64,000 bases of DNA. Source: Candidatus Jettenia sp. AMX2. Its GTDB lineage: Bacteria; Planctomycetota; Brocadiia; Brocadiales; Brocadiaceae. The position numbers were made by a program, and so were the translations under genes. The notes beneath the pieces are model-generated. The model was given only the letters and a program-made list of their open reading frames with translations. It ran no database searches and had not been told where the DNA came from. Numbering within the stretch: the stretch's first letter is position 1; every line of letters starts with the position of its first letter. This document shows positions 1 to 64,000 of the stretch, one piece after another. The stretch spans positions 744,001 through 808,000 of the forward strand of contig CP129469.1 in the NCBI GenBank assembly GCA_030583665.1. The letters are read 5' to 3'.

Positions 1-990
1 CGAGCCATTGGGACCGATAATGCCTATCTTATCACCCCGCATAATCGCTGCAGAAAAACCGCTGATAACCGGTTTGGTATCATAGCTGTAGGTGACATCT
101 TCAGCCTTTATCACGAGTGCACCGGAGCGTTCAGCTTCCTGGGTCTGCATATGCACCGTACCCATAACCTGGCGCCGTTCCTGTCTGGCCTTACGCATAT
201 CTTCCAGTGCCCGTACACGCCCTTCGTTTCTGGTACGCCGGGCCTTAATTCCTTGCCGGATCCATACCTCTTCCTGAGCTAATTTCTTATCAAAAACAGC
301 CTGCTGTCTCTCTTTAGCATCAAGGATTGCCTGCTTACGCACAAGAAAGGTCTCATAATCACACGCCCAATTCAAGAGATTTCCCCGGTCAAGTTCAATA
401 ATACGGGTGGCTAGTTTCTTCAGGAACGTGCGGTCGTGGGTAACAAAGAGTATCGTACCTCCATAACGCAGGAGAAACTCCTCCAGACACCTGATCGAAT
501 CAACATCCAGATGGTTGGTAGGCTCGTCGAGTAAGAGGATATCAGGATCATATACCAGCCCCCTGGCAAGCAATACCTGGCGTTTGAGACCGGAGGAAAG
601 CGTATTGAATTCAACGCTACCGTCTAATTGCATCTGCGAAATTACCTTTTCGACCCGGTGCTGCTTTTGCCACTCCTGACTGGTATTCCGTGTAGACTTA
701 CCGCCGTCTGGCATACTCAGCCCGCCGGATACGATATCGAACACGGTACCGTTTAATTCCCCTGGGATTTTCTGAGGGAGATAAGCTGTATACATCCCTT
801 TTTGTCGGACAACCTCACCCGAATTTGGCATCAGGTCACCGTTGATCAGCTTTAGCAAAGTAGACTTTCCGGTGCCGTTGCGACCAAGCAGGCAAGCCTT
901 TTCACCCCGTTCTATCTGCAAATTTGCATGTTCAATCAACAAGGGTCTTCCAAAACCCATAGTTACGTCTTGTAAACTTAATAATGCCAC
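1..990 (-). CDS. ABC-F family ATPase (Uup/EttA-like), C-terminal part outside the window
   Basis: Soluble tandem-ABC ATPase of the ABC-F family; relatives act on ribosomes (translation factors or antibiotic protection) and have no membrane domain. About 330 residues are visible. The first nucleotide-binding domain has a Walker A near residues 36-44 (GRNGTGKST), a signature LSSGLKRQ, and a Walker B followed by DEPTNHLD, typical of ABC-F. A charged, Arg/Lys-rich linker follows, and the second domain's Walker A (GPNGS) lies at the very edge of the window. The GTG start at 988-990 is chosen because GGGAGG lies just upstream on this strand. The signature has Ser where Gly is usual. Which ABC-F subfamily it belongs to cannot be said from this part. 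Confidence 0.93.
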   Translation of the reverse strand, partial: MALLSLQDVTMGFGRPLLIEHANLQIERGEKACLLGRNGTGKSTLLKLINGDLMPNSGEVVRQKGMYTAYLPQKIPGELNGTVFDIVSGGLSMPDGGKSTRNTSQEWQKQHRVEKVISQMQLDGSVEFNTLSSGLKRQVLLARGLVYDPDILLLDEPTNHLDVDSIRCLEEFLLRYGGTILFVTHDRTFLKKLATRIIELDRGNLLNWACDYETFLVRKQAILDAKERQQAVFDKKLAQEEVWIRQGIKARRTRNEGRVRALEDMRKARQERRQVMGTVHMQTQEAERSGALVIKAEDVTYSYDTKPVISGFSAAIMRGDKIGIIGPNGS

Positions 991-1834
991 AAATATCCTC
1001 CCGACATAATTCCATCTCCATTCCTGAAAATATTCAACAAACGATAACGCACGTTATCAAATTAAGCCTTTAGCTGCATTTTAAAGTAATATACAGGATT
1101 AACAGAATAAAAAGATCCTATATATCCCGTTTAATCCAGTTAAATAGTTTTAAAATTCCTATACAATCAAGTGTAACTGCAAGGATCGTAATTGTCTCTA
1201 ACAAATTTCAAATTTTAGAAGAGGATTTATGATCCGCAGATTACACAGATTATTTAAAAAACACGTATGTTATTATACCGACTATATGTATGGAATTATT
1301 AAAATTATTGGCACTGGCATCAATTCCGTAGGGGCGGGTTTCAAACCCGCCCCTACAAACTCTTATTGCCGGCTTGAAAAAAAGGTCAAACATGCATACT
1401 GGATAACAAAACATGACAACAATTTTGGAGTTACAACTTTTGAAGGATTAGAGAATGAATAAGGCTGACAGACCCAGTTCATGAAAATCCCCGCGCATAT
1501 TCTCTGTTACTTACTTGGACAGGCAGAAAAACTGCTTTGGAAATAATTAAGAATCCCGTCGCAGAAAAGCCACAAAAAGACCCCCCTTAAAAAAGTAGGT
1601 GAAGGGGGTTGTAATTCTGTATCTACTTCGAGCCGTTTGAACTATTACAAAAATCTGAACCTCTAAACACTATTTTCTCTTTCCCTCCCGTCATCCCCAT
1701 TCCCTAAAAATTCCCTTGATATTGCACATCAAATGCAGTATCTATTTGTGCATTATGACGAATACATTCCTGAAATAGTCTACTGGCGTGATCCGGCAAC
1801 AGACAAGGATAAATAAAAAAGGTGAAAAAATACT
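991..1834. other. Intergenic region with decayed coding traces
   Basis: No intact gene is supported here. Besides the palindrome at 1328-1356, a G/C-rich hairpin (CCCCCTT at 1582-1588 with AAGGGGG at 1602-1608) could act as a terminator or be a repeat. An open frame after about 1463 reads DPVHENPRAYSLLLTWTG, and a 27-codon ORF at 1733-1816 (HYDEYIPEIVYW) ends just before mod. Both look protein-like and may be remnants of a gene once upstream of mod, but I cannot assign a family. Confidence 0.4.
1328..1356. repeat. Perfect 14-bp palindromic repeat (GAGFKPAPT type)
   Basis: Two 14-base arms, GTAGGGGCGGGTTT at 1328-1341 and its exact reverse complement at 1343-1356, are separated by one base. 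Read in one frame it spells VGAGFKPAPT, a string I recall from spurious small ORFs in many genomes carrying this dispersed element. It lies in the 845-bp gap between the ABC-F gene and mod and would form a strong hairpin in either strand. Confidence 0.85.
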
Positions 1835-4813
1835 ATGGAAACACAGTATGAGAAATTGAAGAAGATATTACAGCAGATGTTTCAGATGGATCAGGCAGAC
1901 CTTGATTTTGGCATATATCGTATTATGAACCAGAAGCGTGAAGAAATAGAACGCTTTCTTGATAAAGAGCTGCTGCCGCAAGTAAAACAAGAATTTACGA
2001 GGTATAAAAGTGCCGAAGCCAGAGAAAGACAAAAGGAATTAGAAATGCTTGTAAAAACACTGAAAGATGCTGATGTTGACCCTGACACAAATCCGAAGGT
2101 TTTAAAGATAAAAGAAGAAATTACGGCTTACGGCAATGAGGATTCTTTGGCAAATGAGGTCTTTTCGCATTTAACCACGTTCTTCAGGCGCTATTACGAT
2201 GACGGTGACTTTTTAAGCCTCAGGCGTTATAAAAAAGATACCTATGCCATCCCCTACGAAGGAGAAGAGGTAAAGCTTCATTGGGCAAACGCAGACCAAT
2301 ACTATATAAAGTCCTCCGAGTATTTGCGTGACTATGTTTTCAAACTCCCCGGTCAAAAACGGGTGCATTTTAAGCTTGTTGATGCAACGGATGAAAAAGA
2401 TAATATAAAACAAGAGCATGGAAAAGAGCGACGGTTTCGTCTCTGCGAGAATGAGCCGGTAAGAATAGAAGGCGATAATCTTTATATCCGGTTTACCTAT
2501 CTTCCCGATAATACAAAGCAGACTGATCTCAACAAAAAGACATTGGACTATATTGTCGGCGTGCACAACAAATCCAACCAACTCAACAGCTTTGATAAAA
2601 TGTTTGAACTAATGCCAACGGCAAAAAATCCACACCGGACTCTCCTCGAGAAACATTTAAATAACTACACCGCACGTTTTAATTTCGACTTTTTCATCCA
2701 TAAAAACCTCGGTGGTTTCCTGCGGCGTGAGCTTGATTTTTATATCAAGAACGAGGTGCTTTTTATTGATGACCTTGATGAAAAGGATGAGAGACAGGTC
2801 TTTCGGTCTATCGGGAAGATTAAGGTCTTAAAGCGTATTGCACACAAGATTATCACATTTCTTGCACAGATTGAAGATTTTCAAAAGAAGTTGTGGCTTA
2901 AGAAAAAGTTTGTCGTTGAGTGCGGATACTGCGTGACCCTGGACCGTGTGCCTGAAGAGCTATACGATGAAATAGCAAAAAATGATGCCCAGAGAGAAGA
3001 GTGGGTAAGATTGTTTGCCATTAATGAGGTTAAAAAGGATTTAATAAACCCTGGCTATACAAAACCGCTTACGGTGAAATTTTTAAAGGTCAATCCTTAT
3101 CTGGTTATAGATACCAAATTTTTCGATGATGAGTTTAAGGAAAAACTGTTGGCAAGCTTTGATAATATTGATGAGACATGTGATGGGATAATTATTAATT
3201 CAGAAAATTTTCAGGCGCTGAATTTATTACATAATAAATATCAAGAAACGATAAAATGTGTGTATATAGATCCACCATATAATACAGGAACCGATGGATT
3301 TCCATATAAAGATAATTATCAACATGCAAGTTGGCTCTCAATGATTTTCGATCGAACTATTTCTGCCCTTCGACTGGTTTCAGATAAAGGCGTGTTTTTC
3401 TCAAGTATTGATGATTGGGAAGATTCTAATCTAGAAATTTTATTTCATCAAATTTTTGGTAAAGGAAATTTTTTAGAAAGAATTATCTGGAAGAAGAGAA
3501 GTACTCCTCCGAATGACAAAATAATAGCTGCACAGCATGAATATATACTTACATATTCAAAGAAATTGTCTCATGTTGAGTTGAATCTTCGAAAGAGAGC
3601 TAAAGAGCAAGTTGATCGATATAAAAACCCTGATAATCACCCAAAAGGTCCATGGACACCGGGAGATCTTATGGCTAATGTCAAAGGAGGACGTTACGTA
3701 CCTTCACTATATTTTCCCATTGTTAATCCTACCACAAGAGAAGAGCATTACCCTTCCTCAAATGGAAACTGGAGATTTAGTAAGGATAAAATTGCAAGAT
3801 TACTTGCTGATAAGGAAATATATTTCGGTGACGATGGAAAAGGTCGCCCGAAATTAAAGAGATTCCTTTGCGACGTAAAATCTGGAATAACATATACCAC
3901 CCTTTGGGATTTTGTACCTTTGAATACTCAAGGATCAAAGGAAATGACAGATATCTTTGGACAAATGACTGCTTTTGAAAATCCCAAACCTTGTGGTTTA
4001 ATAGAAGAAATTAGTCGATTAGGTAGCAATTTAGATACTCTTTTTTTAGATTACTTTGCAGGTTCTGGTACTACTGCTAATGCTATCATTAATCTTAATC
4101 GAGAAGATAATGTGAAATGCAAATACATTCTCATTGAAATGGGGCAACATTTTGACACCGTTCTAAAACCCCGTATTCAGAAAGTTATCTATTCCAAAGA
4201 CTGGAAAGATGGCAAGCCAGTAACAAGGGAAGGTATCAGCCACATGTTCAAATATATGAAACTCGAAAGCTATGAGGACACCTTAGATAACCTTATTATA
4301 AAACGAGACAAGAAACAACAGAAGGCGCTTATTTCCAGCAAAGCGGTAAAAGAAGAGTATATGCTGGGCTATATGCTGGATATTGAGACCCGGGAAAGTG
4401 ATAGCCTCCTTAACATCGATAGGTTTGAAGACCCTTTCAATTATACCCTTGAGATCCGCCATGATAATGAACTGAAGGCAACGAAGATAGATCTTGTAGA
4501 AACATTTAATTACTTGATAGGACTCTATGTTGAGCAGACAGAGATTATCCGTGGATTCAAGGTAATTCGCGGCAAGTTACGCACAGGGGAAAAAACGCTC
4601 GTGATTTGGCGAAATACAAAAAATAAGACCAACAAGGAACTGGATACATTCTTCCTAAAGCAGGGCTACAACACCCGGAATTTTGAATTTGATAAGATTT
4701 TTGTGAATGGCGACAATAACCTTGAAAATCTGAAGTGTGCGGAAGATAAGTGGAAGGTGTCGCTTATAGAAGAAGAGTTTACAAAGCGTATGTTCGATGT
4801 GAAGGACGTTTAA
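1835..4813 (+). CDS. mod: Type III restriction-modification DNA methyltransferase subunit (Mod)
   Basis: Adenine-specific DNA methyltransferase that would provide the modification and recognition functions of a type III restriction system with the downstream Res subunit. The 992-residue protein has a long N-terminal region (about 1-450), then the catalytic motif IV DPPYNTG at residue 479 and, after it, the SAM-binding motif FAGSGTT at residue 741. The order IV before I marks the beta class used by Mod proteins. The inserted segment between them probably holds the target recognition region. It is longer than classical Mod (about 600-700 aa) and matches the larger Mod paired with roughly 1,000-aa Res proteins. 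It sits 82 bp before a broken DUF3800 gene and 0.9 kb before res. The reading frame appears intact. Confidence 0.93.
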   Translation: METQYEKLKKILQQMFQMDQADLDFGIYRIMNQKREEIERFLDKELLPQVKQEFTRYKSAEARERQKELEMLVKTLKDADVDPDTNPKVLKIKEEITAYGNEDSLANEVFSHLTTFFRRYYDDGDFLSLRRYKKDTYAIPYEGEEVKLHWANADQYYIKSSEYLRDYVFKLPGQKRVHFKLVDATDEKDNIKQEHGKERRFRLCENEPVRIEGDNLYIRFTYLPDNTKQTDLNKKTLDYIVGVHNKSNQLNSFDKMFELMPTAKNPHRTLLEKHLNNYTARFNFDFFIHKNLGGFLRRELDFYIKNEVLFIDDLDEKDERQVFRSIGKIKVLKRIAHKIITFLAQIEDFQKKLWLKKKFVVECGYCVTLDRVPEELYDEIAKNDAQREEWVRLFAINEVKKDLINPGYTKPLTVKFLKVNPYLVIDTKFFDDEFKEKLLASFDNIDETCDGIIINSENFQALNLLHNKYQETIKCVYIDPPYNTGTDGFPYKDNYQHASWLSMIFDRTISALRLVSDKGVFFSSIDDWEDSNLEILFHQIFGKGNFLERIIWKKRSTPPNDKIIAAQHEYILTYSKKLSHVELNLRKRAKEQVDRYKNPDNHPKGPWTPGDLMANVKGGRYVPSLYFPIVNPTTREEHYPSSNGNWRFSKDKIARLLADKEIYFGDDGKGRPKLKRFLCDVKSGITYTTLWDFVPLNTQGSKEMTDIFGQMTAFENPKPCGLIEEISRLGSNLDTLFLDYFAGSGTTANAIINLNREDNVKCKYILIEMGQHFDTVLKPRIQKVIYSKDWKDGKPVTREGISHMFKYMKLESYEDTLDNLIIKRDKKQQKALISSKAVKEEYMLGYMLDIETRESDSLLNIDRFEDPFNYTLEIRHDNELKATKIDLVETFNYLIGLYVEQTEIIRGFKVIRGKLRTGEKTLVIWRNTKNKTNKELDTFFLKQGYNTRNFEFDKIFVNGDNNLENLKCAEDKWKVSLIEEEFTKRMFDVKDV

Positions 4814-4895
4814 TCCATTCAAGATATTTTATAAATTTCACCTTACATACAAGTTGCAGTTTGGGAACAAGTTGAATTTTTTATGAGAAAAATGA

Positions 4896-5557
4896 ATGTT
4901 CATTTTTCTTGACGAATCAGGCGATCTTGGTTTTGACTTTAAAAAGAGAAAAACAACTAAGAAGTTTGTTATTACGCTTTTAGTCTGCGTGTCTGATGAA
5001 ACACGACATGAATTTACTAAATCCATCAGACGTACTCTCAAAAACAAATTGAACCGTAAAAAGAATAATTCACGACATGTAACAGAACTTAAAGGAACAG
5101 GCACTACTATTGATATTAAGAAATACTTTTCAGGAATATAAAAAGTAATAAGTGGGCTATTTATTCATTAGTACTCAATAAGGTTCGTGTGGAATCACGT
5201 CTTCAGACAAAGACCGGCAAGAAGAAACTTTATAATTTTTTATCCAGAGTTTTATTGGAAAAATTAAACCTGCATAATGCCAGGAGAAATGTCGAGTTGG
5301 TAGTAGATAGATGTAAAAATAAGGAAGAGGTATGGGATTTTAATCTCTATTTAATTAATCAGCTTGAAGCGCTATTACCTCTGAATACAATTTTAAATAT
5401 ATCGCATCTTACATCGCAGGAAAGCGCAGGATTACAGGCAGTTGATTTGTTTAGTTGAGGTATTTACCGAAAGTACGAAGCTAATGACTATGCATGTTAT
5501 ACCATTTACCAACATAAGATTAGATTTGAAACCGAATATTTACCTTGAGAAAGAATG
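4896..5557 (+). pseudogene. DUF3800-domain protein, broken by a frameshift and a TGA
   Basis: The first frame (4896-5141) starts MFIFLDESGD, the acidic N-terminal motif of DUF3800, an RNase H-like fold family common near restriction and mobile loci. Around 5130 the reading frame moves: the second frame runs through KWAIYSLVLNKVRVESR with no start codon needed, up to AVDLFS at 5455. An in-frame TGA there replaces what is normally Trp, and the same frame continues GIYRKYEANDYACYTIYQ to a second stop near 5557. With one base corrected and TGA read as Trp, a full-length protein of about 220 residues would result. It lies between mod and res, so it probably belonged to the restriction locus. I regard it as dead unless the two lesions are sequencing errors. 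Confidence 0.8.
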
Positions 5558-5562
5558 CGGCC

Positions 5563-5630
5563 CCTGCAATGCCCATTTCCTCTGGTTCATAGCCAACCGA
5601 TGGAAGGAAGCGCCAGAGGCACATTGCAGG
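5563..5630. repeat. Inverted repeat or hairpin between the DUF3800 remnant and res
   Basis: CCTGCAATG at 5563-5571 pairs with CATTGCAGG at 5622-5630, and an inner CCTCTGG pairs with CCAGAGG at 5613-5619, enclosing about 35 bases. No T tract follows, so a simple intrinsic terminator is unlikely. It may be a dispersed palindromic repeat or an RNA structure in the leader of res. Confidence 0.55.
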
Positions 5631-5757
5631 ATTTACCCGCCTATATTTTGTGTTTTTAGAATATCAAAGTCTGGCTTTTTTGTCAAAACTTATTTTAACA
5701 CTTTTTGTTTGTTACAAGACCCAAGTCTTGCAATGATTAGATAAAGACCCTTGCAAG

Positions 5758-8700
5758 ATGCTTTATAAAACTATGGTAAAAAGACGGCAAAATAGACAAA
5801 AGCAGGCAAATTTTAAGTTTGAAAAATCCCTTGTCCTTTTTCAATATATCCTGAGCCTTTTCGAAGTACAATCTTTGGACGATTTGTGCGAGGGAATGAA
5901 GGAGTCTCACTTAGAAGGCTTTGACGAAGGCAATGTTTCCCGTTTTCATAACCATCTGGTAAATAAAATTTATGAACGTCATGCCATGCCTGATGATCTT
6001 CTTTTACGATACGATCAAAATATCGTAAGCCATACATTATATATCTCCCAAAAACGCAATGGCCTTCGCTGGAAATATTTTCAGTATATGGCGCTCCTTT
6101 TTACAGAAATTTATCTGGACAAATATTTTCAGGATGCTGATAACTTTTTGAGAAAATTGAACGATTTTGTTATGCAATTTAACAGTGATAAAGAACCAGG
6201 CGAACAGGTGGAACCATATACGCCTGAAGACCTTAACAAAATCGTCTTCTGGCAGGCAACAGGTTCCGGTAAGACGCTGATTATGCATGTCAACATACTC
6301 CAATATCACCATTATCTGAAGAAATATGGCAGGCAGGGCGATGTAAACAGGACCATTCTTTTAACTCCGAATGAAGGGCTTTCAGAGCAGCACAGAAGAG
6401 AATTCTTATTATCAGGCATAGATGCCGAGCTTTTTAACAAAGACGCAATAGGACTCTTTCGCAGCAATGCCATTGAAATTATCGATGTGCACAAACTTAA
6501 GGAAGAATCAGGGGAAAAGACGGTGGGTGTGGATTGTTTTGAGGGAAATAACCTGGTGCTTGTTGATGAGGGACATCGTGGCGCTGGTGGAGAGGAGTGG
6601 ATGGATAAGCGTAATCGCTTATGTGAACAGGGTTTTTCCTTTGAATATTCGGCTACCTTTGGCCAGGCCATGAAGGCATCGGGCAAAAAGGATATGCTTC
6701 AGCAGTATGCAAAGTGCATCATGTTTGATTATTCCTATAAATATTTTTATCATGATGGTTACGGGAAGGAGTATTCCATTTTAAATCTTGCTGAAGACCG
6801 TTACGAAGAACAAAGACAACTCTATCTTACCGCCTGCCTGTTATGCTTTTATCAGCAACTTCTCATATACAATGAACAAGAAAGTGAATTTTCCCCATTC
6901 TTATTGGAAGAACCTTTGTGGGTCTTTGTTGGAAGTAAAGTGAATGCGGTTCGCACAGAACGGGGAGGCAAGGTTTCTGATGTTGTTGATATTTTGCTAT
7001 TTTTGGACTGTTTTCTGAAGAACACACAACAATCAATTGAATATATCCATCGCCTGTTGGCAGGAACGTCTCAGCTTAATGATACGCAGGGAAAGGATCT
7101 TTTTGCCGGACGGTTTACCTATTTGATTGAAAAAAGCATGAGTGCCCAGGATATGTACGCAGACGTCAAAAGACGAGTATTTAACTGTACTAATTTTGAA
7201 GCAAAAATGTACCTGGACAATTTAAAAGATATCCAGGGTGAAATTGGTTTAAGACTGGGGGATAACGAGTATTTTGGTGTCATTAACGTTGGCGATGACC
7301 GTGAATTGATAAAACTGTGTGAGCAAAATGGTCTTATTACATCGGATAAAGATTTTTCAGACTCACTCTTTCATCAGCTTTCAGAAAGGTATTCTCCGGT
7401 AAAAATACTTATCGGGTCAAAGAAATTTACAGAAGGGTGGAATAGCTGGCGTGTAAGTACCATGGGGCTTATGAATGTAGGAAGGTCTGAAGGGTCAGAA
7501 ATTATTCAATTGTTTGGGCGGGGGGTACGATTGAAAGGATACGGCATGAGCCTGAAACGTAGCTCGCACATAAAGACAATAAAAGCCCCGAAATACATTA
7601 GTACCATTGAAACACTGAATGTGTTTGGTATTAAAGCAGATTACATGCGTCAATTCAGGGAGTATTTGGAGGAAGAAGGGGTAAAAGGAAAAGATGACTA
7701 CGAAGAGATTGTGATACCGGCGATTTCTAACCTTGGCACAAGGAAACTGAAGTATCCGCAGCTTAAAGAAGGGGTTAATTTCAAGAAGCATGGTCCAAGC
7801 CCAACGCTGGGAGAACCCGATGAATATCTGCTTGAGCGCCCGGTAGTAGTTGACTGGTACCCAAAGATTGAAGCGCTTCAAAGCCACCTTGCCCGCTTTG
7901 CTGTGGATGCGGCGCTTCACGAAGGAAAACTCAGGGATGAGCATGTTGCTTTTATCGATTTTGAAGAAATCTATTTTGAATTACAAAAATATAAGAATGA
8001 ACGTGGCTATCATAATCTCAATATAAAAAAGAATATGCTGCACGTTTTATTGGAACGGACAGATTGGTATGTACTCTACATCCCTGAGGAAGAGCTTGTG
8101 TTTCGTTCATTTGATCAGGTACATTTATGGCAGGAAATAGCAATAACATTACTGAAAAAATATTGTGACCATTATTATCATGCAAAGCGGTTGGATTATG
8201 AAAAAGACAAGATGGAATACAAGTACCTTGATGAGGTTGAAATAGCCTTAGAAGCACAGGGAAAAAGGGGTAATATTATAGATGAATATACATTCCTTGT
8301 TGAAAAATCCCGGACAGACATAATTGCAAAGCTAAAAGAGCTGAAGCAAAAAATAGGACATCACGATTTCAGAGATTTTGAGTTTAGATCCCTTCGTTCA
8401 TTTTCATTTGATCAGCATTTATACAAACCCCTGATTTACATAAAAGATAGTGAGATAAAGGTGATACCCGTTGCATTGAACGAAGGGGAAAATCAATTTG
8501 TTATTGATTTAAAAAAATATTTCGAGGGCAATGCCGATTATTTCCATGATAAAGAATTGTATTTACTTCGGAACCTGGGCAGGGGTAGGGGTAGGGGTGT
8601 CGGATTTTTTCAGGCACACAACTTTTATCCGGATTTTATTTTATGGTTGGTCGTTAATGGCAAGCAGTACATAAATTTTATCGACCCGCATGGCATTCGC

Positions 8701-8946
8701 CATGCAAAAGGCATTGATGATCCAAAGATAGGTTTTCACAAAGAGATTAAAACCTTAGAAAACCAAATTGGTGATCACGATGCCATTTTGAATTCATTTA
8801 TTGTTTCTGTTACTGAATTCGATCAGATCAAATGGTGGAGAAAACAACTTAAAGAGGAATATTTAGAAAAACACAATGTAGTTTTTCAGAATAAAAATGA
8901 CATTGGTTATATAAGAGAAATATTTAACATTTTAGGCTTTAAATGA
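5758..8946 (+). CDS. res: Type III restriction endonuclease, helicase-nuclease subunit (Res)
   Basis: ATP-dependent translocase and nuclease that would cleave DNA unmodified by Mod. The 1,062-residue protein carries SF2 helicase motifs: Walker A ATGSGKT at 167-173, Walker B DEGH at 270-273, motif III SATFG near 300, and motif VI QLFGRGVRL around 585-592. The C-terminal part has PDFILW and INFIDPHG near residues 957-975, consistent with the PD-(D/E)XK nuclease of this family, although the usual Lys after Asp is replaced (DPHG). The start is uncertain: ATG at 5758 or the ATG 15 bases later. A three-unit AGGGGT repeat at 8581-8598 encodes RGRGRG just before the nuclease. Frame intact. Confidence 0.92.
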   Translation: MLYKTMVKRRQNRQKQANFKFEKSLVLFQYILSLFEVQSLDDLCEGMKESHLEGFDEGNVSRFHNHLVNKIYERHAMPDDLLLRYDQNIVSHTLYISQKRNGLRWKYFQYMALLFTEIYLDKYFQDADNFLRKLNDFVMQFNSDKEPGEQVEPYTPEDLNKIVFWQATGSGKTLIMHVNILQYHHYLKKYGRQGDVNRTILLTPNEGLSEQHRREFLLSGIDAELFNKDAIGLFRSNAIEIIDVHKLKEESGEKTVGVDCFEGNNLVLVDEGHRGAGGEEWMDKRNRLCEQGFSFEYSATFGQAMKASGKKDMLQQYAKCIMFDYSYKYFYHDGYGKEYSILNLAEDRYEEQRQLYLTACLLCFYQQLLIYNEQESEFSPFLLEEPLWVFVGSKVNAVRTERGGKVSDVVDILLFLDCFLKNTQQSIEYIHRLLAGTSQLNDTQGKDLFAGRFTYLIEKSMSAQDMYADVKRRVFNCTNFEAKMYLDNLKDIQGEIGLRLGDNEYFGVINVGDDRELIKLCEQNGLITSDKDFSDSLFHQLSERYSPVKILIGSKKFTEGWNSWRVSTMGLMNVGRSEGSEIIQLFGRGVRLKGYGMSLKRSSHIKTIKAPKYISTIETLNVFGIKADYMRQFREYLEEEGVKGKDDYEEIVIPAISNLGTRKLKYPQLKEGVNFKKHGPSPTLGEPDEYLLERPVVVDWYPKIEALQSHLARFAVDAALHEGKLRDEHVAFIDFEEIYFELQKYKNERGYHNLNIKKNMLHVLLERTDWYVLYIPEEELVFRSFDQVHLWQEIAITLLKKYCDHYYHAKRLDYEKDKMEYKYLDEVEIALEAQGKRGNIIDEYTFLVEKSRTDIIAKLKELKQKIGHHDFRDFEFRSLRSFSFDQHLYKPLIYIKDSEIKVIPVALNEGENQFVIDLKKYFEGNADYFHDKELYLLRNLGRGRGRGVGFFQAHNFYPDFILWLVVNGKQYINFIDPHGIRHAKGIDDPKIGFHKEIKTLENQIGDHDAILNSFIVSVTEFDQIKWWRKQLKEEYLEKHNVVFQNKNDIGYIREIFNILGFK

Positions 8947-8975
8947 GCCATTAGTGTAATTAATAAGGAAACAAG

Positions 8976-9317
8976 ATGCCGACTTTTTCTAATTCGCAAA
9001 TACTACCGCCAGCAAATTGGCAAGATTTTCAAAGTATTTGTTGCGACTTATGGAGACAAATTTGGAAAGATCCAAATACTCAAAAAAATGGAAGACAAGG
9101 GCAGTCACAATATGGCGTAGATGTTTATGGAAGACCAGACCAAGGAGATGCTTGGGCTGGTGTACAATGCAAAGGGAAAGATAATTACTCTAATAAATCA
9201 CTTACACAAGATGAAGTTGAAGACGAAGTTGAAAAAGCTTTAAATTTCAAACCTAAACTCTCACAATTTATCATTGCAACTACAGGAGTTAGGGATGCAA
9301 AAATACAAGAGTCGGAA
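8976..9317 (+). pseudogene. Mrr-like restriction nuclease, 5' part (split by IS3-family insertion)
   Basis: Starts 29 bp after res. The first 114 residues read like the N-terminal nuclease domain of Mrr/Cap4-type defence effectors: NWQDFQSICCDLWRQIW, then NGRQGQSQYGVDVYG (Asp49) and GVQCKGKD (Gln64, Lys66), the D...QxK core of a PD-(D/E)XK fold, followed by FIIATTGVRDAKIQE. At 9317 the frame runs into the left end of an IS and stops at 9335 in IS sequence. The rest of the gene resumes at 10967. Confidence 0.85.
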
Positions 9318-9360
9318 TGTGTCAATGAAAATTAGACATTTTTTTAAAGAATTTAGACTC

Positions 9361-10416
9361 TCACGATAGTGTATTTTCCCGTTTTGGTTGATTAATCCAT
9401 GCAGCCTGTGGTAAACGTGGAGGTTCAGGTACTTTTCCCTTGAACCGTTCCGGATGTTTTTCAAAAGCGGTCTTTAACACACGGCTTCGTTCTTTCACAA
9501 TATGATCTGTACGTCCATAATGAACAGATTCGGGAGTAAAGAGTCCGATGCCTGAATGATAGTGTTCCGTATTGTACCAGAGAAAGAAATTCTTACAGAA
9601 TATTCTGGAAGATTCAATAGAGGTAAAAAATCCAGGGAATTCAGGATGATACTTAAGGGTTTTAAACTGTGATTCAGAAGAGGTAAAAAATCCAGGGAAT
9701 TCAGGATGATACTTAAGGGTTTTAAACTGTGATTCAGAATAGGGATTATCATTACTGACGTAAGGCCTGGAGTGGCTTTTTGTAATCCCCAGGTCAGAGA
9801 GCAGAAAGGCAACTGGTTTAGAAGTCATACTTGATCCCCGGTCAGCATGAATAATCAGTTGTCCAGGTTGAATACCCTGTTTGTTGGCAGTCTCACGTAT
9901 CAACCTTTCAGCCAGAGCCGCTTGTTCCCTGTGTGCAACCATCCAGCCGACCACATAGCGACTGAAGATGTCAAGGATCACATAGAGATAAAAATAACTC
10001 CATTTTGTTGGCCCTTTCAGTTTTGTGATATCCCAGGACCATACCTGATTGGGAGCAGTTGCCAGGAGTTCAGGTTTCTGATATACGGGGTGACGTAACA
10101 GGTTTCTTCGTTCCCTTACCTCGTGGTGTTTTTCCAGGAGACGATACAGAGTTCTTACAGAACACAGATAGACCCCTTCATCCAGGAGGGTTGTATATAC
10201 TTGCCGGGGAGACTTATCACAAAAACGCTCAGAGTGTAAGGTATCAAGTATGATGTGTTCCTCCGTGGGAGACAATGCCAGAGGTGGTTTTACCGTGATA
10301 CGCCTTTGCTGAATATTTTTCTGGTAGTAGTAATAACTTGCCCGTGGGATGCCCAACGTTTCACAGGCATTTTTCATACGAATCTCTTTGGCAAGTGATT
10401 CAACGGCAAGCATCAT
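9361..10416 (-). CDS. IS3-family transposase OrfB, with 20-residue internal duplication
   Basis: Integrase-core (rve) DDE transposase: first Asp in WSWDITKL, second in IIHADRGSS, and catalytic Glu in NDNPYSES. The ATG overlaps the TGA of orfA (ATGA), so translation is probably coupled. An exact 60-bp tandem duplication (about 9621-9740) repeats the 20 residues beginning SESQFKTLKYHPEFPGFFTS, so the catalytic Glu and following helix occur twice. The family has one copy. The protein may be inactive, and the element may depend on a relative for mobility. Confidence 0.9.
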   Translation of the reverse strand: MMLAVESLAKEIRMKNACETLGIPRASYYYYQKNIQQRRITVKPPLALSPTEEHIILDTLHSERFCDKSPRQVYTTLLDEGVYLCSVRTLYRLLEKHHEVRERRNLLRHPVYQKPELLATAPNQVWSWDITKLKGPTKWSYFYLYVILDIFSRYVVGWMVAHREQAALAERLIRETANKQGIQPGQLIIHADRGSSMTSKPVAFLLSDLGITKSHSRPYVSNDNPYSESQFKTLKYHPEFPGFFTSSESQFKTLKYHPEFPGFFTSIESSRIFCKNFFLWYNTEHYHSGIGLFTPESVHYGRTDHIVKERSRVLKTAFEKHPERFKGKVPEPPRLPQAAWINQPKRENTLS

Positions 10417-10901
10417 CTGTTTTCTCCTATCAGAGTGGAATGGATATTCAACATTTCTGAGATTTTTTTTTGAATCTCGATAATGGTTTCAGCCTGTTTG
10501 AGCCTTTGCTGAAGAGAATTAATTTCGCATTCAAGTTCTTTGATACGTCGTGCTGCCGGATCAGATTTTTTCTCCTTTGGTCCGCGTCGTTTTGGAGAAA
10601 GCGCCTCCAGGGTGCCACGTTCCAGTTGACGGCGCCAGGTAGTGAGATTAGACGAATAAAGACCTTCCCTTCTCAAGAGTGCTCCAATCTGCCCGAGATT
10701 TGTGCAGGCATCGGCCTCCCGAAGGATGCGAATCTTATACTGTGCAGTAAACTTACGTCTTGCTGCTTTTTCTGACACCTCTGGGTCGGGGACACAATTG
10801 CCAGCAGGAGCGTTGGTGGAACCTCCGTTCGCCCTACGGGCTCTCTCCGGTTCCACCAACGCTTGTAAAGTATTTTCTTTGCTTTTCTCATTATTTTTCA
10901 T
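10413..10901 (-). CDS. IS3-family transposase OrfA (helix-turn-helix)
   Basis: About 162 residues with a helix-turn-helix of the IS3/IS911 OrfA type (ARRKFTAQYKIRILREAD... GLYSSNLTTWRRQ) and a C-terminal coiled coil (IKELECEINSLQQRLKQAETI) that should pair with OrfB. Near the N-terminus it contains the in-frame palindromic insert described separately (VEPERARRANGGSTN), which is not part of a normal OrfA. It ends in a TGA overlapping the OrfB start. Confidence 0.88.
   Translation of the reverse strand: MKNNEKSKENTLQALVEPERARRANGGSTNAPAGNCVPDPEVSEKAARRKFTAQYKIRILREADACTNLGQIGALLRREGLYSSNLTTWRRQLERGTLEALSPKRRGPKEKKSDPAARRIKELECEINSLQQRLKQAETIIEIQKKISEMLNIHSTLIGENR
10809..10863. repeat. Palindromic element inserted in the orfA reading frame
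   Basis: Fifteen-base arms, AGCGTTGGTGGAACC at 10809-10823 and its reverse complement at 10849-10863, flank a second small hairpin (GCCC-TAC-GGGC at 10831-10841). The element is translated in frame as part of OrfA. It resembles dispersed palindromes that spread through both coding and noncoding DNA. Confidence 0.8.
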
Positions 10902-10966
10902 AGTTGTTTTCCTCCTTGCCCTACACTAAACTATTACAAGGAAAATGTCCAACTATTATAGACACA

Positions 10967-11265
10967 GAGGGAGTTTGCTAGAACAATAACAGACGATCAT
11001 CGTAAAAAAAATTATTTTCAGTCACTATCTGGTTCTGGGATGATATAAAAAAACGTTTAAAAGACTTTCCTGGTGTATTAGAAAAATATTATTCTGGATT
11101 TACTTTTAATACAATTGGTATAAAAAAGGATATTAATGAAATTAAAGCAGCAACGCATGAGACATTAAAATATTCTGCGGAAATTTCAAAAATTAATTCA
11201 TCAATTTCTTTACTATCTGAAAAAATAGAAAATATTGAACAACTTTATAAGTTACGTAGAAAAGA
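10967..11265 (+). pseudogene. Mrr-like restriction nuclease, 3' continuation after the IS
   Basis: Directly after the IS the frame reads EFARTITDDHRKK, then switches at a run of eight A (11004-11011) to FSVTIWFWDDIKKRLKDFPGV, a string typical just after the Mrr-like domain in defence proteins, then a helical region (KINSSISLLSEKIENIEQLYKLRR). One extra A would restore a single frame. The coding sequence ends where an unrelated hsdM 3' fragment begins (about 11265), so the gene has an IS, a frameshift and a lost C-terminus. Confidence 0.8.
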
Positions 11266-11699
11266 AAAATGTCCTCTTCTTCGACCGCAAACCAGCATCA
11301 GAAACACCATGGACAAAGAAGCTCTGGATATATGATTTCCGGACAAATAAAGATTTCACCCTGAAAACCAATCCTCTCAAACGCAGTGACCTCGATGAAT
11401 TTGTTATATGCTATAATCCTGAAAATCGTTATAAGAGAAGGCCCACATGGTCGGAAAAGAATCCTGACGGTGTGTCTGCATGCAAGGGGCAAGCAGGATG
11501 CTGGCGTGCATCTGATTACGAAGAATTGATAAACCGTGACAAGGCAAGCCTCGATATTTTCTGGCTTAAAGACGAAAGCCTCGAAGCATCCGAAAACCTC
11601 CCTGAACCTGACATCATCGCCCGTGAAATTATTACCGATCTTCAGGATGCGCTTGTCCAATTCCAGGCGATTGTTGATGATTTAGATGTGGAGGATTAA
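11235..11699 (+). pseudogene. hsdM: Type I restriction methylase (HsdM) C-terminal fragment
   Basis: The open frame from 11235 gives 154 residues; from about residue 12 it reads NVLFFDRKPASETPWTKKLW, then FTLKTNPLKRSDLDEFV and YEELINRDKASLDIFWLKDES, the conserved C-terminus of N6-adenine type I methylases. The catalytic domain (NPPF) and N-terminus are missing. Upstream sequence in another frame belongs to the Mrr-like gene, so a recombination joined the two in AAAAGAAAAA near 11265. Non-functional. Confidence 0.85.
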
Positions 11700-11742
11700 T
11701 ACGAAAATGTAAAGCTTAAAAATAAACGGAGGAATTGGAAAT

Positions 11743-11793
11743 ATGGGAAGGAAAAAGCTGTTTATTCCACGCTACAGATTTCGAATCATTTAA
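11743..11793 (+). pseudogene. Short 5' gene remnant (16 codons)
   Basis: A good ribosome-binding site (CGGAGG) precedes ATG at 11743, and the peptide MGRKKLFIPRYRFRII stops in ATTTAAATAAGGCCT. That 15-base string occurs twice, at 11788-11802 and 11915-11929, so the start of a gene downstream of hsdM was probably cut off by recombination there. The rest up to 11935 shows no gene. Confidence 0.4.
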
Positions 11794-11935
11794 ATAAGGC
11801 CTATTGCATGTTCCTTCACCCTCCCCTAGCCTTCTCGTCGAGGGAAGGAAATTTGTTGATACGCTATAGAAAGGTTTAATGAAATTAAATTATATAATTT
11901 TCCTATTTTGAATTATTTAAATAAGGCCTTTAAAA

Positions 11936-12229
11936 ATGAACAATTGGTTTTTGTATTTGATACGATGTAAACAGGGAAGATTATACACAGGCATTACGAC
12001 TGACGTTGAAAGAAGATTTACAGAACATGCTGGTAATGACAAAAAAGGGTCAAAATACCTGAGGGGAAAAGCCCCTTTGACGTTGGTTATGGAAAAGAGG
12101 ATTGGAAGCAAGAGTATGGCGTTAAAGATAGAAGCAAGAGTAAAAAAATTATCAAAAATCAAAAAAGAAATGTTTATATACTCAATCAGACTGGAATCAC
12201 TGGTTTCAGCTTCTGGAAATTATCATTAA
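11936..12229 (+). CDS. GIY-YIG nuclease family protein (UPF0213-like), C-terminus replaced by IS
   Basis: Small single-domain GIY-YIG protein of the YhbQ/UPF0213 type. LYLIRCKQGRLYTGITTDVERRFTEHA contains the diagnostic YL...LYTGIT motif with Arg in the next helix. The native sequence runs to about residue 82 (KIKKEMFIY). From 12181 the codons belong to the left end of the IS630-like element, giving a foreign tail of 16 residues. The family is about 80-100 residues, so only the last few are likely lost and it may still fold. No clear ribosome-binding site is seen. Confidence 0.8.
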   Translation: MNNWFLYLIRCKQGRLYTGITTDVERRFTEHAGNDKKGSKYLRGKAPLTLVMEKRIGSKSMALKIEARVKKLSKIKKEMFIYSIRLESLVSASGNYH

Positions 12230-12573
12230 TTCTGTCTGGCAAATCAGGTAAAATGGTATTCCATGTTGCGCTGAAAAACGTACGGATTTTAGCATTAAAT
12301 TCAGTAAATGAATCAAATACCTTGTTGTTTCTGACATGCTCATTCATTACCTTCCATACCCTTTCAATTGGGTTCAGATTAGGACTATATGGCGGCAAAA
12401 TATGCATCACCAATTTAGGATGCGGGGGTGGTGCTTTTAGCGTATCTAATAATTCTCGCGCAGTTAATTTGTCAACATCTAAAATTGAATGATCCCTAAA
12501 CAATTGTACCTCTTTTTCTACAATTGATTTTAGCTGTACTTTCACTTTCTTAGGTAATTTTACACTGTTGCCA

Positions 12574-13731
12574 GGCTTTGTTGCACAAAGCCGATAAAAA
12601 AACAGATTTTCCCTACATCTTGTAATTTATGCGATAGCATAGCTTTCAGGCATTCCAAGTTTCATCATACGGTTCAAGATAGCCGCCTTGATAGTAACCT
12701 CTGTCCTTTGAAGATCAAGAATTCTTGCATAAAGCTTATCTCCAAAGATACTTTTCAAGCGAAAGATGGTATTTTCTACCAGTGAACGAACATGGTATTT
12801 CACTACCTCTTTCCAGCGTTTTCGAGAAGTGCTCCTCATGTGTCTGAGATTCTCATCTCGTGGATGGGGCTCTGCATTACTATTGCCATGCTGCCATATT
12901 TTGGCATCCTTCCGGGGAGGAATAAGGATTGTAGGGATCCCTCTTCCGATGCAGCTATCATAGACCTTCTTTTTATCATAAGCCCCATCACCAACAATTC
13001 CTTCTATACGAGATTCCTCTTGACTGAGAAGTTTACTTGCTGCCTCATCATCACTTATGCTATTTTCCGTAAGCTCCGTTGCTCTTATTTCTCCCTCTGG
13101 AGTGACTGCAAGGTGAATCTTTCTCCACGTTCTCCGCTTGGAATATCCATGCTGCCTTACCTTCCATTCACCTTCTCCATATACCTTTAACCCACTGCTA
13201 TCAATGAGTATTACCACCTTCTCTTTGTCCTCTTTTGGCAAAGAAACCCTTATGCTTTCTCCTCTTCGGGAAAGGGTTGAATAATCAGGTACTTCAAGGT
13301 TTATCCCCATAAGCCGAAACAAAGATTTTACCAGTCCTTCTGTTTGACGAAGTCTCTGATGAAAAACAATACCAAATTGAAGAGTCGATGTTATTGCAAG
13401 GTCACTGTACAGAGGCTGGGCTCCTCTTTTCCCTGTTGGCTCTGCATGCCACTCCTCTTGGACATTTTCATCGATCCATACATCAAGAGATCCTCTTTGC
13501 TTTAATGCTTCATTATACTCAGACCAATTTCTTACCCGGTATGACTTCTTGGGTTTATTGCTTTTCTTTGCTTTTTGTATCTTTTGGGCTTTTAATGCTT
13601 TTTTCTTTGTTTTCTGTTTCTGTCGCTTCATACTGATATACTCTTATTATGCAAAAATACTTTTCAATACTATTTTACTTATAATAATATATAGTATATC
13701 AGATAAATATGGGGCTTTGTGCAACAAAGCC
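12574..13731 (-). mobile_element. IS5-family, IS903-group insertion sequence (1,158 bp)
   Basis: Perfect 19-bp terminal inverted repeats, GGCTTTGTTGCACAAAGCC at 12574-12592 and its reverse complement at 13713-13731. A 9-bp target duplication CTGTTGCCA lies on both sides (12565-12573 and 13732-13740). The GGCTTTGTTG ends and 9-bp duplication are the hallmarks of the IS903 group. Each end is itself a small palindrome (GGCTTTG...CAAAGCC). Confidence 0.93.
12627..13631 (-). CDS. IS903-type transposase
   Basis: 334-residue IS5-family DDE transposase. After a lysine-rich start come YRVRNWSEYNEALKQRGSLDVWI (the IS903-type N-terminus), VVILIDSSGLKVYGEGEW (first Asp), IEGIVGDGAYD (second Asp) and RSLVENTIFRLKSIFG (catalytic Glu). 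Intact and possibly active, as the target duplication and inverted repeats are perfect. A decayed relative lies at about 21,778-21,893. Confidence 0.92.
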   Translation of the reverse strand: MKRQKQKTKKKALKAQKIQKAKKSNKPKKSYRVRNWSEYNEALKQRGSLDVWIDENVQEEWHAEPTGKRGAQPLYSDLAITSTLQFGIVFHQRLRQTEGLVKSLFRLMGINLEVPDYSTLSRRGESIRVSLPKEDKEKVVILIDSSGLKVYGEGEWKVRQHGYSKRRTWRKIHLAVTPEGEIRATELTENSISDDEAASKLLSQEESRIEGIVGDGAYDKKKVYDSCIGRGIPTILIPPRKDAKIWQHGNSNAEPHPRDENLRHMRSTSRKRWKEVVKYHVRSLVENTIFRLKSIFGDKLYARILDLQRTEVTIKAAILNRMMKLGMPESYAIA

Positions 13732-14650
13732 CTGTTGCCAGGTAATTTGATACCGTACGTTTCGTCTAAAAATAATCGATTTACTGCATTTGCTTCTGAC
13801 AAAAACAACCCTACTTCATTTGACGTATGGGATCCGCCACCATCAGCGATTATATGAATTTTAGTGGCTGCAGGGTGTGCGGCCTCGATTGTCTTTAAAA
13901 AATCAACGGTAGCACTACCATTTATGGTTTCATACTCGCGAGTAATAATCGACATTGTGTTTAAATCAATTGCACCAGTTAGATTTATTCTACTCCGGCT
14001 TGCAACCGTAGCTATCATCTTTTCTACCCCTTTTCTAATCCGGCCGCTGGTAATTTTTGTCGCTTGGGTAGGATGGACACTGTCTATAAACAGGACTACC
14101 TCGCCAGGAGCGAGGTTGGCTTTTAATTCTTCATATTCCCGAATAAATGCTTCCTGTCTTAATTTATTGAGCTTGGCGGGAACACCTTTAGGCTTTTTAT
14201 ACGAAAACCTGTGCTTAATCAGCCAATCATGCATGCCTTGTTGCGTATAACTTACACCATAACGGACTTGGATGTATTGAATGATTTCTTTGGTGGATGA
14301 ATAGGTGTTTTGTTCCAAATGTGATATTATCTCTATCGTTTGCTCCTCATCCAACTTACTTGAAGAGCCTCCGCTGATTGGCTTTAATTTTTCCTGAAAT
14401 ATGTAATCCTTTAAATGACCCCATACTGTAGTTTCATGTATGCGTAATGCCTGTGCTATTTGCTTTTGTGTCCAGCCTTCGCTAGTCAATAATACAGCCT
14501 TTATCCGATCGCATATTCTGCTATCTCTTTCGGTTTTGTGCTGCTCTTCTAGCTTTTGCTTCTGATCTTCGGTTAGGGTTATTTTCATAGGTCAGCAGTC
14601 TACCATAAATAAAGGAGATATCAACTCTGAATTTCCAATCAGTTTGAGTA

Positions 14651-14947
14651 TATGTAATACCTCAATCCTCAAATATTATTGACATAATCAGGGCGTACCA
14701 CATTATCTGGAAATAACACTATAACCCAAATTTTTTGCATAAGGATTGCCCTTTTGTTTGCGATCTATGATATTGCATTATTCACCTGGCATGCTATAGT
14801 TGGATTTTGTTCTTGCTCAACCTGGCGTGCAATGTTCTTTCATGGTATTCAATCTTGCTGAAAAGAATTAAATAACTTGCAATTTTGTTCGTTTTTGTTT
14901 TATTAGTATTCAAAATTAAGGGAAAAAACAATCTTTTTGTATAATCA
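14651..14947. other. Noncoding stretch after the IS630-like element
   Basis: About 300 AT-rich bases with no convincing gene. Two similar short strings, CCTGGCATGC and CCTGGCGTGC, occur roughly 50 bases apart around 14,785-14,830. No terminator or clear promoter was identified. Confidence 0.4.
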
Positions 14948-15442
14948 GTGTTGGAGCAAAACAAGGAAATGACTATACATCGGGTATTTGGAGATAAAAT
15001 CAACTTCAAGTCGATATCATGTGCACCCGTCAATGAACTTGGAGTTGATTATTTTTTTTGGGTTTTACATGAAACCTTTGATTTTAGAATCGAGTCTATA
15101 CAAGCGGGCTTTCCGGATTGCATTGCGAGGAGAAAAATAGGTAAGAATAAATGGAAAGAGGTCCGAATAGAATTTGAATACGAGAGCAAATCATTTGAAA
15201 TTCATGGCCATGACCCAAACCAGGTAGATGTTATTGTTTGCTGGGTACACAACTGGCAGGCCTGTCCAGAAAACATCGAAGTCATAGAACTATCAACCCT
15301 ACTCGGGGAGGCTGAGCAGATAGACACTCAAATCAAAACGACCAGGAAATTGACTGCGTGGCAGAAGTTCTGCCAAATGAAACGGTTGGAAGGTTTAGAA
15401 TTCGGGGAAATTGCAAAGCTTTGGAAAAAACAAAGCGGATAA
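14948..15442 (+). CDS. Predicted PD-(D/E)XK-like nuclease family protein
   Basis: About 164 residues from a TTG at 14948, or 157 from the ATG at 14969. GFPDCIARRK (PD at 56-57), a strand rich in alternating acids EVRIEFEYESKSF (ExK at 79-81), then HGHDPNQVDVIVCWVHNW match my memory of a widespread uncharacterised family that looks like a PD-(D/E)XK nuclease core. The C-terminal 35 residues (LTAWQKFCQMKRLEGLEFGEIAKLW) suggest a small helical DNA-binding module. No partner methylase is adjacent. Function unproven; a role in restriction is inference. Confidence 0.55.
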   Translation: MLEQNKEMTIHRVFGDKINFKSISCAPVNELGVDYFFWVLHETFDFRIESIQAGFPDCIARRKIGKNKWKEVRIEFEYESKSFEIHGHDPNQVDVIVCWVHNWQACPENIEVIELSTLLGEAEQIDTQIKTTRKLTAWQKFCQMKRLEGLEFGEIAKLWKKQSG

Positions 15443-15463
15443 ACTTGTTCCAACAAGTCGCTT

Positions 15464-15500
15464 CACTGGATCGCCGGGAAATCCAGCTTCCAGTGGGCTT
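15464..15500 (+). terminator. Hairpin with T tract upstream of the cupin gene
   Basis: CACTGGA near 15464-15470 pairs with TCCAGTG near 15488-15496, followed by GGCTTTTT. It lies right after the stop of the nuclease-like gene and before the cupin start at 15528, consistent with an intrinsic terminator. Confidence 0.5.
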
Positions 15501-15527
15501 TTTCGTAAATGTAAAAGGGAAAAATAT

Positions 15528-15944
15528 ATGAAAACAGTTTTGTTTGGAATATGTTTGGTAGTATCGTTAACAAGTAATGTTTGGGCTCTGGATGTAAATT
15601 CTGTCAACGTTGATGTGCTGGCCAAAACGAGTTCAAGTTGGGATGGAAGAGCTTTGCCAAAGTATGCCAAAGGTACGCCAGAGATAACGATTCTGAGAAT
15701 CACATTTCCCCCGAAGGTACAATTGCCGCTACATAAACATCCGGTAATAAATGCGGGCGTGTTATTAAAAGGAGAGCTAACTGTGGTGACCGAAAACAAG
15801 AAGACATTACATCTAAAGGCCGGGGATTCAATCGTTGAAGTTATTAATACGTGGCACTACGGAAAGAATGAAGGCAATGAACCGGCGGAAATCATAATTT
15901 TCTATGCTGGCATACAGGGCATGCCGATAGCAATTGAGAAATAG
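15528..15944 (+). CDS. Secreted cupin-domain protein
   Basis: 138-residue single cupin with a signal peptide (MKTVLFGICLVVSLTSNVWA). The frame is open further upstream, but ATG 15528 follows AGGGA and begins the signal sequence. The cupin motifs are PLHKHPVINAGVLLKGELTVV (His pair for metal) and the second motif with NTWHYGKNEGNEPAEIIIF. Exported cupins of this size often bind a metal and sense or modify small molecules, but no substrate can be inferred. It stands alone among IS and defence genes. Confidence 0.8.
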   Translation: MKTVLFGICLVVSLTSNVWALDVNSVNVDVLAKTSSSWDGRALPKYAKGTPEITILRITFPPKVQLPLHKHPVINAGVLLKGELTVVTENKKTLHLKAGDSIVEVINTWHYGKNEGNEPAEIIIFYAGIQGMPIAIEK

Positions 15945-16021
15945 AGTTCAACGTTCCATCTGACATTTTTCCGCTGTACTCTAAAAGAAGGTGGACCAGA
16001 CATTATTCCTAAAGGAAGATT

Positions 16022-18275
16022 ATGAGCGAAACTGTTTTTAAACAAGTAAATTATGATCTGAATGCTCTTGTCAAGTATATCGAACTAGGTGAGATCGGCC
16101 TGCCCGATATTCAACGTCCATTTGTTTGGAAAAATGCTAAAGTGCGGGATTTATTCGATTCTATATACAAGGGCTATCCGGTAGGTTACTTGCTGTTCTG
16201 GCAGAACGGATTTTCTGATGATACCCGCGTTATCGGAATGAATACCAAACAAAAATCCCCTCGTTTATTAATCGTGGACGGTCAGCAACGTTTAACGTCA
16301 CTATATGCGGTTGTAAAAAGGATTCTGGTCGTCCGAGAAAACTACGACTCCGAATTAATTCATATTGCTTTTAATCCTCTATTGGAGAAGTTTGAAGTTG
16401 CAGATGCTGCTATTCGCAGAGATAAGTCCTACATCCCTGACATCTCCATATTGTGGAGCAAAGAAACGGATCTTTTTGAGGTTGTTGACTGCTATCTTTC
16501 TGAATTAAAAAGTTCTCGCGAAATCAGCATTGACGAAAAAAAGCAGATAAAGAAGGCGATATCAAGGCTTCAATCGCTTTTGAGTTTCCCTTTCACCGCA
16601 CTAGAGCTTTTAGCGAATATCAGCGAAGAGGATGTAGCCGATGTTTTGTGCGTATAAATAGCAAAGGAACCCCTCTCAACCAGGCTGACTTTATCTTAAC
16701 ATTGATGTCGGTCTTCTGGGATGAAGGAAGAACCCAGCTTGAGCAGTTTTGCCGGGAAGCCCGTAAACCATCAGTAGGGAAATCATCACCGTTCAATTAT
16801 TTCATTCAACCTGATCCCGATCAATTACTTCGCGTTAGTGTAGGAATTGGGTTCAAGCGTGCACGGTTAAAGTATATTTATTCCTTGCTACGCGGAAAAG
16901 ACCTGGAGACTGAGCAATTCAGTGATGAACGACGAGCGGAACAGTTTGATGTCCTTAAAAGCCCAACAGCGAGTGGTTAATCTTCAGTATTGGCATGACT
17001 TCATGCAATGTATTCGGTTAGCGGGTTTCAGAAGCAGCAATACAATCAGTTCTCAGAACAGCCTTCTTTTCTCTTATATCCTATATCTAATGGGGAGAGC
17101 GGAATATGGTGTCGAGGAATTTCGCCTGAGAAGAGTAATCGCTAAATGGTTTTTCATGTCCAGCCTTATTGGCCGTTTCACCGGTTCACCGGAATCTGCC
17201 ATGGAGTTCGATTTGGCAAGGTTTCGTGAAACAAAAGATGCAAAAAGTTTTGTAGATATATTAGAAAATGCTAGCGATCTGGTACTAACGGAGGACTACT
17301 GGAAAATCACCCTTCCTAATGACCTAGCAACATCATCACCTCGCAGCCCTTCATTATTTGCCTATTACGCTGCCCTTGTATTGCTTGACGCTCGCGCTCT
17401 GTTCTCGAAATTGAAAGTATCAGAGCTTTTAGATCCTGTATCGCAAGGTATTCGTAAAGCTGTTGAACGACATCATCTTTTTCCAAAAGGCTATCTCAAA
17501 ACACTCGGCATTACTGACTTGCGAGAAACAAATCAAATTGCTAATTATGCATTAGTAGAATGGAGTGATAACATGAATATTATGGATCAGGCTCCGTCAG
17601 AGTATGTAACGGAAATTGCATCACGTTTCGGAAAAGATGAACTGGTTCGTATGTATCATTGGCATGCGTTACCAGAAAATTGGGAGCAGACAGATTACCG
17701 GGATTTCTTAGAACAGAGACGGGAACTAATTGCACAGATTATTCAAGAGGGTTATCGAACGCTTGCGGTGGAACAGGTTGAAAAAACATCAGATATGCGT
17801 CTTTCTTTAAGTGACATTATCGCAAATGGTGAATCGGGCGAAGTTGAATTTAAATCTACTCTACGAGTAAACCTGCATACCGGCAGCAGAGATCCAAAAA
17901 TTGAATTGGCAGCAATGAAAACTATTGCAGGGTTTCTTTATTCAAATGGTGGTATTTTGACGGTTGGTGTTACCGATGACGGTACTCCTCTGGGTATTGA
18001 TGCTGACGGCTTTGAGAATGAAGACAAGATGAGTCTTCACCTTGTGAACATGATAAAAGATCGTATCGGACCATCGATAATGCAATTTATTCATGCGAGG
18101 TTTGAAGATTATAATGGTTGTCGGGCCATGGTGATTGAATGCTCAAAAGGCCAAGTTGCCAGTATTTGTGAAAGATGGGAATATAGAGCGTTTTTATATT
18201 CGTACTGGTCCTTCCACGACAGAATTAAGCGCCAGCCAGACACAAGAGTATATTAAACAGAGATACAAGGGCTAA
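16022..18275 (+). pseudogene. DUF262 - HNH - AlbA_2 (Schlafen-type) fusion, three frameshifts
   Basis: Reading through three frame changes gives one protein of about 750 residues. Its N-terminus is DUF262/GmrSD-like (LPDIQRPFVW and the nucleotide-handling DGQQRLTSLY). The middle continues FVRINSKG, and a His-rich HHLFPKGYL resembles the HNH motif of DUF1524-type nucleases. The C-terminus is an AlbA_2/Schlafen divergent ATPase-like domain (ESGEVEFKSTLR... GGILTVGVTDDGTPLGID). Frameshifts lie at a T4 run (16644-16647, one T lost), an A4 run (16957-16960, one A gained) and about 18155-18160. After the last, another frame reads PVFVKDGNIERFYIRTG to the stop at 18275. GmrSD relatives restrict modified phage DNA, so this was probably a defence gene. 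An attC-like site overlaps its stop. Confidence 0.82.
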
Positions 18276-18345
18276 TACCGCATCAGTTTGAATTGGTAAT
18301 TCTGTTGCGCTTCTGTTTCCAAGCTGAACCGCAGCGTTATTCCTG
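18268..18345 (+). repeat. Degenerate attC-like site
   Basis: It starts at the stop of the DUF262 gene with GGCTAATACCGCAT and ends with GCGTTAT. The inside (GGTAATTCTGTTGCGCTTCTG) is clearly similar to the much better attC-like site at 33,881. The stem is weak and partly G-U, so the site is probably decayed. Confidence 0.5.
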
Positions 18346-18352
18346 AAAATCC

Positions 18353-18388
18353 TTGCAAAACTTATGGTATTGTATATAATACCACATT
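18353..18388 (+). promoter_or_regulatory. Promoter and operator of the PIN/CopG pair; mRNA probably leaderless
   Basis: TTGCAA at 18353-18358 and TATAAT at 18375-18380 are 16 bases apart. The ATG of the PIN gene is at 18389, so transcription would begin within a couple of bases of the start codon. An inverted repeat TGGTATT-6-AATACCA covers the -10 element, as expected for autorepression by the antitoxin. Confidence 0.65.
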
Positions 18389-18808
18389 ATGAGGATTGTG
18401 ATTGATACCAATGTGTTGTATTCAGCTCTCAAATCTAAGAGAGGTGCATCATACAGATTAATTTCACAATTGCAATGTAATACTTTTCAAATAATGCTTT
18501 CTATTCCGTTATATGTAGAATATCAGGAGGTTTTATTAAAAGGAAAACTTTTAGAAAGATATTCAAAGCAAGAAATATTAGGATTTCTAAGGTATTTTTG
18601 TAAAATTTGCACCCATCAAGAGATTTTCTATTTATGGAGACCGGTTTTAAAAGACCAAAAAGATGATATGGTCTTGGAGCTGGCAGTAGCAGGTAATTGT
18701 GATTACATTATTACTTACAATATTAAACATTTTAAGGGTTTGGAACAATTTAAACCAAAACCAATAACACCGAAAGAATTTATTGGATTGCAAGGAGGTT
18801 TACTATGA
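18389..18808 (+). CDS. PIN-domain toxin (toxin-antitoxin)
   Basis: 139-residue PIN ribonuclease of the family annotated as putative toxin-antitoxin toxin component. Acidic metal-binding positions are in MRIVIDTNVLYSAL (Asp6), in KDDMVLELA and in NCDYIITYN (Asp). VapC-like relatives cleave tRNA or rRNA. Its stop overlaps the antitoxin start (ATGA), so the pair is co-translated, with toxin first. The mRNA seems leaderless. Frame intact. Confidence 0.85.
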   Translation: MRIVIDTNVLYSALKSKRGASYRLISQLQCNTFQIMLSIPLYVEYQEVLLKGKLLERYSKQEILGFLRYFCKICTHQEIFYLWRPVLKDQKDDMVLELAVAGNCDYIITYNIKHFKGLEQFKPKPITPKEFIGLQGGLL

Positions 18809-19050
18809 GTACTTTGAGTGTGAGATTACCGGAATCTCTACATAAAAAAATAAAGAAAATTGCTAAAGAAGAAAAGATTTCTATTAACCAGTTCATAAGT
18901 AGTGCAGCAGCCGAAAAGATCTCTGCCATTATGACCGTAGATTATTTAAAAAGAGAGGCTAAATTAGGAAAGAGGAAAGATTTTGAAACAATATTAAAAA
19001 AAGTACCAGATGTTGAACCAGAACCGTACGATAGATTAACTAAGTCATAA
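18805..19050 (+). CDS. CopG/RHH-type antitoxin
   Basis: 81 residues. The N-terminus LSVRLPESLHKKIKKIAKEEKISINQFISSAAAEKISAI is a ribbon-helix-helix DNA-binding domain, and the acidic C-terminal tail (KKVPDVEPEPYD) is the likely toxin-neutralising part. A strong AGGAGG lies just upstream inside the toxin gene, which would give more antitoxin than toxin. It probably binds the palindrome over the promoter at 18365-18384. Confidence 0.85.
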   Translation: MSTLSVRLPESLHKKIKKIAKEEKISINQFISSAAAEKISAIMTVDYLKREAKLGKRKDFETILKKVPDVEPEPYDRLTKS

Positions 19051-19214
19051 CAAATCGCTCCACCTGATCGTTATTCTGTATTTAGTAGATGGTTATTGGT
19101 TTTACGAAAAACAGGCTGAAGGAGTTGTCACATATTTTTGGACTCTCTTTTTTCGGATATAGACTCTTTGATTATCCATGCTGGTATTCATCCCTTACAT
19201 TTTGCAAAATACCA

Positions 19215-19307
19215 CGTATGCTATCAAAACGATTTCCCTTTGATGTTTACTATCGTGTTGTGAATAAAACAGCGCTTGTATCTGAAGTTCCCGATTGTTT
19301 TGAATAA
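19215..19307 (+). pseudogene. ParE/RelE-type toxin C-terminal remnant
   Basis: The end of a short ORF reads LSKRFPFDVYYRVVNKTALVSEV, matching the core strand of ParE/RelE toxins (RFPF-YYR). The usual upstream helices and a start with an antitoxin are absent. The rest of 19,051-19,520 shows no gene. Confidence 0.5.
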
Positions 19308-19520
19308 AAGAGGTCATGGTGTCCAAAGCCCGATCGATGGGTTTCAGGCCAGATTATACAGTCTGTATAATCTGGAATGGGCAATGAGATAAAAACACAT
19401 AAAGGCTTTATAAAAAATAAGTTACAATGAGCGACAAGAAGGCACGGCAACTTCTTATACTGGGAGATTCATACTGTGTTTGCTGTTTTATGCAGATTAT
19501 ATAATCATTGTTAGCCATGA

Positions 19521-20716
19521 ATGAAACCTATGAATGACAACATCGGAAAAGGGACCGAATTCGAAAACATCTGCTTGAGTACTCTCAAGCGGCTTGGCTT
19601 CGAGGAGCTTCAACTTACTAAGAGGGTAAATGATCAGGGGGCGGATTGGGTGGGGAGCTTTGAGGGCACTAGGTATTTGTTTCAATGCAAGAAACACAAA
19701 AAGAAGCAGGGTAACAGGGCAATTCAGGAGGCAATCGCGGCAAAGACATATTACAAAGCATCTCGCTGCGCCGTAATATCAGAAAGCGGTTACACCAAGT
19801 CTGCATATCAACTTGCACGTCCAAACTATTGTCTTTTGCTCATGCCATTAGAAATAACGGAAGCCGTGAATTCTCAGAAGACCTTCGCCGAGCTAATAAA
19901 GAATTACACATTCCCTGTAAACTCTCCGATAGAGCACGATTACGACTTAATCAAACGATACGAACAAATAAAGGCCCAAATTGGTCATACTCCGAGAAAC
20001 AAAGACCTTGATCCGACGACCCGTTACCGTATCAAGAAGAAGTACGGCAGCCTTTCCAGTCTCATTAGACAGCTTAGCGATAGCCCCTTCACAAGGAGGC
20101 CTTCGAACGAAGAGATTAGGAAAGAATACAAACGAGTTAAACAAGCTATTGGGAAGACGCCGACTCTTGCTAACATGCAGAAGCAGTCAAACTTCTCCAG
20201 AAATTGTTTCTCCAGTTACCCATTTACGAAACTGCAGGAGGAATGCGGTGACGCTCCGAATATTCAGAGAGGAGTATCCAAGGAGGACTTGATTAGCGCC
20301 TTCGACAGACTTCGCCGAGAGTTGGGAAGGATACCTTCCATCAAAGATCTGGATGAAAAGGGTGTTTACCGATCAAGTTACTACAGAACTCGATGGGGAA
20401 ATATTGATACGTTTCTCAAAGATCTTGGGATCCCCCAACGAGAGTTCAAGCAAAGGCAGTACGATGAGCGCGAACTAATATTGATCTATCTCCTGTTGAA
20501 AAAGGCTTTTGAAATCCGCAATGATGATGACAGTCTCACGCTAAACCATACTGTTTTAGAGAATCTGAAATACAAGGGAAAGGTCTTTGTTTCACCGGGG
20601 ATATTCAGTTCACGTTTTGGGGCTGGGGAGAATTCATGAAATGCCTTGACCGTGATTTGGCGTCACAGGTAGCACAGGCACTAGATGAGATCATTGACAA
20701 GTTTGCAGAAAAGTAG
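19521..20716 (+). pseudogene. Mrr-type nuclease with HNH-associated repeats, frameshifted near the 3' end
   Basis: The N-terminal 130 residues form a Mrr-like restriction nuclease (GTEFENICLSTLKRLGF, QGADWVG with Asp, YLFQCKKHKK with QxK). Then come three or more repeats of about 60 residues of the type LIKRYEQIKAQIGHTPRNKDLD, seen as homing-endonuclease-associated (HNH_repeat) modules thought to bind DNA. The frame closes at 20639 (FGAGENS) because of a G4 run at 20619-20622. With one base changed it continues GWGEFMKCLDRDLASQVAQAL to TAG at 20714-20716, the natural end. An attC-like site begins three bases later. Probably a restriction enzyme cassette; a real frameshift or a sequencing error are both possible. 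Confidence 0.8.
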
Positions 20717-20718
20717 AA

Positions 20719-20780
20719 TGGCTAACAATGGGTTCAACTTGACCGTCGCTTACACACCGGCAAGTTAACCCGGCCGATGG
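20719..20780 (+). repeat. attC-like site after the Mrr/HNH-repeat gene
   Basis: GGCTAACAATG opens the site. GGGTT-C-AACTTG-A-CCG (20730-20745) pairs perfectly with CGG-CAAGTT-AACCC (20758-20771) when one C and one A are left unpaired, exactly the extrahelical-base arrangement of integron attC hairpins. The closing GTTRRRY box is missing or degenerate (CCGATGGC), so it may no longer recombine. Confidence 0.65.
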
Positions 20781-20905
20781 CGCAGAATGTATTGTCTTCC
20801 AGTGTTTTTGATTATTGTTTTGCGTGACTCAATGATACACGAAAGCCTTATGTGGTGGAGCAGACCGTCACAAGCGTGTTTGGAGTTCCCCAGGATGGAG
20901 AAATT

Positions 20906-20957
20906 GGGGACAGGCTGCTTTTTCAAATTCCCTGGATGTTGGAGAATTAGCCTGTCC
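20906..20957. repeat. REP-like palindrome (GGACAGGCT...AGCCTGTCC)
   Basis: GGACAGGCT at 20908-20916 pairs with AGCCTGTCC at 20949-20957 around a TTTTTCAAATT loop. This GGGGACAGGCT...TTTTTCAA pattern resembles repeats linked to REP-associated transposases, but no such transposase is in the window. Confidence 0.6.
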
Positions 20958-21003
20958 TTATTTCCCGGAAATCAAAGGTATGCATCATCTTTGCAGCCTA
21001 ACT

Positions 21004-21173
21004 GATTTATAACAATTCGAAGATGAAACAAAACAAAATGAACCATGATTTGTTTACACAATCGCGGACAAACAATCCCTTCCCCATTTCCATGAGGACA
21101 AGGTTCAACACATACAGGGACATGGTTTGTCCGTGCCGCGTTATCTAAAATACTGTCCGGTTTCATCACTTGA
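21004..21173. repeat. MITE-like repeat, copy 1
   Basis: Begins GATTTATAACAATTCGAAG and ends CTGTCCGGTTTCATCACTTGA. The ends form an imperfect inverted repeat (TTC...GATGAAAC). An inner pair CGGACAAAC/GTTTGTCCG makes it strongly palindromic. Both ends, but not the middle, recur at 24,355-24,543. It sits just before the cytosine deaminase gene. Confidence 0.65.
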
Positions 21174-21206
21174 ATACTATATAGATACTTATATGGAGGA
21201 AAAGAT

Positions 21207-21644
21207 ATGGATGAATTTCTTGAGGCGGCGATTGAGGAAGCGAAAAAGGGACTGGCCGAAGGCGGTATTCCGATTGGCTCGGTACTGGTAATTGACGGAC
21301 AAATCGTTGGCCGGGGACACAACCGCCGCGTACAGAAGGGGAGTGCGGTGCTGCACGCTGAAATGGATTGTCTGGAGAATGCCGGTCGTCTTAAAGCATC
21401 CGATTACCGCCGGGGAATTTTGTACTCCACACTGTCCCCTTGTGATATGTGCAGCGGCGCTGCACTGCTATATGGGATTCCAAAGGTCGTTATTGGAGAG
21501 AACCGTACTTTTCGGGGACCGGAGGATTACCTGAAGTCCCGTGGAATACAGACCGTTGTCGTCGATAACCAGGAGTGCCAACAGCTTATGAGGAAGTTTA
21601 TCAATGAGTATCCGGATCTCTGGAATGAGGATATTGGCAGATAG
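21207..21644 (+). CDS. Cytosine deaminase, Fcy1-type
   Basis: 145-residue zinc-dependent nucleobase deaminase that would convert cytosine to uracil in pyrimidine salvage. Zinc ligands and catalytic Glu are in HAEMD (His50, Glu52) and SPCDMCSG (Cys79, Cys82). The sequence around YGIPKVVIGENRTFRG and the C-terminal WNEDIGR follow the yeast Fcy1 pattern rather than the E. coli CodA amidohydrolase or the tRNA deaminase TadA (which has PCxxC but a different C-terminus). Preceded by GGAGG. A fragment of a second copy lies at 30,353-30,406, so this gene was duplicated or exchanged. Intact. Confidence 0.85.
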   Translation: MDEFLEAAIEEAKKGLAEGGIPIGSVLVIDGQIVGRGHNRRVQKGSAVLHAEMDCLENAGRLKASDYRRGILYSTLSPCDMCSGAALLYGIPKVVIGENRTFRGPEDYLKSRGIQTVVVDNQECQQLMRKFINEYPDLWNEDIGR

Positions 21645-21777
21645 GGAAGATCGAAGGGGTAAGTTCAGTTTGTCACTCTTTATCCATCTTCCACCGTTTT
21701 CATGAAGCGTCTTGAATATCTTTAAGATTCTTACCTGACTGTATGTGTCCGCACTCAGACAGTTGACCGTATATAAG

Positions 21778-21893
21778 GTTTTGCACTCCTATTGCCATGC
21801 TGCCGGACTTTGCATTCTTTCCAGGAGGAATAATAACTGTGAGAAATTCTCTTCTAATGTATAGTGTAAGGTGTATCTTGTTTCTACGTTAAA
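21778..21893 (-). pseudogene. IS903-type transposase relic
   Basis: The bases from about 21,785 (CTATTGCCATGCTGCC, then GGAGGAATAA) align with 12,885-12,935 inside the intact IS903-type transposase. A second block (AAGGTGTATCTTG) aligns with its 13,110 region, with the DNA between deleted. Only this internal scrap remains in the 465-bp gap between the deaminase and the TPR gene. Confidence 0.6.
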
Positions 21894-22109
21894 TATTTGG
21901 GCGTTCTTCATAGGAAAACGTAGGATTCATTTGTTATGGATATTGATGATAAAAAAGAAATATGGTTGATTGTAATTCGGTAATTAAAAAGACCTTGGCA
22001 GGAGGCAGGCATAAGAAACAACAGTAGAAATAAATAGTGTCTGTTCCTATAATGTGGGTAAAACAGGCGAGAAATGCAGTATTAAAATACAATTTAGGAG
22101 AACAAAGAG

Positions 22110-24269
22110 ATGAATAATTACAAATACAAAATAATAATTTACTGGAGTCAAGAGGATGAGGCATTTATTGCTGAAGTGCCTGAGTTACAGGGCTGTGCAG
22201 CAAAGGGAGCTACATACAGAGAGGCTCTTTCCAATGTTGAAGTTATTATACAGGAGTGTATAGAGACCGTAAAAGAATTAGGTCGCCTTATCCCTGAACC
22301 AAAAAGACATTATGATCGAGAAGTCGGGGTGGCGAAAAAGGCGCTTGAGGTTGCTGAGCAATCGGTCGGCCCGGATCATCCCGATGTGGCCACAGGTCTG
22401 AACAACCTTGCGTTGCTGTACCAGGCCCAGGGCCAGTACACGCAGGCCGAGTCGCTCTACAAGCGCTCGCTTGCGATCCTAGAGAATTCCTTCGGCCCGG
22501 ATCATCCCGACGTGGCCAAGAGCCTTAACAACCTTGCGTTGCTGTACCAGACCCAGGGCCAGTACACGCAGGCCGAGCTGCTCTACAAGCGCTCACTGGC
22601 GATTGACGAGAAGACGCTTGGTCCGGATCATCCCGATGTGGCCAAGAGCCTGAACAACCTTGCGTTGCTGTACCAGACCCAGGGCCAGTACACGCAGGCC
22701 GAGTTGCTCTACAAGCGCTCGTTGGCGATTGACGAGAAGACCTTCGGTCCGGATCATCCCGACGTGGCCACGAGCCTGAACAACCTTGCGGCGCTGTACC
22801 GTGTCCTGGGCCAGTACGCGCAGGCCGAGCCGCTCTACAAGCGCTCACTGGCGATTGACGAGAAGACGCTTGGTCCGGATCATCCTGATGTGGCCAATAG
22901 CCTGAACAATCTCGCGGCACTGTACTGTGTCCTGGGCCAGTACACGCAGGCCGAGTCGCTCTACAAGCGCTCGCTTGTGATCAGGGAGAATGCCCTCAAT
23001 CCGGATCATCCCGATGTGGCCACGAGCCTGAACAATCTCGCGGCGCTGTACCGTGTCCTGGGCAAGTACGCGCAGGCCGAGTCGCTCTACAAACGCTCAC
23101 TGGCGATTGACGAGAAGACGCTTGGTCTGGATCATCCTGATGTGGCCAAGAGCCTGAACAATCTCGCGGCGCTGTACCGTGTCCTGGGCAAGTACGCGCA
23201 GGCCGAGCCGCTCTACAAACGCTCACTGGCGATTGACGAGAAGACCTTCGGTCCGGATCATCCCGACGTGGCCAAGAGCCTTAACAACCTTGCGTTGCTG
23301 TACCAGACCCAGGGCCAGTACGTGCATGCCGAGCCGCTCTACAAGCGCTCGCTGGCGATTGACGAGAAGACCTTCGGTCCGGATCATCCCGACGTGGCCA
23401 AGAGCCTTAACAACCTTGCGTTGCTGTACCAGACCCAGGGCCAGTACGTGCATGCCGAGTCGCTCTACAAGCGCTCGCTGGCGATTGACGAGAAGACCTT
23501 CGGTCCGGATCATCCCGATGTGGCCAAGAGCCTTAACAACCTTGCGTTGCTGTACCAGACCCAGGGCCAGTACGTGCAGGCCGAGTCGTTCTACAAGCGC
23601 TCGCTGGTGATCTTAGAGAATGCCCTCGGCCCTGATCATCCCTCTGTGGCCACGGGACTGAACAACCTTGCTGGGCTGTACCGCACAGAGGGCCAGTACA
23701 CGCAGGCAGAGTCGCTCTACAAGCGCTCGCTTGCGATACTGGAGAATGCCTTCGGTCCTGATCATCCCGACGTGGCTGAGAGCCTGAACAACCTCGCTGG
23801 GCTGTACCGCACCCAGGGCAAGTATGCGCAGGCCGAGCCGCTCTATAAGCATTCGCTGGCGATCAGAGAGAATGCCCTCGGCCCGGATCATCCCTCTGTG
23901 GCTACGGGACTAAACAATCTCGCTGCTTTGTACCACACCCAGGGGCAGTACACGCAGGCCGAGCCGCTCTATAAGCATTCGCTGGCTATCCTGGAGAATT
24001 CCTTCGGTCCTGATCATCCCGATGTGGCCACAAGCCTGAACAATCTCGCTGGGCTGTACCAGATCCAGGGGCAGTACACGCAGGCTGAGTCGCTCTACAA
24101 ACGCTCGCTAGCGATCTTTGAGAATTCCTTCGGTCCTGATCATCCCGATGTGGCTATGAGCCTTGAAAATATGGCCGTCCTCTATCGGAAAACCGGCCGG
24201 AAAAAAGTTGCGGAGGAATTGGAAAAACGGGCTGAAGCGATCCGGTCCATCAAGTCCATCAAGCGATGA
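22110..24269 (+). CDS. HicB-like domain fused to about 15 kinesin-light-chain-type TPRs
   Basis: 719 residues. Residues 1-65 (YKIIIYWSQEDEAFIAEVPELQGCAAKG, then EALSNVEVIIQECIETVKELG) are a HicB-type antitoxin fold without the usual C-terminal DNA-binding part. From about residue 85 there are 14 complete 42-residue repeats (GPDHPDVA-SLNNLA-LY-GQY-QAE-LYKRSLAI) plus a degenerate fifteenth. This is the TPR_10/TPR_12 class that stacks into a protein-binding superhelix. The DNA repeats have a 126-bp period, are close to identical and more GC-rich than neighbours, so copy number probably changes by recombination. A good RBS (AGGAG) precedes it. No HicA toxin is adjacent. A scaffold or sensor role is inference. 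Confidence 0.88.
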   Translation: MNNYKYKIIIYWSQEDEAFIAEVPELQGCAAKGATYREALSNVEVIIQECIETVKELGRLIPEPKRHYDREVGVAKKALEVAEQSVGPDHPDVATGLNNLALLYQAQGQYTQAESLYKRSLAILENSFGPDHPDVAKSLNNLALLYQTQGQYTQAELLYKRSLAIDEKTLGPDHPDVAKSLNNLALLYQTQGQYTQAELLYKRSLAIDEKTFGPDHPDVATSLNNLAALYRVLGQYAQAEPLYKRSLAIDEKTLGPDHPDVANSLNNLAALYCVLGQYTQAESLYKRSLVIRENALNPDHPDVATSLNNLAALYRVLGKYAQAESLYKRSLAIDEKTLGLDHPDVAKSLNNLAALYRVLGKYAQAEPLYKRSLAIDEKTFGPDHPDVAKSLNNLALLYQTQGQYVHAEPLYKRSLAIDEKTFGPDHPDVAKSLNNLALLYQTQGQYVHAESLYKRSLAIDEKTFGPDHPDVAKSLNNLALLYQTQGQYVQAESFYKRSLVILENALGPDHPSVATGLNNLAGLYRTEGQYTQAESLYKRSLAILENAFGPDHPDVAESLNNLAGLYRTQGKYAQAEPLYKHSLAIRENALGPDHPSVATGLNNLAALYHTQGQYTQAEPLYKHSLAILENSFGPDHPDVATSLNNLAGLYQIQGQYTQAESLYKRSLAIFENSFGPDHPDVAMSLENMAVLYRKTGRKKVAEELEKRAEAIRSIKSIKR

Positions 24270-24354
24270 AATCAAATGGCTACTAAGACGCTGCACCTTA
24301 CTGCTTTTCCGCTGGCGCTTTTGCAAAGGTATGCGATATTTTCGCAGTATAATT

Positions 24355-24543
24355 GATTTATAATAATTCGAAGACGAAACCAAACAAAATGAACCATGAA
24401 TTATTTATACAATCATAGACAAACAGTCTTTTGGAGATAAAGATAAAACCAGAGTAAAAGTTTTACTTTATCTTTATCACTCACTCCGAAGGGTTGTTCG
24501 TCCGTGCCACCCTATCTAAAATACTGTCCGGTTTCATCTCTTG
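24355..24543. repeat. MITE-like repeat, copy 2
   Basis: GATTTATAATAATTCGAAG at the start and CTGTCCGGTTTCATCTCTTGA at the end match the element at 21,004-21,173. The central part differs and contains its own inverted repeat (GATAAAGATAAAA with TTTTACTTTATCTTTATC, about 24,439-24,478). The two copies flank the deaminase and TPR genes. Confidence 0.65.
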
Positions 24544-24667
24544 ACAGGCTGTCCGAGGATGTTTTCACGCGACAAATCCTATTTTATATATTGATAAAAA
24601 TGTTATTACAACAATATAGTTTCTATATTTATAGGTAAGACAGGTATTTGTCTGTCAGACAATTAGT

Positions 24668-26405
24668 CCTTATCCAAGCGTGATTTTTTTACCGAGAGAG
24701 GTGAAGTTGGTTGAAATGCCCGAATTTACTGGTTAAAATGGGATTTGCAAAAAAACCAACAACCAGAAAAAGGGGCATTTCAGATGAGCAAAAAATCAGA
24801 ACAGAAGTATAACAAAATACTCAGCAGAAGGAAACAAAAAATCGAAAGGCGACTGGGGCGGAAGCAGTGGGAAGAGCAAGACCGACCGATGTTCAGAGCG
24901 AGGAACATTCATTACGAGATAGCAGAAAGGAACCAGGCAATAAACTGTGGAGGGATAGGAGCAATCCATCAGATGGTGCTAAAATGCGGGTTAGTAAAAG
25001 AGATTGACGAGAAACTTGAATTGTTGAAGATGCACATGCCCTACCATGAATCAGATCATGTATTGAACATAGCGTATAATGTTCTTTCAGGGAATATACG
25101 ATTAGAGGATATAGAGCTGAATCGTCAGGATGAGGGGTATCTGAACGCAGTGGGAGCGCAGAGGATACCAGACCCGACGACAGCCGGAGATTTTACCCGG
25201 CGGTTCAGGAGAGAAGATATTCTAAAGCTGATGGAGTGCATCAATACAGGTCGGCTTCGTGTATGGAAAGAAGCGAGAAAGGAGATCCTTGAAGAAGCGC
25301 TGGTTGATATAGACGGTACGATAGCGAAGACATATGGTGGATGTAAAGAGGGGATGGACATATCGTACAAAGGGATATGGGGATATGCACCGTTAATCAT
25401 ATCGTTGTGGAATACGAAAGAGGTGTTGTATCTGGTAAATAGACCTGGTAACAAGCCGAGCCATGATGGGTGTGTGGAGTGGGTAGACCGTGCGATAGGA
25501 TTGGTGAAGCCGTATGCCAGGCGGATATGTGTGAGAGGAGACACGGACTTTTCGCTGACGGAGAATTTTGATCGGTGGTCACGGGAGGTAGACTTTGTTT
25601 TTGGGATGGATGCACATAAGGTTCTGGTAAGACATGCAGAGGAGTTACCGGGGAAAGCATGGAGGGTGTTAAGCCGTAAACCGAAATATAGGGTAAAGAC
25701 CAAGGAGAGAAGCAAGCCGGAAAAGGTAAAAGAGCGGATCGTGAAGGAACGAGAATATAAGGATATTCGTTTGGCGAGTGAGCATGTGTCGGAGTTTGAG
25801 TATCGGCCAATGAAGTGTAAACAGAGCTATCGGGTAATTGTGCTGATGAAAAACCTGAGTGTAGAAAAGGGCGAGAAGGTGTTGCTTGATGATATACGAT
25901 ACTTTTTTTACATTACTACCCGGCGGGATATGACGGCAGAGGAATTGGTGGAGTTGGCAAACGGGCGCTGTGATCAGGAGAATGTGGTAGAGCAGTTGAA
26001 GAACGGTGTAAATGCGATGAAGATGCCGGTAAGGGATTTGGAGAGCAACTGGGCGTATATGGTCATGGCAGCGCTGGCGTGGAATTTAAAGTCATGGTTT
26101 GGGTTGTTGATGCCCAACGCGGTGAGGGGAATGCAGGTACAGAAGATGGAATTTCGACGGTTTCTGAATACCCTGATTTTACTTCCCTGTCAAATCCTGA
26201 AAACGGGGAGGAAGATCGTATACCGAATCCTTAGATATAATGACTGGCTGAAGGATTTCTTTGCCACGTGGGAGCGGATCCGTAGGCTGAAGATGTGCAT
26301 GAGAGAATAACAGATATAGGTGATAAAAGATGCAGGAAATGAAGCGGGAACGGGAGCGGTACCTTATCACTTTGCGATCATCCCCGATTTTATTTTCCGA
26401 TAAGG
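24668..26405 (+). mobile_element. IS1380-family element (boundaries tentative)
   Basis: The transposase is clear. The ends are proposed from a short inverted match, CCTTATC at 24668 and GATAAGG ending at 26405, which gives about 1.74 kb, a normal size for this family. No matching target duplication is visible (TAGT and GTAT), so the boundaries could be off. Confidence 0.5.
24784..26310 (+). CDS. IS1380-family transposase
   Basis: 508 residues from ATG 24784 (the frame is open back to 24745). It has the IS1380-type DDE domain: LVDIDGTIAKTYG (first Asp), RICVRGDTDFS (second Asp) and GRCDQENVVEQLKNGVNAMK (catalytic Glu), with the conserved start of the core PDPTTAGDFTRRF. The frame is uninterrupted, so the element may be active. 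It lies between the TPR gene and the MFS gene and does not disrupt a recognisable gene. Confidence 0.92.
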   Translation: MSKKSEQKYNKILSRRKQKIERRLGRKQWEEQDRPMFRARNIHYEIAERNQAINCGGIGAIHQMVLKCGLVKEIDEKLELLKMHMPYHESDHVLNIAYNVLSGNIRLEDIELNRQDEGYLNAVGAQRIPDPTTAGDFTRRFRREDILKLMECINTGRLRVWKEARKEILEEALVDIDGTIAKTYGGCKEGMDISYKGIWGYAPLIISLWNTKEVLYLVNRPGNKPSHDGCVEWVDRAIGLVKPYARRICVRGDTDFSLTENFDRWSREVDFVFGMDAHKVLVRHAEELPGKAWRVLSRKPKYRVKTKERSKPEKVKERIVKEREYKDIRLASEHVSEFEYRPMKCKQSYRVIVLMKNLSVEKGEKVLLDDIRYFFYITTRRDMTAEELVELANGRCDQENVVEQLKNGVNAMKMPVRDLESNWAYMVMAALAWNLKSWFGLLMPNAVRGMQVQKMEFRRFLNTLILLPCQILKTGRKIVYRILRYNDWLKDFFATWERIRRLKMCMRE

Positions 26406-26518
26406 GTATTTTTCTTGTGAGTGGAGTCTTGATGCCGATTAAAATGAAAAAAAGTATCGAGAGTAGAAAAAATAATACAAATAATAGTACCCATTACCGA
26501 TTAAAACAGTGATAAGAG

Positions 26519-26539
26519 GCGAGGTTTATAAAACCTCGC
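26519..26539 (-). terminator. Hairpin downstream of the MFS gene
   Basis: GCGAGGTTT at 26519-26527 and AAACCTCGC at 26531-26539 form a perfect 9-bp stem with a 3-base loop, just past the MFS stop at 26551. The better T tract lies on the plus strand (TTGTTTT), so it may terminate in either direction. Confidence 0.6.
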
Positions 26540-26550
26540 TTGTTTTAGGA

Positions 26551-27819
26551 TTAGTTAGCCTTCTGGTCAGATTTCTCTTTGGAAAAATTGCCTGTTTCTT
26601 CAGGTGGTTTAATATGTTGAAACATATAGAAAAGGCACAAATCGTAAATTATTTTTAAACCGCCTGCCAGAAAGAATGGCGTACTGATTAATAAAGGATG
26701 AGCAAGAAAAAAACCGGTTAACGCAGGAGATAGTGATGCTCCGACTGAACGGGCAATGTTTGTAATCCCGGATGCTGCGGTCCGTTCGTCAGGAGCTACT
26801 ACCGCCATGGTATACGACTGACGGGCCGGTACATCCATCTGGGAAATGCTGAAACGCAGCATAAGCACAACAATTGCGGATGCAAGATTTGGCATTAACG
26901 GTATAATACACAGTAGGATATTGGACGGGATATGTGTAAAAACCATTGTATTGACAAGCCCGATATGTTTTGCAATACGTGCGGCAAGCAATGCAGAAAC
27001 CCCTGCCAGAAGATTTGCTCCGAAAAAAATACTTCCCAAAAGACCCGTATCCGCACCAAACCGGATATGAAACCAGTATGCCATCATACTCTGAACAACA
27101 AAACCACCTGCAAACGCATCTAATGCAAACAGTGCACTTAACCGGATAACGATATTTTGTGAACGGTGTAAACCCATTTTGTATTTTACAGCTTTGTTAT
27201 TGTTAACTGTTTCAATATCCGATGACAATCCCATAAATGCCAGCATCAGCACCAGTCCGCCGAGGGCATAAAGAAATAAAATGATGCGTAATGCGTCTGC
27301 TCGGTTAAATCCGGTATGCTGCAAAATTTCAGCAAGCCATCCACTGCTTAATGCACCTGCGGCGGCGGCAAAAGAGCCGGCGAGATTATACCATCCGAAT
27401 ACCGAAGTCCTTTTTTCATCGGGAAGAATCTGTGACAAAGATGCTTGTTCAATGGAAAGAAAGGGACCGATCTCATTTCCACCAGGGCTGATGATGCCGA
27501 TAATTGCGGCAAGGGTCAGAACTATCGGATTTTTTGTTAGAACAAATACCGTTCCTGCTCCTGCCATCAGGGCAGCACCTAAAATCAGCATCCGTTTTCT
27601 GCCGATACGGTTCGCATTTGTCGTAACTAAAAATGAAACAATAACATCTCCGATCAGTGTCAGCGACAGTATCAGACCGATTTCGTAATTGCTCAATCCG
27701 ATTTCCGACAGATACAGTACCAGTACAACAGACAGAAACCCGTAAGCAAACAAACGGATCGTTCGTGTTGAAAAAAGGAGAACAATATCAAGATTATTCT
27801 TCAATACCCATCCACTCAT
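26551..27819 (-). CDS. MFS transporter
   Basis: About 422 residues with roughly 12 hydrophobic helices of a major facilitator. The loop between helices 2 and 3 has the diagnostic NRIGRKRMLI. ATG at 27819 follows GGGAG; the longer frame would need a TTG. Substrate unknown. Its start overlaps the end of the upstream HD gene by 26 bases, so the two are probably translated together. Intact. Confidence 0.85.
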   Translation of the reverse strand: MSGWVLKNNLDIVLLFSTRTIRLFAYGFLSVVLVLYLSEIGLSNYEIGLILSLTLIGDVIVSFLVTTNANRIGRKRMLILGAALMAGAGTVFVLTKNPIVLTLAAIIGIISPGGNEIGPFLSIEQASLSQILPDEKRTSVFGWYNLAGSFAAAAGALSSGWLAEILQHTGFNRADALRIILFLYALGGLVLMLAFMGLSSDIETVNNNKAVKYKMGLHRSQNIVIRLSALFALDAFAGGFVVQSMMAYWFHIRFGADTGLLGSIFFGANLLAGVSALLAARIAKHIGLVNTMVFTHIPSNILLCIIPLMPNLASAIVVLMLRFSISQMDVPARQSYTMAVVAPDERTAASGITNIARSVGASLSPALTGFFLAHPLLISTPFFLAGGLKIIYDLCLFYMFQHIKPPEETGNFSKEKSDQKAN

Positions 27820-28541
27820 GGATCTCCCGGTGCATAACAAAATATCGTTGTAAGGTTAAAGAATTTTTTCCATATTTTTCATACTGCTGCAAAATTTCCA
27901 CAAAACGGTCTTCAGCGTCTTTTTCATCGGTATTCGGAACAATACCCTCTGTGTAAATATCCACCATTCTGTCCGCATAAATGACAATTTTCTCTTCCGG
28001 TGTTCTCAGTGTATAATCACGAACCGGCAGGCCAATTTCAAGGGCTTCCGTTTCGGTCAGTCCGCCCCGGACGTGCTTAAGAATGATTTGGATAATGTTA
28101 TCCTCAAGATTCAGTTCCTTTGCCATCTGAGCGCCGATTTCACCGTGATGCATTCCGCAAGTTCTTGCTTTGCCCAGATCATGGTAAATCGCTCCGAGGA
28201 TAATTAATTTCCGGTCAACCGGTATCCGGACTCTGGAAGAAAGTTCCAATGCTTTTCTGGCGACCTCGATACTGTGGGATACCGCTTCATCAGGACATCC
28301 GGTTTTTTTTTAGCGTTTCAATGTCCTGCATTAACGCATCTTCCACAAGTTGTTGAAGATATTCTGCAACCGCTTCATTACCAAATGAAGAGCGGACAAA
28401 ACTGATATTTCCAGTCAGTTTATCCAAACTATGACGTTCTGCTTTCATCTGCGGATGATTATCAAGCCAATCGTGTATTGCCTGATAGTCTTTTCCTGTA
28501 CGTTTTGTGCTAGTTTCCAGATGTTTGTTATACGGGGGCAT
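27794..28541 (-). pseudogene. HD-domain phosphohydrolase with a DUF6915-like N-terminus, frameshifted at A9
   Basis: Two frames on this strand make one protein. The first (28541 to 28290) starts MPPYNKHLETSTKRTGKDYQ and contains HDWLDNHPQMKAERHS, which resembles a DUF6915-like module. The second covers the HD domain: CPDEAVSHSIEVARKAL, then GAIYHDLGKARTCG (HD pair), HHGEIGAQ and ADRMVDIY. They join at a run of nine A (plus-strand T at 28303-28311); eight would give LKKTGCPDEA in frame. This may be a dead gene, a consensus error, or slippage-controlled expression. HD proteins of this sort hydrolyse nucleotides or phosphoesters; the substrate is unknown. It lies upstream of the MFS gene. Confidence 0.75.
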
Positions 28542-28590
28542 ACTGTATCTCCTTTCAGTTTTTGGTATTTTGGTTTTATCTTTTCATGCC

Positions 28591-29466
28591 TTAAAACCGT
28601 TTTACCAGTGTCAGATAAATATTGAGGTCGTCGGTATCACCAGTAATGCCGAAACCCACTCCGGATTCGATGACGAAATTGTTGGTGACATCCCATGTCA
28701 GCCCGGTTCTCATTATCGATTGCCACCTATTGCCGCGTTCGGTAGTTATGAAGTTTTCGAGCTCAACAAAGCCTGCCAGGTTAGTAAAAAGGCCACGATT
28801 GAGTACGGTAAGGTGACCGAATCCGGCAACGTAGCCGTTGTTACCGGAGTTTCGCACAGCGGCTGCCGATGGCGTAACTTCCAGCGTCCAAAGGTCGTTT
28901 AATATCCATGCAGTTGGCAGGTGTATGCCTCCTGTAATCCCACCTGAGCCGGAGTCATAGCGTGCGGTTGGCAAGGTTAAGAATGGCATTACAGCCATTG
29001 CCGTGTCGCCGTAGTCATTGCCCCAAAGATTAATTTTTGAAGCAACCGTTACGTCACCGAAACCCCGGTCTTGCCAACGGTCGCCGGTACTTCGGTCGGT
29101 TGTCCGTTCCCAGATCAGTGTATCGGTACCGATTTGAAGATCGATATTTTCCAGTAATCCTATCTTCAGTAATACCGGTACCCCGAAAGCGCGTCTGCGT
29201 TCGTCGGGATCACGGTTGTAAGTGAAATTCAGCGGATGGATTTCCAACTGGAACCAACCGGGGTCTGTAGTGTAGGGATGCGGTTCCGGTCCGAGCGGAC
29301 GCAATTTTTCACGTGGTGTACGATTGAACAGATTGTACGGATCACTCCGTTGCTGGCCTGCAAAACCGGATTCCGCATTTACAAAGCCAGACAGACAAAG
29401 GACGGCGACACAGAGAACCAATATACTGTTCCGGTACATGTGATTTAACCTACATCGGGTTATCAT
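28591..29466 (-). CDS. Outer-membrane beta-barrel protein (MetA-pathway-like), copy 1
   Basis: About 291 residues from ATG 29466, which follows AAGGAA. A signal peptide (SILVLCVAVLCLSGFVNA) is followed by alternating beta-strands, ending in a C-terminal Phe (LNIYLTLVKRF), typical of outer-membrane barrels. The pattern fits the Phenol_MetA_deg/transporter family, whose function is generally unknown. It is about 75-80% identical by eye to the protein encoded at 40,090-40,959, in a matching context. The 85-residue gene 29,527-29,784 lies just upstream on the same strand. Confidence 0.75.
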   Translation of the reverse strand: MITRCRLNHMYRNSILVLCVAVLCLSGFVNAESGFAGQQRSDPYNLFNRTPREKLRPLGPEPHPYTTDPGWFQLEIHPLNFTYNRDPDERRRAFGVPVLLKIGLLENIDLQIGTDTLIWERTTDRSTGDRWQDRGFGDVTVASKINLWGNDYGDTAMAVMPFLTLPTARYDSGSGGITGGIHLPTAWILNDLWTLEVTPSAAAVRNSGNNGYVAGFGHLTVLNRGLFTNLAGFVELENFITTERGNRWQSIMRTGLTWDVTNNFVIESGVGFGITGDTDDLNIYLTLVKRF

Positions 29467-29526
29467 TAATTCCTTTCTGATTTTTTCAAAATTAAATAAA
29501 AGCGCTATTTGCATAACTGAATCTTG

Positions 29527-29784
29527 TCATGCCACCACGACAGACTCCGGCAGTTCTACGATAGCAAATTCCTGCATCAACCGGGCGGCGTTTTCCTGAT
29601 CCATGTCGGTGGTGATTACGTGGCATTCCTTGTTTCTTATCAGGTTTTCAATCGTTTCATTTTGTGATGCCATAACCAGTGTACTGAGTGGCAGTACGCC
29701 TTCAAGTCTGCGTGTCAGATCAGTTACATAGTCGCACAAATCTTTTGCAGGCATGGGATGAAGAGTGGATTTTTTCTTTTTCAT
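29527..29784 (-). CDS. Small protein of unknown function (85 aa)
   Basis: Starts with ATG preceded by GAGGT, then a lysine-rich N-terminus and a soluble body (PAKDLCDYVTDLTRRLEGVLPLSTLVMASQNETIENLI) ending in a short hydrophobic tail. No family recognised. It is 60 bp upstream of the outer-membrane protein gene, on the same strand, so an operon is likely. Confidence 0.55.
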   Translation of the reverse strand: MKKKKSTLHPMPAKDLCDYVTDLTRRLEGVLPLSTLVMASQNETIENLIRNKECHVITTDMDQENAARLMQEFAIVELPESVVVA

Positions 29785-30352
29785 GGTTTACCTCAGTTTG
29801 AGCCACGGCAAGATGCACATGGCCGGAGGTAAACCGACAGGCTATGTTCGTATGGAGTGCTGACCGTTTACATTACCGTTCACAAGGCTTAAATACCGTG
29901 ACCTGATGTCGCCGGATTGGCTTGTTATCAATTGCTTTTGCGTTCGTTGGTAACATTGACTACCGTCAGTGCCGCTCATAGTAATTTCTCCTGAGAAATA
30001 TACAATTAGTATACGTCTTTCTTAAAGACGGGAAAGTTTAATTTCCTGATTAGGAAACGTCAACTTTTTTCTAAAAAAATTATAATAACTACTCAGGTTC
30101 AAGATTCTAAGATCAAAGTGCCGGAAAAGAGACATATGCATAGTTTATTAAGCTTCGGAGGATCGGCCTGTTTCTTCTCGTTTTGTAACGGTTTTTGAAG
30201 GAACAATCATTATGACAACCGGAGACGGCTGATCTGCCAACAAATGTATTCATGGCAGGTTAACTGTCCCCCGACAGGCATTGTGATTTTTGTAGATGTA
30301 CGTTACTAAATTTGCCGAAGACTTCATGCAAACCCGCAAGGCTGCCTCACGA

Positions 30353-30406
30353 GGAGGTTCATCAACGAACATCCGGAACTCTGGAATGAGGATATTGGCA
30401 GATAGA
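30353..30406 (+). pseudogene. Cytosine deaminase C-terminal relic (second copy)
   Basis: The last 17 codons plus stop (RRFINEHPELWNEDIGR) match the end of the intact gene at 21,594-21,644. About 15 bases past the stop (AGAAGATCGAAGGGG) also match, so this is a DNA duplicate, not chance protein similarity. Nothing upstream continues the gene. Confidence 0.8.
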
Positions 30407-30696
30407 GAAGATCGAAGGGGGTTAGTTCCGTAATAAGGGTCACAATCAGAGTCAATAGGGCAACAGGGTCAACTTTCAATATTCAAAATAAAGATTTTTT
30501 GCTTTATCAGCTTTATCCTGAAAGAAGCAAGAATACGTTGAAAGTCGACAAACATTACCCCATAGACCACACCTGATTTTCAATACCAGTCACCCATCTG
30601 TGTCAATGCTTAATAAGGGACTATCTTTTTCTGATAGATCCCTTACCTCTGACAAAATATCTTCACAGAAAATCGTTGATATCGTTGATACCATGC

Positions 30697-30762
30697 TGTG
30701 TCCAATTGATTTTCACAGACTTATGGCTCATGGCAAAGGAATATCCAACTATTATAGACACA
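30697..30762. mobile_element. Mini-element or relic with ends of the IS3-family element
   Basis: TCCAACTATTATAGACACA at 30744-30762 is identical to the right end of the IS at 9,318-10,966. TGTGTC at 30697 matches the start of the opposite end, less well further in. It may be an internally deleted 66-bp derivative that transposes in trans, or just a leftover end. Confidence 0.6.
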
Positions 30763-30891
30763 GCAAGGTTGCATAATGATCAAATATGTGCTATATTTTT
30801 GGGAGTTTGGTAAAAATATAAGGAAGCCTATGGAATTAATAAATGATAAGCAGACATTTGTTCATGTCTCAATCCTAAGCATGAGGCTTTC

Positions 30892-31229
30892 ATGAGAATT
30901 CCCAATGCAGACCATGCAGTTGTGGACATCCGCAAGTTACGTGACTACTGCCTTAATTTAATTCATTGCATGATGAGGGCAAACACAAGGCACGTCTGTT
31001 TGAGAGTGCATTGGGTATAACCGCTGATGATGCTGAACAGTTACGCAAAATTATACTACAAATAGTAAAGACTCACGAAGCGGAATTAAGTAGGTGTGAT
31101 GAATATGGACAACGCTACACAGTTGATTTTATGCTTGAATGGCAAGGAAAGCAAGCAAAGATTCGGAGTGGATGGATTATTGAACATAATTCAAATATAC
31201 CAAGGATGACCAGTTGCTATCCCCTATGA
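30892..31229 (+). pseudogene. DUF6883-type protein (toxin-like), frameshifted
   Basis: MRIPNADHAVVDIRKLRDYCLNLIH from ATG 30892 continues in another frame as HDEGKHKARLFESALGITADDAEQLRKIIL and ends IPRMTSCYPL, the full DUF6883 pattern once one base near 30,960 is corrected. DUF6883 genes are commonly followed by a DUF4926 gene, as here, and the pair is thought to be a toxin-immunity or toxin-antitoxin module. In this state the protein would be truncated or start late. Confidence 0.75.
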
Positions 31230-31241
31230 ATTTAAGAGGTT

Positions 31242-31475
31242 ATGAAAATGAAAGAAAAAATCAAATTATTTGATGTAGTGGCACTTATCGTCGATTTGCC
31301 TGAGTATAATCTCTGGCGAGGACAGGTCGGCACTGTGGTAGAAATCCTGGCTAACGGTGAGGCATATGAAGTAGAATTCTCTGACCGCGAAGGGCGTACT
31401 TATGAATCGCTGGGTTTGCGCCCGGACCAGCTTATGATATTGCATTATGAACCAATTAATGAAATTCGAACATGA
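31242..31475 (+). CDS. DUF4926 protein (probable immunity or antitoxin partner)
   Basis: 77 residues of the DUF4926 type (DVVALIVDLPEYNLWRGQVGTVVEIL... YEVEFSDREGRTY), 12 bp after the DUF6883 gene. The last 50 codons lie inside a 591-bp direct duplication, so an orphan copy of its 3' half recurs at about 31,913-32,066. Role inferred from pairing only. Confidence 0.75.
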   Translation: MKMKEKIKLFDVVALIVDLPEYNLWRGQVGTVVEILANGEAYEVEFSDREGRTYESLGLRPDQLMILHYEPINEIRT

Positions 31476-31912
31476 AGCCGTTGTTCGGGTGAACGGGATA
31501 GCAGACCTTATCTTTGATAGCTTGAATAAATCTTTTTTGCCCTTTCTGTCAATTGTTTCGCTTCCTCTTTCCTTCCGGTTCCCTCATAAAATTCTGCCAT
31601 TTTTTCTAATATGGTTGCAATTAACGGGTGGTCTTTACCATATTCTTTTTCATATATTTCAAGCGCCTTTTTATAAAGGGACTCAGCTATAGTGTTTTCA
31701 CCCTCATAGTGATAAAGAGTTGCAAGGTTGTTCATTGAAGAAGCAAGGTCAGGGTGGTCCGAGCCAAGTTTTTTCCCTTCGATGTCCAGGGCTCTTTTGT
31801 AGAATGGTATTGCTTCATCATATTTCTTCTGGTCCTGATACAGATTCCCCAATCTGTCCAGGACATTAACAACACCGGGATGATCCGGACCGAACGCATT
31901 CTCATATATGCC
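31322..31912. repeat. 591-bp tandem duplication, unit 1
   Basis: This segment recurs at 31,913-32,503 with no difference that I could find. It carries the 3' half of the DUF4926 gene (plus strand) and the 3' half of the TPR gene (minus strand). The junction between units joins ATATGCC to ACAGGTCGG. Either very recent or an assembly artefact. Confidence 0.85.
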
Positions 31913-31924
31913 ACAGGTCGGCAC
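31508..31924 (-). pseudogene. TPR protein, truncated duplicate
   Basis: 138 codons identical to the C-terminal half of the intact TPR protein (32,099-32,998): GIYENAFGPDHPGVVNVLDR to KKIYSSYQR. The apparent start is foreign sequence from the duplication junction and no signal peptide exists, so it is a by-product of the tandem duplication. Confidence 0.85.
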
Positions 31925-32503
31925 TGTGGTAGAAATCCTGGCTAACGGTGAGGCATATGAAGTAGAATTCTCTGACCGCGAAGGGCGTACTTATGAATCG
32001 CTGGGTTTGCGCCCGGACCAGCTTATGATATTGCATTATGAACCAATTAATGAAATTCGAACATGAAGCCGTTGTTCGGGTGAACGGGATAGCAGACCTT
32101 ATCTTTGATAGCTTGAATAAATCTTTTTTGCCCTTTCTGTCAATTGTTTCGCTTCCTCTTTCCTTCCGGTTCCCTCATAAAATTCTGCCATTTTTTCTAA
32201 TATGGTTGCAATTAACGGGTGGTCTTTACCATATTCTTTTTCATATATTTCAAGCGCCTTTTTATAAAGGGACTCAGCTATAGTGTTTTCACCCTCATAG
32301 TGATAAAGAGTTGCAAGGTTGTTCATTGAAGAAGCAAGGTCAGGGTGGTCCGAGCCAAGTTTTTTCCCTTCGATGTCCAGGGCTCTTTTGTAGAATGGTA
32401 TTGCTTCATCATATTTCTTCTGGTCCTGATACAGATTCCCCAATCTGTCCAGGACATTAACAACACCGGGATGATCCGGACCGAACGCATTCTCATATAT
32501 GCC
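31913..32503. repeat. 591-bp tandem duplication, unit 2
   Basis: Second unit of the direct repeat. On its right the TPR gene continues uninterrupted, so this unit is the original copy for the TPR gene, and unit 1 is the original for the DUF4926 gene. Confidence 0.85.
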
Positions 32504-32998
32504 AAGGGATTGTTTATACAAAGGTTCTGCTTTTTCATATTCATCCTGGAGGAGAAATGTTTCTGCAAGCTCGTGCAGTACTTTAGCGACATGGGGATGG
32601 TTTGATCCCAGCGATTCTTTGTAAATAGCGAGTGCCTGATTAAAGAGGGGTTCGGCTTCGTCATATCTGCCATAGGTTCTGTACAGTATTCCCAGTAAAT
32701 TCATTGAATCGGCAATACGGGTGTCATCAGGAGGAAATGTATTTTTCGCTACCTTTAATGCCTCTTCACCTGCCTTTATTCCATCCGCATATCTCTTTTT
32801 TTGTAAAAGCGAGGTGGTTTTATCATTGAGTTCCTTCCACAAATTTTCCTGGGTATATGCAGGCAAGGCGAAAACACCGGACAGAACCAATACAAAAAGG
32901 ACTTTCGTTCCGCAGAGGCAAAGATGCTTTATACTGTTTACTACCGTGACCATTCCAAGAATCTCCCCTATAATATTGAATGTTAATATCGGTTTCAT
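32099..32998 (-). CDS. Exported TPR (kinesin-light-chain-type) protein
   Basis: Up to 299 residues. An N-terminal hydrophobic segment (LCLCGTKVLFVLVLSGVFALPAYTQ) should export it; the start may be ATG 32,956 rather than 32,998. It contains about five 42-residue TPRs of the same class as the HicB-TPR protein (SNHPHVAKVLHELAETFLLQDEY, GPDHPGVVNVLDRLGNLYQD and so on), but the DNA is not GC-rich and the repeats are diverged. Probably a periplasmic scaffold. No obvious partner. Confidence 0.8.
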   Translation of the reverse strand: MKPILTFNIIGEILGMVTVVNSIKHLCLCGTKVLFVLVLSGVFALPAYTQENLWKELNDKTTSLLQKKRYADGIKAGEEALKVAKNTFPPDDTRIADSMNLLGILYRTYGRYDEAEPLFNQALAIYKESLGSNHPHVAKVLHELAETFLLQDEYEKAEPLYKQSLGIYENAFGPDHPGVVNVLDRLGNLYQDQKKYDEAIPFYKRALDIEGKKLGSDHPDLASSMNNLATLYHYEGENTIAESLYKKALEIYEKEYGKDHPLIATILEKMAEFYEGTGRKEEAKQLTERAKKIYSSYQR

Positions 32999-33283
32999 TT
33001 TTCACACAATTATCGTACTATTATAACGAATCTATTTTATTAAAAGACACATATTTTTCTTTAGCGGGCGAATTCTGAATGTGAGGGTTTTTAAAACCAA
33101 AAATATTATGAAATAAAACAACTATGATGACTCAGTATAATATATAAAGCACTATTACATCGAAGATATTTTTAAACATTCAATGTAATTATGCAAGTAT
33201 TTAGGTTGGCACTCGCTATGTCAATCGATAATATGTTGAAACTATAGAATAAAGATAAAAATAAATGTTAGGGGAAAGAATAA

Positions 33284-33640
33284 ATGACAAATAGAAATCG
33301 ATATGGAGATTCGTCATCGTTGGGAAAGAGTGATCTTGTTCCCTATCGTAAAAATGAAGATCCGAAGCACAGACACTATCGACGGCTGAAAACAAATCTG
33401 AATTGGAAAAATGATCTTTTACAATGGGCACGGACAAACAACTTTAAGGTTGACATCAAGAATGAAGGGCATCACTGGATACTTGTAAAACCAGAAGTTC
33501 GGGTAGAGTGGTGGCCCAGTTCGGCTAAGCTCGTAATAAATCAAAAATGGGACAAGGGAATCCATTGTCATGACTACAAAAAGCTAATCAATTTTCTTGA
33601 AAAGAACAACAACCTTACAAAAGAGGAAAAGCAAGAATGA
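33284..33640 (+). CDS. Small protein of unknown function (118 aa)
   Basis: Not recognised. Basic N-terminus (KHRHYRRLKTNLNWKNDLLQWARTNNF), then GHHWILVKPEVRVEWWPSSAKLVINQKWDKGIHCHDYKKLINFL, which reads like a compact alpha/beta fold rich in Trp. ATG preceded by AGGGGA. It overlaps the next gene by 4 bases (ATGA). The pair ends in an attC-like site, the layout of a two-gene integron cassette, often toxin-antitoxin or defence. Function unknown. Confidence 0.6.
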   Translation: MTNRNRYGDSSSLGKSDLVPYRKNEDPKHRHYRRLKTNLNWKNDLLQWARTNNFKVDIKNEGHHWILVKPEVRVEWWPSSAKLVINQKWDKGIHCHDYKKLINFLEKNNNLTKEEKQE

Positions 33641-33858
33641 AAAAATCAATCGTCAAAGTGCAAAGCTCTCTTTATACCACTGACACTGCTCAAAAGATGC
33701 TGGTCTATAATGAAGACAGAAGCATTAACTACGAGGCAGATTTAACAGAAGAGGTAAAAAAGGTGCTTTTAGGCAGACCCAAAGCATATTTTGAGTTTAC
33801 CTTGACTGAAAACAAGGAGATTCGTCTTGGAAAAGAAGTCGCACCTCAAAATTGGTGA
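33637..33858 (+). CDS. Small protein of unknown function (73 aa)
   Basis: 73 residues with no known family: MKKSIVKVQSSLYTTDTAQKM, YNEDRSINYEADLTEEVKKVLLGRPKAYF. Mildly acidic, no membrane segment. Translation is coupled to the preceding gene by ATGA overlap. The stop lies about 25 bp before an attC-like site. Plausible antitoxin or immunity partner, by arrangement only. Confidence 0.6.
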   Translation: MKKSIVKVQSSLYTTDTAQKMLVYNEDRSINYEADLTEEVKKVLLGRPKAYFEFTLTENKEIRLGKEVAPQNW

Positions 33859-33880
33859 TTATAAAGACAATAAAGGCGGC

Positions 33881-33955
33881 ACCTAACAACCGCATGAACT
33901 CGGACTGGCAATTCCGCTGCGCTTTATTGCCAGCCGGTTATGCGGAATGTTATAC
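33881..33955 (+). repeat. attC-like recombination site, well formed
   Basis: Opens with ACCTAAC (fits RYYYAAC) and closes with GTTATAC. CCGCAT-G-AAC-T-CGG-A-CTGGCAAT (33,890-33,912) pairs base for base with ATTGCCAG-CCG-GTT-ATGCGG (33,926-33,945) if the three bases G, T and A are unpaired. Conserved unpaired bases on one arm are the defining structure of integron attC sites. The best of the sites in the window. Confidence 0.75.
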
Positions 33956-33977
33956 CTTATTAGCGGACTCACAAAAG

Positions 33978-34733
33978 ATGAGTAATGCAAAAAGTAATGC
34001 AATAAAAGGTAGAGAAGATATTTCGAGGTTTGTCGTGCACCTGACCCGTGATGATACTTCGGACTTCACCGATGGTGGAACAGCCGAAGACAATTTTAGT
34101 GCAATTATCGAGGATAGAAGGATTGGTGCTTATCAACCCCATTGTATACATTCAAATGAAATACCCAAAGATCTACGAAAACGTTATTCAGTAACATGTT
34201 TTACAGAAGTGCCTCTGACCCAGCTTGGCTTACTTACTCGAAAAATACCTGGACGTAAGGTTTTCCTTGAACCTTATGGGTTTGTTTTTTCGAGGGAATT
34301 CATTATTACCAAAGGAGCGCAACCTGCTATCTACATTAATTCTTATAGTGGCAATCTTTGGTTGAGAGATGCCGCTAATAGTATTTGCAAAATTGCACGT
34401 AAGAAGGGATTCCGGAAAGGAAAGGTTTGGCGTTTTTTACCCTTTTTAAATGCAATGCATGAAAGATATGATTTTACATGGGAGAGGGAGTGGCGAGTTC
34501 GCGGGGATGTCGAGTTTAAACCATCGGATGTGGTGGCAGTTATACTTCCAGGCGGTGGTTGCAAAAAATGGCGTGAAAATTTCGCACTAAAAGGTATTCC
34601 GGTGCTCTCGCCAGGTCTTTCCTATGAGGAAATTGTTGGAGAGTTGTCATTGCAACAGAGAAAAACGAAAAGAATATGGGTCGAAAGAAAACGCCGAGCG
34701 CGTCGGTCAAAGGGAAAAGAACGGAATGTATAA
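33978..34733 (+). CDS. AbiGi-like abortive-infection family protein
   Basis: 251 residues from ATG 33978; the longer frame upstream only translates the attC site. The layout SRFVVHLTRD, DNFSAIIEDRRIGAY, then YSVTCFTEVPLTQL, GFVFSREFIITKGAQPAIYI and a later FTWEREWRVRGD fits what I know of the AbiGi family (phage-resistance protein, listed as the antitoxin of the AbiG pair) and the related DUF2971 proteins that report on a cell or DNA state. It is the first gene of an apparent operon: it overlaps the next gene by 8 bases. The assignment is by motif recall, so moderate. Confidence 0.55.
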   Translation: MSNAKSNAIKGREDISRFVVHLTRDDTSDFTDGGTAEDNFSAIIEDRRIGAYQPHCIHSNEIPKDLRKRYSVTCFTEVPLTQLGLLTRKIPGRKVFLEPYGFVFSREFIITKGAQPAIYINSYSGNLWLRDAANSICKIARKKGFRKGKVWRFLPFLNAMHERYDFTWEREWRVRGDVEFKPSDVVAVILPGGGCKKWRENFALKGIPVLSPGLSYEEIVGELSLQQRKTKRIWVERKRRARRSKGKERNV

Positions 34734-34968
34734 CAACACTCTTGCAACCATCATTCCATGGACATTCTGGTTTTCCACCGGTTACGTCAGCCATATTACC
34801 CCTTACGCAGACCAATACTTGGAGGCTGCCAGTGTACTCACGTTTATAGGTCTGCTCGGTCCGGTGGGAGTGGCATATTGGCTGATTTCAAGAGATTCTG
34901 AATTGTGGACTGATGTGTTAAGAAGATTCTTCAATATACTTAATCCTTCTTCATCATCTAAAAAATGA
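34726..34968 (+). CDS. Small two-helix membrane protein
   Basis: 80 residues from ATG 34726, which overlaps the end of the AbiGi-like gene. Two hydrophobic segments (NTLATIIPWTFWFSTGYVSHI and SVLTFIGLLGPVGVAYWLI) and a basic, serine-rich tail. Its TGA overlaps the start of the helicase gene (ATGA). No family recognised. Small membrane proteins coupled to nuclease or helicase genes are frequent in phage defence, where they may act as a pore-forming effector; that is inference. Confidence 0.65.
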   Translation: MYNNTLATIIPWTFWFSTGYVSHITPYADQYLEAASVLTFIGLLGPVGVAYWLISRDSELWTDVLRRFFNILNPSSSSKK

Positions 34969-37900
34969 ATTCCATCGCTTTTGTTGATACGGAAATTGAG
35001 CCAAAGAGCCGAAAGATCCTCGATATTGGCAGTATTAAGGATAACGGCAGTTTTTTTCATTCAAATTCAATTGCAGGTTTCATTGATTTTTTGAAAGGTA
35101 CAAAATTCATTTGTGGTCATAATATCCTCAATCATGATATAAAATACCTTCAGAAAGTTATTAATGATGCCGGAATAGACCAGTCAAATATTATAGATAC
35201 ATTGTTTCTCTCTCCACTGCTCTTTCCTGCCAAGCCGTATCATGCTTTATTGAAAGATGATAAACTGCAGACAGAAGATAGAAATAGCCCACTCAATGAT
35301 TCAATAAAAACAAAAGACCTTTTGTTTGATGAAGTTGCAGCATTCAATCAGAAAGACGAATCTCTAAAACAGATTTTTTATTTGCTGTTGCATAACAAAA
35401 AGGAGTTCTGCTCTTTTTTTGACTTCATTGCATACAAGAGTAACAATTCAGAACTTGAACTGCTTATTCACGAAAAATTTCACTCTGAAATTTGCAACCA
35501 GGCAAATTTACATGAAATTATTGCACAACACCCGATTGAGTTGGCGTATTGTTTAGCATTGATAGATTGCAGAAACCGATATTCAATTACACCGCCCTGG
35601 GTTCTCAGAAATTTCCCGGAAGTTGAACGAATAATGTTTTTACTCAGGAACAAACCCTGCCTGAGCGGATGCGTTTATTGCAATCAGGCATTGGACATAC
35701 ATAAAGGACTTAAAAGATATTTTGGTTTTGACTCCTTTAGAACGTATGCTCATCAACCGCTGCAAGAGAACACAGTAAGAGCAGCTATTGACAACAAATC
35801 CATTTTAGCGGTTTTTCCAACCGGTGGCGGTAAGTCAATAACATTTCAAGTACCGGCGTTGATGAGTGGTGAAAACACAAAAGGGTTGACTGTTGTGATT
35901 TCTCCTTTGCAGTCATTGATGAAAGATCAGGTTGATAATTTAGAGAAAATTGGAATCACAGATGCGGTAACAATAAACGGTTTGCTTGATCCGATTGAAA
36001 GAGGAAAATCCTTTGAAAGGGTTGAAGATGGTTCTGCTTCCATTCTTTACATCTCACCCGAATCCCTACGTTCAAAAACTATTGAACGGCTTTTATTAGG
36101 AAGAAACATTGTTCGTTTCGTAATTGATGAAGCACATTGTTTTTCATCGTGGGGACAGGATTTCAGGGTTGATTACTTATACATCGGAGATTTTATCAAA
36201 TCACTTCAGGAGAAAAAAAATCTTGAAGAGGTAATTCCTGTTTCTTGTTTTACTGCAACTGCAAAACGAAAAGTTATTGAGGATATCCGTTCTTATTTTA
36301 AAGAAAAATTATCCATTGACTTAGAAATTTTCAAGGCAAACGCTTCAAGAGCAAACTTACAATACAAAGTATTTCAGAAAAACAGCGAAGAAGAAAAATA
36401 CAGCACTGCCAGAAACCTCATAGAACAAAAAAATTGTCCGACTATTATTTATGTTTCCAGGACATACAGAGCATACGATCTTGCGAAAAGGTTAAATGAG
36501 GATGGTTTTAACGCCAAACCTTATCACGGTAAAATGGATGTTAAGGAAAAGACCGAAAACCAGAATGCTTTTATATCGGGTGAAATTCAAATAATGGTTG
36601 CGACATCTGCTTTTGGAATGGGAGTGGATAAAAAAGATGTTGGAATGGTTATTCACTACGATATTTCTGATTCATTAGAGAATTACATTCAGGAAGCAGG
36701 AAGGGCAGGCAGAGATGAAAATATTACTGCCGATTGCTTTGTATTGTTCAATGAAGAAGACCTTGTCAAACACTTCATCCTGCTCAACCAGACAAAATTA
36801 AGCATCAAAGAGATCCGGCAGGTTTGGAAAGCGATTAAAGAAATTACAAAATTCCGTTCAATTGCATCCAATTCGGCTTTGGAGATTGCACGAAAAGCGG
36901 GTTGGGATGATACTATTGTAGAAATAGAAACACGGGTAACAACGGCAATTGCAGCACTTGAAGTCGCCGGCTATTTGAAACGGGGACAGAACATGCCGAG
37001 GATTTTTGCCAACAGTATTTTGTCCAAAACTGCTCAGGACGCTATTGGCAAGATAACTCAATCATCAAGGTTTAATGAAAACCAAAAGATAAATGCTATA
37101 AAAATTATGAGAAAACTATTTTCAAGCAAGAGCAGAAAACACTCCAATGAGGAAGTCGCTGAATCAAGAGTCGACTACATTTCCGACCATCTTGCAATAG
37201 TAAAAGAGGATGTCATACATGCTATCAATCTGCTCCGTGAAGAAAAAATTTTAGCAGATGCAAAAGATTTAACTGCTTTTATAAAAACAGGCGAAAACCA
37301 AAACCGTTCCCTGGCTATCGTAAACACATTCAGCCAAATAGAAAAATTTCTGTTGAAGTATTTTGAAGAACAGGAAAAAACCTTTAACCTGAAAGAATTG
37401 AATGAACAGGCCGAAGAGTACGGTTACAAATCTTCTCCAAGCAAGCTTAAGACTATAATCAATTTTTGGGCAATTAAAAATTGGATTAAGCGACAAAACC
37501 TGGAATCTTCTAAAGATCATATTTTGGTCTGTTGTGTCCAACCGAAAGAGGTTTTGGAAAAGAAAATGGAAAAGAGACATGAGCTGGCAATATTTATTGT
37601 TGGCTATCTCTATGAAAAGACAAACGTTAACATTGCTATGGATGAACCAAGAAGAGAAGAAGTATTGGCAGAGTTTTCAGTTCATGAGCTTAAAGAAGCA
37701 TTCGGGAAAGAGCGTAAACTATTTATAACAGAAATTACTATAGAGGATATAGAAGATACTCTTTTCTATTTGTCAAGAATTGGTGCAATAAAAATCGAAG
37801 GTGGATTTTTAGTAATATATAACCGGCTTACCATTGACAGAATAGAGCAGAACAATAGGATTCAATACAAGAATGATGATTACCAAAAACTGCATCAATT

Positions 37901-39761
37901 TTACGAAAACAAGATACAACAAATACACATTGTTGGTGAGTATGCCAGGAAAATGATTGAAGATTACAAAGGCGCTTTACAGTTTGTTGATGATTATTTT
38001 CAATTAAATTACACGTCTTTTTTAAACAAGTATTTTCCTGGAAGCCGTCAGGATGAAATTAAACGAAACATAACCCCTGCTAAATTCCGCCAATTATTTG
38101 GCTCACTATCAGAAACACAATTAAAAATCATTAAAGATAATCAAGCACAATATATTGCTGTTTTGGCAGGACCTGGAAGCGGCAAGACAAGAGTGTTGGT
38201 TCATAAATTAGCTTCTCTGCTTTTGATGGAAGATGTAAAACATGAGCAACTATTAATGGTGACTTTTTCAAGGGCAGCAGCGACGGAGTTTAAAAAGAGG
38301 CTGCTCCAACTAATTGGTAACGCTGCCAATTACATTGAAATAAAGACCTTTCATTCTTACTGTTTCGACCTGTTAGGTAAAGTTGGAAGTCTGGAAAAAT
38401 CAGATGCAATTCTAAAGAGTGCGATTAAAAAAATTAATAACGGTGAAGTTGAAGCGAACCGAATTACAAAAACGGTACTTGTAATTGATGAAGCACAGGA
38501 TATGGATGCTGATGAATATGCTTTAATAAATGCACTTATGGAACAAAATGAGGACATGAGAGTAATTGCCGTTGGTGATGATGATCAGAATATTTACGCT
38601 TTTAGAGGCTCTGATTCAAAATATTTAAAGCAGTTTATCACAGAAAAAAATGCTACTAAATATGAATTAATAAAAAACTACAGGAGCAAAGGTAACCTGG
38701 TTGAATTTACAAACCAATTTGTTAAAAAGATTCACCTCCGACTAAAAAGTATTTTAATTTCTGCAGAACAGCAGGACAATGGGAACTTAAAGTTGGTGCA
38801 TTATACCAGCAACAACCTCATTACTCCCCTGGTGAATAATATTCTTTCAACAGAACTTGCAGGAACTACCTGTGTTTTGACAAAAACTAATGAGGAAGCA
38901 CTACAGGTAACAGGACTACTACTCAAAAATGGATTGCAAGCAAAGTTGATTCAAAGTAACGATAGGTTTAGCTTGTATAATCTTTTAGAAGTCAGGTTCT
39001 TTTTGAATGAATTAAAGTTAGAAGATGATGTATTCATAATTAGCGATGAAATCTGGGAAAATGCAAAAAGGAAATCCCTGGAAAGGTTTAGGCGGAGTTC
39101 AAGAATAGAAGTATGTGAAAACATCATCAGAGATTTTGAAGCTACGAACCCAAAGAAAAAATACAAATCTGATTTGGATGTTTTTATCAGGGAATCGAAA
39201 CTTGAAGATTTTTTTGGTGAAAACAGTGAAACAATTTTTGTTTCAACAATACATAAAGCGAAAGGAAAAGAATTTGACAATATGTATTTATTACTTGATA
39301 ATTTTGATCAGCAAAAAGACGATGCAAAGCGACTGTTATATGTTGCAATGACAAGAGCTAAACAAAACCTGACGATTCATTTAAACGGTAATTATCTTAA
39401 CAACATTACAGCAGATAATTTAGTGAGAACGGAAGATAGAAAAACCTATCTGCCACCAAACCAGATGGCAATGCACTTAACATTCCAAGATGTATGGTTA
39501 GATTATTTTATGGACAGACAACACCTTGTAGGGAATCTTATGAGCGGCGATGTACTGGAAATAAATAACGTTGGATGCACTGATGCAAATGGACGATTAG
39601 TACTAAAGTTTTCTCGGCAGTTTCGTAATACAATAACTTCCAGACAGCAAGAAGGCTATCAATTAAAAGAGGCGAAGGTAAATTTCATTGTTTATTGGAA
39701 AAAACCCGATACTGATGTTGAATCAAAAATTATTTTGCCAGAATTATATTTTGAAAGGTGA
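34965..39761 (+). CDS. Giant fusion: DnaQ-like exonuclease + RecQ helicase + UvrD/Rep helicase
   Basis: 1,598 residues. Residues 1-110 form a DEDDh exonuclease: FVDTE (Asp8, Glu10), GHNILNHDIKYL (Asp58) and YHALLKDDK (His93, Asp98 or 99). Next comes a RecQ-type SF2 helicase: TGGGKS near 286-291, DEAHC near 387, SAFGMGVDKKDV and QEAGRAGRDE near 575. After a winged-helix-like region comes an SF1 UvrD/Rep helicase: GPGSGKTRV near 1067, DEAQDMD near 1175, GDDDQNIYAFRG, VSTIHKAKGKEFD near 1425 and VAMTRAK near 1457. All motifs appear intact, so three DNA-processing activities with 3'-5' polarity sit in one chain. It overlaps the small membrane protein gene by 4 bases. Large RecQ-UvrD fusions occur in a few bacteria, but their role is not settled; with an AbiGi-like gene upstream, phage defence is likely. 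Confidence 0.9.
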   Translation: MNSIAFVDTEIEPKSRKILDIGSIKDNGSFFHSNSIAGFIDFLKGTKFICGHNILNHDIKYLQKVINDAGIDQSNIIDTLFLSPLLFPAKPYHALLKDDKLQTEDRNSPLNDSIKTKDLLFDEVAAFNQKDESLKQIFYLLLHNKKEFCSFFDFIAYKSNNSELELLIHEKFHSEICNQANLHEIIAQHPIELAYCLALIDCRNRYSITPPWVLRNFPEVERIMFLLRNKPCLSGCVYCNQALDIHKGLKRYFGFDSFRTYAHQPLQENTVRAAIDNKSILAVFPTGGGKSITFQVPALMSGENTKGLTVVISPLQSLMKDQVDNLEKIGITDAVTINGLLDPIERGKSFERVEDGSASILYISPESLRSKTIERLLLGRNIVRFVIDEAHCFSSWGQDFRVDYLYIGDFIKSLQEKKNLEEVIPVSCFTATAKRKVIEDIRSYFKEKLSIDLEIFKANASRANLQYKVFQKNSEEEKYSTARNLIEQKNCPTIIYVSRTYRAYDLAKRLNEDGFNAKPYHGKMDVKEKTENQNAFISGEIQIMVATSAFGMGVDKKDVGMVIHYDISDSLENYIQEAGRAGRDENITADCFVLFNEEDLVKHFILLNQTKLSIKEIRQVWKAIKEITKFRSIASNSALEIARKAGWDDTIVEIETRVTTAIAALEVAGYLKRGQNMPRIFANSILSKTAQDAIGKITQSSRFNENQKINAIKIMRKLFSSKSRKHSNEEVAESRVDYISDHLAIVKEDVIHAINLLREEKILADAKDLTAFIKTGENQNRSLAIVNTFSQIEKFLLKYFEEQEKTFNLKELNEQAEEYGYKSSPSKLKTIINFWAIKNWIKRQNLESSKDHILVCCVQPKEVLEKKMEKRHELAIFIVGYLYEKTNVNIAMDEPRREEVLAEFSVHELKEAFGKERKLFITEITIEDIEDTLFYLSRIGAIKIEGGFLVIYNRLTIDRIEQNNRIQYKNDDYQKLHQFYENKIQQIHIVGEYARKMIEDYKGALQFVDDYFQLNYTSFLNKYFPGSRQDEIKRNITPAKFRQLFGSLSETQLKIIKDNQAQYIAVLAGPGSGKTRVLVHKLASLLLMEDVKHEQLLMVTFSRAAATEFKKRLLQLIGNAANYIEIKTFHSYCFDLLGKVGSLEKSDAILKSAIKKINNGEVEANRITKTVLVIDEAQDMDADEYALINALMEQNEDMRVIAVGDDDQNIYAFRGSDSKYLKQFITEKNATKYELIKNYRSKGNLVEFTNQFVKKIHLRLKSILISAEQQDNGNLKLVHYTSNNLITPLVNNILSTELAGTTCVLTKTNEEALQVTGLLLKNGLQAKLIQSNDRFSLYNLLEVRFFLNELKLEDDVFIISDEIWENAKRKSLERFRRSSRIEVCENIIRDFEATNPKKKYKSDLDVFIRESKLEDFFGENSETIFVSTIHKAKGKEFDNMYLLLDNFDQQKDDAKRLLYVAMTRAKQNLTIHLNGNYLNNITADNLVRTEDRKTYLPPNQMAMHLTFQDVWLDYFMDRQHLVGNLMSGDVLEINNVGCTDANGRLVLKFSRQFRNTITSRQQEGYQLKEAKVNFIVYWKKPDTDVESKIILPELYFER

Positions 39762-40089
39762 TTGTGTGGGTTTTCTGATGGTATGGCCGAGGTGGGTGAT
39801 GTCAGAGTTTCGCCAGTTGCTTTCCGGTGAGACGCTTTCCCAACCTGCAACTGACATAATTGCATTCCTCCGCTACGAAGCAATCACGTGATGGAAAAAA
39901 AGGACACTATCAGGGTGGCTTGTCAACTTTTCCTCTCCTGATGATTGTCAGGCCGCCATGCATTGCCTGGTAGTCTTTTTCTGTGTGTATTGTGCTGGTT
40001 TCGGGATATTTGTTATGCGGAGTCACAATGCTGTCCCTTTCTGTTTTTGTTATTTGTTTGCAGTTTTACCGATTGCAACCTTTTGTGTT
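39762..40089. other. Gap holding a relic of the HD-gene N-terminus
   Basis: On the minus strand, about 40,030 down to 39,925 reads TPHNKYPETSTIHTEKDYQAMHG, which matches the N-terminus of the HD gene (MPPYNKHLETSTKRTGKDYQAIHD). The frame then ends. This extends the duplication of the outer-membrane protein region. No gene was found in the rest. Confidence 0.6.
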
Positions 40090-40959
40090 TTAAAACCGTC
40101 TTACCAATGTCAGATAAATATTGACATCATTACTCGCGTTATTGAGGACAAAACCGATGCCTTGTTCGAGTATGAAATTGCTGGTGACATCCCATGTCAG
40201 GCCGGTTCGGACTATCGTTTGCCACTTTTTGCTGCGTTCGGTAGTTATAAAGTTTTCAATCTCAACAAAACATGCCAGGTCAGTGAGCAGATTGTGGTTG
40301 ATCACGGCAAGGTTGCCAAACCCGGCAACGTAGCCGTTATCATCGGAGTTCCGCACGGCGGCTGCAGACGGAGTAACTTCCAGTGTCCACAGGTCGTTTA
40401 ATGTCCATGCAACCGGCAAAAGTATACCCCCTGTAACGCCGCCTGAACCGGAGTCATAGCGTGCAGCCGGCAAGGTAAAAAATGGTTTTACAGCCATCGC
40501 CATGTCACCACCATCATTGCCCCGGAGATTAATCTTAGACGCAATCTTTATATTGCCAAAACCACTATCCCGCCAGCGCTCACCGGTATTTCTGCTGGTT
40601 GTCTTCTCCCAGACCAATACATCAAGGCCAATCTGAAAGTCGATATTTTCCAGCAAGCCTGTTTTCAGTAATACCGGCACCCCAAAAGAGCGCTTACGTT
40701 CGTCAGAATCACGGTTATATATGAAATTCAGCGGATGGATTTCCAACTGGTACCAGCCGGGATCCGTGGTATATGGATGCGGTTCAGGACCGAGCGGGCG
40801 CAGGTTTTCACGAGGTGCACGGTTGAACAGATTATACGTGCTACCCTGTTGCTGTCCGGCAAAGCCGGATCCCGTTATTATAAAACCTGACAGACAAAGT
40901 ATGACGGCGCTGATAACCAGTATACCATTACGATAAATAGGGAATGCCGTAAACTTCAT
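40090..40959 (-). CDS. Outer-membrane beta-barrel protein (MetA-pathway-like), copy 2
   Basis: 289 residues, signal peptide (GILVISAVILCLSGFIITG), then the same barrel as the protein at 28,591-29,466 (PLGPEPHPYTTDPGWYQLEIHPLNF in both), ending LNIYLTLVRRF. Differences are scattered substitutions, so both copies have been kept under selection. Function unknown. Confidence 0.75.
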   Translation of the reverse strand: MKFTAFPIYRNGILVISAVILCLSGFIITGSGFAGQQQGSTYNLFNRAPRENLRPLGPEPHPYTTDPGWYQLEIHPLNFIYNRDSDERKRSFGVPVLLKTGLLENIDFQIGLDVLVWEKTTSRNTGERWRDSGFGNIKIASKINLRGNDGGDMAMAVKPFFTLPAARYDSGSGGVTGGILLPVAWTLNDLWTLEVTPSAAAVRNSDDNGYVAGFGNLAVINHNLLTDLACFVEIENFITTERSKKWQTIVRTGLTWDVTSNFILEQGIGFVLNNASNDVNIYLTLVRRF

Positions 40960-40986
40960 TTTATTTAAGCTGTTTTGCAGACGGTA

Positions 40987-41547
40987 TTATTGCTTGTCAA
41001 GCTGGACGGAAACCGGTACTGGTTTTGCGATACTATTGAAAACAGGGGAGTATTTTTGGGCCATTTTGATAAGCTCCTCTTTTTTTTCCTCGGAAATATT
41101 TGCCTCGATTTTAAAGTACACATGTATATTCTTGTATCCGACCGGAACTTCCTCTGAAATACCAAGAAAGCCCTGAAGATCCAGTTCGCCTTCATACCTT
41201 GATTCTACTTTCTTTATTTCAATACCCCGGGCAGCCGCATGAGCTATAAGGCTTGTCGTCAGACACCCGGATAAAGCCACGAGGAGGTATTCCACAGGAT
41301 TTGCTCCCAAATTCTGCCCGCAAAGAACCGGCGGTTCATCTATTTCAAAGACCAATGGATCCCGTGAAGTATCTTCCCTGAGAGCGCCATAGAAATCTTT
41401 GACCGTTGCACGGTTGTGTGTGCCATTGATCCATGAGTTAACCGCCCGGAATTTGAACTGTGCAATTGCCGGATTTTCCTTAACTTGTTCTATCGTATTT
41501 AATAACTGGCTAACATTGACTCCGTTAACTTTCTTTTCCTGATTCAT
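40987..41547 (-). CDS. OsmC/Ohr-family peroxide-detoxifying protein
   Basis: 186 residues from ATG 41547, which follows GGAGAAG; the longer frame lacks a good start. OsmC-type thiol peroxidase signature: PVLCGQNLGANPVEYLLVALSGCLTTSL, with two cysteines (about residues 76 and 95) that would form the redox-active pair, and a beta-alpha C-terminal domain. These reduce organic hydroperoxides. It carries an extra N-terminal 30 residues as in the OsmC subgroup. Lies 27 bp downstream of the barrel gene start on the same strand. Intact. Confidence 0.88.
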   Translation of the reverse strand: MNQEKKVNGVNVSQLLNTIEQVKENPAIAQFKFRAVNSWINGTHNRATVKDFYGALREDTSRDPLVFEIDEPPVLCGQNLGANPVEYLLVALSGCLTTSLIAHAAARGIEIKKVESRYEGELDLQGFLGISEEVPVGYKNIHVYFKIEANISEEKKEELIKMAQKYSPVFNSIAKPVPVSVQLDKQ

Positions 41548-41810
41548 ATTGACTTCTCCTTTCTGTATGGGGTTAAGATTCCAGCTAACGAAAGGGTCTG
41601 CTCTTGCATGGAAGATATACAAGACAAAAGTCCTTACGCTTTACTCTTTAAAAGGTCGCGAAATATTCACAAGTCCTTCCCGCCGCATCTCAGACAGTTT
41701 TCATTGTTGCGACTTGATACAAATCCGCATATCATATATTTCTTGACATCTGTAAATATTATAACTACGATAAACAGACTAAATCAAGGGAAAGAATTTA
41801 CCACAGAGTA

Positions 41811-42374
41811 TTGCAGCAGGTATTGGTCAGGCTGAACAAGGACAACTCCGTTCGCTTTATGCATTTGCCGGAAAAGGAACTTCGGATTCCTGGAGATATT
41901 GTTGTTATGAATCAACGCTTTGTTGTCCATGAGCACGATGCTACGCATCTTCATTACGATTTCAGGCTCGAGATGGAAGGGGTCCTTCGTTCCTGGGCTA
42001 TTCCGAAAGGTCCTTCCCTGGATCCGTCTCAAAAACGTCTGGCTGTTCAGGTGGAGGATCACCCGGTGGAATATATTGATTTTGAAGGGATCATTCCGCC
42101 AGGTCACTATGGAGCCGGTGCCGTGGCAATCTGGGACAGCGGTACGTATGACCTGATTGAAAGGCAAAAGGACAAGATTACTCTCTTTCTCAAAGGCAAA
42201 AAACTCAAGGGTAATTTCAGCCTGATTCATTTTAAGGGAGGGAAGGCTAACCAATGGCTCCTGATAAAACAAAAAGATGAATATGCGACCCAGGGCTGGA
42301 AATTAAAGACAAGTTTGACACCGAAGAAAATATCTCAGCTTAGCAAGAAAATCCCACCCTGTCAGACTTCCTGA
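41811..42374 (+). CDS. LigD-type 3'-phosphoesterase domain protein, standalone
   Basis: Up to 187 residues from a TTG; ATG 41859 or 41908 are alternatives. Core: [36 protein letters not shown] and [30 protein letters not shown], the conserved His, Asp and Glu residues of the phosphoesterase module that trims 3' ends in bacterial non-homologous end joining. No polymerase, ligase or Ku gene is adjacent in the window, so it is standalone, as in some bacteria and archaea. The family normally begins with a few more residues (KRDF), which are not clear here. Confidence 0.88.
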
Positions 42375-42416
42375 TAGTGTTCAGTAACTTAACACGATAA
42401 CTACGGGAAAAATTTC

Positions 42417-42509
42417 ATGAAATTACCGGTTGTATTGAAAGGGGATAAAACCATTCAGATGAAAAAGGCAAAGTATTTCATGTTTCATGGAGCAGATGAT
42501 TTATTGTAA
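42417..42509 (+). other. Short 30-codon ORF, uncertain
   Basis: ATG to TAA encodes MKLPVVLKGDKTIQMKKAKY and ten further residues. No ribosome-binding site and no family. It is either a remnant or chance; it is noted because it lies alone between two genes facing each other. Confidence 0.25.
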
Positions 42510-42543
42510 TGAGCTTGATCAACATCCGGCATGTATGTTCGTT

Positions 42544-43272
42544 TTAATTAGTTTCTCTTTTTTTTCGTGTTGAACGATGATGATTATTGTTGATGCCAAT
42601 CATGAGAAAGGCTGCATGGTTAATCCGGTCTGAAGTATTTGCCGGTATGTTTATGTGATTCATTAAATAACCAAGCTCGACTGAGATTGCATTGCGAAGT
42701 TTCCTGCCTATGCCCAGAAAGAACCTGTTTTGATCGTAGCCAGCCTGAGGGCCGCCTGATGTTGAATTAAGGTTTACCAATACTTCATTCCACAATGCCC
42801 AATAGAAAGTTTTATCATGACTTATTGGGCCAGCTAAACGGCCCATCTGTCTGAAACGGACTGCCCAGTCTTTCACATCCGGGATATCTCTTAATTCCAG
42901 ACGGGAACGGCTTGAGAATTCTAGATTTGCTGATTTTCGTTGGTAGAGGAATTGAGACCAGTAACGGTGTTCTGTTCCTTTGTTGCCCTGAAATACCGGC
43001 ATGGCGAGATATCCTACCCAAAAAGAGTTTCTCTCGTTTAAGTGATAGACAAGCGCAGGGCGAATGAGAAGACGGTCAGGTTCTGAAGCGTTGTCTCCAA
43101 AGCGGGGTTGCAACTCAAAATATCCACTGAAGTTGCCGGTAATGCTTCTCTGAAAATACAGAAGATTCCAAATCTGATAATCAGATGCCGTTCTTCCCAA
43201 TGTCCATTGGCTTGGCGATATTTGAATAAGTACGAATACCAGAAAACAGAAAAATGTTTTAAACCATTTCAT
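42544..43272 (-). CDS. DUF2490 outer-membrane protein
   Basis: About 242 residues from ATG 43272, which follows AGAGG. A signal peptide (FFCFLVFVLIQISPSQ) precedes a DUF2490 barrel: DYQIWNLLYFQRSITGNFSGYFELQPRFG, RLLIRPALVYHLNERNSFWVGY, TEHRYWSQFLYQ and SRSRLELRD. Function of the family is unknown; it is exported to the outer membrane. It is oriented away from nrfHA, with about 365 bp between starts. Confidence 0.82.
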   Translation of the reverse strand: MKWFKTFFCFLVFVLIQISPSQWTLGRTASDYQIWNLLYFQRSITGNFSGYFELQPRFGDNASEPDRLLIRPALVYHLNERNSFWVGYLAMPVFQGNKGTEHRYWSQFLYQRKSANLEFSSRSRLELRDIPDVKDWAVRFRQMGRLAGPISHDKTFYWALWNEVLVNLNSTSGGPQAGYDQNRFFLGIGRKLRNAISVELGYLMNHINIPANTSDRINHAAFLMIGINNNHHRSTRKKRETN

Positions 43273-43293
43273 CTCAAAATACCTCTTTATCAT

Positions 43294-43637
43294 TTATACC
43301 GGGTGAAGTGAGAAAACTTACTATTTCAGAGAATGCTTCGGTTTTACCCCGCCATTTTATGCATGGTAAGGAATTTCAAACAGAAATTCTCCGGCTGCTT
43401 CGTATCTTTCGTCTTCGCCCGGGACAACCCCTCAAAGCGGCAACATCGTCATTCTGACCGGAGCGAAGAATCTCATGGAAACCGTGATTAATGAAAGGAA
43501 ATATTAAAACAAAAAGTGAAAAATAATTCAAAAGGAAAGAGAAATGGTCTTGCAGAAATTTATTCTTGATAATTAAAATGTTTCGTCTTATACTCCAATC
43601 TCAAACAAAATCTGTAAGATCTGAAATGAGGGGTCAT
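43294..43637. other. Divergent intergenic region upstream of nrfH
   Basis: 344 bases between the DUF2490 start and the nrfH start, probably holding promoters for both. A frame open from 43566 precedes the nrfH start but has no good RBS. No defined operator was recognised. Confidence 0.4.
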
Positions 43638-44258
43638 ATGACTTATTTCATCAGGCGGTTTGCAAGACTGGATTTCTTCCCTGCTTCCTGGCGTATTCCA
43701 TGTTTGGTAGTTCTGGGTATTTCGGCAGGTATGGGTCTTGTTGTTGCTCATATTTCACGGGCCAGTTCGTATCTCAGTGACGAACCTAAAGTGTGTGTAA
43801 ACTGCCATGTTATGAATACCGCATATCTGACCTGGCAAAACAGCAGCCATGCGAGGGTAGCGACCTGTAATGATTGTCATATTCCAAACGAAGGCCTGCT
43901 GCGCCGGTATGCCTTTAAAGCGAAGGATGGTTTCTGGCATTCTACGGTATTCACTATGCGTTGGGAACCCCAGGTAATTCAGCTTTCCGCAAAAGCTGTT
44001 CCTGTAGTCGAGGAAAATTGCCGGCGGTGTCATGAGCCGTTGATAGAGGCGGTGCATCTTGCAGTGCCTGACAAAGGTGAACATCGGTGTTGGGATTGTC
44101 ACCGTGAAGTACCGCATGGCAGGGTTCGGGGCTTGTCAGCCACATTGCAAATGTTACGTCCCGAACTGCCTCCTATCGGTTTGCATCCGATAGATAGTAC
44201 CGGAACTTCTCTGGTTAATAGAAAAAACGGAAATCAGAAAAAAGGAGATCAGGAATGA
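43638..44258 (+). CDS. nrfH: NrfH, cytochrome c quinol dehydrogenase
   Basis: About 206 residues from ATG 43638, after AGGGG; upstream in-frame ATGs have weaker sites. One N-terminal membrane anchor (RIPCLVVLGISAGMGLVVAHI) and four CxxCH haem-binding motifs: CVNCH, CNDCH, CRRCH and CWDCH, the NrfH/NapC tetrahaem family. It takes electrons from menaquinol and passes them to NrfA at the outer face of the cytoplasmic membrane. It overlaps nrfA by 4 bases (ATGA), so the pair is co-translated. Confidence 0.93.
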   Translation: MTYFIRRFARLDFFPASWRIPCLVVLGISAGMGLVVAHISRASSYLSDEPKVCVNCHVMNTAYLTWQNSSHARVATCNDCHIPNEGLLRRYAFKAKDGFWHSTVFTMRWEPQVIQLSAKAVPVVEENCRRCHEPLIEAVHLAVPDKGEHRCWDCHREVPHGRVRGLSATLQMLRPELPPIGLHPIDSTGTSLVNRKNGNQKKGDQE

Positions 44259-45754
44259 GTGGAAATATTCCTCCTTTCAGTCAGCCACGGTCATGGACCG
44301 GGTGGCTGGTTTTTGGTGTTACGGTGGTGATTGTTTTTTTTCTGGGCTTGCTGGGTGCTTCAATAATAGAGCGACGGCACGAGACCCGTCTTTCCATGGC
44401 GCCACGTTTGCAACCGATTGCCCCGCTGGAATCGGATCCTGTGGCTTGGGCAATCAATTATCCCCGTCAGTATGACAGTTATAAAATGATGAGGCAGACA
44501 GATAAAAAGACGAAATATGGCGGTTCCGCCTTCAGAGATTATCTGGAAGAAACACCTGCAAAAGTAATTCTTTTTGCCAATTCAGCCTTTGGGAAGGAAT
44601 ATAACCAGGCGCGTGGTCATGTATGGTCGCGCATGGATTTGCTCGATACAGACCGGATTACTCCCAATAGTCCAGGCACATGCTGGGCGTGCAAAAGCGC
44701 TGATACGCCGCGCATTATGGCAGCATTTGGTGAGAAATACGTTGCTGATCCGGAAAATGCCGGCTTCCGTGAGTTGGTTATGGCGGGAGCAGGGGATTTT
44801 TATGCAAAAAATATGCACGATCTTACATCCGATATCAACCATCCTATTGCCTGTCTGGACTGTCATGATCCGGAGACTATGCGTCTTCGCATAAGTCGTC
44901 CGGCATTAATAGAGGCGTTTAAAGGCATGGGCCGCAATATTGATGAAGTAACACATCAGGAAATGAGGTCACTGGTTTGTGCCCAGTGTCACTCTGAGTA
45001 CTACTTCCGTACCGGGGATAATTATCTGATTTTTCCATGGAGTGAAGGTCTTGGCGTCGAGGAGATGGAAAAGTATTTTGATCGTATTGGTTTTACGGAC
45101 TGGACGCATGCCATCAGCAAAACGCCTATGATCAAAATACAGCATCCTGATTATGAGGTGTATACCTACGGTATTCACGCATACCGCAATGTGTCGTGTT
45201 CAGAATGCCACATGCCTTATCGCACTGAAGGGGGGATAAAGGTTACTGAGCATCATATCCGGAGCCCGCTGTTGAATATTGAGAACTCCTGTTCCGTATG
45301 TCACCGGTGGGGTGAACAGGAAATTCTTCAGCGTGTTGAGTCGATCCAGGATTCCGTTCGGCAGGCTCGTGGCAGGGCTGAGCAGGCACTTGCACGTGCC
45401 CACTTTAACGTGGCAGCATGCATGCAGGCGGGTGCTGTTGATGAAGAACTCAGCGAAGTACGGGTACTTTTGCGGGCGGCACAATTGCGATGGGATTACG
45501 TTGCGGCGAATTCAGGAATGGGATTTCATGCGCCACAGGAATGCATGCGCATTTTAACGGCAGCTACTGACATGGCCCAGGAGGTGCGGGTCAAGGCTGC
45601 CCGTATATTGGCACGTTACGGATACTTAGACTCTGTACAGTATCCGGCATTTGACACCAAAGAGAAGGCTACGGAGATCGTTCAGCGTTTTATTGACGGT
45701 AACCCTCCGGATCTGCTGATACAGGGAGGGATTATTGCCTCGGATGCACGATAA
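44255..45754 (+). CDS. nrfA: NrfA, ammonia-forming cytochrome c nitrite reductase
   Basis: 499-residue pentahaem enzyme that reduces nitrite to ammonium by six electrons. It has the active-site haem motif CWACK (near 143-147) and four CxxCH motifs (CLDCH, CAQCH, CSECH, CSVCH). An N-terminal hydrophobic helix (WLVFGVTVVIVFFLGLLGASI) exports or anchors it. Further NrfA landmarks include GTCWACKSADTPRIM and the His-rich YTYGIHAYRNVSCSECHMPY. In an anammox bacterium it could make ammonium from nitrite and so feed hydrazine synthesis; that is inference. Coupled to nrfH. Intact. Confidence 0.96.
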   Translation: MSGNIPPFSQPRSWTGWLVFGVTVVIVFFLGLLGASIIERRHETRLSMAPRLQPIAPLESDPVAWAINYPRQYDSYKMMRQTDKKTKYGGSAFRDYLEETPAKVILFANSAFGKEYNQARGHVWSRMDLLDTDRITPNSPGTCWACKSADTPRIMAAFGEKYVADPENAGFRELVMAGAGDFYAKNMHDLTSDINHPIACLDCHDPETMRLRISRPALIEAFKGMGRNIDEVTHQEMRSLVCAQCHSEYYFRTGDNYLIFPWSEGLGVEEMEKYFDRIGFTDWTHAISKTPMIKIQHPDYEVYTYGIHAYRNVSCSECHMPYRTEGGIKVTEHHIRSPLLNIENSCSVCHRWGEQEILQRVESIQDSVRQARGRAEQALARAHFNVAACMQAGAVDEELSEVRVLLRAAQLRWDYVAANSGMGFHAPQECMRILTAATDMAQEVRVKAARILARYGYLDSVQYPAFDTKEKATEIVQRFIDGNPPDLLIQGGIIASDAR

Positions 45755-45782
45755 ACGTTTATAGTAATTGTCAGAAAAACTC

Positions 45783-45822
45783 TATACGGCCCGCGGCTCC
45801 GGTTGAATCGTCTGTTAGGACA
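45783..45822 (-). repeat. Half attC-like site at the 3' end of the protease gene
   Basis: Read on the minus strand, GTCCTAACAGACGATTCAACCGGAGCC... begins inside the last codons of the protease gene: its TAA stop lies in TCCTAAC, the RYYYAAC box. The second half (GGCT-AACTC-GTTRRRY) is absent, so the site is truncated. Confidence 0.5.
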
Positions 45823-46531
45823 CCGGCGCTGGCAGTTGTGCTCCAATAGGATTCACGTTGATCAAATCGATCGCATACTCAATTGAGTATGCAACGACGA
45901 TTCCAGTATTGTATCGTATTTCGAGCGGAGTCTCTTTCCCATTGAGAAAGACTTTCTCCCATTCAAATCTATAGCTGGAAACAACACCAGCCACGCAGAT
46001 TTTACGGGGGCTACTCGGAGGCGAAAATACAACAGGTCCTCCCGAGAAACCTGGGTTGTTATGCCCATCCAAAAGAAAGTACTTGTCACTGCCTGAGTCG
46101 AGAGCAAGCAGTGATATACACGCCTTTTTTACGAGAGGCAGCGGAAACTGCGCGTTCAGATGGCCAACGTCTGCCTGCAATCCGTACGGAAATCCAAGAA
46201 AGTACGCGTCTTGGCTTAGAAGCATTCCGTTGGTTGAGGGTTCAAACGAATAAGTTGGAGAAATCTGGCAAGCTGGGGCAAGAACCGCGATATCAACATC
46301 GCCAGATGTTGCGCCAACGTAGTAACAAGACAAGTCCTTCCATTGTCCATCGTGAAAGATCTGAATGGTAAATCTCTCAGCTGCACCTTGCACGACATGC
46401 CGGGCGGTGACCAAATACTGTCTTGAATCACGATCGATCGTAAAGCACGTACCACTATTGGTGCCATACTTGAGGTGAAATGTTCGTTGAAGTGCATTCG
46501 AAGGTACCACTGATCTATCTCCCTTTGGCAA
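45815..46531 (-). CDS. Trypsin-like serine protease (intracellular)
   Basis: Up to 238 residues; the frame opens with TTG at 46531, but GTG at 46510 has the better ribosome-binding site (AGGGAG). The chymotrypsin-fold catalytic triad is visible: YLVTARHVV (His45), GDVDIAVLAP (Asp80) and NNPGFSGGPVVF (Ser163). No signal peptide or membrane segment, so it acts in the cytoplasm; proteases of this kind occur as phage-defence effectors. It is bracketed on both sides by attC-like sequences, as in a gene cassette. Intact. Confidence 0.85.
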   Translation of the reverse strand: MPKGDRSVVPSNALQRTFHLKYGTNSGTCFTIDRDSRQYLVTARHVVQGAAERFTIQIFHDGQWKDLSCYYVGATSGDVDIAVLAPACQISPTYSFEPSTNGMLLSQDAYFLGFPYGLQADVGHLNAQFPLPLVKKACISLLALDSGSDKYFLLDGHNNPGFSGGPVVFSPPSSPRKICVAGVVSSYRFEWEKVFLNGKETPLEIRYNTGIVVAYSIEYAIDLINVNPIGAQLPAPVS

Positions 46532-46588
46532 CTAACGTCTCAACCGTGCGGTGGCTATCAGCCATCCGCACGAGTGATTTGTTATGGG
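46530..46588 (-). repeat. attC-like site between toxin and protease genes
   Basis: On the minus strand it runs from CCATAACAAATCAC to ACGTTAGTTG. The central stem CGTGCGG-A-TGGCT pairs with AGCCACCGCACG with one unpaired A, and the outer boxes AACAAA and GTTAG are attC-like. It lies 5 bases past the toxin stop and just before the protease start, as expected for a cassette boundary. Confidence 0.6.
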
Positions 46589-46592
46589 TCAT

Positions 46593-46912
46593 CTATTTTT
46601 CTCTATTTTGCAGTATTGCATTCACAACCTGTGGCTTGCGCGCACAATGAAAAAGTCCGAACACAATAATCTGGTCTTCTTCTATCGTAAAATAAATGGC
46701 GTATGGAAATCGTTTGAGTAAACGCCGCCGAAATTCACGGTAAACTTTGGGGTAAAGCAAGGGATTCCATTAAATTTCATTTGCAGAGGAATAAAACATC
46801 CGAAGAAATTCCTCACCAAGACCATTGAATTTTGTTTCATACCAACTATAGCCATTAATGGCATCTCCTTCAACTTCAGGAAGAAACCGCAGGACATATT
46901 CATTTCTTTGCT
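46593..46912 (-). pseudogene. RelE/ParE-family toxin, disrupted twice
   Basis: In one frame the minus strand reads YVLRFLPEVEGDAINGYSWYETKFNGLGEEFLR, then FYSSANEI, a stop (TAA), then WNPLLYPKVYREFRRRLLKRFPYAIYFTIEEDQIIVFGLFHCARKPQ and a natural stop at 46593. That is a complete RelE/ParE toxin, but its ATG (46,902) lies one base out of frame and the TAA interrupts the middle. It is thus probably inactive. The antitoxin gene just upstream is intact. Confidence 0.82.
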
Positions 46913-47121
46913 TTTATTCTTTTTTGAAGTTCTTCAAGAGATAAAAGTTCTCCGGGCATAGCTTGATGCCTTGTTAGTCTCTTGTCAAGCTCTGTTATAT
47001 GGCTTTGGGGGACAGGAATGGTAGATTCATCAGAAGAAATGCTGTCCCACAGATCCTCGACGAGAAGAATCTTTTCCGGTATGCTTAGCTTTTCAATTTG
47101 TGGAATATCCTTTGCGCGCAT
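46900..47121 (-). CDS. Addiction-module antitoxin (Unstab_antitox/TIGR02574 type)
   Basis: 73 residues: IEKLSIPEKILLVEDLWDSIS is the diagnostic helix of this antitoxin family, followed by LTRHQAMPGELLSLEELQKRIKAKK. A plain start at 47121 is preceded by AGGAGC. It is expressed just upstream of the broken RelE/ParE toxin, so the neutraliser survives without a working toxin. The attC-like site downstream fits a toxin-antitoxin cassette. Confidence 0.87.
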   Translation of the reverse strand: MRAKDIPQIEKLSIPEKILLVEDLWDSISSDESTIPVPQSHITELDKRLTRHQAMPGELLSLEELQKRIKAKK

Positions 47122-49168
<2,047 letters not shown>

Positions 49169-49222
49169 ACGTAATAATTACCATAAGGAAATAAACCTTA
49201 TGAATATAAGGTTTATCCGTAA

Positions 49223-50116
49223 TCATTTTATAGAATAACTCTTCCCGAATATTTCAACGCCAATCCATTTTCCTTCGGAGCCGATAAGCAATCTTCCTTT
49301 TCCGGTAATGAGCATAAATAATATGAGTAAGGGAAATAGTATAGGTACTGCAAAAAAAAGGATAAAGAGTGTTACCAGTACCACCGGCACTGAAGCAACT
49401 AATACAACACCCAATAAGGGAAAGATAAGCATAAACACAATAATCAGGATGCCAAGGGCGAATGTAAAAAGGGGGGGTAAAATGGCGATGGATAGCGTGC
49501 CCAGAAACCCTTTCCCCATGGAGCTGGAAACCTTTTTTCCGAATAGTATTACACCGCTGCTTCTGTCATCAACCCCATCTTCCCGAATATCATATTCGGG
49601 CATTTTTTCAGAAATAAGGTATTCTTCCTGCTCAGAGGTAACAGGTTCTTCCATTTCCTGTAATTCGTATGCTAAAATCTTTTCCTCTTCTGGTATTTCA
49701 TGCAGAGCGGCTTCTTCCTCTTCTGATAGTTTCAGCTCTTCCAGCTCATGGATATCCGGCTCTTCCTTTTGAAGCAGCTTTTCAGGATGATCTTCTTCCT
49801 TCTGCGGTATGGTTTCTTCCGGTATCTGTGATTCTTGTACGGTAAGTTCTTCCTGTTGGGATGATTCAGGCAGGATAAATTCGTCCTCTTCAGATATCTC
49901 GTGTATGACAGATTTTCCCTCTGCGGAAGGCTCTTGTGCCGTAGTTTCCGGAGAAACTTCATCTCCGGATATTTCTTTTCTCTCAGCAATTTGGTCCGTT
50001 TCTTCGGTCTCTTCCAGTACCGGAGAAATGTTTTCAGGAGGTATTTCTTTTGTCTCTTCCGGTTGAGGTATTTCTTCAGGTTCCTGTTTCTTTTTTTTTC
50101 TTTTCCATAATGCCAT
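49223..50116 (-). CDS. Glu-rich protein with a C-terminal membrane hairpin
   Basis: About 297 residues from ATG 50116. The first ~180 residues are extremely rich in Glu, Pro and Ser (PEEIPQPEETKEIPPENIS, LSEEEEAALHEIPEEEK) and almost certainly disordered. Residues ~205-285 hold two or three long hydrophobic stretches (GTLSIAILPPLFTFALGILIIVFMLI, VPVVLVTLFILFFAVPILFPLLILFMLI), then a short soluble C-terminus. No family recognised. It follows ispF on the same strand 26 bp away and may be co-transcribed. Confidence 0.7.
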   Translation of the reverse strand: MALWKRKKKKQEPEEIPQPEETKEIPPENISPVLEETEETDQIAERKEISGDEVSPETTAQEPSAEGKSVIHEISEEDEFILPESSQQEELTVQESQIPEETIPQKEEDHPEKLLQKEEPDIHELEELKLSEEEEAALHEIPEEEKILAYELQEMEEPVTSEQEEYLISEKMPEYDIREDGVDDRSSGVILFGKKVSSSMGKGFLGTLSIAILPPLFTFALGILIIVFMLIFPLLGVVLVASVPVVLVTLFILFFAVPILFPLLILFMLITGKGRLLIGSEGKWIGVEIFGKSYSIK

Positions 50117-50141
50117 ATGGAGCAATCTTGTCCTTTAATAA

Positions 50142-50618
50142 TTACTTATCTTCGTGCAAACTTGCAATTGCCTGCGCGGCAATCGCTTCCCCCCGGCCAA
50201 TTGCATCTATTCCTTCCATCGTTGTTGCTTTTACATTAATTCTGTTTTCATCTATTTGGAGATATTTTGAGATAACTTTTTCCATTTCCTTTTTTTTTGT
50301 GCCTATTTTTGGTTTTTCAGCAAGTATCATCACGTCTATGTTATTGATCCTGTACTGTTTTTCTTTGATAAGGTCTGCGACTTTTAAGAGCAACATTTTA
50401 CCGGATGCCCCTCTCCAACGCTCATCGGTATTGGGAAAATGTTCTCCGATATCACCAAGCGCAGCAGCTCCTAATAATGCATCGCATATGGCATGGATAA
50501 CTACATCGGCATCTGAATGGCCAAGCAGTCCCAGATGATAATCAAATTCGATTCCACCCAGTATTAATTTGCGGTTCTCAACAAGCCTGTGTATATCATA
50601 TCCGATTCCAAAGAACAT
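50142..50618 (-). CDS. ispF: 2-C-methyl-D-erythritol 2,4-cyclodiphosphate synthase
   Basis: 158-residue MEP-pathway enzyme that cyclises CDP-methylerythritol phosphate to MEcPP, a step toward isopentenyl diphosphate. Metal ligands Asp8 and His10 are in GYDIHRL and His42 is in GHSDADVVIHAICDALLGAAALGDIGEHFPNTD. The C-terminal TTMEGIDAIGRGEAIAAQAIA is the nucleotide-binding loop. Normal length and intact. Between the TPR/zinc-ribbon gene and the Glu-rich gene on the same strand; 1 bp separates it from the former's stop. Confidence 0.97.
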   Translation of the reverse strand: MFFGIGYDIHRLVENRKLILGGIEFDYHLGLLGHSDADVVIHAICDALLGAAALGDIGEHFPNTDERWRGASGKMLLLKVADLIKEKQYRINNIDVMILAEKPKIGTKKKEMEKVISKYLQIDENRINVKATTMEGIDAIGRGEAIAAQAIASLHEDK

Positions 50619-50619
50619 A

Positions 50620-51390
50620 TTATTTTATTTTTCGTTCTAATGCTGATAAACTCCTTTCTGCCCTTCTTCTTGATTTCTCATCATGACCATAAACGGTAGC
50701 TTGCTGGTAGATTGTTATAGCTCTTTCGTAATCAGCCATTTTTTCGTGCATACTGGCAGCCATAAGAAGCGCAGCCCGTTTAATGTCGGGGTTTAACTGG
50801 TAACTCAGTATGTAGTATTTTGCTGCGCTTTCGTAGTCTCGAAAATGACTACCGGCGTATATTTCTCCGATCTCAAAGGCTGCATCACCAACTTTGTCGC
50901 TTTCCGGATATTCCTGAAGTATCTTATTAAAACGATTCACAGCTATAAGGCGGTTTTCTTTTCTCAATGACCTTCTATACATCATGCCATCTTTAAATAA
51001 AATATTTGCATCTTCTATATCGCGGAAGGTTGTCCCCGATAAAACATCTCCAAGCCCTTTGTCTGTATAGATGGGTCGTGGAACGTTATTTAGGGCATCA
51101 AGCTCTCTTCTTGCTTTTCGAAGGCGCATCTGGTTGCCTATTGTCTGGTAGTAAGCCCTCAATTCATCTAGTGACTTCCGGTAATTTTCTCTGGATACAG
51201 TCACAGCATGAATTAATTGTTTCTCTTTCGTTTCTAACGTATCTACAGATAGTTTAGTCTTACATGCAACACAAAATTTCTCATTATCATCGATCCGGTC
51301 AAAGCATTCCAGGCAAAAAGTCAGTGCAAATGCCGGATAAGAAACCAGTAGCCAACAAACCACGACGAGAAGCGTACTTGCTCTTTTCAT
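50620..51390 (-). CDS. Secreted TPR protein with an N-terminal zinc ribbon
   Basis: 256 residues. Signal peptide (TLLVVVCWLLVSYPAFA) followed at once by CLECFDRIDDNEKFCVAC, two CxxC knuckles that look like a zinc ribbon. A coiled-coil-like helical region follows, then TPR-like repeats (AVNRFNKILQEYPESDKVGDAAFEIGEIYAG, SAAKYYILSYQLNPD, RAITIYQQATVYG). Zinc ribbons in exported proteins are unusual. Function unknown. It lies between the dynamin-like gene and ispF on the same strand. Confidence 0.75.
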   Translation of the reverse strand: MKRASTLLVVVCWLLVSYPAFALTFCLECFDRIDDNEKFCVACKTKLSVDTLETKEKQLIHAVTVSRENYRKSLDELRAYYQTIGNQMRLRKARRELDALNNVPRPIYTDKGLGDVLSGTTFRDIEDANILFKDGMMYRRSLRKENRLIAVNRFNKILQEYPESDKVGDAAFEIGEIYAGSHFRDYESAAKYYILSYQLNPDIKRAALLMAASMHEKMADYERAITIYQQATVYGHDEKSRRRAERSLSALERKIK

Positions 51391-51406
51391 AAATAGTAGA
51401 TTTTCC

Positions 51407-53152
51407 CTAGCTCAAACCGCTTTTGCGCATAAGATCTTTTACGTTTTCCAGCAAGGTATCTACTTCAGATACTTGTCTGACTATTTCTTCCCTTTCTGTC
51501 CAGCGGAGGTCACGGTATGATGCTACATTATTGTTAATGTCTTCAATTACACGGTCTATTGCCCTGGTAATTTCAAAACTCATAAAATCGGCAAAACGTT
51601 CACAGATTGCATCTGTTCGTTTCACAAACTCATTGCGGAATTTCTTTTTTTTCCTTGGAATGATAGCAAATCCGAGTGATGCCAGCGCTACCGAGAGTCC
51701 CACCGCTATAGGTGGCGGTATGATAAACGGGAACATTATGATCCCACCTACCCCGATTCCAATTGCAAATATTTCATTTATCAGGAAGCTGATAAAACCA
51801 GCCTGAACCGAACTGTTGAGTTTCTCTGCTTCCCGTTCTATATCCAATTCTCTGAATTCTTTCGAACGGGTCTTTAAGGCGACCTCGACTTCGTGTTTGC
51901 GGTCTTCATAGCGGTGTTCACTGTATCCTTCAAGGATACCGCCCGCCATACGGCTATGACCCACTTCTTTTTCAATGTGTTCTCTTGCAAGATCCCATAA
52001 TAAACGGTTATTTCTGGATACATAGTCCACTACGTCATCAATAATCCGGTCTAAATCAGTTTGCGGATTTAAGAGCCCGTATACTTCCTTCTTAAACCTT
52101 TCGTCAATCTTGTCACGTCCTACCTTTGAAAAGATAATTGATTTTACATTGATATGGGTATTTAAAAAGTTATCCAGTTTCTCCTTCAGCCGGGAGAAAA
52201 CCAGATTGATTTCATCCTTATATTTTAAAGCATACTCCTGCATATCCCGTTTCTTGTTCTGAAGCCGTATTTCAAACCGCTCAATACCTTTAATGTCTGC
52301 ATTGCACTTGTTGACCTTTTCTGTCAGATTCTGATGGAGTTCTGTAAAAACGTTAAACAGATATTTTAAAGGGCTAACCAGTTTAAAATCGATCTTTGTA
52401 TCCAGATCCAGTTTGTTGAAAATAAATTCTTCAACTTCCTTAATGTTGCTTTTTTCAAGCAGTTCCATATTTCCTTCAACTTTTGCCTGATAAGCATACC
52501 TTGCAGATACCGGCAGGATTTTTGGCTCGAAACCGAGCAGCCGGTAACAGTTTTTCTCCAAAAAATGAATAATCTCACTGATTTCTTCGGGCGTTTTCAG
52601 GTCTGTCTTATTTAGGATAAACAGTACCTTTCTTCCCCATTTTCCTTTTAAAAATTGAAGAAACTGCCGTTCACTTTCTGTAAATGGATGATCTGCTGAT
52701 GTTATGAAGAGTACGAGTTCCGCTCTGTGAACGAAACTTTCCGTAAGCGTAGAATGTTCTATAATAATTGAATTTGTACCAGGTGTATCAACAATGGTAA
52801 TGTCCTTTAACGATTCCATAGGGTAGGTTGCCTGACATATGTGATCACCGACCTCTCTGACTTCGACCTTTTTACCATACGTGAGCAAGGTAATTTGGTT
52901 CGTTGTAGGCGTCGGTCCATCAACGAGAACGCGTTCTCCACAAAGGGCATTGATGAAGGTTGATTTGCCTGAATTATACTCACCGGCAACCAGGAGATAA
53001 AAGGGTTCTTCAAGTTGTGCGCTCATCTCCCTGACTTTCTTTTCTATGTCAGTGGCACCAATTCTTTCAAAAAACATCTTTGAATTGTTCAGCAGGGTTA
53101 CAACTTCAGGAAAGACATCCCTATGTTTTGTTTTTGTTGATATACTTAACAT
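51407..53152 (-). CDS. Dynamin-like GTPase
   Basis: 581 residues. G1 LVAGEYNSGKST at 54-65, a conserved Thr in PTPTTNQ (G2), G3 VDTPGTN and G4 NKTD are in the first third: a bacterial dynamin-like protein. A long helical middle (stalk), and near residue 470 a hydrophobic pair (FISFLINEIFAIGIGVGGIIMFPFIIPPPIAVGLSVALASLGFAII) likely inserted in the membrane. Members remodel membranes and some protect against phage. Its stop is 16 bp from the zinc-ribbon TPR gene. Role here not certain. Confidence 0.88.
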   Translation of the reverse strand: MLSISTKTKHRDVFPEVVTLLNNSKMFFERIGATDIEKKVREMSAQLEEPFYLLVAGEYNSGKSTFINALCGERVLVDGPTPTTNQITLLTYGKKVEVREVGDHICQATYPMESLKDITIVDTPGTNSIIIEHSTLTESFVHRAELVLFITSADHPFTESERQFLQFLKGKWGRKVLFILNKTDLKTPEEISEIIHFLEKNCYRLLGFEPKILPVSARYAYQAKVEGNMELLEKSNIKEVEEFIFNKLDLDTKIDFKLVSPLKYLFNVFTELHQNLTEKVNKCNADIKGIERFEIRLQNKKRDMQEYALKYKDEINLVFSRLKEKLDNFLNTHINVKSIIFSKVGRDKIDERFKKEVYGLLNPQTDLDRIIDDVVDYVSRNNRLLWDLAREHIEKEVGHSRMAGGILEGYSEHRYEDRKHEVEVALKTRSKEFRELDIEREAEKLNSSVQAGFISFLINEIFAIGIGVGGIIMFPFIIPPPIAVGLSVALASLGFAIIPRKKKKFRNEFVKRTDAICERFADFMSFEITRAIDRVIEDINNNVASYRDLRWTEREEIVRQVSEVDTLLENVKDLMRKSGLS

Positions 53153-53299
53153 AATAAAATTAAATCAAATAAAATCCAGATTATTTTATTGCCGGTAATA
53201 TTTTGTTTGCTCTCTGTTTCGGAGAGAAGGGAAAAAGAATAAAATTTCAATACTAAATACGTAAATAGTTTCAAATATTACCAGTTTTTATAATCCAAG

Positions 53300-53695
53300 T
53301 CAAATTTCTTTTTCAGTGCCAAAGGCAATAGCTTCTATTTCCACGCCAACATCTCCCGGTAATCTGGCTGCCTGAACTGCTGCTCTTGCCGGTGGTTGAT
53401 AGTGAAAGAATTCTTTATATATCTCATTCATTGCTGCATAATCATTGAGGTCTTTCAGAAAGACAGTTGTTTTTACCACGTTGGCCAAAGATGAGCCAGC
53501 CGATTCCAGGATATTTTTCAGATTTTCCAATACTTGTCTTGTCTGAAGTTTGATATCGCCCTGGATTAGCTCTCCCGTAGCGGGGACTATGGGAATTTGT
53601 CCTGATATAAAAATAAAATTGCCTATCTTGATTGCCTGGGAATATGGTCCGATTGCAGAGGGGGCCGTTTTTGTTGATATGACGAGTTTTTGCAT
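53300..53695 (-). CDS. ridA: RidA-family enamine/imine deaminase
   Basis: 131 residues from ATG 53695, after GGAG; the longer frame has no good start. It detoxifies reactive enamines such as 2-aminoacrylate. Signature: [28 protein letters not shown] and the C-terminal [26 protein letters not shown] with the catalytic Arg. Normal length. Single gene. Confidence 0.93.
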
Positions 53696-53958
53696 TCCAT
53701 TCTCCTGTTTTATGGGAAGGTAATACCGGATCTCAACGGGAACAACATACCATACCCATAATAGCAAAACAGGTTAATATCTTTCAATCTTTGATTAAAA
53801 TAAATTCCTGTTATATTTGATACAGCCTGACAGTATCCCTTTTTTCTTGATTGGTTTTCTGTTTTTTGCTTCAATTTTCTGCATATTGTAATTACGATAA
53901 GGAGTTACCATGGGCAATTTTTGTTTGCCTGTGGCTGTGACAAGAGGGTACATAATCC

Positions 53959-54696
53959 ATGCGGAATATACGGCTTTTGATAGAGTACGATGGCGCTAAT
54001 TATGCTGGCTGGCAGTGGCAAAAGAATGAAAAGACGATCCAGGAAACCCTTTCGTATGCAATAGAACAGGTTGTTCAGGAAAAGATTATTCTGTATGGTG
54101 CAAGTCGCACTGATGCAGGGGTACATGCCGTAGGCCAGGTGGCAAATTTTAGGACGCATTCTGTTATTCCTTCTCAAAGATTGGTCTATGCAATAAATTA
54201 TTATCTCCCTCCTGATATTACAGTAAAAAAGGCTGCGGACGTGCCGGAATCTTTTCATGCTCAATATTGTGCCGGATCCAAGATCTACCGGTATACTCTT
54301 TTCAATAGCTGGATAAGAACCTCTCTTAATCGTAATTTTTGTTATGTGTATGGGTTTCAACTGCGCATGGATAAAATGATTACAGCAGCAGGATACCTTA
54401 CTGGTACCCATGATTTTACCTCCTTTACAACAAAAGCCCGGGGAGAGAAAAACCGAATACGGACCATAAAGAGGCTGGATATCAAAAGAGAAGGGGAAAA
54501 GGTTTTTTTTACTATTGAAGCAGACGGGTTTCTATATAATATGGTAAGAACTATTGTCGGAACACTGCTTGAAACCGGAAGAGGGAAAATTAAACCTGCG
54601 GAAGTAAATGACATTGTCAGCGCAAAAGACAGAAAACGGGCCGGTCCTACAGCACCAGCCATGGGATTGTGTCTGATGGAGGTCAAATATGAATAG
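53959..54696 (+). CDS. truA: tRNA pseudouridine(38-40) synthase
   Basis: 245-residue enzyme that isomerises uridines at positions 38-40 in the tRNA anticodon arm. The catalytic Asp52 is in ASRTDAGVHAVGQV; the start MRNIRLLIEYDGANYAGWQWQ is typical. The C-terminal half has DFTSFTTKA and ADGFLYNMVRTIVGTLLETGRG. Normal length. It converges with the M48 gene on the opposite strand. Confidence 0.97.
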   Translation: MRNIRLLIEYDGANYAGWQWQKNEKTIQETLSYAIEQVVQEKIILYGASRTDAGVHAVGQVANFRTHSVIPSQRLVYAINYYLPPDITVKKAADVPESFHAQYCAGSKIYRYTLFNSWIRTSLNRNFCYVYGFQLRMDKMITAAGYLTGTHDFTSFTTKARGEKNRIRTIKRLDIKREGEKVFFTIEADGFLYNMVRTIVGTLLETGRGKIKPAEVNDIVSAKDRKRAGPTAPAMGLCLMEVKYE

Positions 54697-54721
54697 TTAC
54701 CGGTTGAGAATACGTTCGGTT

Positions 54722-56008
54722 TTATCCCTGGAATGCCCTACTGTCCTTTCCTGTCTGTGAAGTGGCTTCTTTTTCCTTGATAATCCGTATTCTTTCAAGC
54801 ACGGGAGGGTGTGAATAATGAAAGGCAGCGTAAAGGGGATGGGGGTGGAGATTCGAGAGATTATCGCTGGAGAGTTTTATAAGACCGGTTATCATGCTTT
54901 CGGGGTTTCCGGTTAGCTTACAGGAGAACAGATCTGCTTCAATCTCATTCCTTCTTGAAAAGTAATGAAACAGGGGTGTAAAAGGAAAAGATGCCAGAGA
55001 TCCCAGAAAACTTAGAATAATGACCTTTGCGAAGAAGGTATTATCCTGTAAAGAAAAGAGGTTGATGAGGAAATTGCCCTGGAGTATTTTGTAGGATATA
55101 TACAATGCAACGAAAGCAACGATTTCGGAAACAATAAGATATTTCACAAGATGCCGTTTTTTCCAATGTCCTGTCTCATGCGCAAGTACTGATAAAACTT
55201 CATCGTTATTTACCTTCTCAAGGAGGGTATCATAAAGAACAATTCTTTTTACCCTTCCGATACCGGTAAAATAGGCATTTGTATGCTTCGTTCTTCTTGA
55301 GGCATCCACTTTCAGGATGTTTTTTATCCTGATACCGGCTTTCCGTGCAATGGCTTGTATGCCCTCCTTAAGCGATTCATCTTCCACTGGGGTAAACTTG
55401 TGAAAGAGAGGCTCTATCACATAAGGGAAAATATACATGAGTATAATGCCAAAAACAAAGAAGAAACACCATATCCACAGCCACCATAACGCAGGACTTG
55501 CCTGGATGATCAAAAGTCCTGCCGATACGATCAAAGCCGTGAGAATAGCGGATATCGTGAATGATTTTATAAGATCGGTTACCCATAATCTCAACGTCGT
55601 TGTGGTAAAACCATATTTGTTTTCTATATGAAAAGTACGATAAAGATTAAAAGGGATTGTCAATACTGCCTCGGCAGAGAACAGGATCAGAAAAAAGACC
55701 AGTCCCGATACAAGAAAGGGCAGCCCTAGAGAGGTAATCCACGAATTATAAACATCCAGCAGACTACCAAATAAAAAGAGTATGATGATTATATTGTGGA
55801 AGACGGATGAGACTATTCCAAATTTTGTATTTTCAATAACATATTCCTTCGTTTTATTGAGCAAATCTCTGTCAATATGTCCCTCAAATTCGGGTGGAAT
55901 CAGCGATCCATACTTTTTCAGGTATAAGATATTGAGATATTCCAGCCAATAGCCAAAGGTTGTTATCAGAAGATAGAGAACAAAAACAACAATAAGATAT
56001 TTATCCAT
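54722..56008 (-). CDS. M48-family (Ste24-like) membrane zinc protease
   Basis: 428 residues with several membrane helices and a zinc-binding HETGHWKKRH followed later by the third-ligand motif EIEADLFSCKL. The N-terminal SLIPPEFEGHIDRDLLNKTKEYVIE helix is the CAAX-protease N-terminal domain typical of Ste24 rather than HtpX. It probably degrades membrane or exported proteins. Intact. Confidence 0.93.
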   Translation of the reverse strand: MDKYLIVVFVLYLLITTFGYWLEYLNILYLKKYGSLIPPEFEGHIDRDLLNKTKEYVIENTKFGIVSSVFHNIIIILFLFGSLLDVYNSWITSLGLPFLVSGLVFFLILFSAEAVLTIPFNLYRTFHIENKYGFTTTTLRLWVTDLIKSFTISAILTALIVSAGLLIIQASPALWWLWIWCFFFVFGIILMYIFPYVIEPLFHKFTPVEDESLKEGIQAIARKAGIRIKNILKVDASRRTKHTNAYFTGIGRVKRIVLYDTLLEKVNNDEVLSVLAHETGHWKKRHLVKYLIVSEIVAFVALYISYKILQGNFLINLFSLQDNTFFAKVIILSFLGSLASFPFTPLFHYFSRRNEIEADLFSCKLTGNPESMITGLIKLSSDNLSNLHPHPLYAAFHYSHPPVLERIRIIKEKEATSQTGKDSRAFQG

Positions 56009-56153
56009 ATGAACACATGTATTTTAAAGGTTTGTCCGGCCGTTCGTTTATTGGTTTTTATGAGTGTGACAAGCGTCTGCATATTTCAACCAGGTGAAGC
56101 CAGTTATTTTATCAGTTATTTGACAATTCCTCCAGAGAATTGAGCAGGTTTTT

Positions 56154-57227
56154 CTAGGAATAGAGTTTAAGTAAGACCGGTCTTTCAATTCCTCTACTTT
56201 CGAACTCTTCATAAATACGGAAATTAATTATTTGTTGAATGTCCATATGTTTAGGTATGCTGGCTCCGGTAATGTAATAGGATATTTCAAAAATCAGTCC
56301 GACATATCCATAGGATTGAAAGTGTACACGCTCAAACATTGTGCCATCAACGCCTTCTATAATATTTTTGATAATGCCGGGTATTTCCTTTAATTTTTGA
56401 AGAGGCGTTTGAGAAGGCATGCCAATTCTAAAAAGCATCCTTTTTTTTACCATATTCTTATAGTTATGAATACGCGAATTTGTCAGGAGTGCATTGGGGA
56501 ATACTATTTCTTCACCGTCCACGCTTAAGATTCTGGTTGTTTTTACCCCAATGCTTTCAACGGTTCCCATTTTGTTATCAACAGCAATAAAATCCCCGAT
56601 TTGAAAAGGGCGGTCGAAGAATATTATAAAATAGCTAAAAAAATCGCCTAATACTGCCTGCGCTGCAAATGCAACTGCGACACCGCCTACGCCAAGTCCT
56701 GCTAAAATTGCAGAAACCTTAAATTCGAGGTTGTCTAAAAGAAAGACAATACCAAGTCCCCAAAGGACAATATTTACAATAGTGGATATCCCCTTCAGGT
56801 TCCTGACACTCTCTTCGGCACCGAATCTTTTTTCCCAGTAGTATTTGAAAACATAATTAGTCAATGCAATAATAAAACGGACGATAAAGTAAGTAACAAC
56901 CACCACGATAACCGAATGGGAGATATTTGTTACTAATGGATTCAGGTTTAAATAGGTAAATCCAAAATAAAAAGCGTAGAAGTATAAGATAGGAATGAAG
57001 AATTTTTCAATACTTAAGATGATAAAACTACCTACGACAATCTTCTTCTTTTCAATCCATATCTTAAGTTGTCTTAAAATAATAAATTCAAAAATCCTGA
57101 TGGCTACCAGCGATTCAATGATAATGCTAAAACTTACCAGGTAATCATAAAGGGCGCTACCAATACGTATGAGATAATCAAAAAAAATACTGCTAAAATA
57201 TATATGACGTAACAGGTAGTTAATCAT
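56154..57227 (-). CDS. MscS-type mechanosensitive channel
   Basis: 357 residues with about four predicted membrane segments before the core TM3/beta domain (VSAILAGLGVGGVAVAFAAQAVLGDFFSYFIIFFDRPFQIGDFI). It releases solutes under hypo-osmotic shock. The pore helix is Gly/Ala-rich as in MscS, then the beta domain (VESIGVKTTRILSVDGEEIVFPNALLTNSRIHNY) follows. Intact. Confidence 0.93.
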   Translation of the reverse strand: MINYLLRHIYFSSIFFDYLIRIGSALYDYLVSFSIIIESLVAIRIFEFIILRQLKIWIEKKKIVVGSFIILSIEKFFIPILYFYAFYFGFTYLNLNPLVTNISHSVIVVVVTYFIVRFIIALTNYVFKYYWEKRFGAEESVRNLKGISTIVNIVLWGLGIVFLLDNLEFKVSAILAGLGVGGVAVAFAAQAVLGDFFSYFIIFFDRPFQIGDFIAVDNKMGTVESIGVKTTRILSVDGEEIVFPNALLTNSRIHNYKNMVKKRMLFRIGMPSQTPLQKLKEIPGIIKNIIEGVDGTMFERVHFQSYGYVGLIFEISYYITGASIPKHMDIQQIINFRIYEEFESRGIERPVLLKLYS

Positions 57228-57353
57228 AATTTTTTACCTCCGTTGTTAACAAGTTACTTGTCTTTTTGAAAACGGGGTTCTATACTCGCGAACAGGGGGA
57301 AATGTCAGAGTTGTATCAGATGAATAATGTCATGCTAAAGTATTGTACCTCTT

Positions 57354-58919
57354 TCACATCCCGGCATTGCTGGTTATATCTGAGTTCTTTTTCCATCGTT
57401 GCCAAAACCTCAGGGTAAGGAATATTATGGCAATAATGATATATCCGGAGCTAAAGTGCCATGTATATGAAGGACCATAGGCATTGACAATTGTCCCTTC
57501 GGCAATTTTATAACCATGCATTAACCCTGTAGAACTAATGGCTGCTGCAGCGAAGGCCCAGACCGCGGCAACCAGGTAATTTTTCTCTATGAGGCTGACA
57601 GTGAGTGCGGCAAGGATCATAGAGGTAAAGATAAAGCCGCGTTCAAGGGATATAAGCCCTGCAATGGGGAGATGCGCAGAAAGGGCTTCGAGCCCTGTAG
57701 TTTCGATATCTGAACCGGCGCTTCGCAAACCACTCTCAAGGATAAGGAGTCCCCAGGCCGCCAGGGCAGGAAAAAAACCAACGACTACCGCCGGTGCATG
57801 TTCTTCCGGTGTTGCCTGAAATGCCTGAGCTGTTATGGTAATGCCTATCCAGAGAAGAATAGCTGCTCCGGCCTCAACAGGTATCAGGCTGGAGACAAAG
57901 CCCACAAGACCGAATATGCAAAGAAGGGTAATTATGATGCCGTTGGCAACAGAGTATCCTGCCCCTGCCCCCATCTTCTTCCATCCGGGATGTCCGATAT
58001 AGATGGTTGTAGGGAATACGCTTCCGAAACATGAGGCAGCTATGGTGCCTAATCCATTTACAGCAAGTGAACTTCGTACCGGATATGTATCACCGGCAGC
58101 CTCAGCGCTTTCCAGGTTTTGCAAGGAACCGAGCAGATTGAAAAGTCCCATTGGCACAATAACAGGGATAAATGCCAGAAGATAAGGTGATGCTATTGTG
58201 CTGATCAATTCAGGTACGTATGGTCTTGGAGGTTGAATCTGGACGTTCATCGTATGGAGTAACAGTCCGCTGTCCATCCTTCCCAGTATCCATGCCAGAG
58301 CGGTACCGGTAACCACGGCTACCAACCCTGCCGGAACCCCTGCCGGCAAACGGAGTCGTCCAATATATTGAAGAAAGATAAATGCTACCGGTGCAAACCC
58401 GATTAAAGGGTCGGCAAAGATACGAAAACAAAAATCCATAGATATAAAGGTAATAGCTATGCCGGCAAGGGTTGTAAGGAGTGCAGCACGGGGGGTTATC
58501 CGTTTAACCCAGCCGGCAACAAATGCCCCTCCAAATTCGATAATGCCTGAACCAAAGCAAGCTGCCAGACCTACCTTCCAGGCAAGCTCTGCGTCGTTTG
58601 TCTGGTCTATGACGGGTTTCATGACAAAGAGGATAAAGGCAAAGAGGGATATTGTATTAACACCGTAAGGGAGGGCAGTTACATGGGCTTGCCCGGTACA
58701 CATAAAGAGTGACCTTGCCTGAAAGGCATAAAAGACATTCCCAACAAGGAGGCTTATTGCTACCCCGGGCAGTATTCTGCTGTAAACGAATTCTTCCGGC
58801 ATCTTCAATACCTGGCTACAAAGAACGACAATCAGGATGAGTTGGATGAGGTTATCCACAAAAAGTCCAAAGAATCCATCTAAATCTCCCTTGGTCCACC
58901 ACCGGAAGCATTCTTGCAT
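57354..58919 (-). CDS. NCS2-family xanthine/uracil-type permease
   Basis: 521 residues and about 12-14 membrane segments. The N-terminal DNLIQLILIVVLCSQVLKMP and FQARSLFMCTGQAHVTALPYGVNTISLF, then GLFNLLGSLQNLESAEAAGD, resemble the AzgA/NCS2 nucleobase-cation symporter superfamily, although the signature NATALG of typical NCS2 is not clear. Substrate unknown. A separate transcript, with 125 bp to the mscS gene. Confidence 0.78.
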   Translation of the reverse strand: MQECFRWWTKGDLDGFFGLFVDNLIQLILIVVLCSQVLKMPEEFVYSRILPGVAISLLVGNVFYAFQARSLFMCTGQAHVTALPYGVNTISLFAFILFVMKPVIDQTNDAELAWKVGLAACFGSGIIEFGGAFVAGWVKRITPRAALLTTLAGIAITFISMDFCFRIFADPLIGFAPVAFIFLQYIGRLRLPAGVPAGLVAVVTGTALAWILGRMDSGLLLHTMNVQIQPPRPYVPELISTIASPYLLAFIPVIVPMGLFNLLGSLQNLESAEAAGDTYPVRSSLAVNGLGTIAASCFGSVFPTTIYIGHPGWKKMGAGAGYSVANGIIITLLCIFGLVGFVSSLIPVEAGAAILLWIGITITAQAFQATPEEHAPAVVVGFFPALAAWGLLILESGLRSAGSDIETTGLEALSAHLPIAGLISLERGFIFTSMILAALTVSLIEKNYLVAAVWAFAAAAISSTGLMHGYKIAEGTIVNAYGPSYTWHFSSGYIIIAIIFLTLRFWQRWKKNSDITSNAGM

Positions 58920-59686
58920 ATCTAATATTTCCTCATGGTTATGTAAAAAACATTGTTCTTATTGTTGTAGATTATAATGAAATAGGCAAATTGAAATTAC
59001 AGAGTATTATATAAAGATATCAGGGGGATAGCGCAAGGGTAATTTTATTATTGCGTAATCTGTAATCTTCTTAAATATTCCAGCAAATATTCCAGAGTAA
59101 CTGAACGATTAATATTTTGGTATCTCCACTCGATTTGTCATTTCCTCGTGTAAAGGCTTTCCCGGATTTCATGTCGTCGTTTTCATTTTTTCTCTTCTTT
59201 GGTGTTCAATAAAACTGATAAAATAAAAAATACTCACAAAAAATACTTGCAATTCGTATTATCGAAAGTTATCATGAGGACGTTTTGCGTTTGCAAAACA
59301 TCAGATTTTGTAAAACTTGCTGAAAGAAAGCGCGAGAAGAAGAAAAAACAAGATAAATCCCATTGAAAACATCCACCTTCCCATTCAAAATTCTCCCTCA
59401 GGCAAATTGCAGAACCTCTTTTTATGTATAATAGGCCAAAGGAAGAAAAGACTCGTAAGAGGAACTTCTTAAACCAATACGAAGCCCATTGCCAGTATGG
59501 CCTTATACATGAAACAGAAGTATCTAAATAAGCAATTATTCTTTTGAGGAATTAGGGTCAATAGGGGCAATTATTATTGCTAACAGTAAAACTGAGGATA
59601 GTACAATAGGGTTACGTATCTTATCAAATGTTGTTTCTTTTTTTAGTGTTTTTATCTATTCATGAAAACCTTGAGTACTATACATC
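58920..59686. other. 767-bp leader region upstream of the hyf operon
   Basis: No gene is supported. AT-rich throughout; a TATAAT-like hexamer lies near 59,425, but its -35 partner spacing is too short to call a promoter. Presumably holds the promoter of the hyf genes. Confidence 0.4.
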
Positions 59687-61720
59687 ATGGTTGAACATCT
59701 GTTCATTATATCGACTACTCTGTTTGCATCCGGTTCGTTATTTGCCTTATGTTTCTATAAATGGCAAAAGCTTGGGAATACCATATCACTTATTTTAGCA
59801 GCTATTGCCTCTTGTTTTAACATCGTAATAGCCGCATCTGTATTATTAAACCAGTCTGCTATACGGTTCAATTTTCCCTTACACCACGCCATTATTGAAT
59901 ATAATTTTTTCATAGATTCGCTCTCTGCAATTTTTATCCTTGTTATATCTGTTATTAGTTTCATAGCTTCCATTTATTCTCTTGGATATACAAAGTTATA
60001 CGTTAATAAGCGGGATACACGGTTTTTGGGTTTTAATTTTAACTTCTTTCTTTTATCCATGATCCTTGTTATCACTGCAAATAATGCCTTGGTATTTATG
60101 ATCGTCTGGGAACTCATGACCCTGGTTTCGTTTTTCCTTGTCATTTTTGAATACGAAAATCCCTTACATAGAAAGGCTGGTTTTGTCTACCTCTTTATGT
60201 CTTATATTTGCGCGATATTTATCTCAGTTGCTTTTTTCATTATGTTTTCATATGTTAATATCTGGACATTTGACTTTGACAGTTTCAGATATGCCGGAGA
60301 CATTATGCCAGCGATAAGCAAAAATATTGTTTTTTTTCTGGTGCTTATTGGTTTTGGTATTAAGGCCGGTATCTTTCCTTTGCATCTCTGGCTTCCTTTG
60401 GCACACCCCGCAGCGCCTGGTAATGTGTCTATGGTTATGTCTGGTGTGATGATTAAGACAGCCATCTATGGTTTTATCCGGTTCTACTTTGAATTCCTTA
60501 CGCCCTGTCCTCCCTGGTGGGGAATTATTGTTCTTACCATTGGTGCTACATCGGCGATATTGGGTATCCTTTACGCTCTTATGGAGAAAGATATTAAGAC
60601 TCTGCTTGCATACAGTAGTGTTGAAAATATCGGTATTATCCTTATTAGTATCGGGTTGTCAATGATATTTAAATCATATAATCTTACGGCATTATCATCC
60701 CTTGCACTAGTTGCCGGTCTATACCATATGTTGAACCATGCAGTATTTAAGTCTTTGCTTTTTGGTTGTGCCGGGAATATTTATTACTCAACGCATACGA
60801 AGAATATAGAACAGCTTGGGGGTTTGATTAAACGATTACAGATAACTGCTCCTTTATTCCTGGTAGGCGCCTTGGCTATTTCAGCAATTCCTCCTCTGAA
60901 CGGGTTCATGAGCGAGTGGCTCGTTTTTCAATCATTGTTAAATGGTTTTGACATTCCATCGGTAATCGTCAAAGTACTAACTGCTATTTGTGGTGCTACT
61001 GTCGCCCTGACGGGGGCGTTGGTTGCTACTTGTTTTGTTAAGGCATTTGGGATTTCATTCCTTGCGTTGCCGCGTTCTGAACATGCACAACATGCCAAAG
61101 AGGTCCCTGTTATCATGTATGTAAGTATGGGACTTCTGGCCGGGTTATGTGTATTGATGGGGCTTTTCCCAGCAAAGATTATGATGGTTATTAACCATGT
61201 CAATATCGATCTGTTAGATGTGAATATTGCAAGGGCAATTATTTCGTATGATTGGTTGCAGACGGACACCCTCCAGACCAATTTTTCTGTGGTATCAACA
61301 AAAAGCGCTAGTGTTTTTGGTCTGATGCTTTTGGCAATTACCGTTGGAGCAATGACGTTGATAAATCTAAGTTTTACAAAGAAGCTTTATGAGACCTGGA
61401 CGTGTGGAATATCTCCGGAACCAAGGTTTGGGTATACGGCAACGGCTTTTACGAAACCGTTCAGGATTATTTTTAGTAACTTATATAGACCTCGTCTTGA
61501 AATAAAGACTACGTACTCTGTTTTCAGATATTTCGTAAAGTCTATACTGTATGTTTCTGAGATAACGCCTATATTTGAAAAGTATTTTTACGCCCCCCTT
61601 TCAAGATATGTTTTAGGAATATCAAATAAGGTAAGATGGATACATATAGGGAGCGTTCATATATACCTTATCTATATTTTTATCACCTTATTAATTTCAC
61701 TGTTGGTTATCAGATGGTAG
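59687..61720 (+). CDS. hyfB: Hydrogenase-4 subunit B-like proton-translocating membrane protein
   Basis: 677 residues with about 15 membrane helices of the NuoL/MrpA antiporter fold. Conserved Glu in FMIVWELMTLVSFFLV and Lys in GFGIKAGIFPLHLWLPLAHPAAPGNVSMVMSGVMIKTAIYG, with EWLVFQSLL in the C-terminal half, fit HyfB. It belongs with hyfC, hyfE and hyfF, which follow in the same direction, a hydrogenase-4/formate-hydrogenlyase-like complex that couples electron transfer to ion pumping. The gene order B-C-E-F is as in Hyf with hyfD absent. Intact. Confidence 0.88.
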   Translation: MVEHLFIISTTLFASGSLFALCFYKWQKLGNTISLILAAIASCFNIVIAASVLLNQSAIRFNFPLHHAIIEYNFFIDSLSAIFILVISVISFIASIYSLGYTKLYVNKRDTRFLGFNFNFFLLSMILVITANNALVFMIVWELMTLVSFFLVIFEYENPLHRKAGFVYLFMSYICAIFISVAFFIMFSYVNIWTFDFDSFRYAGDIMPAISKNIVFFLVLIGFGIKAGIFPLHLWLPLAHPAAPGNVSMVMSGVMIKTAIYGFIRFYFEFLTPCPPWWGIIVLTIGATSAILGILYALMEKDIKTLLAYSSVENIGIILISIGLSMIFKSYNLTALSSLALVAGLYHMLNHAVFKSLLFGCAGNIYYSTHTKNIEQLGGLIKRLQITAPLFLVGALAISAIPPLNGFMSEWLVFQSLLNGFDIPSVIVKVLTAICGATVALTGALVATCFVKAFGISFLALPRSEHAQHAKEVPVIMYVSMGLLAGLCVLMGLFPAKIMMVINHVNIDLLDVNIARAIISYDWLQTDTLQTNFSVVSTKSASVFGLMLLAITVGAMTLINLSFTKKLYETWTCGISPEPRFGYTATAFTKPFRIIFSNLYRPRLEIKTTYSVFRYFVKSILYVSEITPIFEKYFYAPLSRYVLGISNKVRWIHIGSVHIYLIYIFITLLISLLVIRW

Positions 61721-61730
61721 GATATCTGTC

Positions 61731-62669
61731 TTGATTCAGCTTGTTATACTTCCCATTCTTCAGATCGTTGTTATTGCAGGTTTGTCTCCTCTTGTCAAAG
61801 GTTTTATTAATAAAACAGAGGCCCGTTTTCAGTGCCGGAGAGGCCCGGGCTTATTTCAGCCATATTATAACCTCATGAAACTCCTCCGGAAAGATGCTGT
61901 GGTGTCAGAAACGGCATCATGGATCTTTACGGCCACCCCATATGTTGCCTTTATATCCGTTTTGATTATAGCACTCCTGGTCCCTGTTCTTTCTTCAACC
62001 GTTCCTGCAAATTTTACGGGTGATATTATTCTTGTCATCTACCTTTTTGCATTGGGCAGGTTTTTTCTCGCGCTTTCTTCCCTTGATACCGGCAGTGCGT
62101 TTGGGGGCATGGGGGGTAGCCGTGAGATGACAATTTCTTCTATGGCTGAACCCGCCATGATGCTTTCTGTTTTTACCGTTGCTATTATTGGTGGTTCTAC
62201 CAATTTAAGCAATATTACCCAGGCCATGCTTCATTATAAATCATTAAGTCCCTCGCTCATGTTGGCTCTTGCCGCCCTTGCTATCGTAATTATTGCGGAA
62301 GCAGGGAGGATCCCCATTGATAATCCTTTTACCCATTTAGAATTGACAATGATCCACGAGGGAATGATTCTTGAATTTTCCGGCCGGTATCTTGCTTTGA
62401 TCGAATGGGCATCCAGCATGAAATTGCTCATATTGCTGACGATCCTTGTAAATACCTTTTTGCCCTGGGGTGTTGCTTCCGGTTTTACATTCCAGGCACT
62501 GATTATTTCTTTTGCATTCTATATCGTCAAGATTGGATTTTTTGCATTTCTTATTGCTGTTGTTGAATCTTCTTTGGCAAAGGTGCGATTATTCCGTATA
62601 CCAAACCTGTTAGGGACTTCATTTATTTTAGCGGCACTTGCGATTATTACCCATTACATAGTGAGTTGA
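61731..62669 (+). CDS. hyfC: Hydrogenase-4 subunit C-like (NuoH-type) membrane protein
   Basis: 312 residues from a TTG start at 61731, 10 bp after hyfB. NuoH/HycD-like: NKTEARFQCRRGPGLFQPYYNLMKLLRKD (the quinone-side loop) and AEAGRIPIDNPFTHLELTMIHEGMILEFSG are conserved. It forms the membrane part that connects the hydrophilic arm to the pumping subunits. Six to eight helices. Intact. Confidence 0.9.
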   Translation: MIQLVILPILQIVVIAGLSPLVKGFINKTEARFQCRRGPGLFQPYYNLMKLLRKDAVVSETASWIFTATPYVAFISVLIIALLVPVLSSTVPANFTGDIILVIYLFALGRFFLALSSLDTGSAFGGMGGSREMTISSMAEPAMMLSVFTVAIIGGSTNLSNITQAMLHYKSLSPSLMLALAALAIVIIAEAGRIPIDNPFTHLELTMIHEGMILEFSGRYLALIEWASSMKLLILLTILVNTFLPWGVASGFTFQALIISFAFYIVKIGFFAFLIAVVESSLAKVRLFRIPNLLGTSFILAALAIITHYIVS

Positions 62670-62675
62670 TTTGCT

Positions 62676-63341
62676 ATGCAACAACATATCATTGTTAATT
62701 CTCAGATTATTGATGTCCTGGCGGTCATGATGCTTATGGCAACGGTTTTACATATTGGTACAAGCCGGTTGACCACCTGTGTGTGGGCGTACGCTATAAG
62801 GTCCTTTATCCTGGCATGTGCGAGCGGACTCATTGCATATTTTTCCGGTATGTACCATATTTTTATTACTACGGGCATTACCCTTGTAATTAAGGTAATT
62901 ATCATTCCGGGTTTCCTCTTTTATATTATAAAAAAAGTCGGGATTAAAAAAGAGGTAGAATCTTATCTTAGTTCTACCTTGTCGCTGCTTGGTTCATGTG
63001 GCATTATCCTTATTGCATATTATGCGGCAGAACCTATTATACGATTTGAAACTACCTTCATGAAGCATTGCCTGCCTGTGTCGATAGCCATTACCCTTTT
63101 AGGATTTTTTACCATGATTACCAGGAAAAAAGCCATTACACAGATACTTGGCCTTTTAGCGATGGAAGATGGTCTTTTCTTTGTTGCGTTATCCACATCG
63201 TACGGTATGCCTCTCATTGTAGAGTTAGGCGTATTTTTTGATATCCTGGTGAGTGTAATCATTATGGGTATTTATGTGTACAGGATTAAAGAAACGTTCG
63301 AGACTACTGATACTGATTTTTTAAGAGAACTCAAGGAATAG
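62676..63341 (+). CDS. hyfE: Hydrogenase-4 subunit E-like membrane protein
   Basis: 221 residues starting 6 bp after hyfC. About six hydrophobic helices of the NuoK/HyfE type (QIIDVLAVMMLMATVLHIG, FLFYIIKKVGIKKEVESYLSS, ILGLLAMEDGLFFVALSTSYGMPLIVELGVFFDILVSVIIMGIY). Glu in MEDGLFF and in VELGVFFD probably participate in proton transfer. Intact and in one operon with its neighbours. Confidence 0.88.
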   Translation: MQQHIIVNSQIIDVLAVMMLMATVLHIGTSRLTTCVWAYAIRSFILACASGLIAYFSGMYHIFITTGITLVIKVIIIPGFLFYIIKKVGIKKEVESYLSSTLSLLGSCGIILIAYYAAEPIIRFETTFMKHCLPVSIAITLLGFFTMITRKKAITQILGLLAMEDGLFFVALSTSYGMPLIVELGVFFDILVSVIIMGIYVYRIKETFETTDTDFLRELKE

Positions 63342-63342
63342 A

Positions 63343-64000
63343 ATGCTTATATCAATTTTTCTCATTATGCCACTGATGACTGCCATTGCCTGTGTTCTTA
63401 TAAAAAAACACAGCATATCGAAATATGTAAGTGTAGCCGGCAGTTTCATCCTTTTGCTCTACACGGTATACCTTAATTATAATATTTATCTTCATTATTC
63501 ATTAAAAGAACTCAATGGCTTTTTCTATGTAGATGCCCTTAGCATGCTTACTGCACAGATTGTCAGTGTTGTTGGTTTCGCTGCTGCCTTATATTCGGTT
63601 GGTTATATGGATGCAGAACTCCAGGAGGCAGCGTTTCCCGAAAAGAGATTGCGGTGGTATTACTTTCTTTTTCACAGCTTTATTTTTACCATGTTAGCGG
63701 TGTGTGTGACCAACAATCTTGGTATTATGTGGGTGGCTATTGAAGCTACAACCTTGTCTACTACATTCCTGGTGGGTTTTTATAATAAAAAATCTCATCA
63801 GGAAGCAGCATGGAAATATATCATCATCTGCACCGTGGGGATTACCCTGGCGTTATTTGGCGTTATTCTTACCTACCATTCGTCAAAAGATGTGATGGGT
63901 GAAATTGGATATGCGCTGAATTGGACGGACCTGCTTGCTGTGGCGGACAGGTTTGAACCTCATCTGATGAAACTTGCCTTTCTCTTTATTATCATTGGAT
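63343..64000 (+). CDS. hyfF: Hydrogenase-4 subunit F-like antiporter subunit, partial
   Basis: The first 219 residues are visible from ATG 63343, one base past the hyfE stop; the gene runs off the window. NuoN/NuoM-like: FFYVDALSMLTAQIVSVVGFAAALYSVGYM and LGIMWVAIEATTLSTTFLVGFYNKK are the conserved start and the Glu-bearing helix. The catalytic hydrogenase or formate-dehydrogenase-like genes should lie beyond. Confidence 0.88.
   Translation, partial: MLISIFLIMPLMTAIACVLIKKHSISKYVSVAGSFILLLYTVYLNYNIYLHYSLKELNGFFYVDALSMLTAQIVSVVGFAAALYSVGYMDAELQEAAFPEKRLRWYYFLFHSFIFTMLAVCVTNNLGIMWVAIEATTLSTTFLVGFYNKKSHQEAAWKYIIICTVGITLALFGVILTYHSSKDVMGEIGYALNWTDLLAVADRFEPHLMKLAFLFIIIG

Follow-up and report, generated by a model that had tools for sequence, protein, structure and literature searches.

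A nuclease gene cassette in an attI platform that has lost almost all of its integrase gene: a very probable integron remnant in Candidatus Jettenia sp. AMX2

Integrons in which the attI site lies directly downstream of the 3' end of intI, and in which the cassettes run in the same direction as intI, have been described for Treponema (PMC3607928), and the archaeal integrons, as presented in PMC9668308, likewise have their attI directly downstream of intI, where it is semi-conserved across archaeal phyla. Little has been described of attI sites other than those of class 1, according to PMC9024848. The locus reported here lies in a window of 64,000 nucleotides, the whole stretch of DNA that was analyzed (positions 744,001 to 808,000 of contig CP129469.1; positions below are those of the window). 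It has the same intI-to-attI orientation as the Treponema type of PMC3607928, but only 16 codons of its intI are left and the host is a Brocadiaceae-type planctomycete. The family to which it belongs resembles the archaeal integrons, as PMC9668308 describes them, in the position of the attI and in being shared across phyla; that paper names a cassette of AP021856, the genome of Brocadia pituitae, in which we found the attI core of the window type (L140). CALIN and single-attC relics, in the terms of IntegronFinder, likewise have an attC without a nearby integrase, but none of the categories CALIN, In0 and complete integron, as set out in PMC9024848, describes an attI with a cassette and without intI, whereas the window has an attI. 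More specifically, CALIN hold two or more clustered attCs without intI, whereas the attC discussed here is single, the next one on the same strand starting at 33881, 13 kb off; and a complete integron has an intact intI adjoining its attI, of which 16 IntI residues are left here. Cassette insertions at attG sites and at secondary sites of IntI (Loot et al. 2024 as cited in PMC12901181; PMC10127599) share the G^AT type of right junction, whereas the left junction in the window is a true attI. No papers on integrase-less attI platforms were found in the literature searched, which was mainly open-access.

We consider it very likely (probability around 0.92) that the locus is an integron remnant, in which IntI captured a nuclease cassette at attI and in which intI was later lost and the right side replaced. 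The Mrr/HNH-repeat cassette sits in an attI platform whose intI is almost wholly lost. The original prediction concerned the hairpin behind the nuclease gene; the attI on the left of that gene was not part of it.

The attI came to light when window 19050-21250 was compared with 39 related genomes: the comparison returned a repeat that extends from window 19296 to about 19513 and of which the own and the related genomes hold dozens of copies. The attI region (19296..19510, + strand) runs from the intI tail to the crossover; its copies are 71-78% identical and end at the same G^TT, and the partner alignments of the window copy start at 19296. Of 65 matches, 41 copies remained once thirteen duplicate loci, exact repeats and matches short of the crossover had been taken out. 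With the exception of a small number of rows that are divergent or misaligned, these 41 distinct copies are alike up to ...TATAATCATTG^TT and then continue into unrelated genes or first cassettes. The 27-bp core (19486..19512, +), which comprises a TATAAT box and the crossover G19510^T19511, was found at 50 places in 19 of the 39 genomes when up to 3 mismatches were allowed, and at 0 places with the reversed control; the window copy has 3 mismatches to the family core. Its 7-mer GTTAGCC fits GTTRRRY at 6 of the 7 positions (C at the third R). A consensus sigma-70 promoter scan of the attI found 0 promoters (shuffles 1.2); the TATAAT box presumably drives the nuclease gene.

At the left end of this region tblastn recognized the 3'-terminal 16 codons of an intI gene (19297..19344, +; IntI residues 300-315, the rest being absent). 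The match is weak (68.8% identity, E 8e-4) and ends 166 bp before the crossover, as it does in the other copies. In the related locus L116 the distance from the end of a complete IntI (315/315 residues, 85%) to the same crossover is likewise 166 bp, which places the attI downstream of intI, and an attC with exactly matching ends follows 1040 bp downstream. A crossover beside intI with a common left part and differing right parts is what identifies an attI, and this is the arrangement that was found. Between the intI tail and the attI core lies a 27-bp palindrome, CCAGATTATACAG-T-CTGTATAATCTGG (19349..19375), the core of which, TTATACAGTCTGTATAA, occurs with 0 mismatches at 19354-19370 and with 3 in a second copy at 19488-19504. 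On the other side, at about 19296-19298, the intI tail is fused to what is left of a second gene (19080..19298, +; sequence match), the end of which, from our reading of the sequence, presumably resembles a ParE/RelE-type toxin. A counterpart of this toxin-gene relic with 87% identity stands at G011:C20:31613-31833 (= L205:4614-4834), without an attI behind it. The toxin-antitoxin pair that precedes the relic is matched in part, within 18335-19078 and at 84-91% identity, in three genomes (G003, G005 and G001), each time in other surroundings; no match extends beyond 19078, and the window sequence does not resume after it. Among the relatives none with an empty site was found and none carries the nuclease-attI platform. 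The locus has the mosaic composition that one would expect where cassettes are captured.

The right end of the cassette is formed by an attC site (20720..20776, +), which was recognized by folding and by a covariance model. IntI cleaves the folded bottom strand of attC hairpins and uses bulged bases as landmarks. The left part consists of the R'' box GGCTAAC (20720-20726), AAT, GGGTT (20730-20734), a bulged C (20735), AACTTG (20736-20741), a bulged A (20742) and CCG (20743-20745), followed by a loop of 12 nt; the right arm reads CGG (20758-20760), CAAGTT (20761-20766), AACCC (20767-20771), GGCC and G 20776. The stem register is therefore 5/1/6/1/3, that is 5 bp, bulged C, 6 bp, bulged A and 3 bp. 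On the bottom strand, the two bulged bases presumably correspond to the G and T by which IntI recognizes the site. The attC-like stem with two extrahelical bases that was originally predicted, perfect when C and A are bulged, is present and lies one base further to the right. The R'' box fits the consensus RYYYAAC at 6 of 7 positions (G in place of Y) and recurs in L026, L037 and L046.

The hairpin is the minimum of DNA folding of the site, and its fold energy is unremarkable by itself (z -1.14; 24 of 200 shuffles were equally stable). The attC covariance search that had been proposed as a check was done with a model, R2, made from nine attCs that were drawn from the first cassettes of related loci, independently of the window and with the window excluded. 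It gave 32.6 bits at 20720-20782 (+), rank 2 of 19 in the whole window with filters off, and an E-value of 1.7e-6; the E-values are rough, and the model is biased towards the 5/1/6/1/3 register of the window hairpin, for which its nine members were picked. The best background in the window, the third-ranked match, scored 15 bits. The alignment behind R2 (A3, from which L066 was omitted for a spacer one base shorter) showed covariation: 10 of 17 pairs were altered on both sides, 91.5% of the cells were paired, both-side changes occurred in 31 cells versus 9.7 in shuffles, and the covariation score was matched by 0 of 500 shuffles. A genome scan with R2 returned 34 matches at E<=10, of which 24 at E<0.01, with the window attC on rank 17. 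The window hairpin thus combines imperfect pairing, extrahelical bases and a conserved structure, and judged by its sequence it is an attC integron recombination site and an ordinary member of its kind. An Rfam search of the window gave no attC match, plain R''/R' regular-expression scans miss the site because its R' is non-canonical, and a strict attC-like pattern had no match in viral contigs. One further sequence pattern was uninformative (12 and 18 control matches exceeding the real 2 and 4), and another model, R1, built on a MAFFT alignment, came without any base pairs and was dropped.

Other elements were encountered in the window. The top R2 match with filters off is a second strong attC at 46530-46587 (-) with 33.8 bits and R' GTTAGTT; it lies directly before the frame 45815-46531 (-), which we take, from reading the sequence only, to encode a trypsin-like protease, and no attI core was seen beside it. 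A third attC (33881-33955, +) scored 28.0 bits with default filters, was partial (13.8 bits) with filters off and is absent from the genome-scan list. The frame 33852-34733 contains this attC, so that its listed start is probably too early. Rfam also identified a DUF3800-V RNA at 5550-5648 (-), with 40.6 bits, above the gathering score.

Between the crossover and the G of its attC extends an integrated gene cassette of 1266 bp (19511..20776, +), which begins with TTAGCC, holds one gene and has complementary ends. Its 5' end G^TTAGCC and its own R'' GGCTAAC are complementary at every position, with 0 mismatches. As R'' and the second half of R' that pairs with it both have to be present on a circular cassette, the complementarity links the two cassette ends to each other. 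Within 30 attI-attC pairs of the family, the own 5' end and the R'' matched exactly in 17 (16 of 29 without the window), as against 6.6% of swapped pairs, and 0 of 10000 permutations reached the figure for own ends; the remaining 13 of the 30 had no exact end match. The scanned loci contain 66 distinct attI cores, and 36 of these have no R2-detected attC within 2.5 kb, which means that R2 misses many attCs or that those arrays differ.

The cassette gene (19521..20639, +; 372 aa) contains, according to Pfam, an Mrr_cat nuclease domain (residues 11-101, E 2.7e-17) and an HNH_repeat (252-304, E 9.4e-18). This listed frame stops at 20639, and the TAG at 20714-20716, three bases before R'', belongs to another frame, which up to that TAG translates to an HNH-repeat-like stretch, WGEFMKCLDRDL... 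A frameshift near 20615-20639, either real or a sequencing error in the G run near 20617-20632, is probable on the basis of these two translations. The stem had been said to follow three bases after the stop of the Mrr/HNH gene; this is right for the TAG, but for the gene it holds only with the frameshift. Homologues of the nuclease (E<=1e-20) were found in none of the other 293 of 294 Planctomycetota genomes, related loci were not found in the wider genome-contig collection and a PDB sequence search gave no match. The relatives on plasmids (167 records) were partial, with less than 60% identity and 0 covering 80%, and PADLOC reported only Mrr-like partial matches, such as ZorD. Considering its domains, the nuclease presumably restricts incoming foreign DNA. 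That the gene is a captured integron cassette, as was predicted, is strongly supported by the attC score, the matching ends, the attI on the left, the lack of homologues in 293 genomes and the lack of conserved synteny; the original prediction had named conserved synteny and a missing attC score as grounds for giving up the idea, and on both counts we found the opposite.

To the right of the attC the sequence ATGGCG (20777..20782, +) stands where TTRRRY is expected, which makes the right-hand junction G^AT, and no next cassette was recognized. The R' box GTTRRRY is thus absent from the right end, with GATGGCG in its place. The closing box had been described as lost, which is correct in as far as R' is replaced; but the second R' half belongs to the next cassette, so the missing box means that the array stops after G20776 and nothing cassette-like follows. 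Small mutations might have turned a former G^TTRRRY into this junction, which would then not stem from recombination by IntI with a GAT site, a possibility to which we give slightly less than even odds: GATGGCG can be reached from GTTAGGC-like boxes in two or three changes and the gene looks decayed, whereas a GAT in the R' position was also observed after the attC of L061 (GATAGTC), and GATGGCG after a similar hairpin in L016. In three related loci, hairpins of the form GATGGCGCG...GCCATC adjoin attCs (L016:11031-11110, L012:8700-8904, L010:4635-4800), and these possibly represent a GAT-type variant of the R boxes. Further to the right, a repeat at 20973-21173 and 24324-24544, with many copies in relatives, brackets a deaminase and TPR genes.

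To see the attI in a wider frame, an inventory of its core was made in the genome-contig collection. The exact 24-bp core occurred in 84 stretches at 85 sites, often on several contigs per genome, in records assigned to Brocadiaceae, Phycisphaerae, Desulfobacterales, Sumerlaeota, Aminicenantes, Smithella, Peptococcaceae and others; most of these records are MAGs, for which binning errors are possible. With up to 3 mismatches, 140 sites yielded 119 distinct cores after removal of exact duplicates, 17 of which were set aside for short upstream sequence. Upstream of the 102 judged cores, IntI was absent in 44 cases, partial or replaced by other weak similarity in 56, and called full in 2. One of the latter (L028) is an artefact, composed of a XerC-like 25% match and a tail, so that a real full-length IntI beside the core was found in L116 only, a count that is conditional on this core. 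In L014, L079, L128, L145 and L196 IntI ends 32 bp before the crossover. The palindrome of the attI core is repeated behind the end of intI, in the window at 19349-19375 and likewise in related loci, and the 32-bp copies look as if two palindromes had fused or recombined. Some attI copies also stand in tandem, at distances of about 0.4 to 3.4 kb (G010:C1:3077256-3084736, L153, L113, L072); R2, the scans of which covered chosen sets of 49 and 22 related loci, detected no attC between the tandem copies of L153 and L049/L064. A mobile 'attI unit' of fixed length was rejected, the left homology ends ranging from 23 to 621 bp and the partner-dependent ends varying too; one group of copies has a common left end near 255 bp.

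Because L116 alone of the 102 judged cores has a full-length IntI adjoining, orphan attI platforms could be viewed as a class of their own, characterized by two TTATACAGWCTGTATAA palindromes, a TATAAT box and CATTG^TT, present several times per genome and across phyla, and kept without an adjoining integrase, being served in trans or used as a plug-in promoter for first cassettes. We put this forward tentatively, as a view with the odds somewhat against it; the window attI would then be a decaying example. It is still less probable, and in our opinion unlikely, that the window platform is live, with a cassette that can be exchanged by a distant intact IntI and an orphan attI that is kept for capture and expression. 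The genome does carry two intI above the TIGR02249 curated cut-off and several intI fragments, ordinary first cassettes stand behind many attI copies, and the other attI cores of the genome have kept 0-1 mismatches over 27 bp without an intact intI beside them; the core in the window, in contrast, has the most mismatches of the six, its gene has a probable frameshift and the right-hand R' is missing. One full-length intI of the genome (G000:C1:1941044-1941988) has a more divergent attI (L059), and the nearest larger intI fragments among those listed lie near 881.6 kb of the genome, more than 110 kb from the window attI. The present site would seem inactive or nearly so. The earlier claim that the cassette is now fixed in place goes further than the evidence, as intact intI genes elsewhere in the genome could act in trans.

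A lone cassette inserted at a chromosomal site of the attG type, where no integron ever stood, would account for the G^AT junction, as IntI1 needs only GNT and cuts GAT in secondary sites according to PMC10127599; but the left side is no random site: it is an attI, preceded by an intI tail at the constant spacing of 166 bp, which makes such an origin very improbable. Least probable of all is that an ordinary nuclease gene is followed by a hairpin that arose by chance or serves as a terminator; this would agree with the fold z-score and the absent R' but not with the R2 score relative to its background, the presence of the family crossover at the opposite end of the gene, the exact end complementarity and the lack of a T run after the stem.

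The integron remnant therefore remains our preferred reading, even though the bare hairpin is ordinary, the right R' half is missing, the intI match is weak and 13 of the 30 pairs lack an exact end match. With the attC structure, the identity and crossover of the attI, the matching cassette ends and the intI remnant established, we infer the following order of events. The starting state would have been an integron whose intI was directed towards its attI. The IntI recombinase would have captured a circular Mrr/HNH-repeat cassette by attC x attI recombination at G19510^TT, with attI-left^[TTAGCC-gene-attC-G] as the product. A later deletion or rearrangement at about 19296 may then have cut intI to its last 16 codons and fused the toxin-gene relic on, and on the right side whatever stood after the attC would have been lost or replaced, leaving G^AT.

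It is the integrase-less attI platform, rather than the attC itself, that deserves attention. The locus provides an attI with an exact crossover and a short searchable core, by which integrase-less platforms can be found in any genome, and the complementarity of the ends within one cassette offers a strong control for deciding whether a hairpin is an attC. The locus is also an instance of a planctomycete cassette with a probable anti-invader nuclease as its cargo.

Follow-up and report, generated by a model that had tools for sequence, protein, structure and literature searches.

The locus described here, in the anammox bacterium Candidatus Jettenia sp. AMX2, a member of the family Brocadiaceae, is very probably the remnant of a chromosomal integron, in which the integrase gene (of the type designated IntI-B) has been deleted to ~20 codons, with a promoter-like sequence, the attI site, and a two-gene cassette with its attC being kept. 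It lies in a window of 64,000 nucleotides, i.e., the whole stretch of DNA that was analysed, corresponding to positions 744001-808000 of a 3.46-Mb, single-contig genome. On sequence grounds, the attC, the type of attI, the borders of the cassette, the intI relic, and the strand and order of these parts are all established. A previous, sequence-only reading had singled out the hairpin and the two genes before it; the feature is larger, and includes an attI, a promoter-like sequence and an intI relic upstream of the cassette. In window coordinates, its components and the gene that follows are:

33042-33104, minus strand: relic of the 5' end of intI, ~20 codons (about codons 1-22), 163 nt from the attI crossover
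33059-33267, plus strand: attI and leader region of the IntI-B type, found by profile HMM, with the core AATAAAGATAAAAATAAATG at 33248-33267
33206-33234, plus strand: candidate Pc promoter, TTGGCA-17-TAATAT, a consensus match only and not above the shuffle expectation for the region
33268-33949, plus strand: gene cassette of 682 bp, between the crossovers G33267^T33268 and G33949^T33950
33284-33640, plus strand: cassette ORF 1, 118 aa, relatives undetected in the collections given below
33637-33858, plus strand: cassette ORF 2, 73 aa, with a 4-nt overlap with ORF 1, relatives likewise undetected
33881-33955, plus strand: attC site, with R'' ACCTAAC, an imperfect hairpin and R' G^TTATAC, recognised by its fold, a covariance model and a motif shared with the blaOXA-2 attC
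33978-34733, plus strand: gene of 251 aa, weakly AbiGi-like (PADLOC AbiGi, E 3e-5)

The attC site at 33881-33955 reads ACCTAAC AA CCGCAT G AAC T CGG A CTGGCAAT tccgctgcgcttt ATTGCCAG CCG GTT ATGCGG AAT GTTATAC. Its arms, CCGCAT/AAC/CGG/CTGGCAAT, pair in four blocks (6+3+3+8 = 20 pairs), and single extrahelical bases, namely G, T, and A, are found on the left arm alone. This is exactly the hairpin that the sequence-only reading had claimed, with 20 paired bases, three single unpaired bases on one arm and an ACCTAAC/GTTATAC frame, and the two-gene unit that it had placed before the hairpin (33,284-33,858) is likewise present as the ORFs at 33284-33640 and 33637-33858. Folded as DNA, the hairpin reaches -20.4 kcal/mol, versus -10.2 +/- 2.1 for dinucleotide shuffles (z = -4.8; 0/200 shuffles as good), and the opposite strand has a similar fold. 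The frame CCTAACAA...GTTATAC, with its spacing, occurs once in the window, with 0 occurrences expected. The boxes are also those of an attC, in that ACCTAAC fits RYYYAAC in full and GTTATAC has one mismatch to GTTRRRY. Likewise, the extrahelical bases on one arm of an imperfect hairpin correspond to attC structure, as borne out by both the fold and the covariance model R2.

Two attC covariance models were employed, with the window site left out of each. The first, R1, was made from eight attCs of plasmid integrons, and the second, R2, from 44 attC sites comprising R1's eight together with R1 matches around integrases of this clade and in plasmid integrons (class 1 cassettes included). A covariance-model run on the window was the check that the sequence-only reading had proposed for its attC, and R2 ranks 33881-33955 first in the window, at 36.9 bits and an E-value of 1.6e-5 on the plus strand. 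On the minus strand of the site, R2 gives 7.6 bits only, such that the model takes the site in the orientation of the upstream genes. Genome-wide, the site has an E-value of 8e-4 with the same model and is among ~30 sites with E < 0.01, most of which cluster near integrase genes or fragments. R1 responded weakly, at 11.5 bits unfiltered and with no match under default filters, such that a small reference set would have missed the site. The training set of R1 was too narrow, and the broader R2 resolved the site; the third extra base is a likely cause of the low R1 score. Judged by its boxes, fold, and model score, the hairpin is a genuine integron attC that closes the two-gene cassette.

As a strong stem-loop that immediately follows two genes, the hairpin could also act as a terminator of transcription, or belong to an interspersed palindromic repeat merely resembling attC. 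This explanation is scarcely credible, however, as no T-run follows the stem on the plus strand, Rfam has no match at the hairpin, no whole second copy is found in the organism's own genome (the best other match covers 43/75 nt and is itself attC-like), and the attC model match is strand-specific. The counterparts in relatives argue against it as well. Specifically, a DNA search found 83-93% identical hairpins in several other anammox genomes, where most of them lie directly behind an ORF, and the ORFs differ between loci. For example, aquaporin-like and MscL-like ORFs stand in tandem with near-identical hairpins in one genome (G015), and an acyltransferase-like ORF precedes a near-identical hairpin in another (G031), the protein types having been assigned by eye. 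Across the relatives, the R'' and R' boxes vary and the hairpin is kept, as would be expected of cassettes that recombine at those boxes. Identical copies at many non-cassette sites, which the sequence-only reading had named as the observation that would undo it, are therefore not what the relatives present. Finally, the attC of blaOXA-2 on plasmid R906 shares the L''/L' motif AACTCGGAC...GCCGGTTA and its extra bases with the window attC, from which it differs in its terminal loop, R'' box, and outer stem.

In integrated form, a cassette is expected to begin with a sequence that agrees with the reverse complement of the R'' box it carries. Here, the cassette begins with GTTAGGG, and the reverse complement of R'' is GTTAGGT, a match at 6/7 positions. 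The same relationship extends to other loci, with the variable RRRY part matching at 60/76 positions in 19 attI-attC pairs, versus 44.0 expected (p < 5e-5). In comparison with the DNA of relatives, upstream conservation stops exactly at the GTT of GTTAGG, which precedes the first start codon by 16 nt. Among 49 attI copies, a few of which may be spurious or truncated at the end of a contig, 19 have a downstream attC on the same strand within 2.5 kb, as against three attCs in any other arrangement. The segment thus has the anatomy of a gene cassette, with ORFs followed by an attC, G^TT crossovers, and a 5' end complementary to R''. Its presence at attI would be explained by recombination of attI with attC at G^TT, mediated by an integrase; no empty attI site was found in relatives, none of which has the same flanks, and the insertion is accordingly inferred from this anatomy.

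No relatives of ORF 1 were found in Pfam, NCBIfam, PADLOC, PHROGs, PDB, plasmids, phages, viral contigs, or 84,980 species genomes, and none of ORF 2 in Pfam, NCBIfam, PADLOC, PHROGs, plasmids, viral contigs, or 75 genomes of the class; the cassette proteins had one sub-threshold match to NCBIfam. The weakly AbiGi-like gene at 33978-34733 is probably a former second cassette whose attC has been lost, based on the positions of its homologues, one of which is second behind attI in a relative (G017) and another directly before an attC in a different one (G054). This gene is followed by an 80-aa ORF and then by a 1598-aa protein (window 34965-39761, plus strand) with RecQ-like and UvrD-like helicase domains, parts of which resemble the DpdF and GajB defence models.

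Upstream of the cassette, a profile HMM made from 29 other copies, with the window excluded, matches window positions 33059-33270 with an E-value of 1.7e-22, and nothing else in the window is significant. Alignment of the attI copies brings out two common parts, a promoter-like TTGACA...TAATAT and the core, and the copies diverge immediately past G^TT; at the Pc position, the other copies have TTGACA and then a TAATAT-like sequence. Two relatives, Candidatus Kuenenia hertensis and Candidatus Brocadia pituitae, encode next to this element a full-length integron integrase whose transcription leads away from it, and the IntI-B start is 163 nt from the attI crossover. Relative to intact IntI-B genes, the element has a constant upstream position in Brocadia, Kuenenia, and Scalindua, and IntI-B homologues in Scalindua, Nitrospirota, and Deltaproteobacteria have a related element that is ever less similar and mostly at about the same distance. 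Its recurrence beside IntI-B genes across taxa identifies the element as the part of IntI-B integrons that contains attI and the promoter, with an intact intI adjoining it in three named anammox species and a weaker case in other phyla. At present, the fixed promoter of this region probably drives transcription of the cassette. A further likeness is seen in the attI2 core of class 2 integrons (AATAAAATGTTRRRY; PMC12901181), which is also A-rich and ends in TGTT at the crossover but differs in its upstream sequence, and this is to be taken as a resemblance only, with no homology implied.

On the minus strand of the same region lies what is left of the integrase gene. The relic reads FKNPHIQNSPAKEKYVSF, compared with FKDYLIQKALVKDKYVPF of IntI-B (18 aligned residues; shuffle p 0.0002), and its start codon is ATA in place of ATG, at exactly the 163-nt distance seen in intact integrons. 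Past ~33042, the relic gives way to DNA that lies upstream of a TPR gene (32099-32998). The region of this TPR gene is itself partly duplicated, as an exact 300-nt direct repeat with 591-bp spacing is present at window 31322-32212. Elsewhere in the window, at 5550-5648 on the minus strand, Rfam identifies a DUF3800-V RNA with a score that exceeds the gathering threshold.

The attI and the relic together bear upon the suggestion that a distant integrase had inserted a lone cassette off-target, at some secondary site in the chromosome other than an attI. Off-target insertion is one proposed origin of integrase-less attC clusters (PMC8618304), and both the two other integrases in the genome and the single certain attC at the locus would be compatible with it. 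The sequence upstream of the cassette, however, is the full attI-leader element common to intact integrons, up to the exact crossover, and the intI relic lies at the expected distance. Off-target placement is already strongly contradicted by these findings and must be regarded as very improbable.

The attI core pattern, AATAAAGATAAAAATNAATGTTAGG, occurs at 72 places in 33 of 59 genomes (a reversed control pattern occurs at none), whereas intact IntI-B is present in only 3 of the 59. Such numbers, along with tandem copies in G012 and G032, might suggest that the attI element moves independently, as a promoter that has been copied from place to place in these genomes and acquired cassettes later. 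This seems quite improbable, as the conservation runs on into the intI coding sequence, and partial intI relics adjoin several of the orphan attI copies, both of which point to the decay of whole integrons. Relatives also exhibit intermediate stages of this decay, in the form of partial intI deletions beside attI. As to the tandem copies, the two genomes are placed in different genera and have the same arrangement of three attI copies within 2.8 kb; this shared arrangement reflects recent transfer or contamination.

No intact IntI-B is found in the organism's own genome; the attI of the window is thus without its own integrase, and a different integrase would have to act in trans for the cassette to move. 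The sequence-only reading had suggested looking for an integron integrase elsewhere, and the genome does encode two full-length ones over the curated cut-off of TIGR02249 (at 1941044 and 1562074), together with many fragments. These two integrases have 43-50% identity to IntI-B, neither of them being IntI-B, and their attI sites bear no resemblance to the window element. The cassette is probably static now, unless one of the two acts upon it in trans, as it possibly could. In a separate observation, one genome of the set (G041) has ~20 near-identical recombinase copies that match TIGR02249 positions 7-176 and look like an amplified mobile element.

One could also view the orphan attI-promoter sites of anammox bacteria as dispersed platforms for the expression of single cassettes, maintained by selection, with cassettes being supplied in trans by an integrase elsewhere or by transient integrons. 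If true, one integrase would serve many landing sites; at present, we consider this rather unlikely. The reading of the locus as an integron remnant has points against it too, including an R1 score of only 11.5 bits, an intI relic of 18 residues, and just one certain attC.

The threshold for a CALIN is two attC sites, and the locus, with one certain attC, does not comprise the two or more neighbouring attCs without an integrase that would place it in this group. Neither is it a complete integron, given that only an 18-residue relic of intI persists and the start codon is lost. As summarised in PMC8618304, the CALINs of Cury et al. are attC clusters without an integron integrase, and off-target insertion, loss of intI, and rearrangement are debated as origins of such clusters. 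Going by that summary, the locus resembles a CALIN in having a cassette and attC with no neighbouring integrase, and loss of intI is among the origins proposed; it differs in having retained attI, a promoter-like sequence, and a relic of intI, and it is these that identify its origin as intI loss. A remnant integron has also been reported from Treponema phagedenis (PMC3607928), where attC sites and cassettes are similarly kept and the integrase gene is lost, but the present locus additionally has a recognisable attI and promoter-like sequence, and its state recurs across a whole family. Frequent decay of the integrase is known from pseudo-integrons as well, with approximately one third of the intI genes surveyed by Nemergut et al. 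in 2008 (PMC2426708) being pseudogenes; in the window, by contrast, almost all of intI has been deleted, leaving the landing site as the sole survivor.

Precedents exist for both the decay of integrases and attC clusters that lack one (PMC2426708, PMC3607928, PMC8618304), and the locus, which does not represent a novel class of system, is a good worked example of an ordinary one in an instructive state of decay. Its contribution lies in an attI type that can be recognised by sequence in many genomes, tying an integrase-less cassette to the loss of a specific integrase, and in the spread of this type through anammox bacteria. Compared with attC, attI sites are reported to show lower conservation and to be more difficult to predict (PMC3607928). 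With a recognisable attI type, loss of intI becomes demonstrable locus by locus, with intermediate stages of deletion. Repeated loss of the integrase, with landing site and cargo kept, also provides a series of stages in which one can ask at what point an integron turns static, and if its cargo (e.g., AbiGi-like defence genes) stays in place. In the literature searched, no description of integrons from anammox bacteria was found.

Other attC-like sites are present in the window. A trypsin-like gene (45815-46531) has a second attC immediately upstream of it (46530-46587, minus strand; 32.9 bits, E 1e-4) and a weak one at a greater distance on the same side (47404-47463, minus strand; 16 bits). 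The small ORF between the two attCs (46900-47121) appears by eye to encode an addiction-module antitoxin-like protein. The two attCs likely form an integrase-less array of their own, which also has an attC-like relic near 45815. Finally, an attC candidate on the plus strand (20720-20781; 30 bits, E 4.5e-4) is located behind a 372-aa ORF at 19521-20639 that looks nuclease-like.
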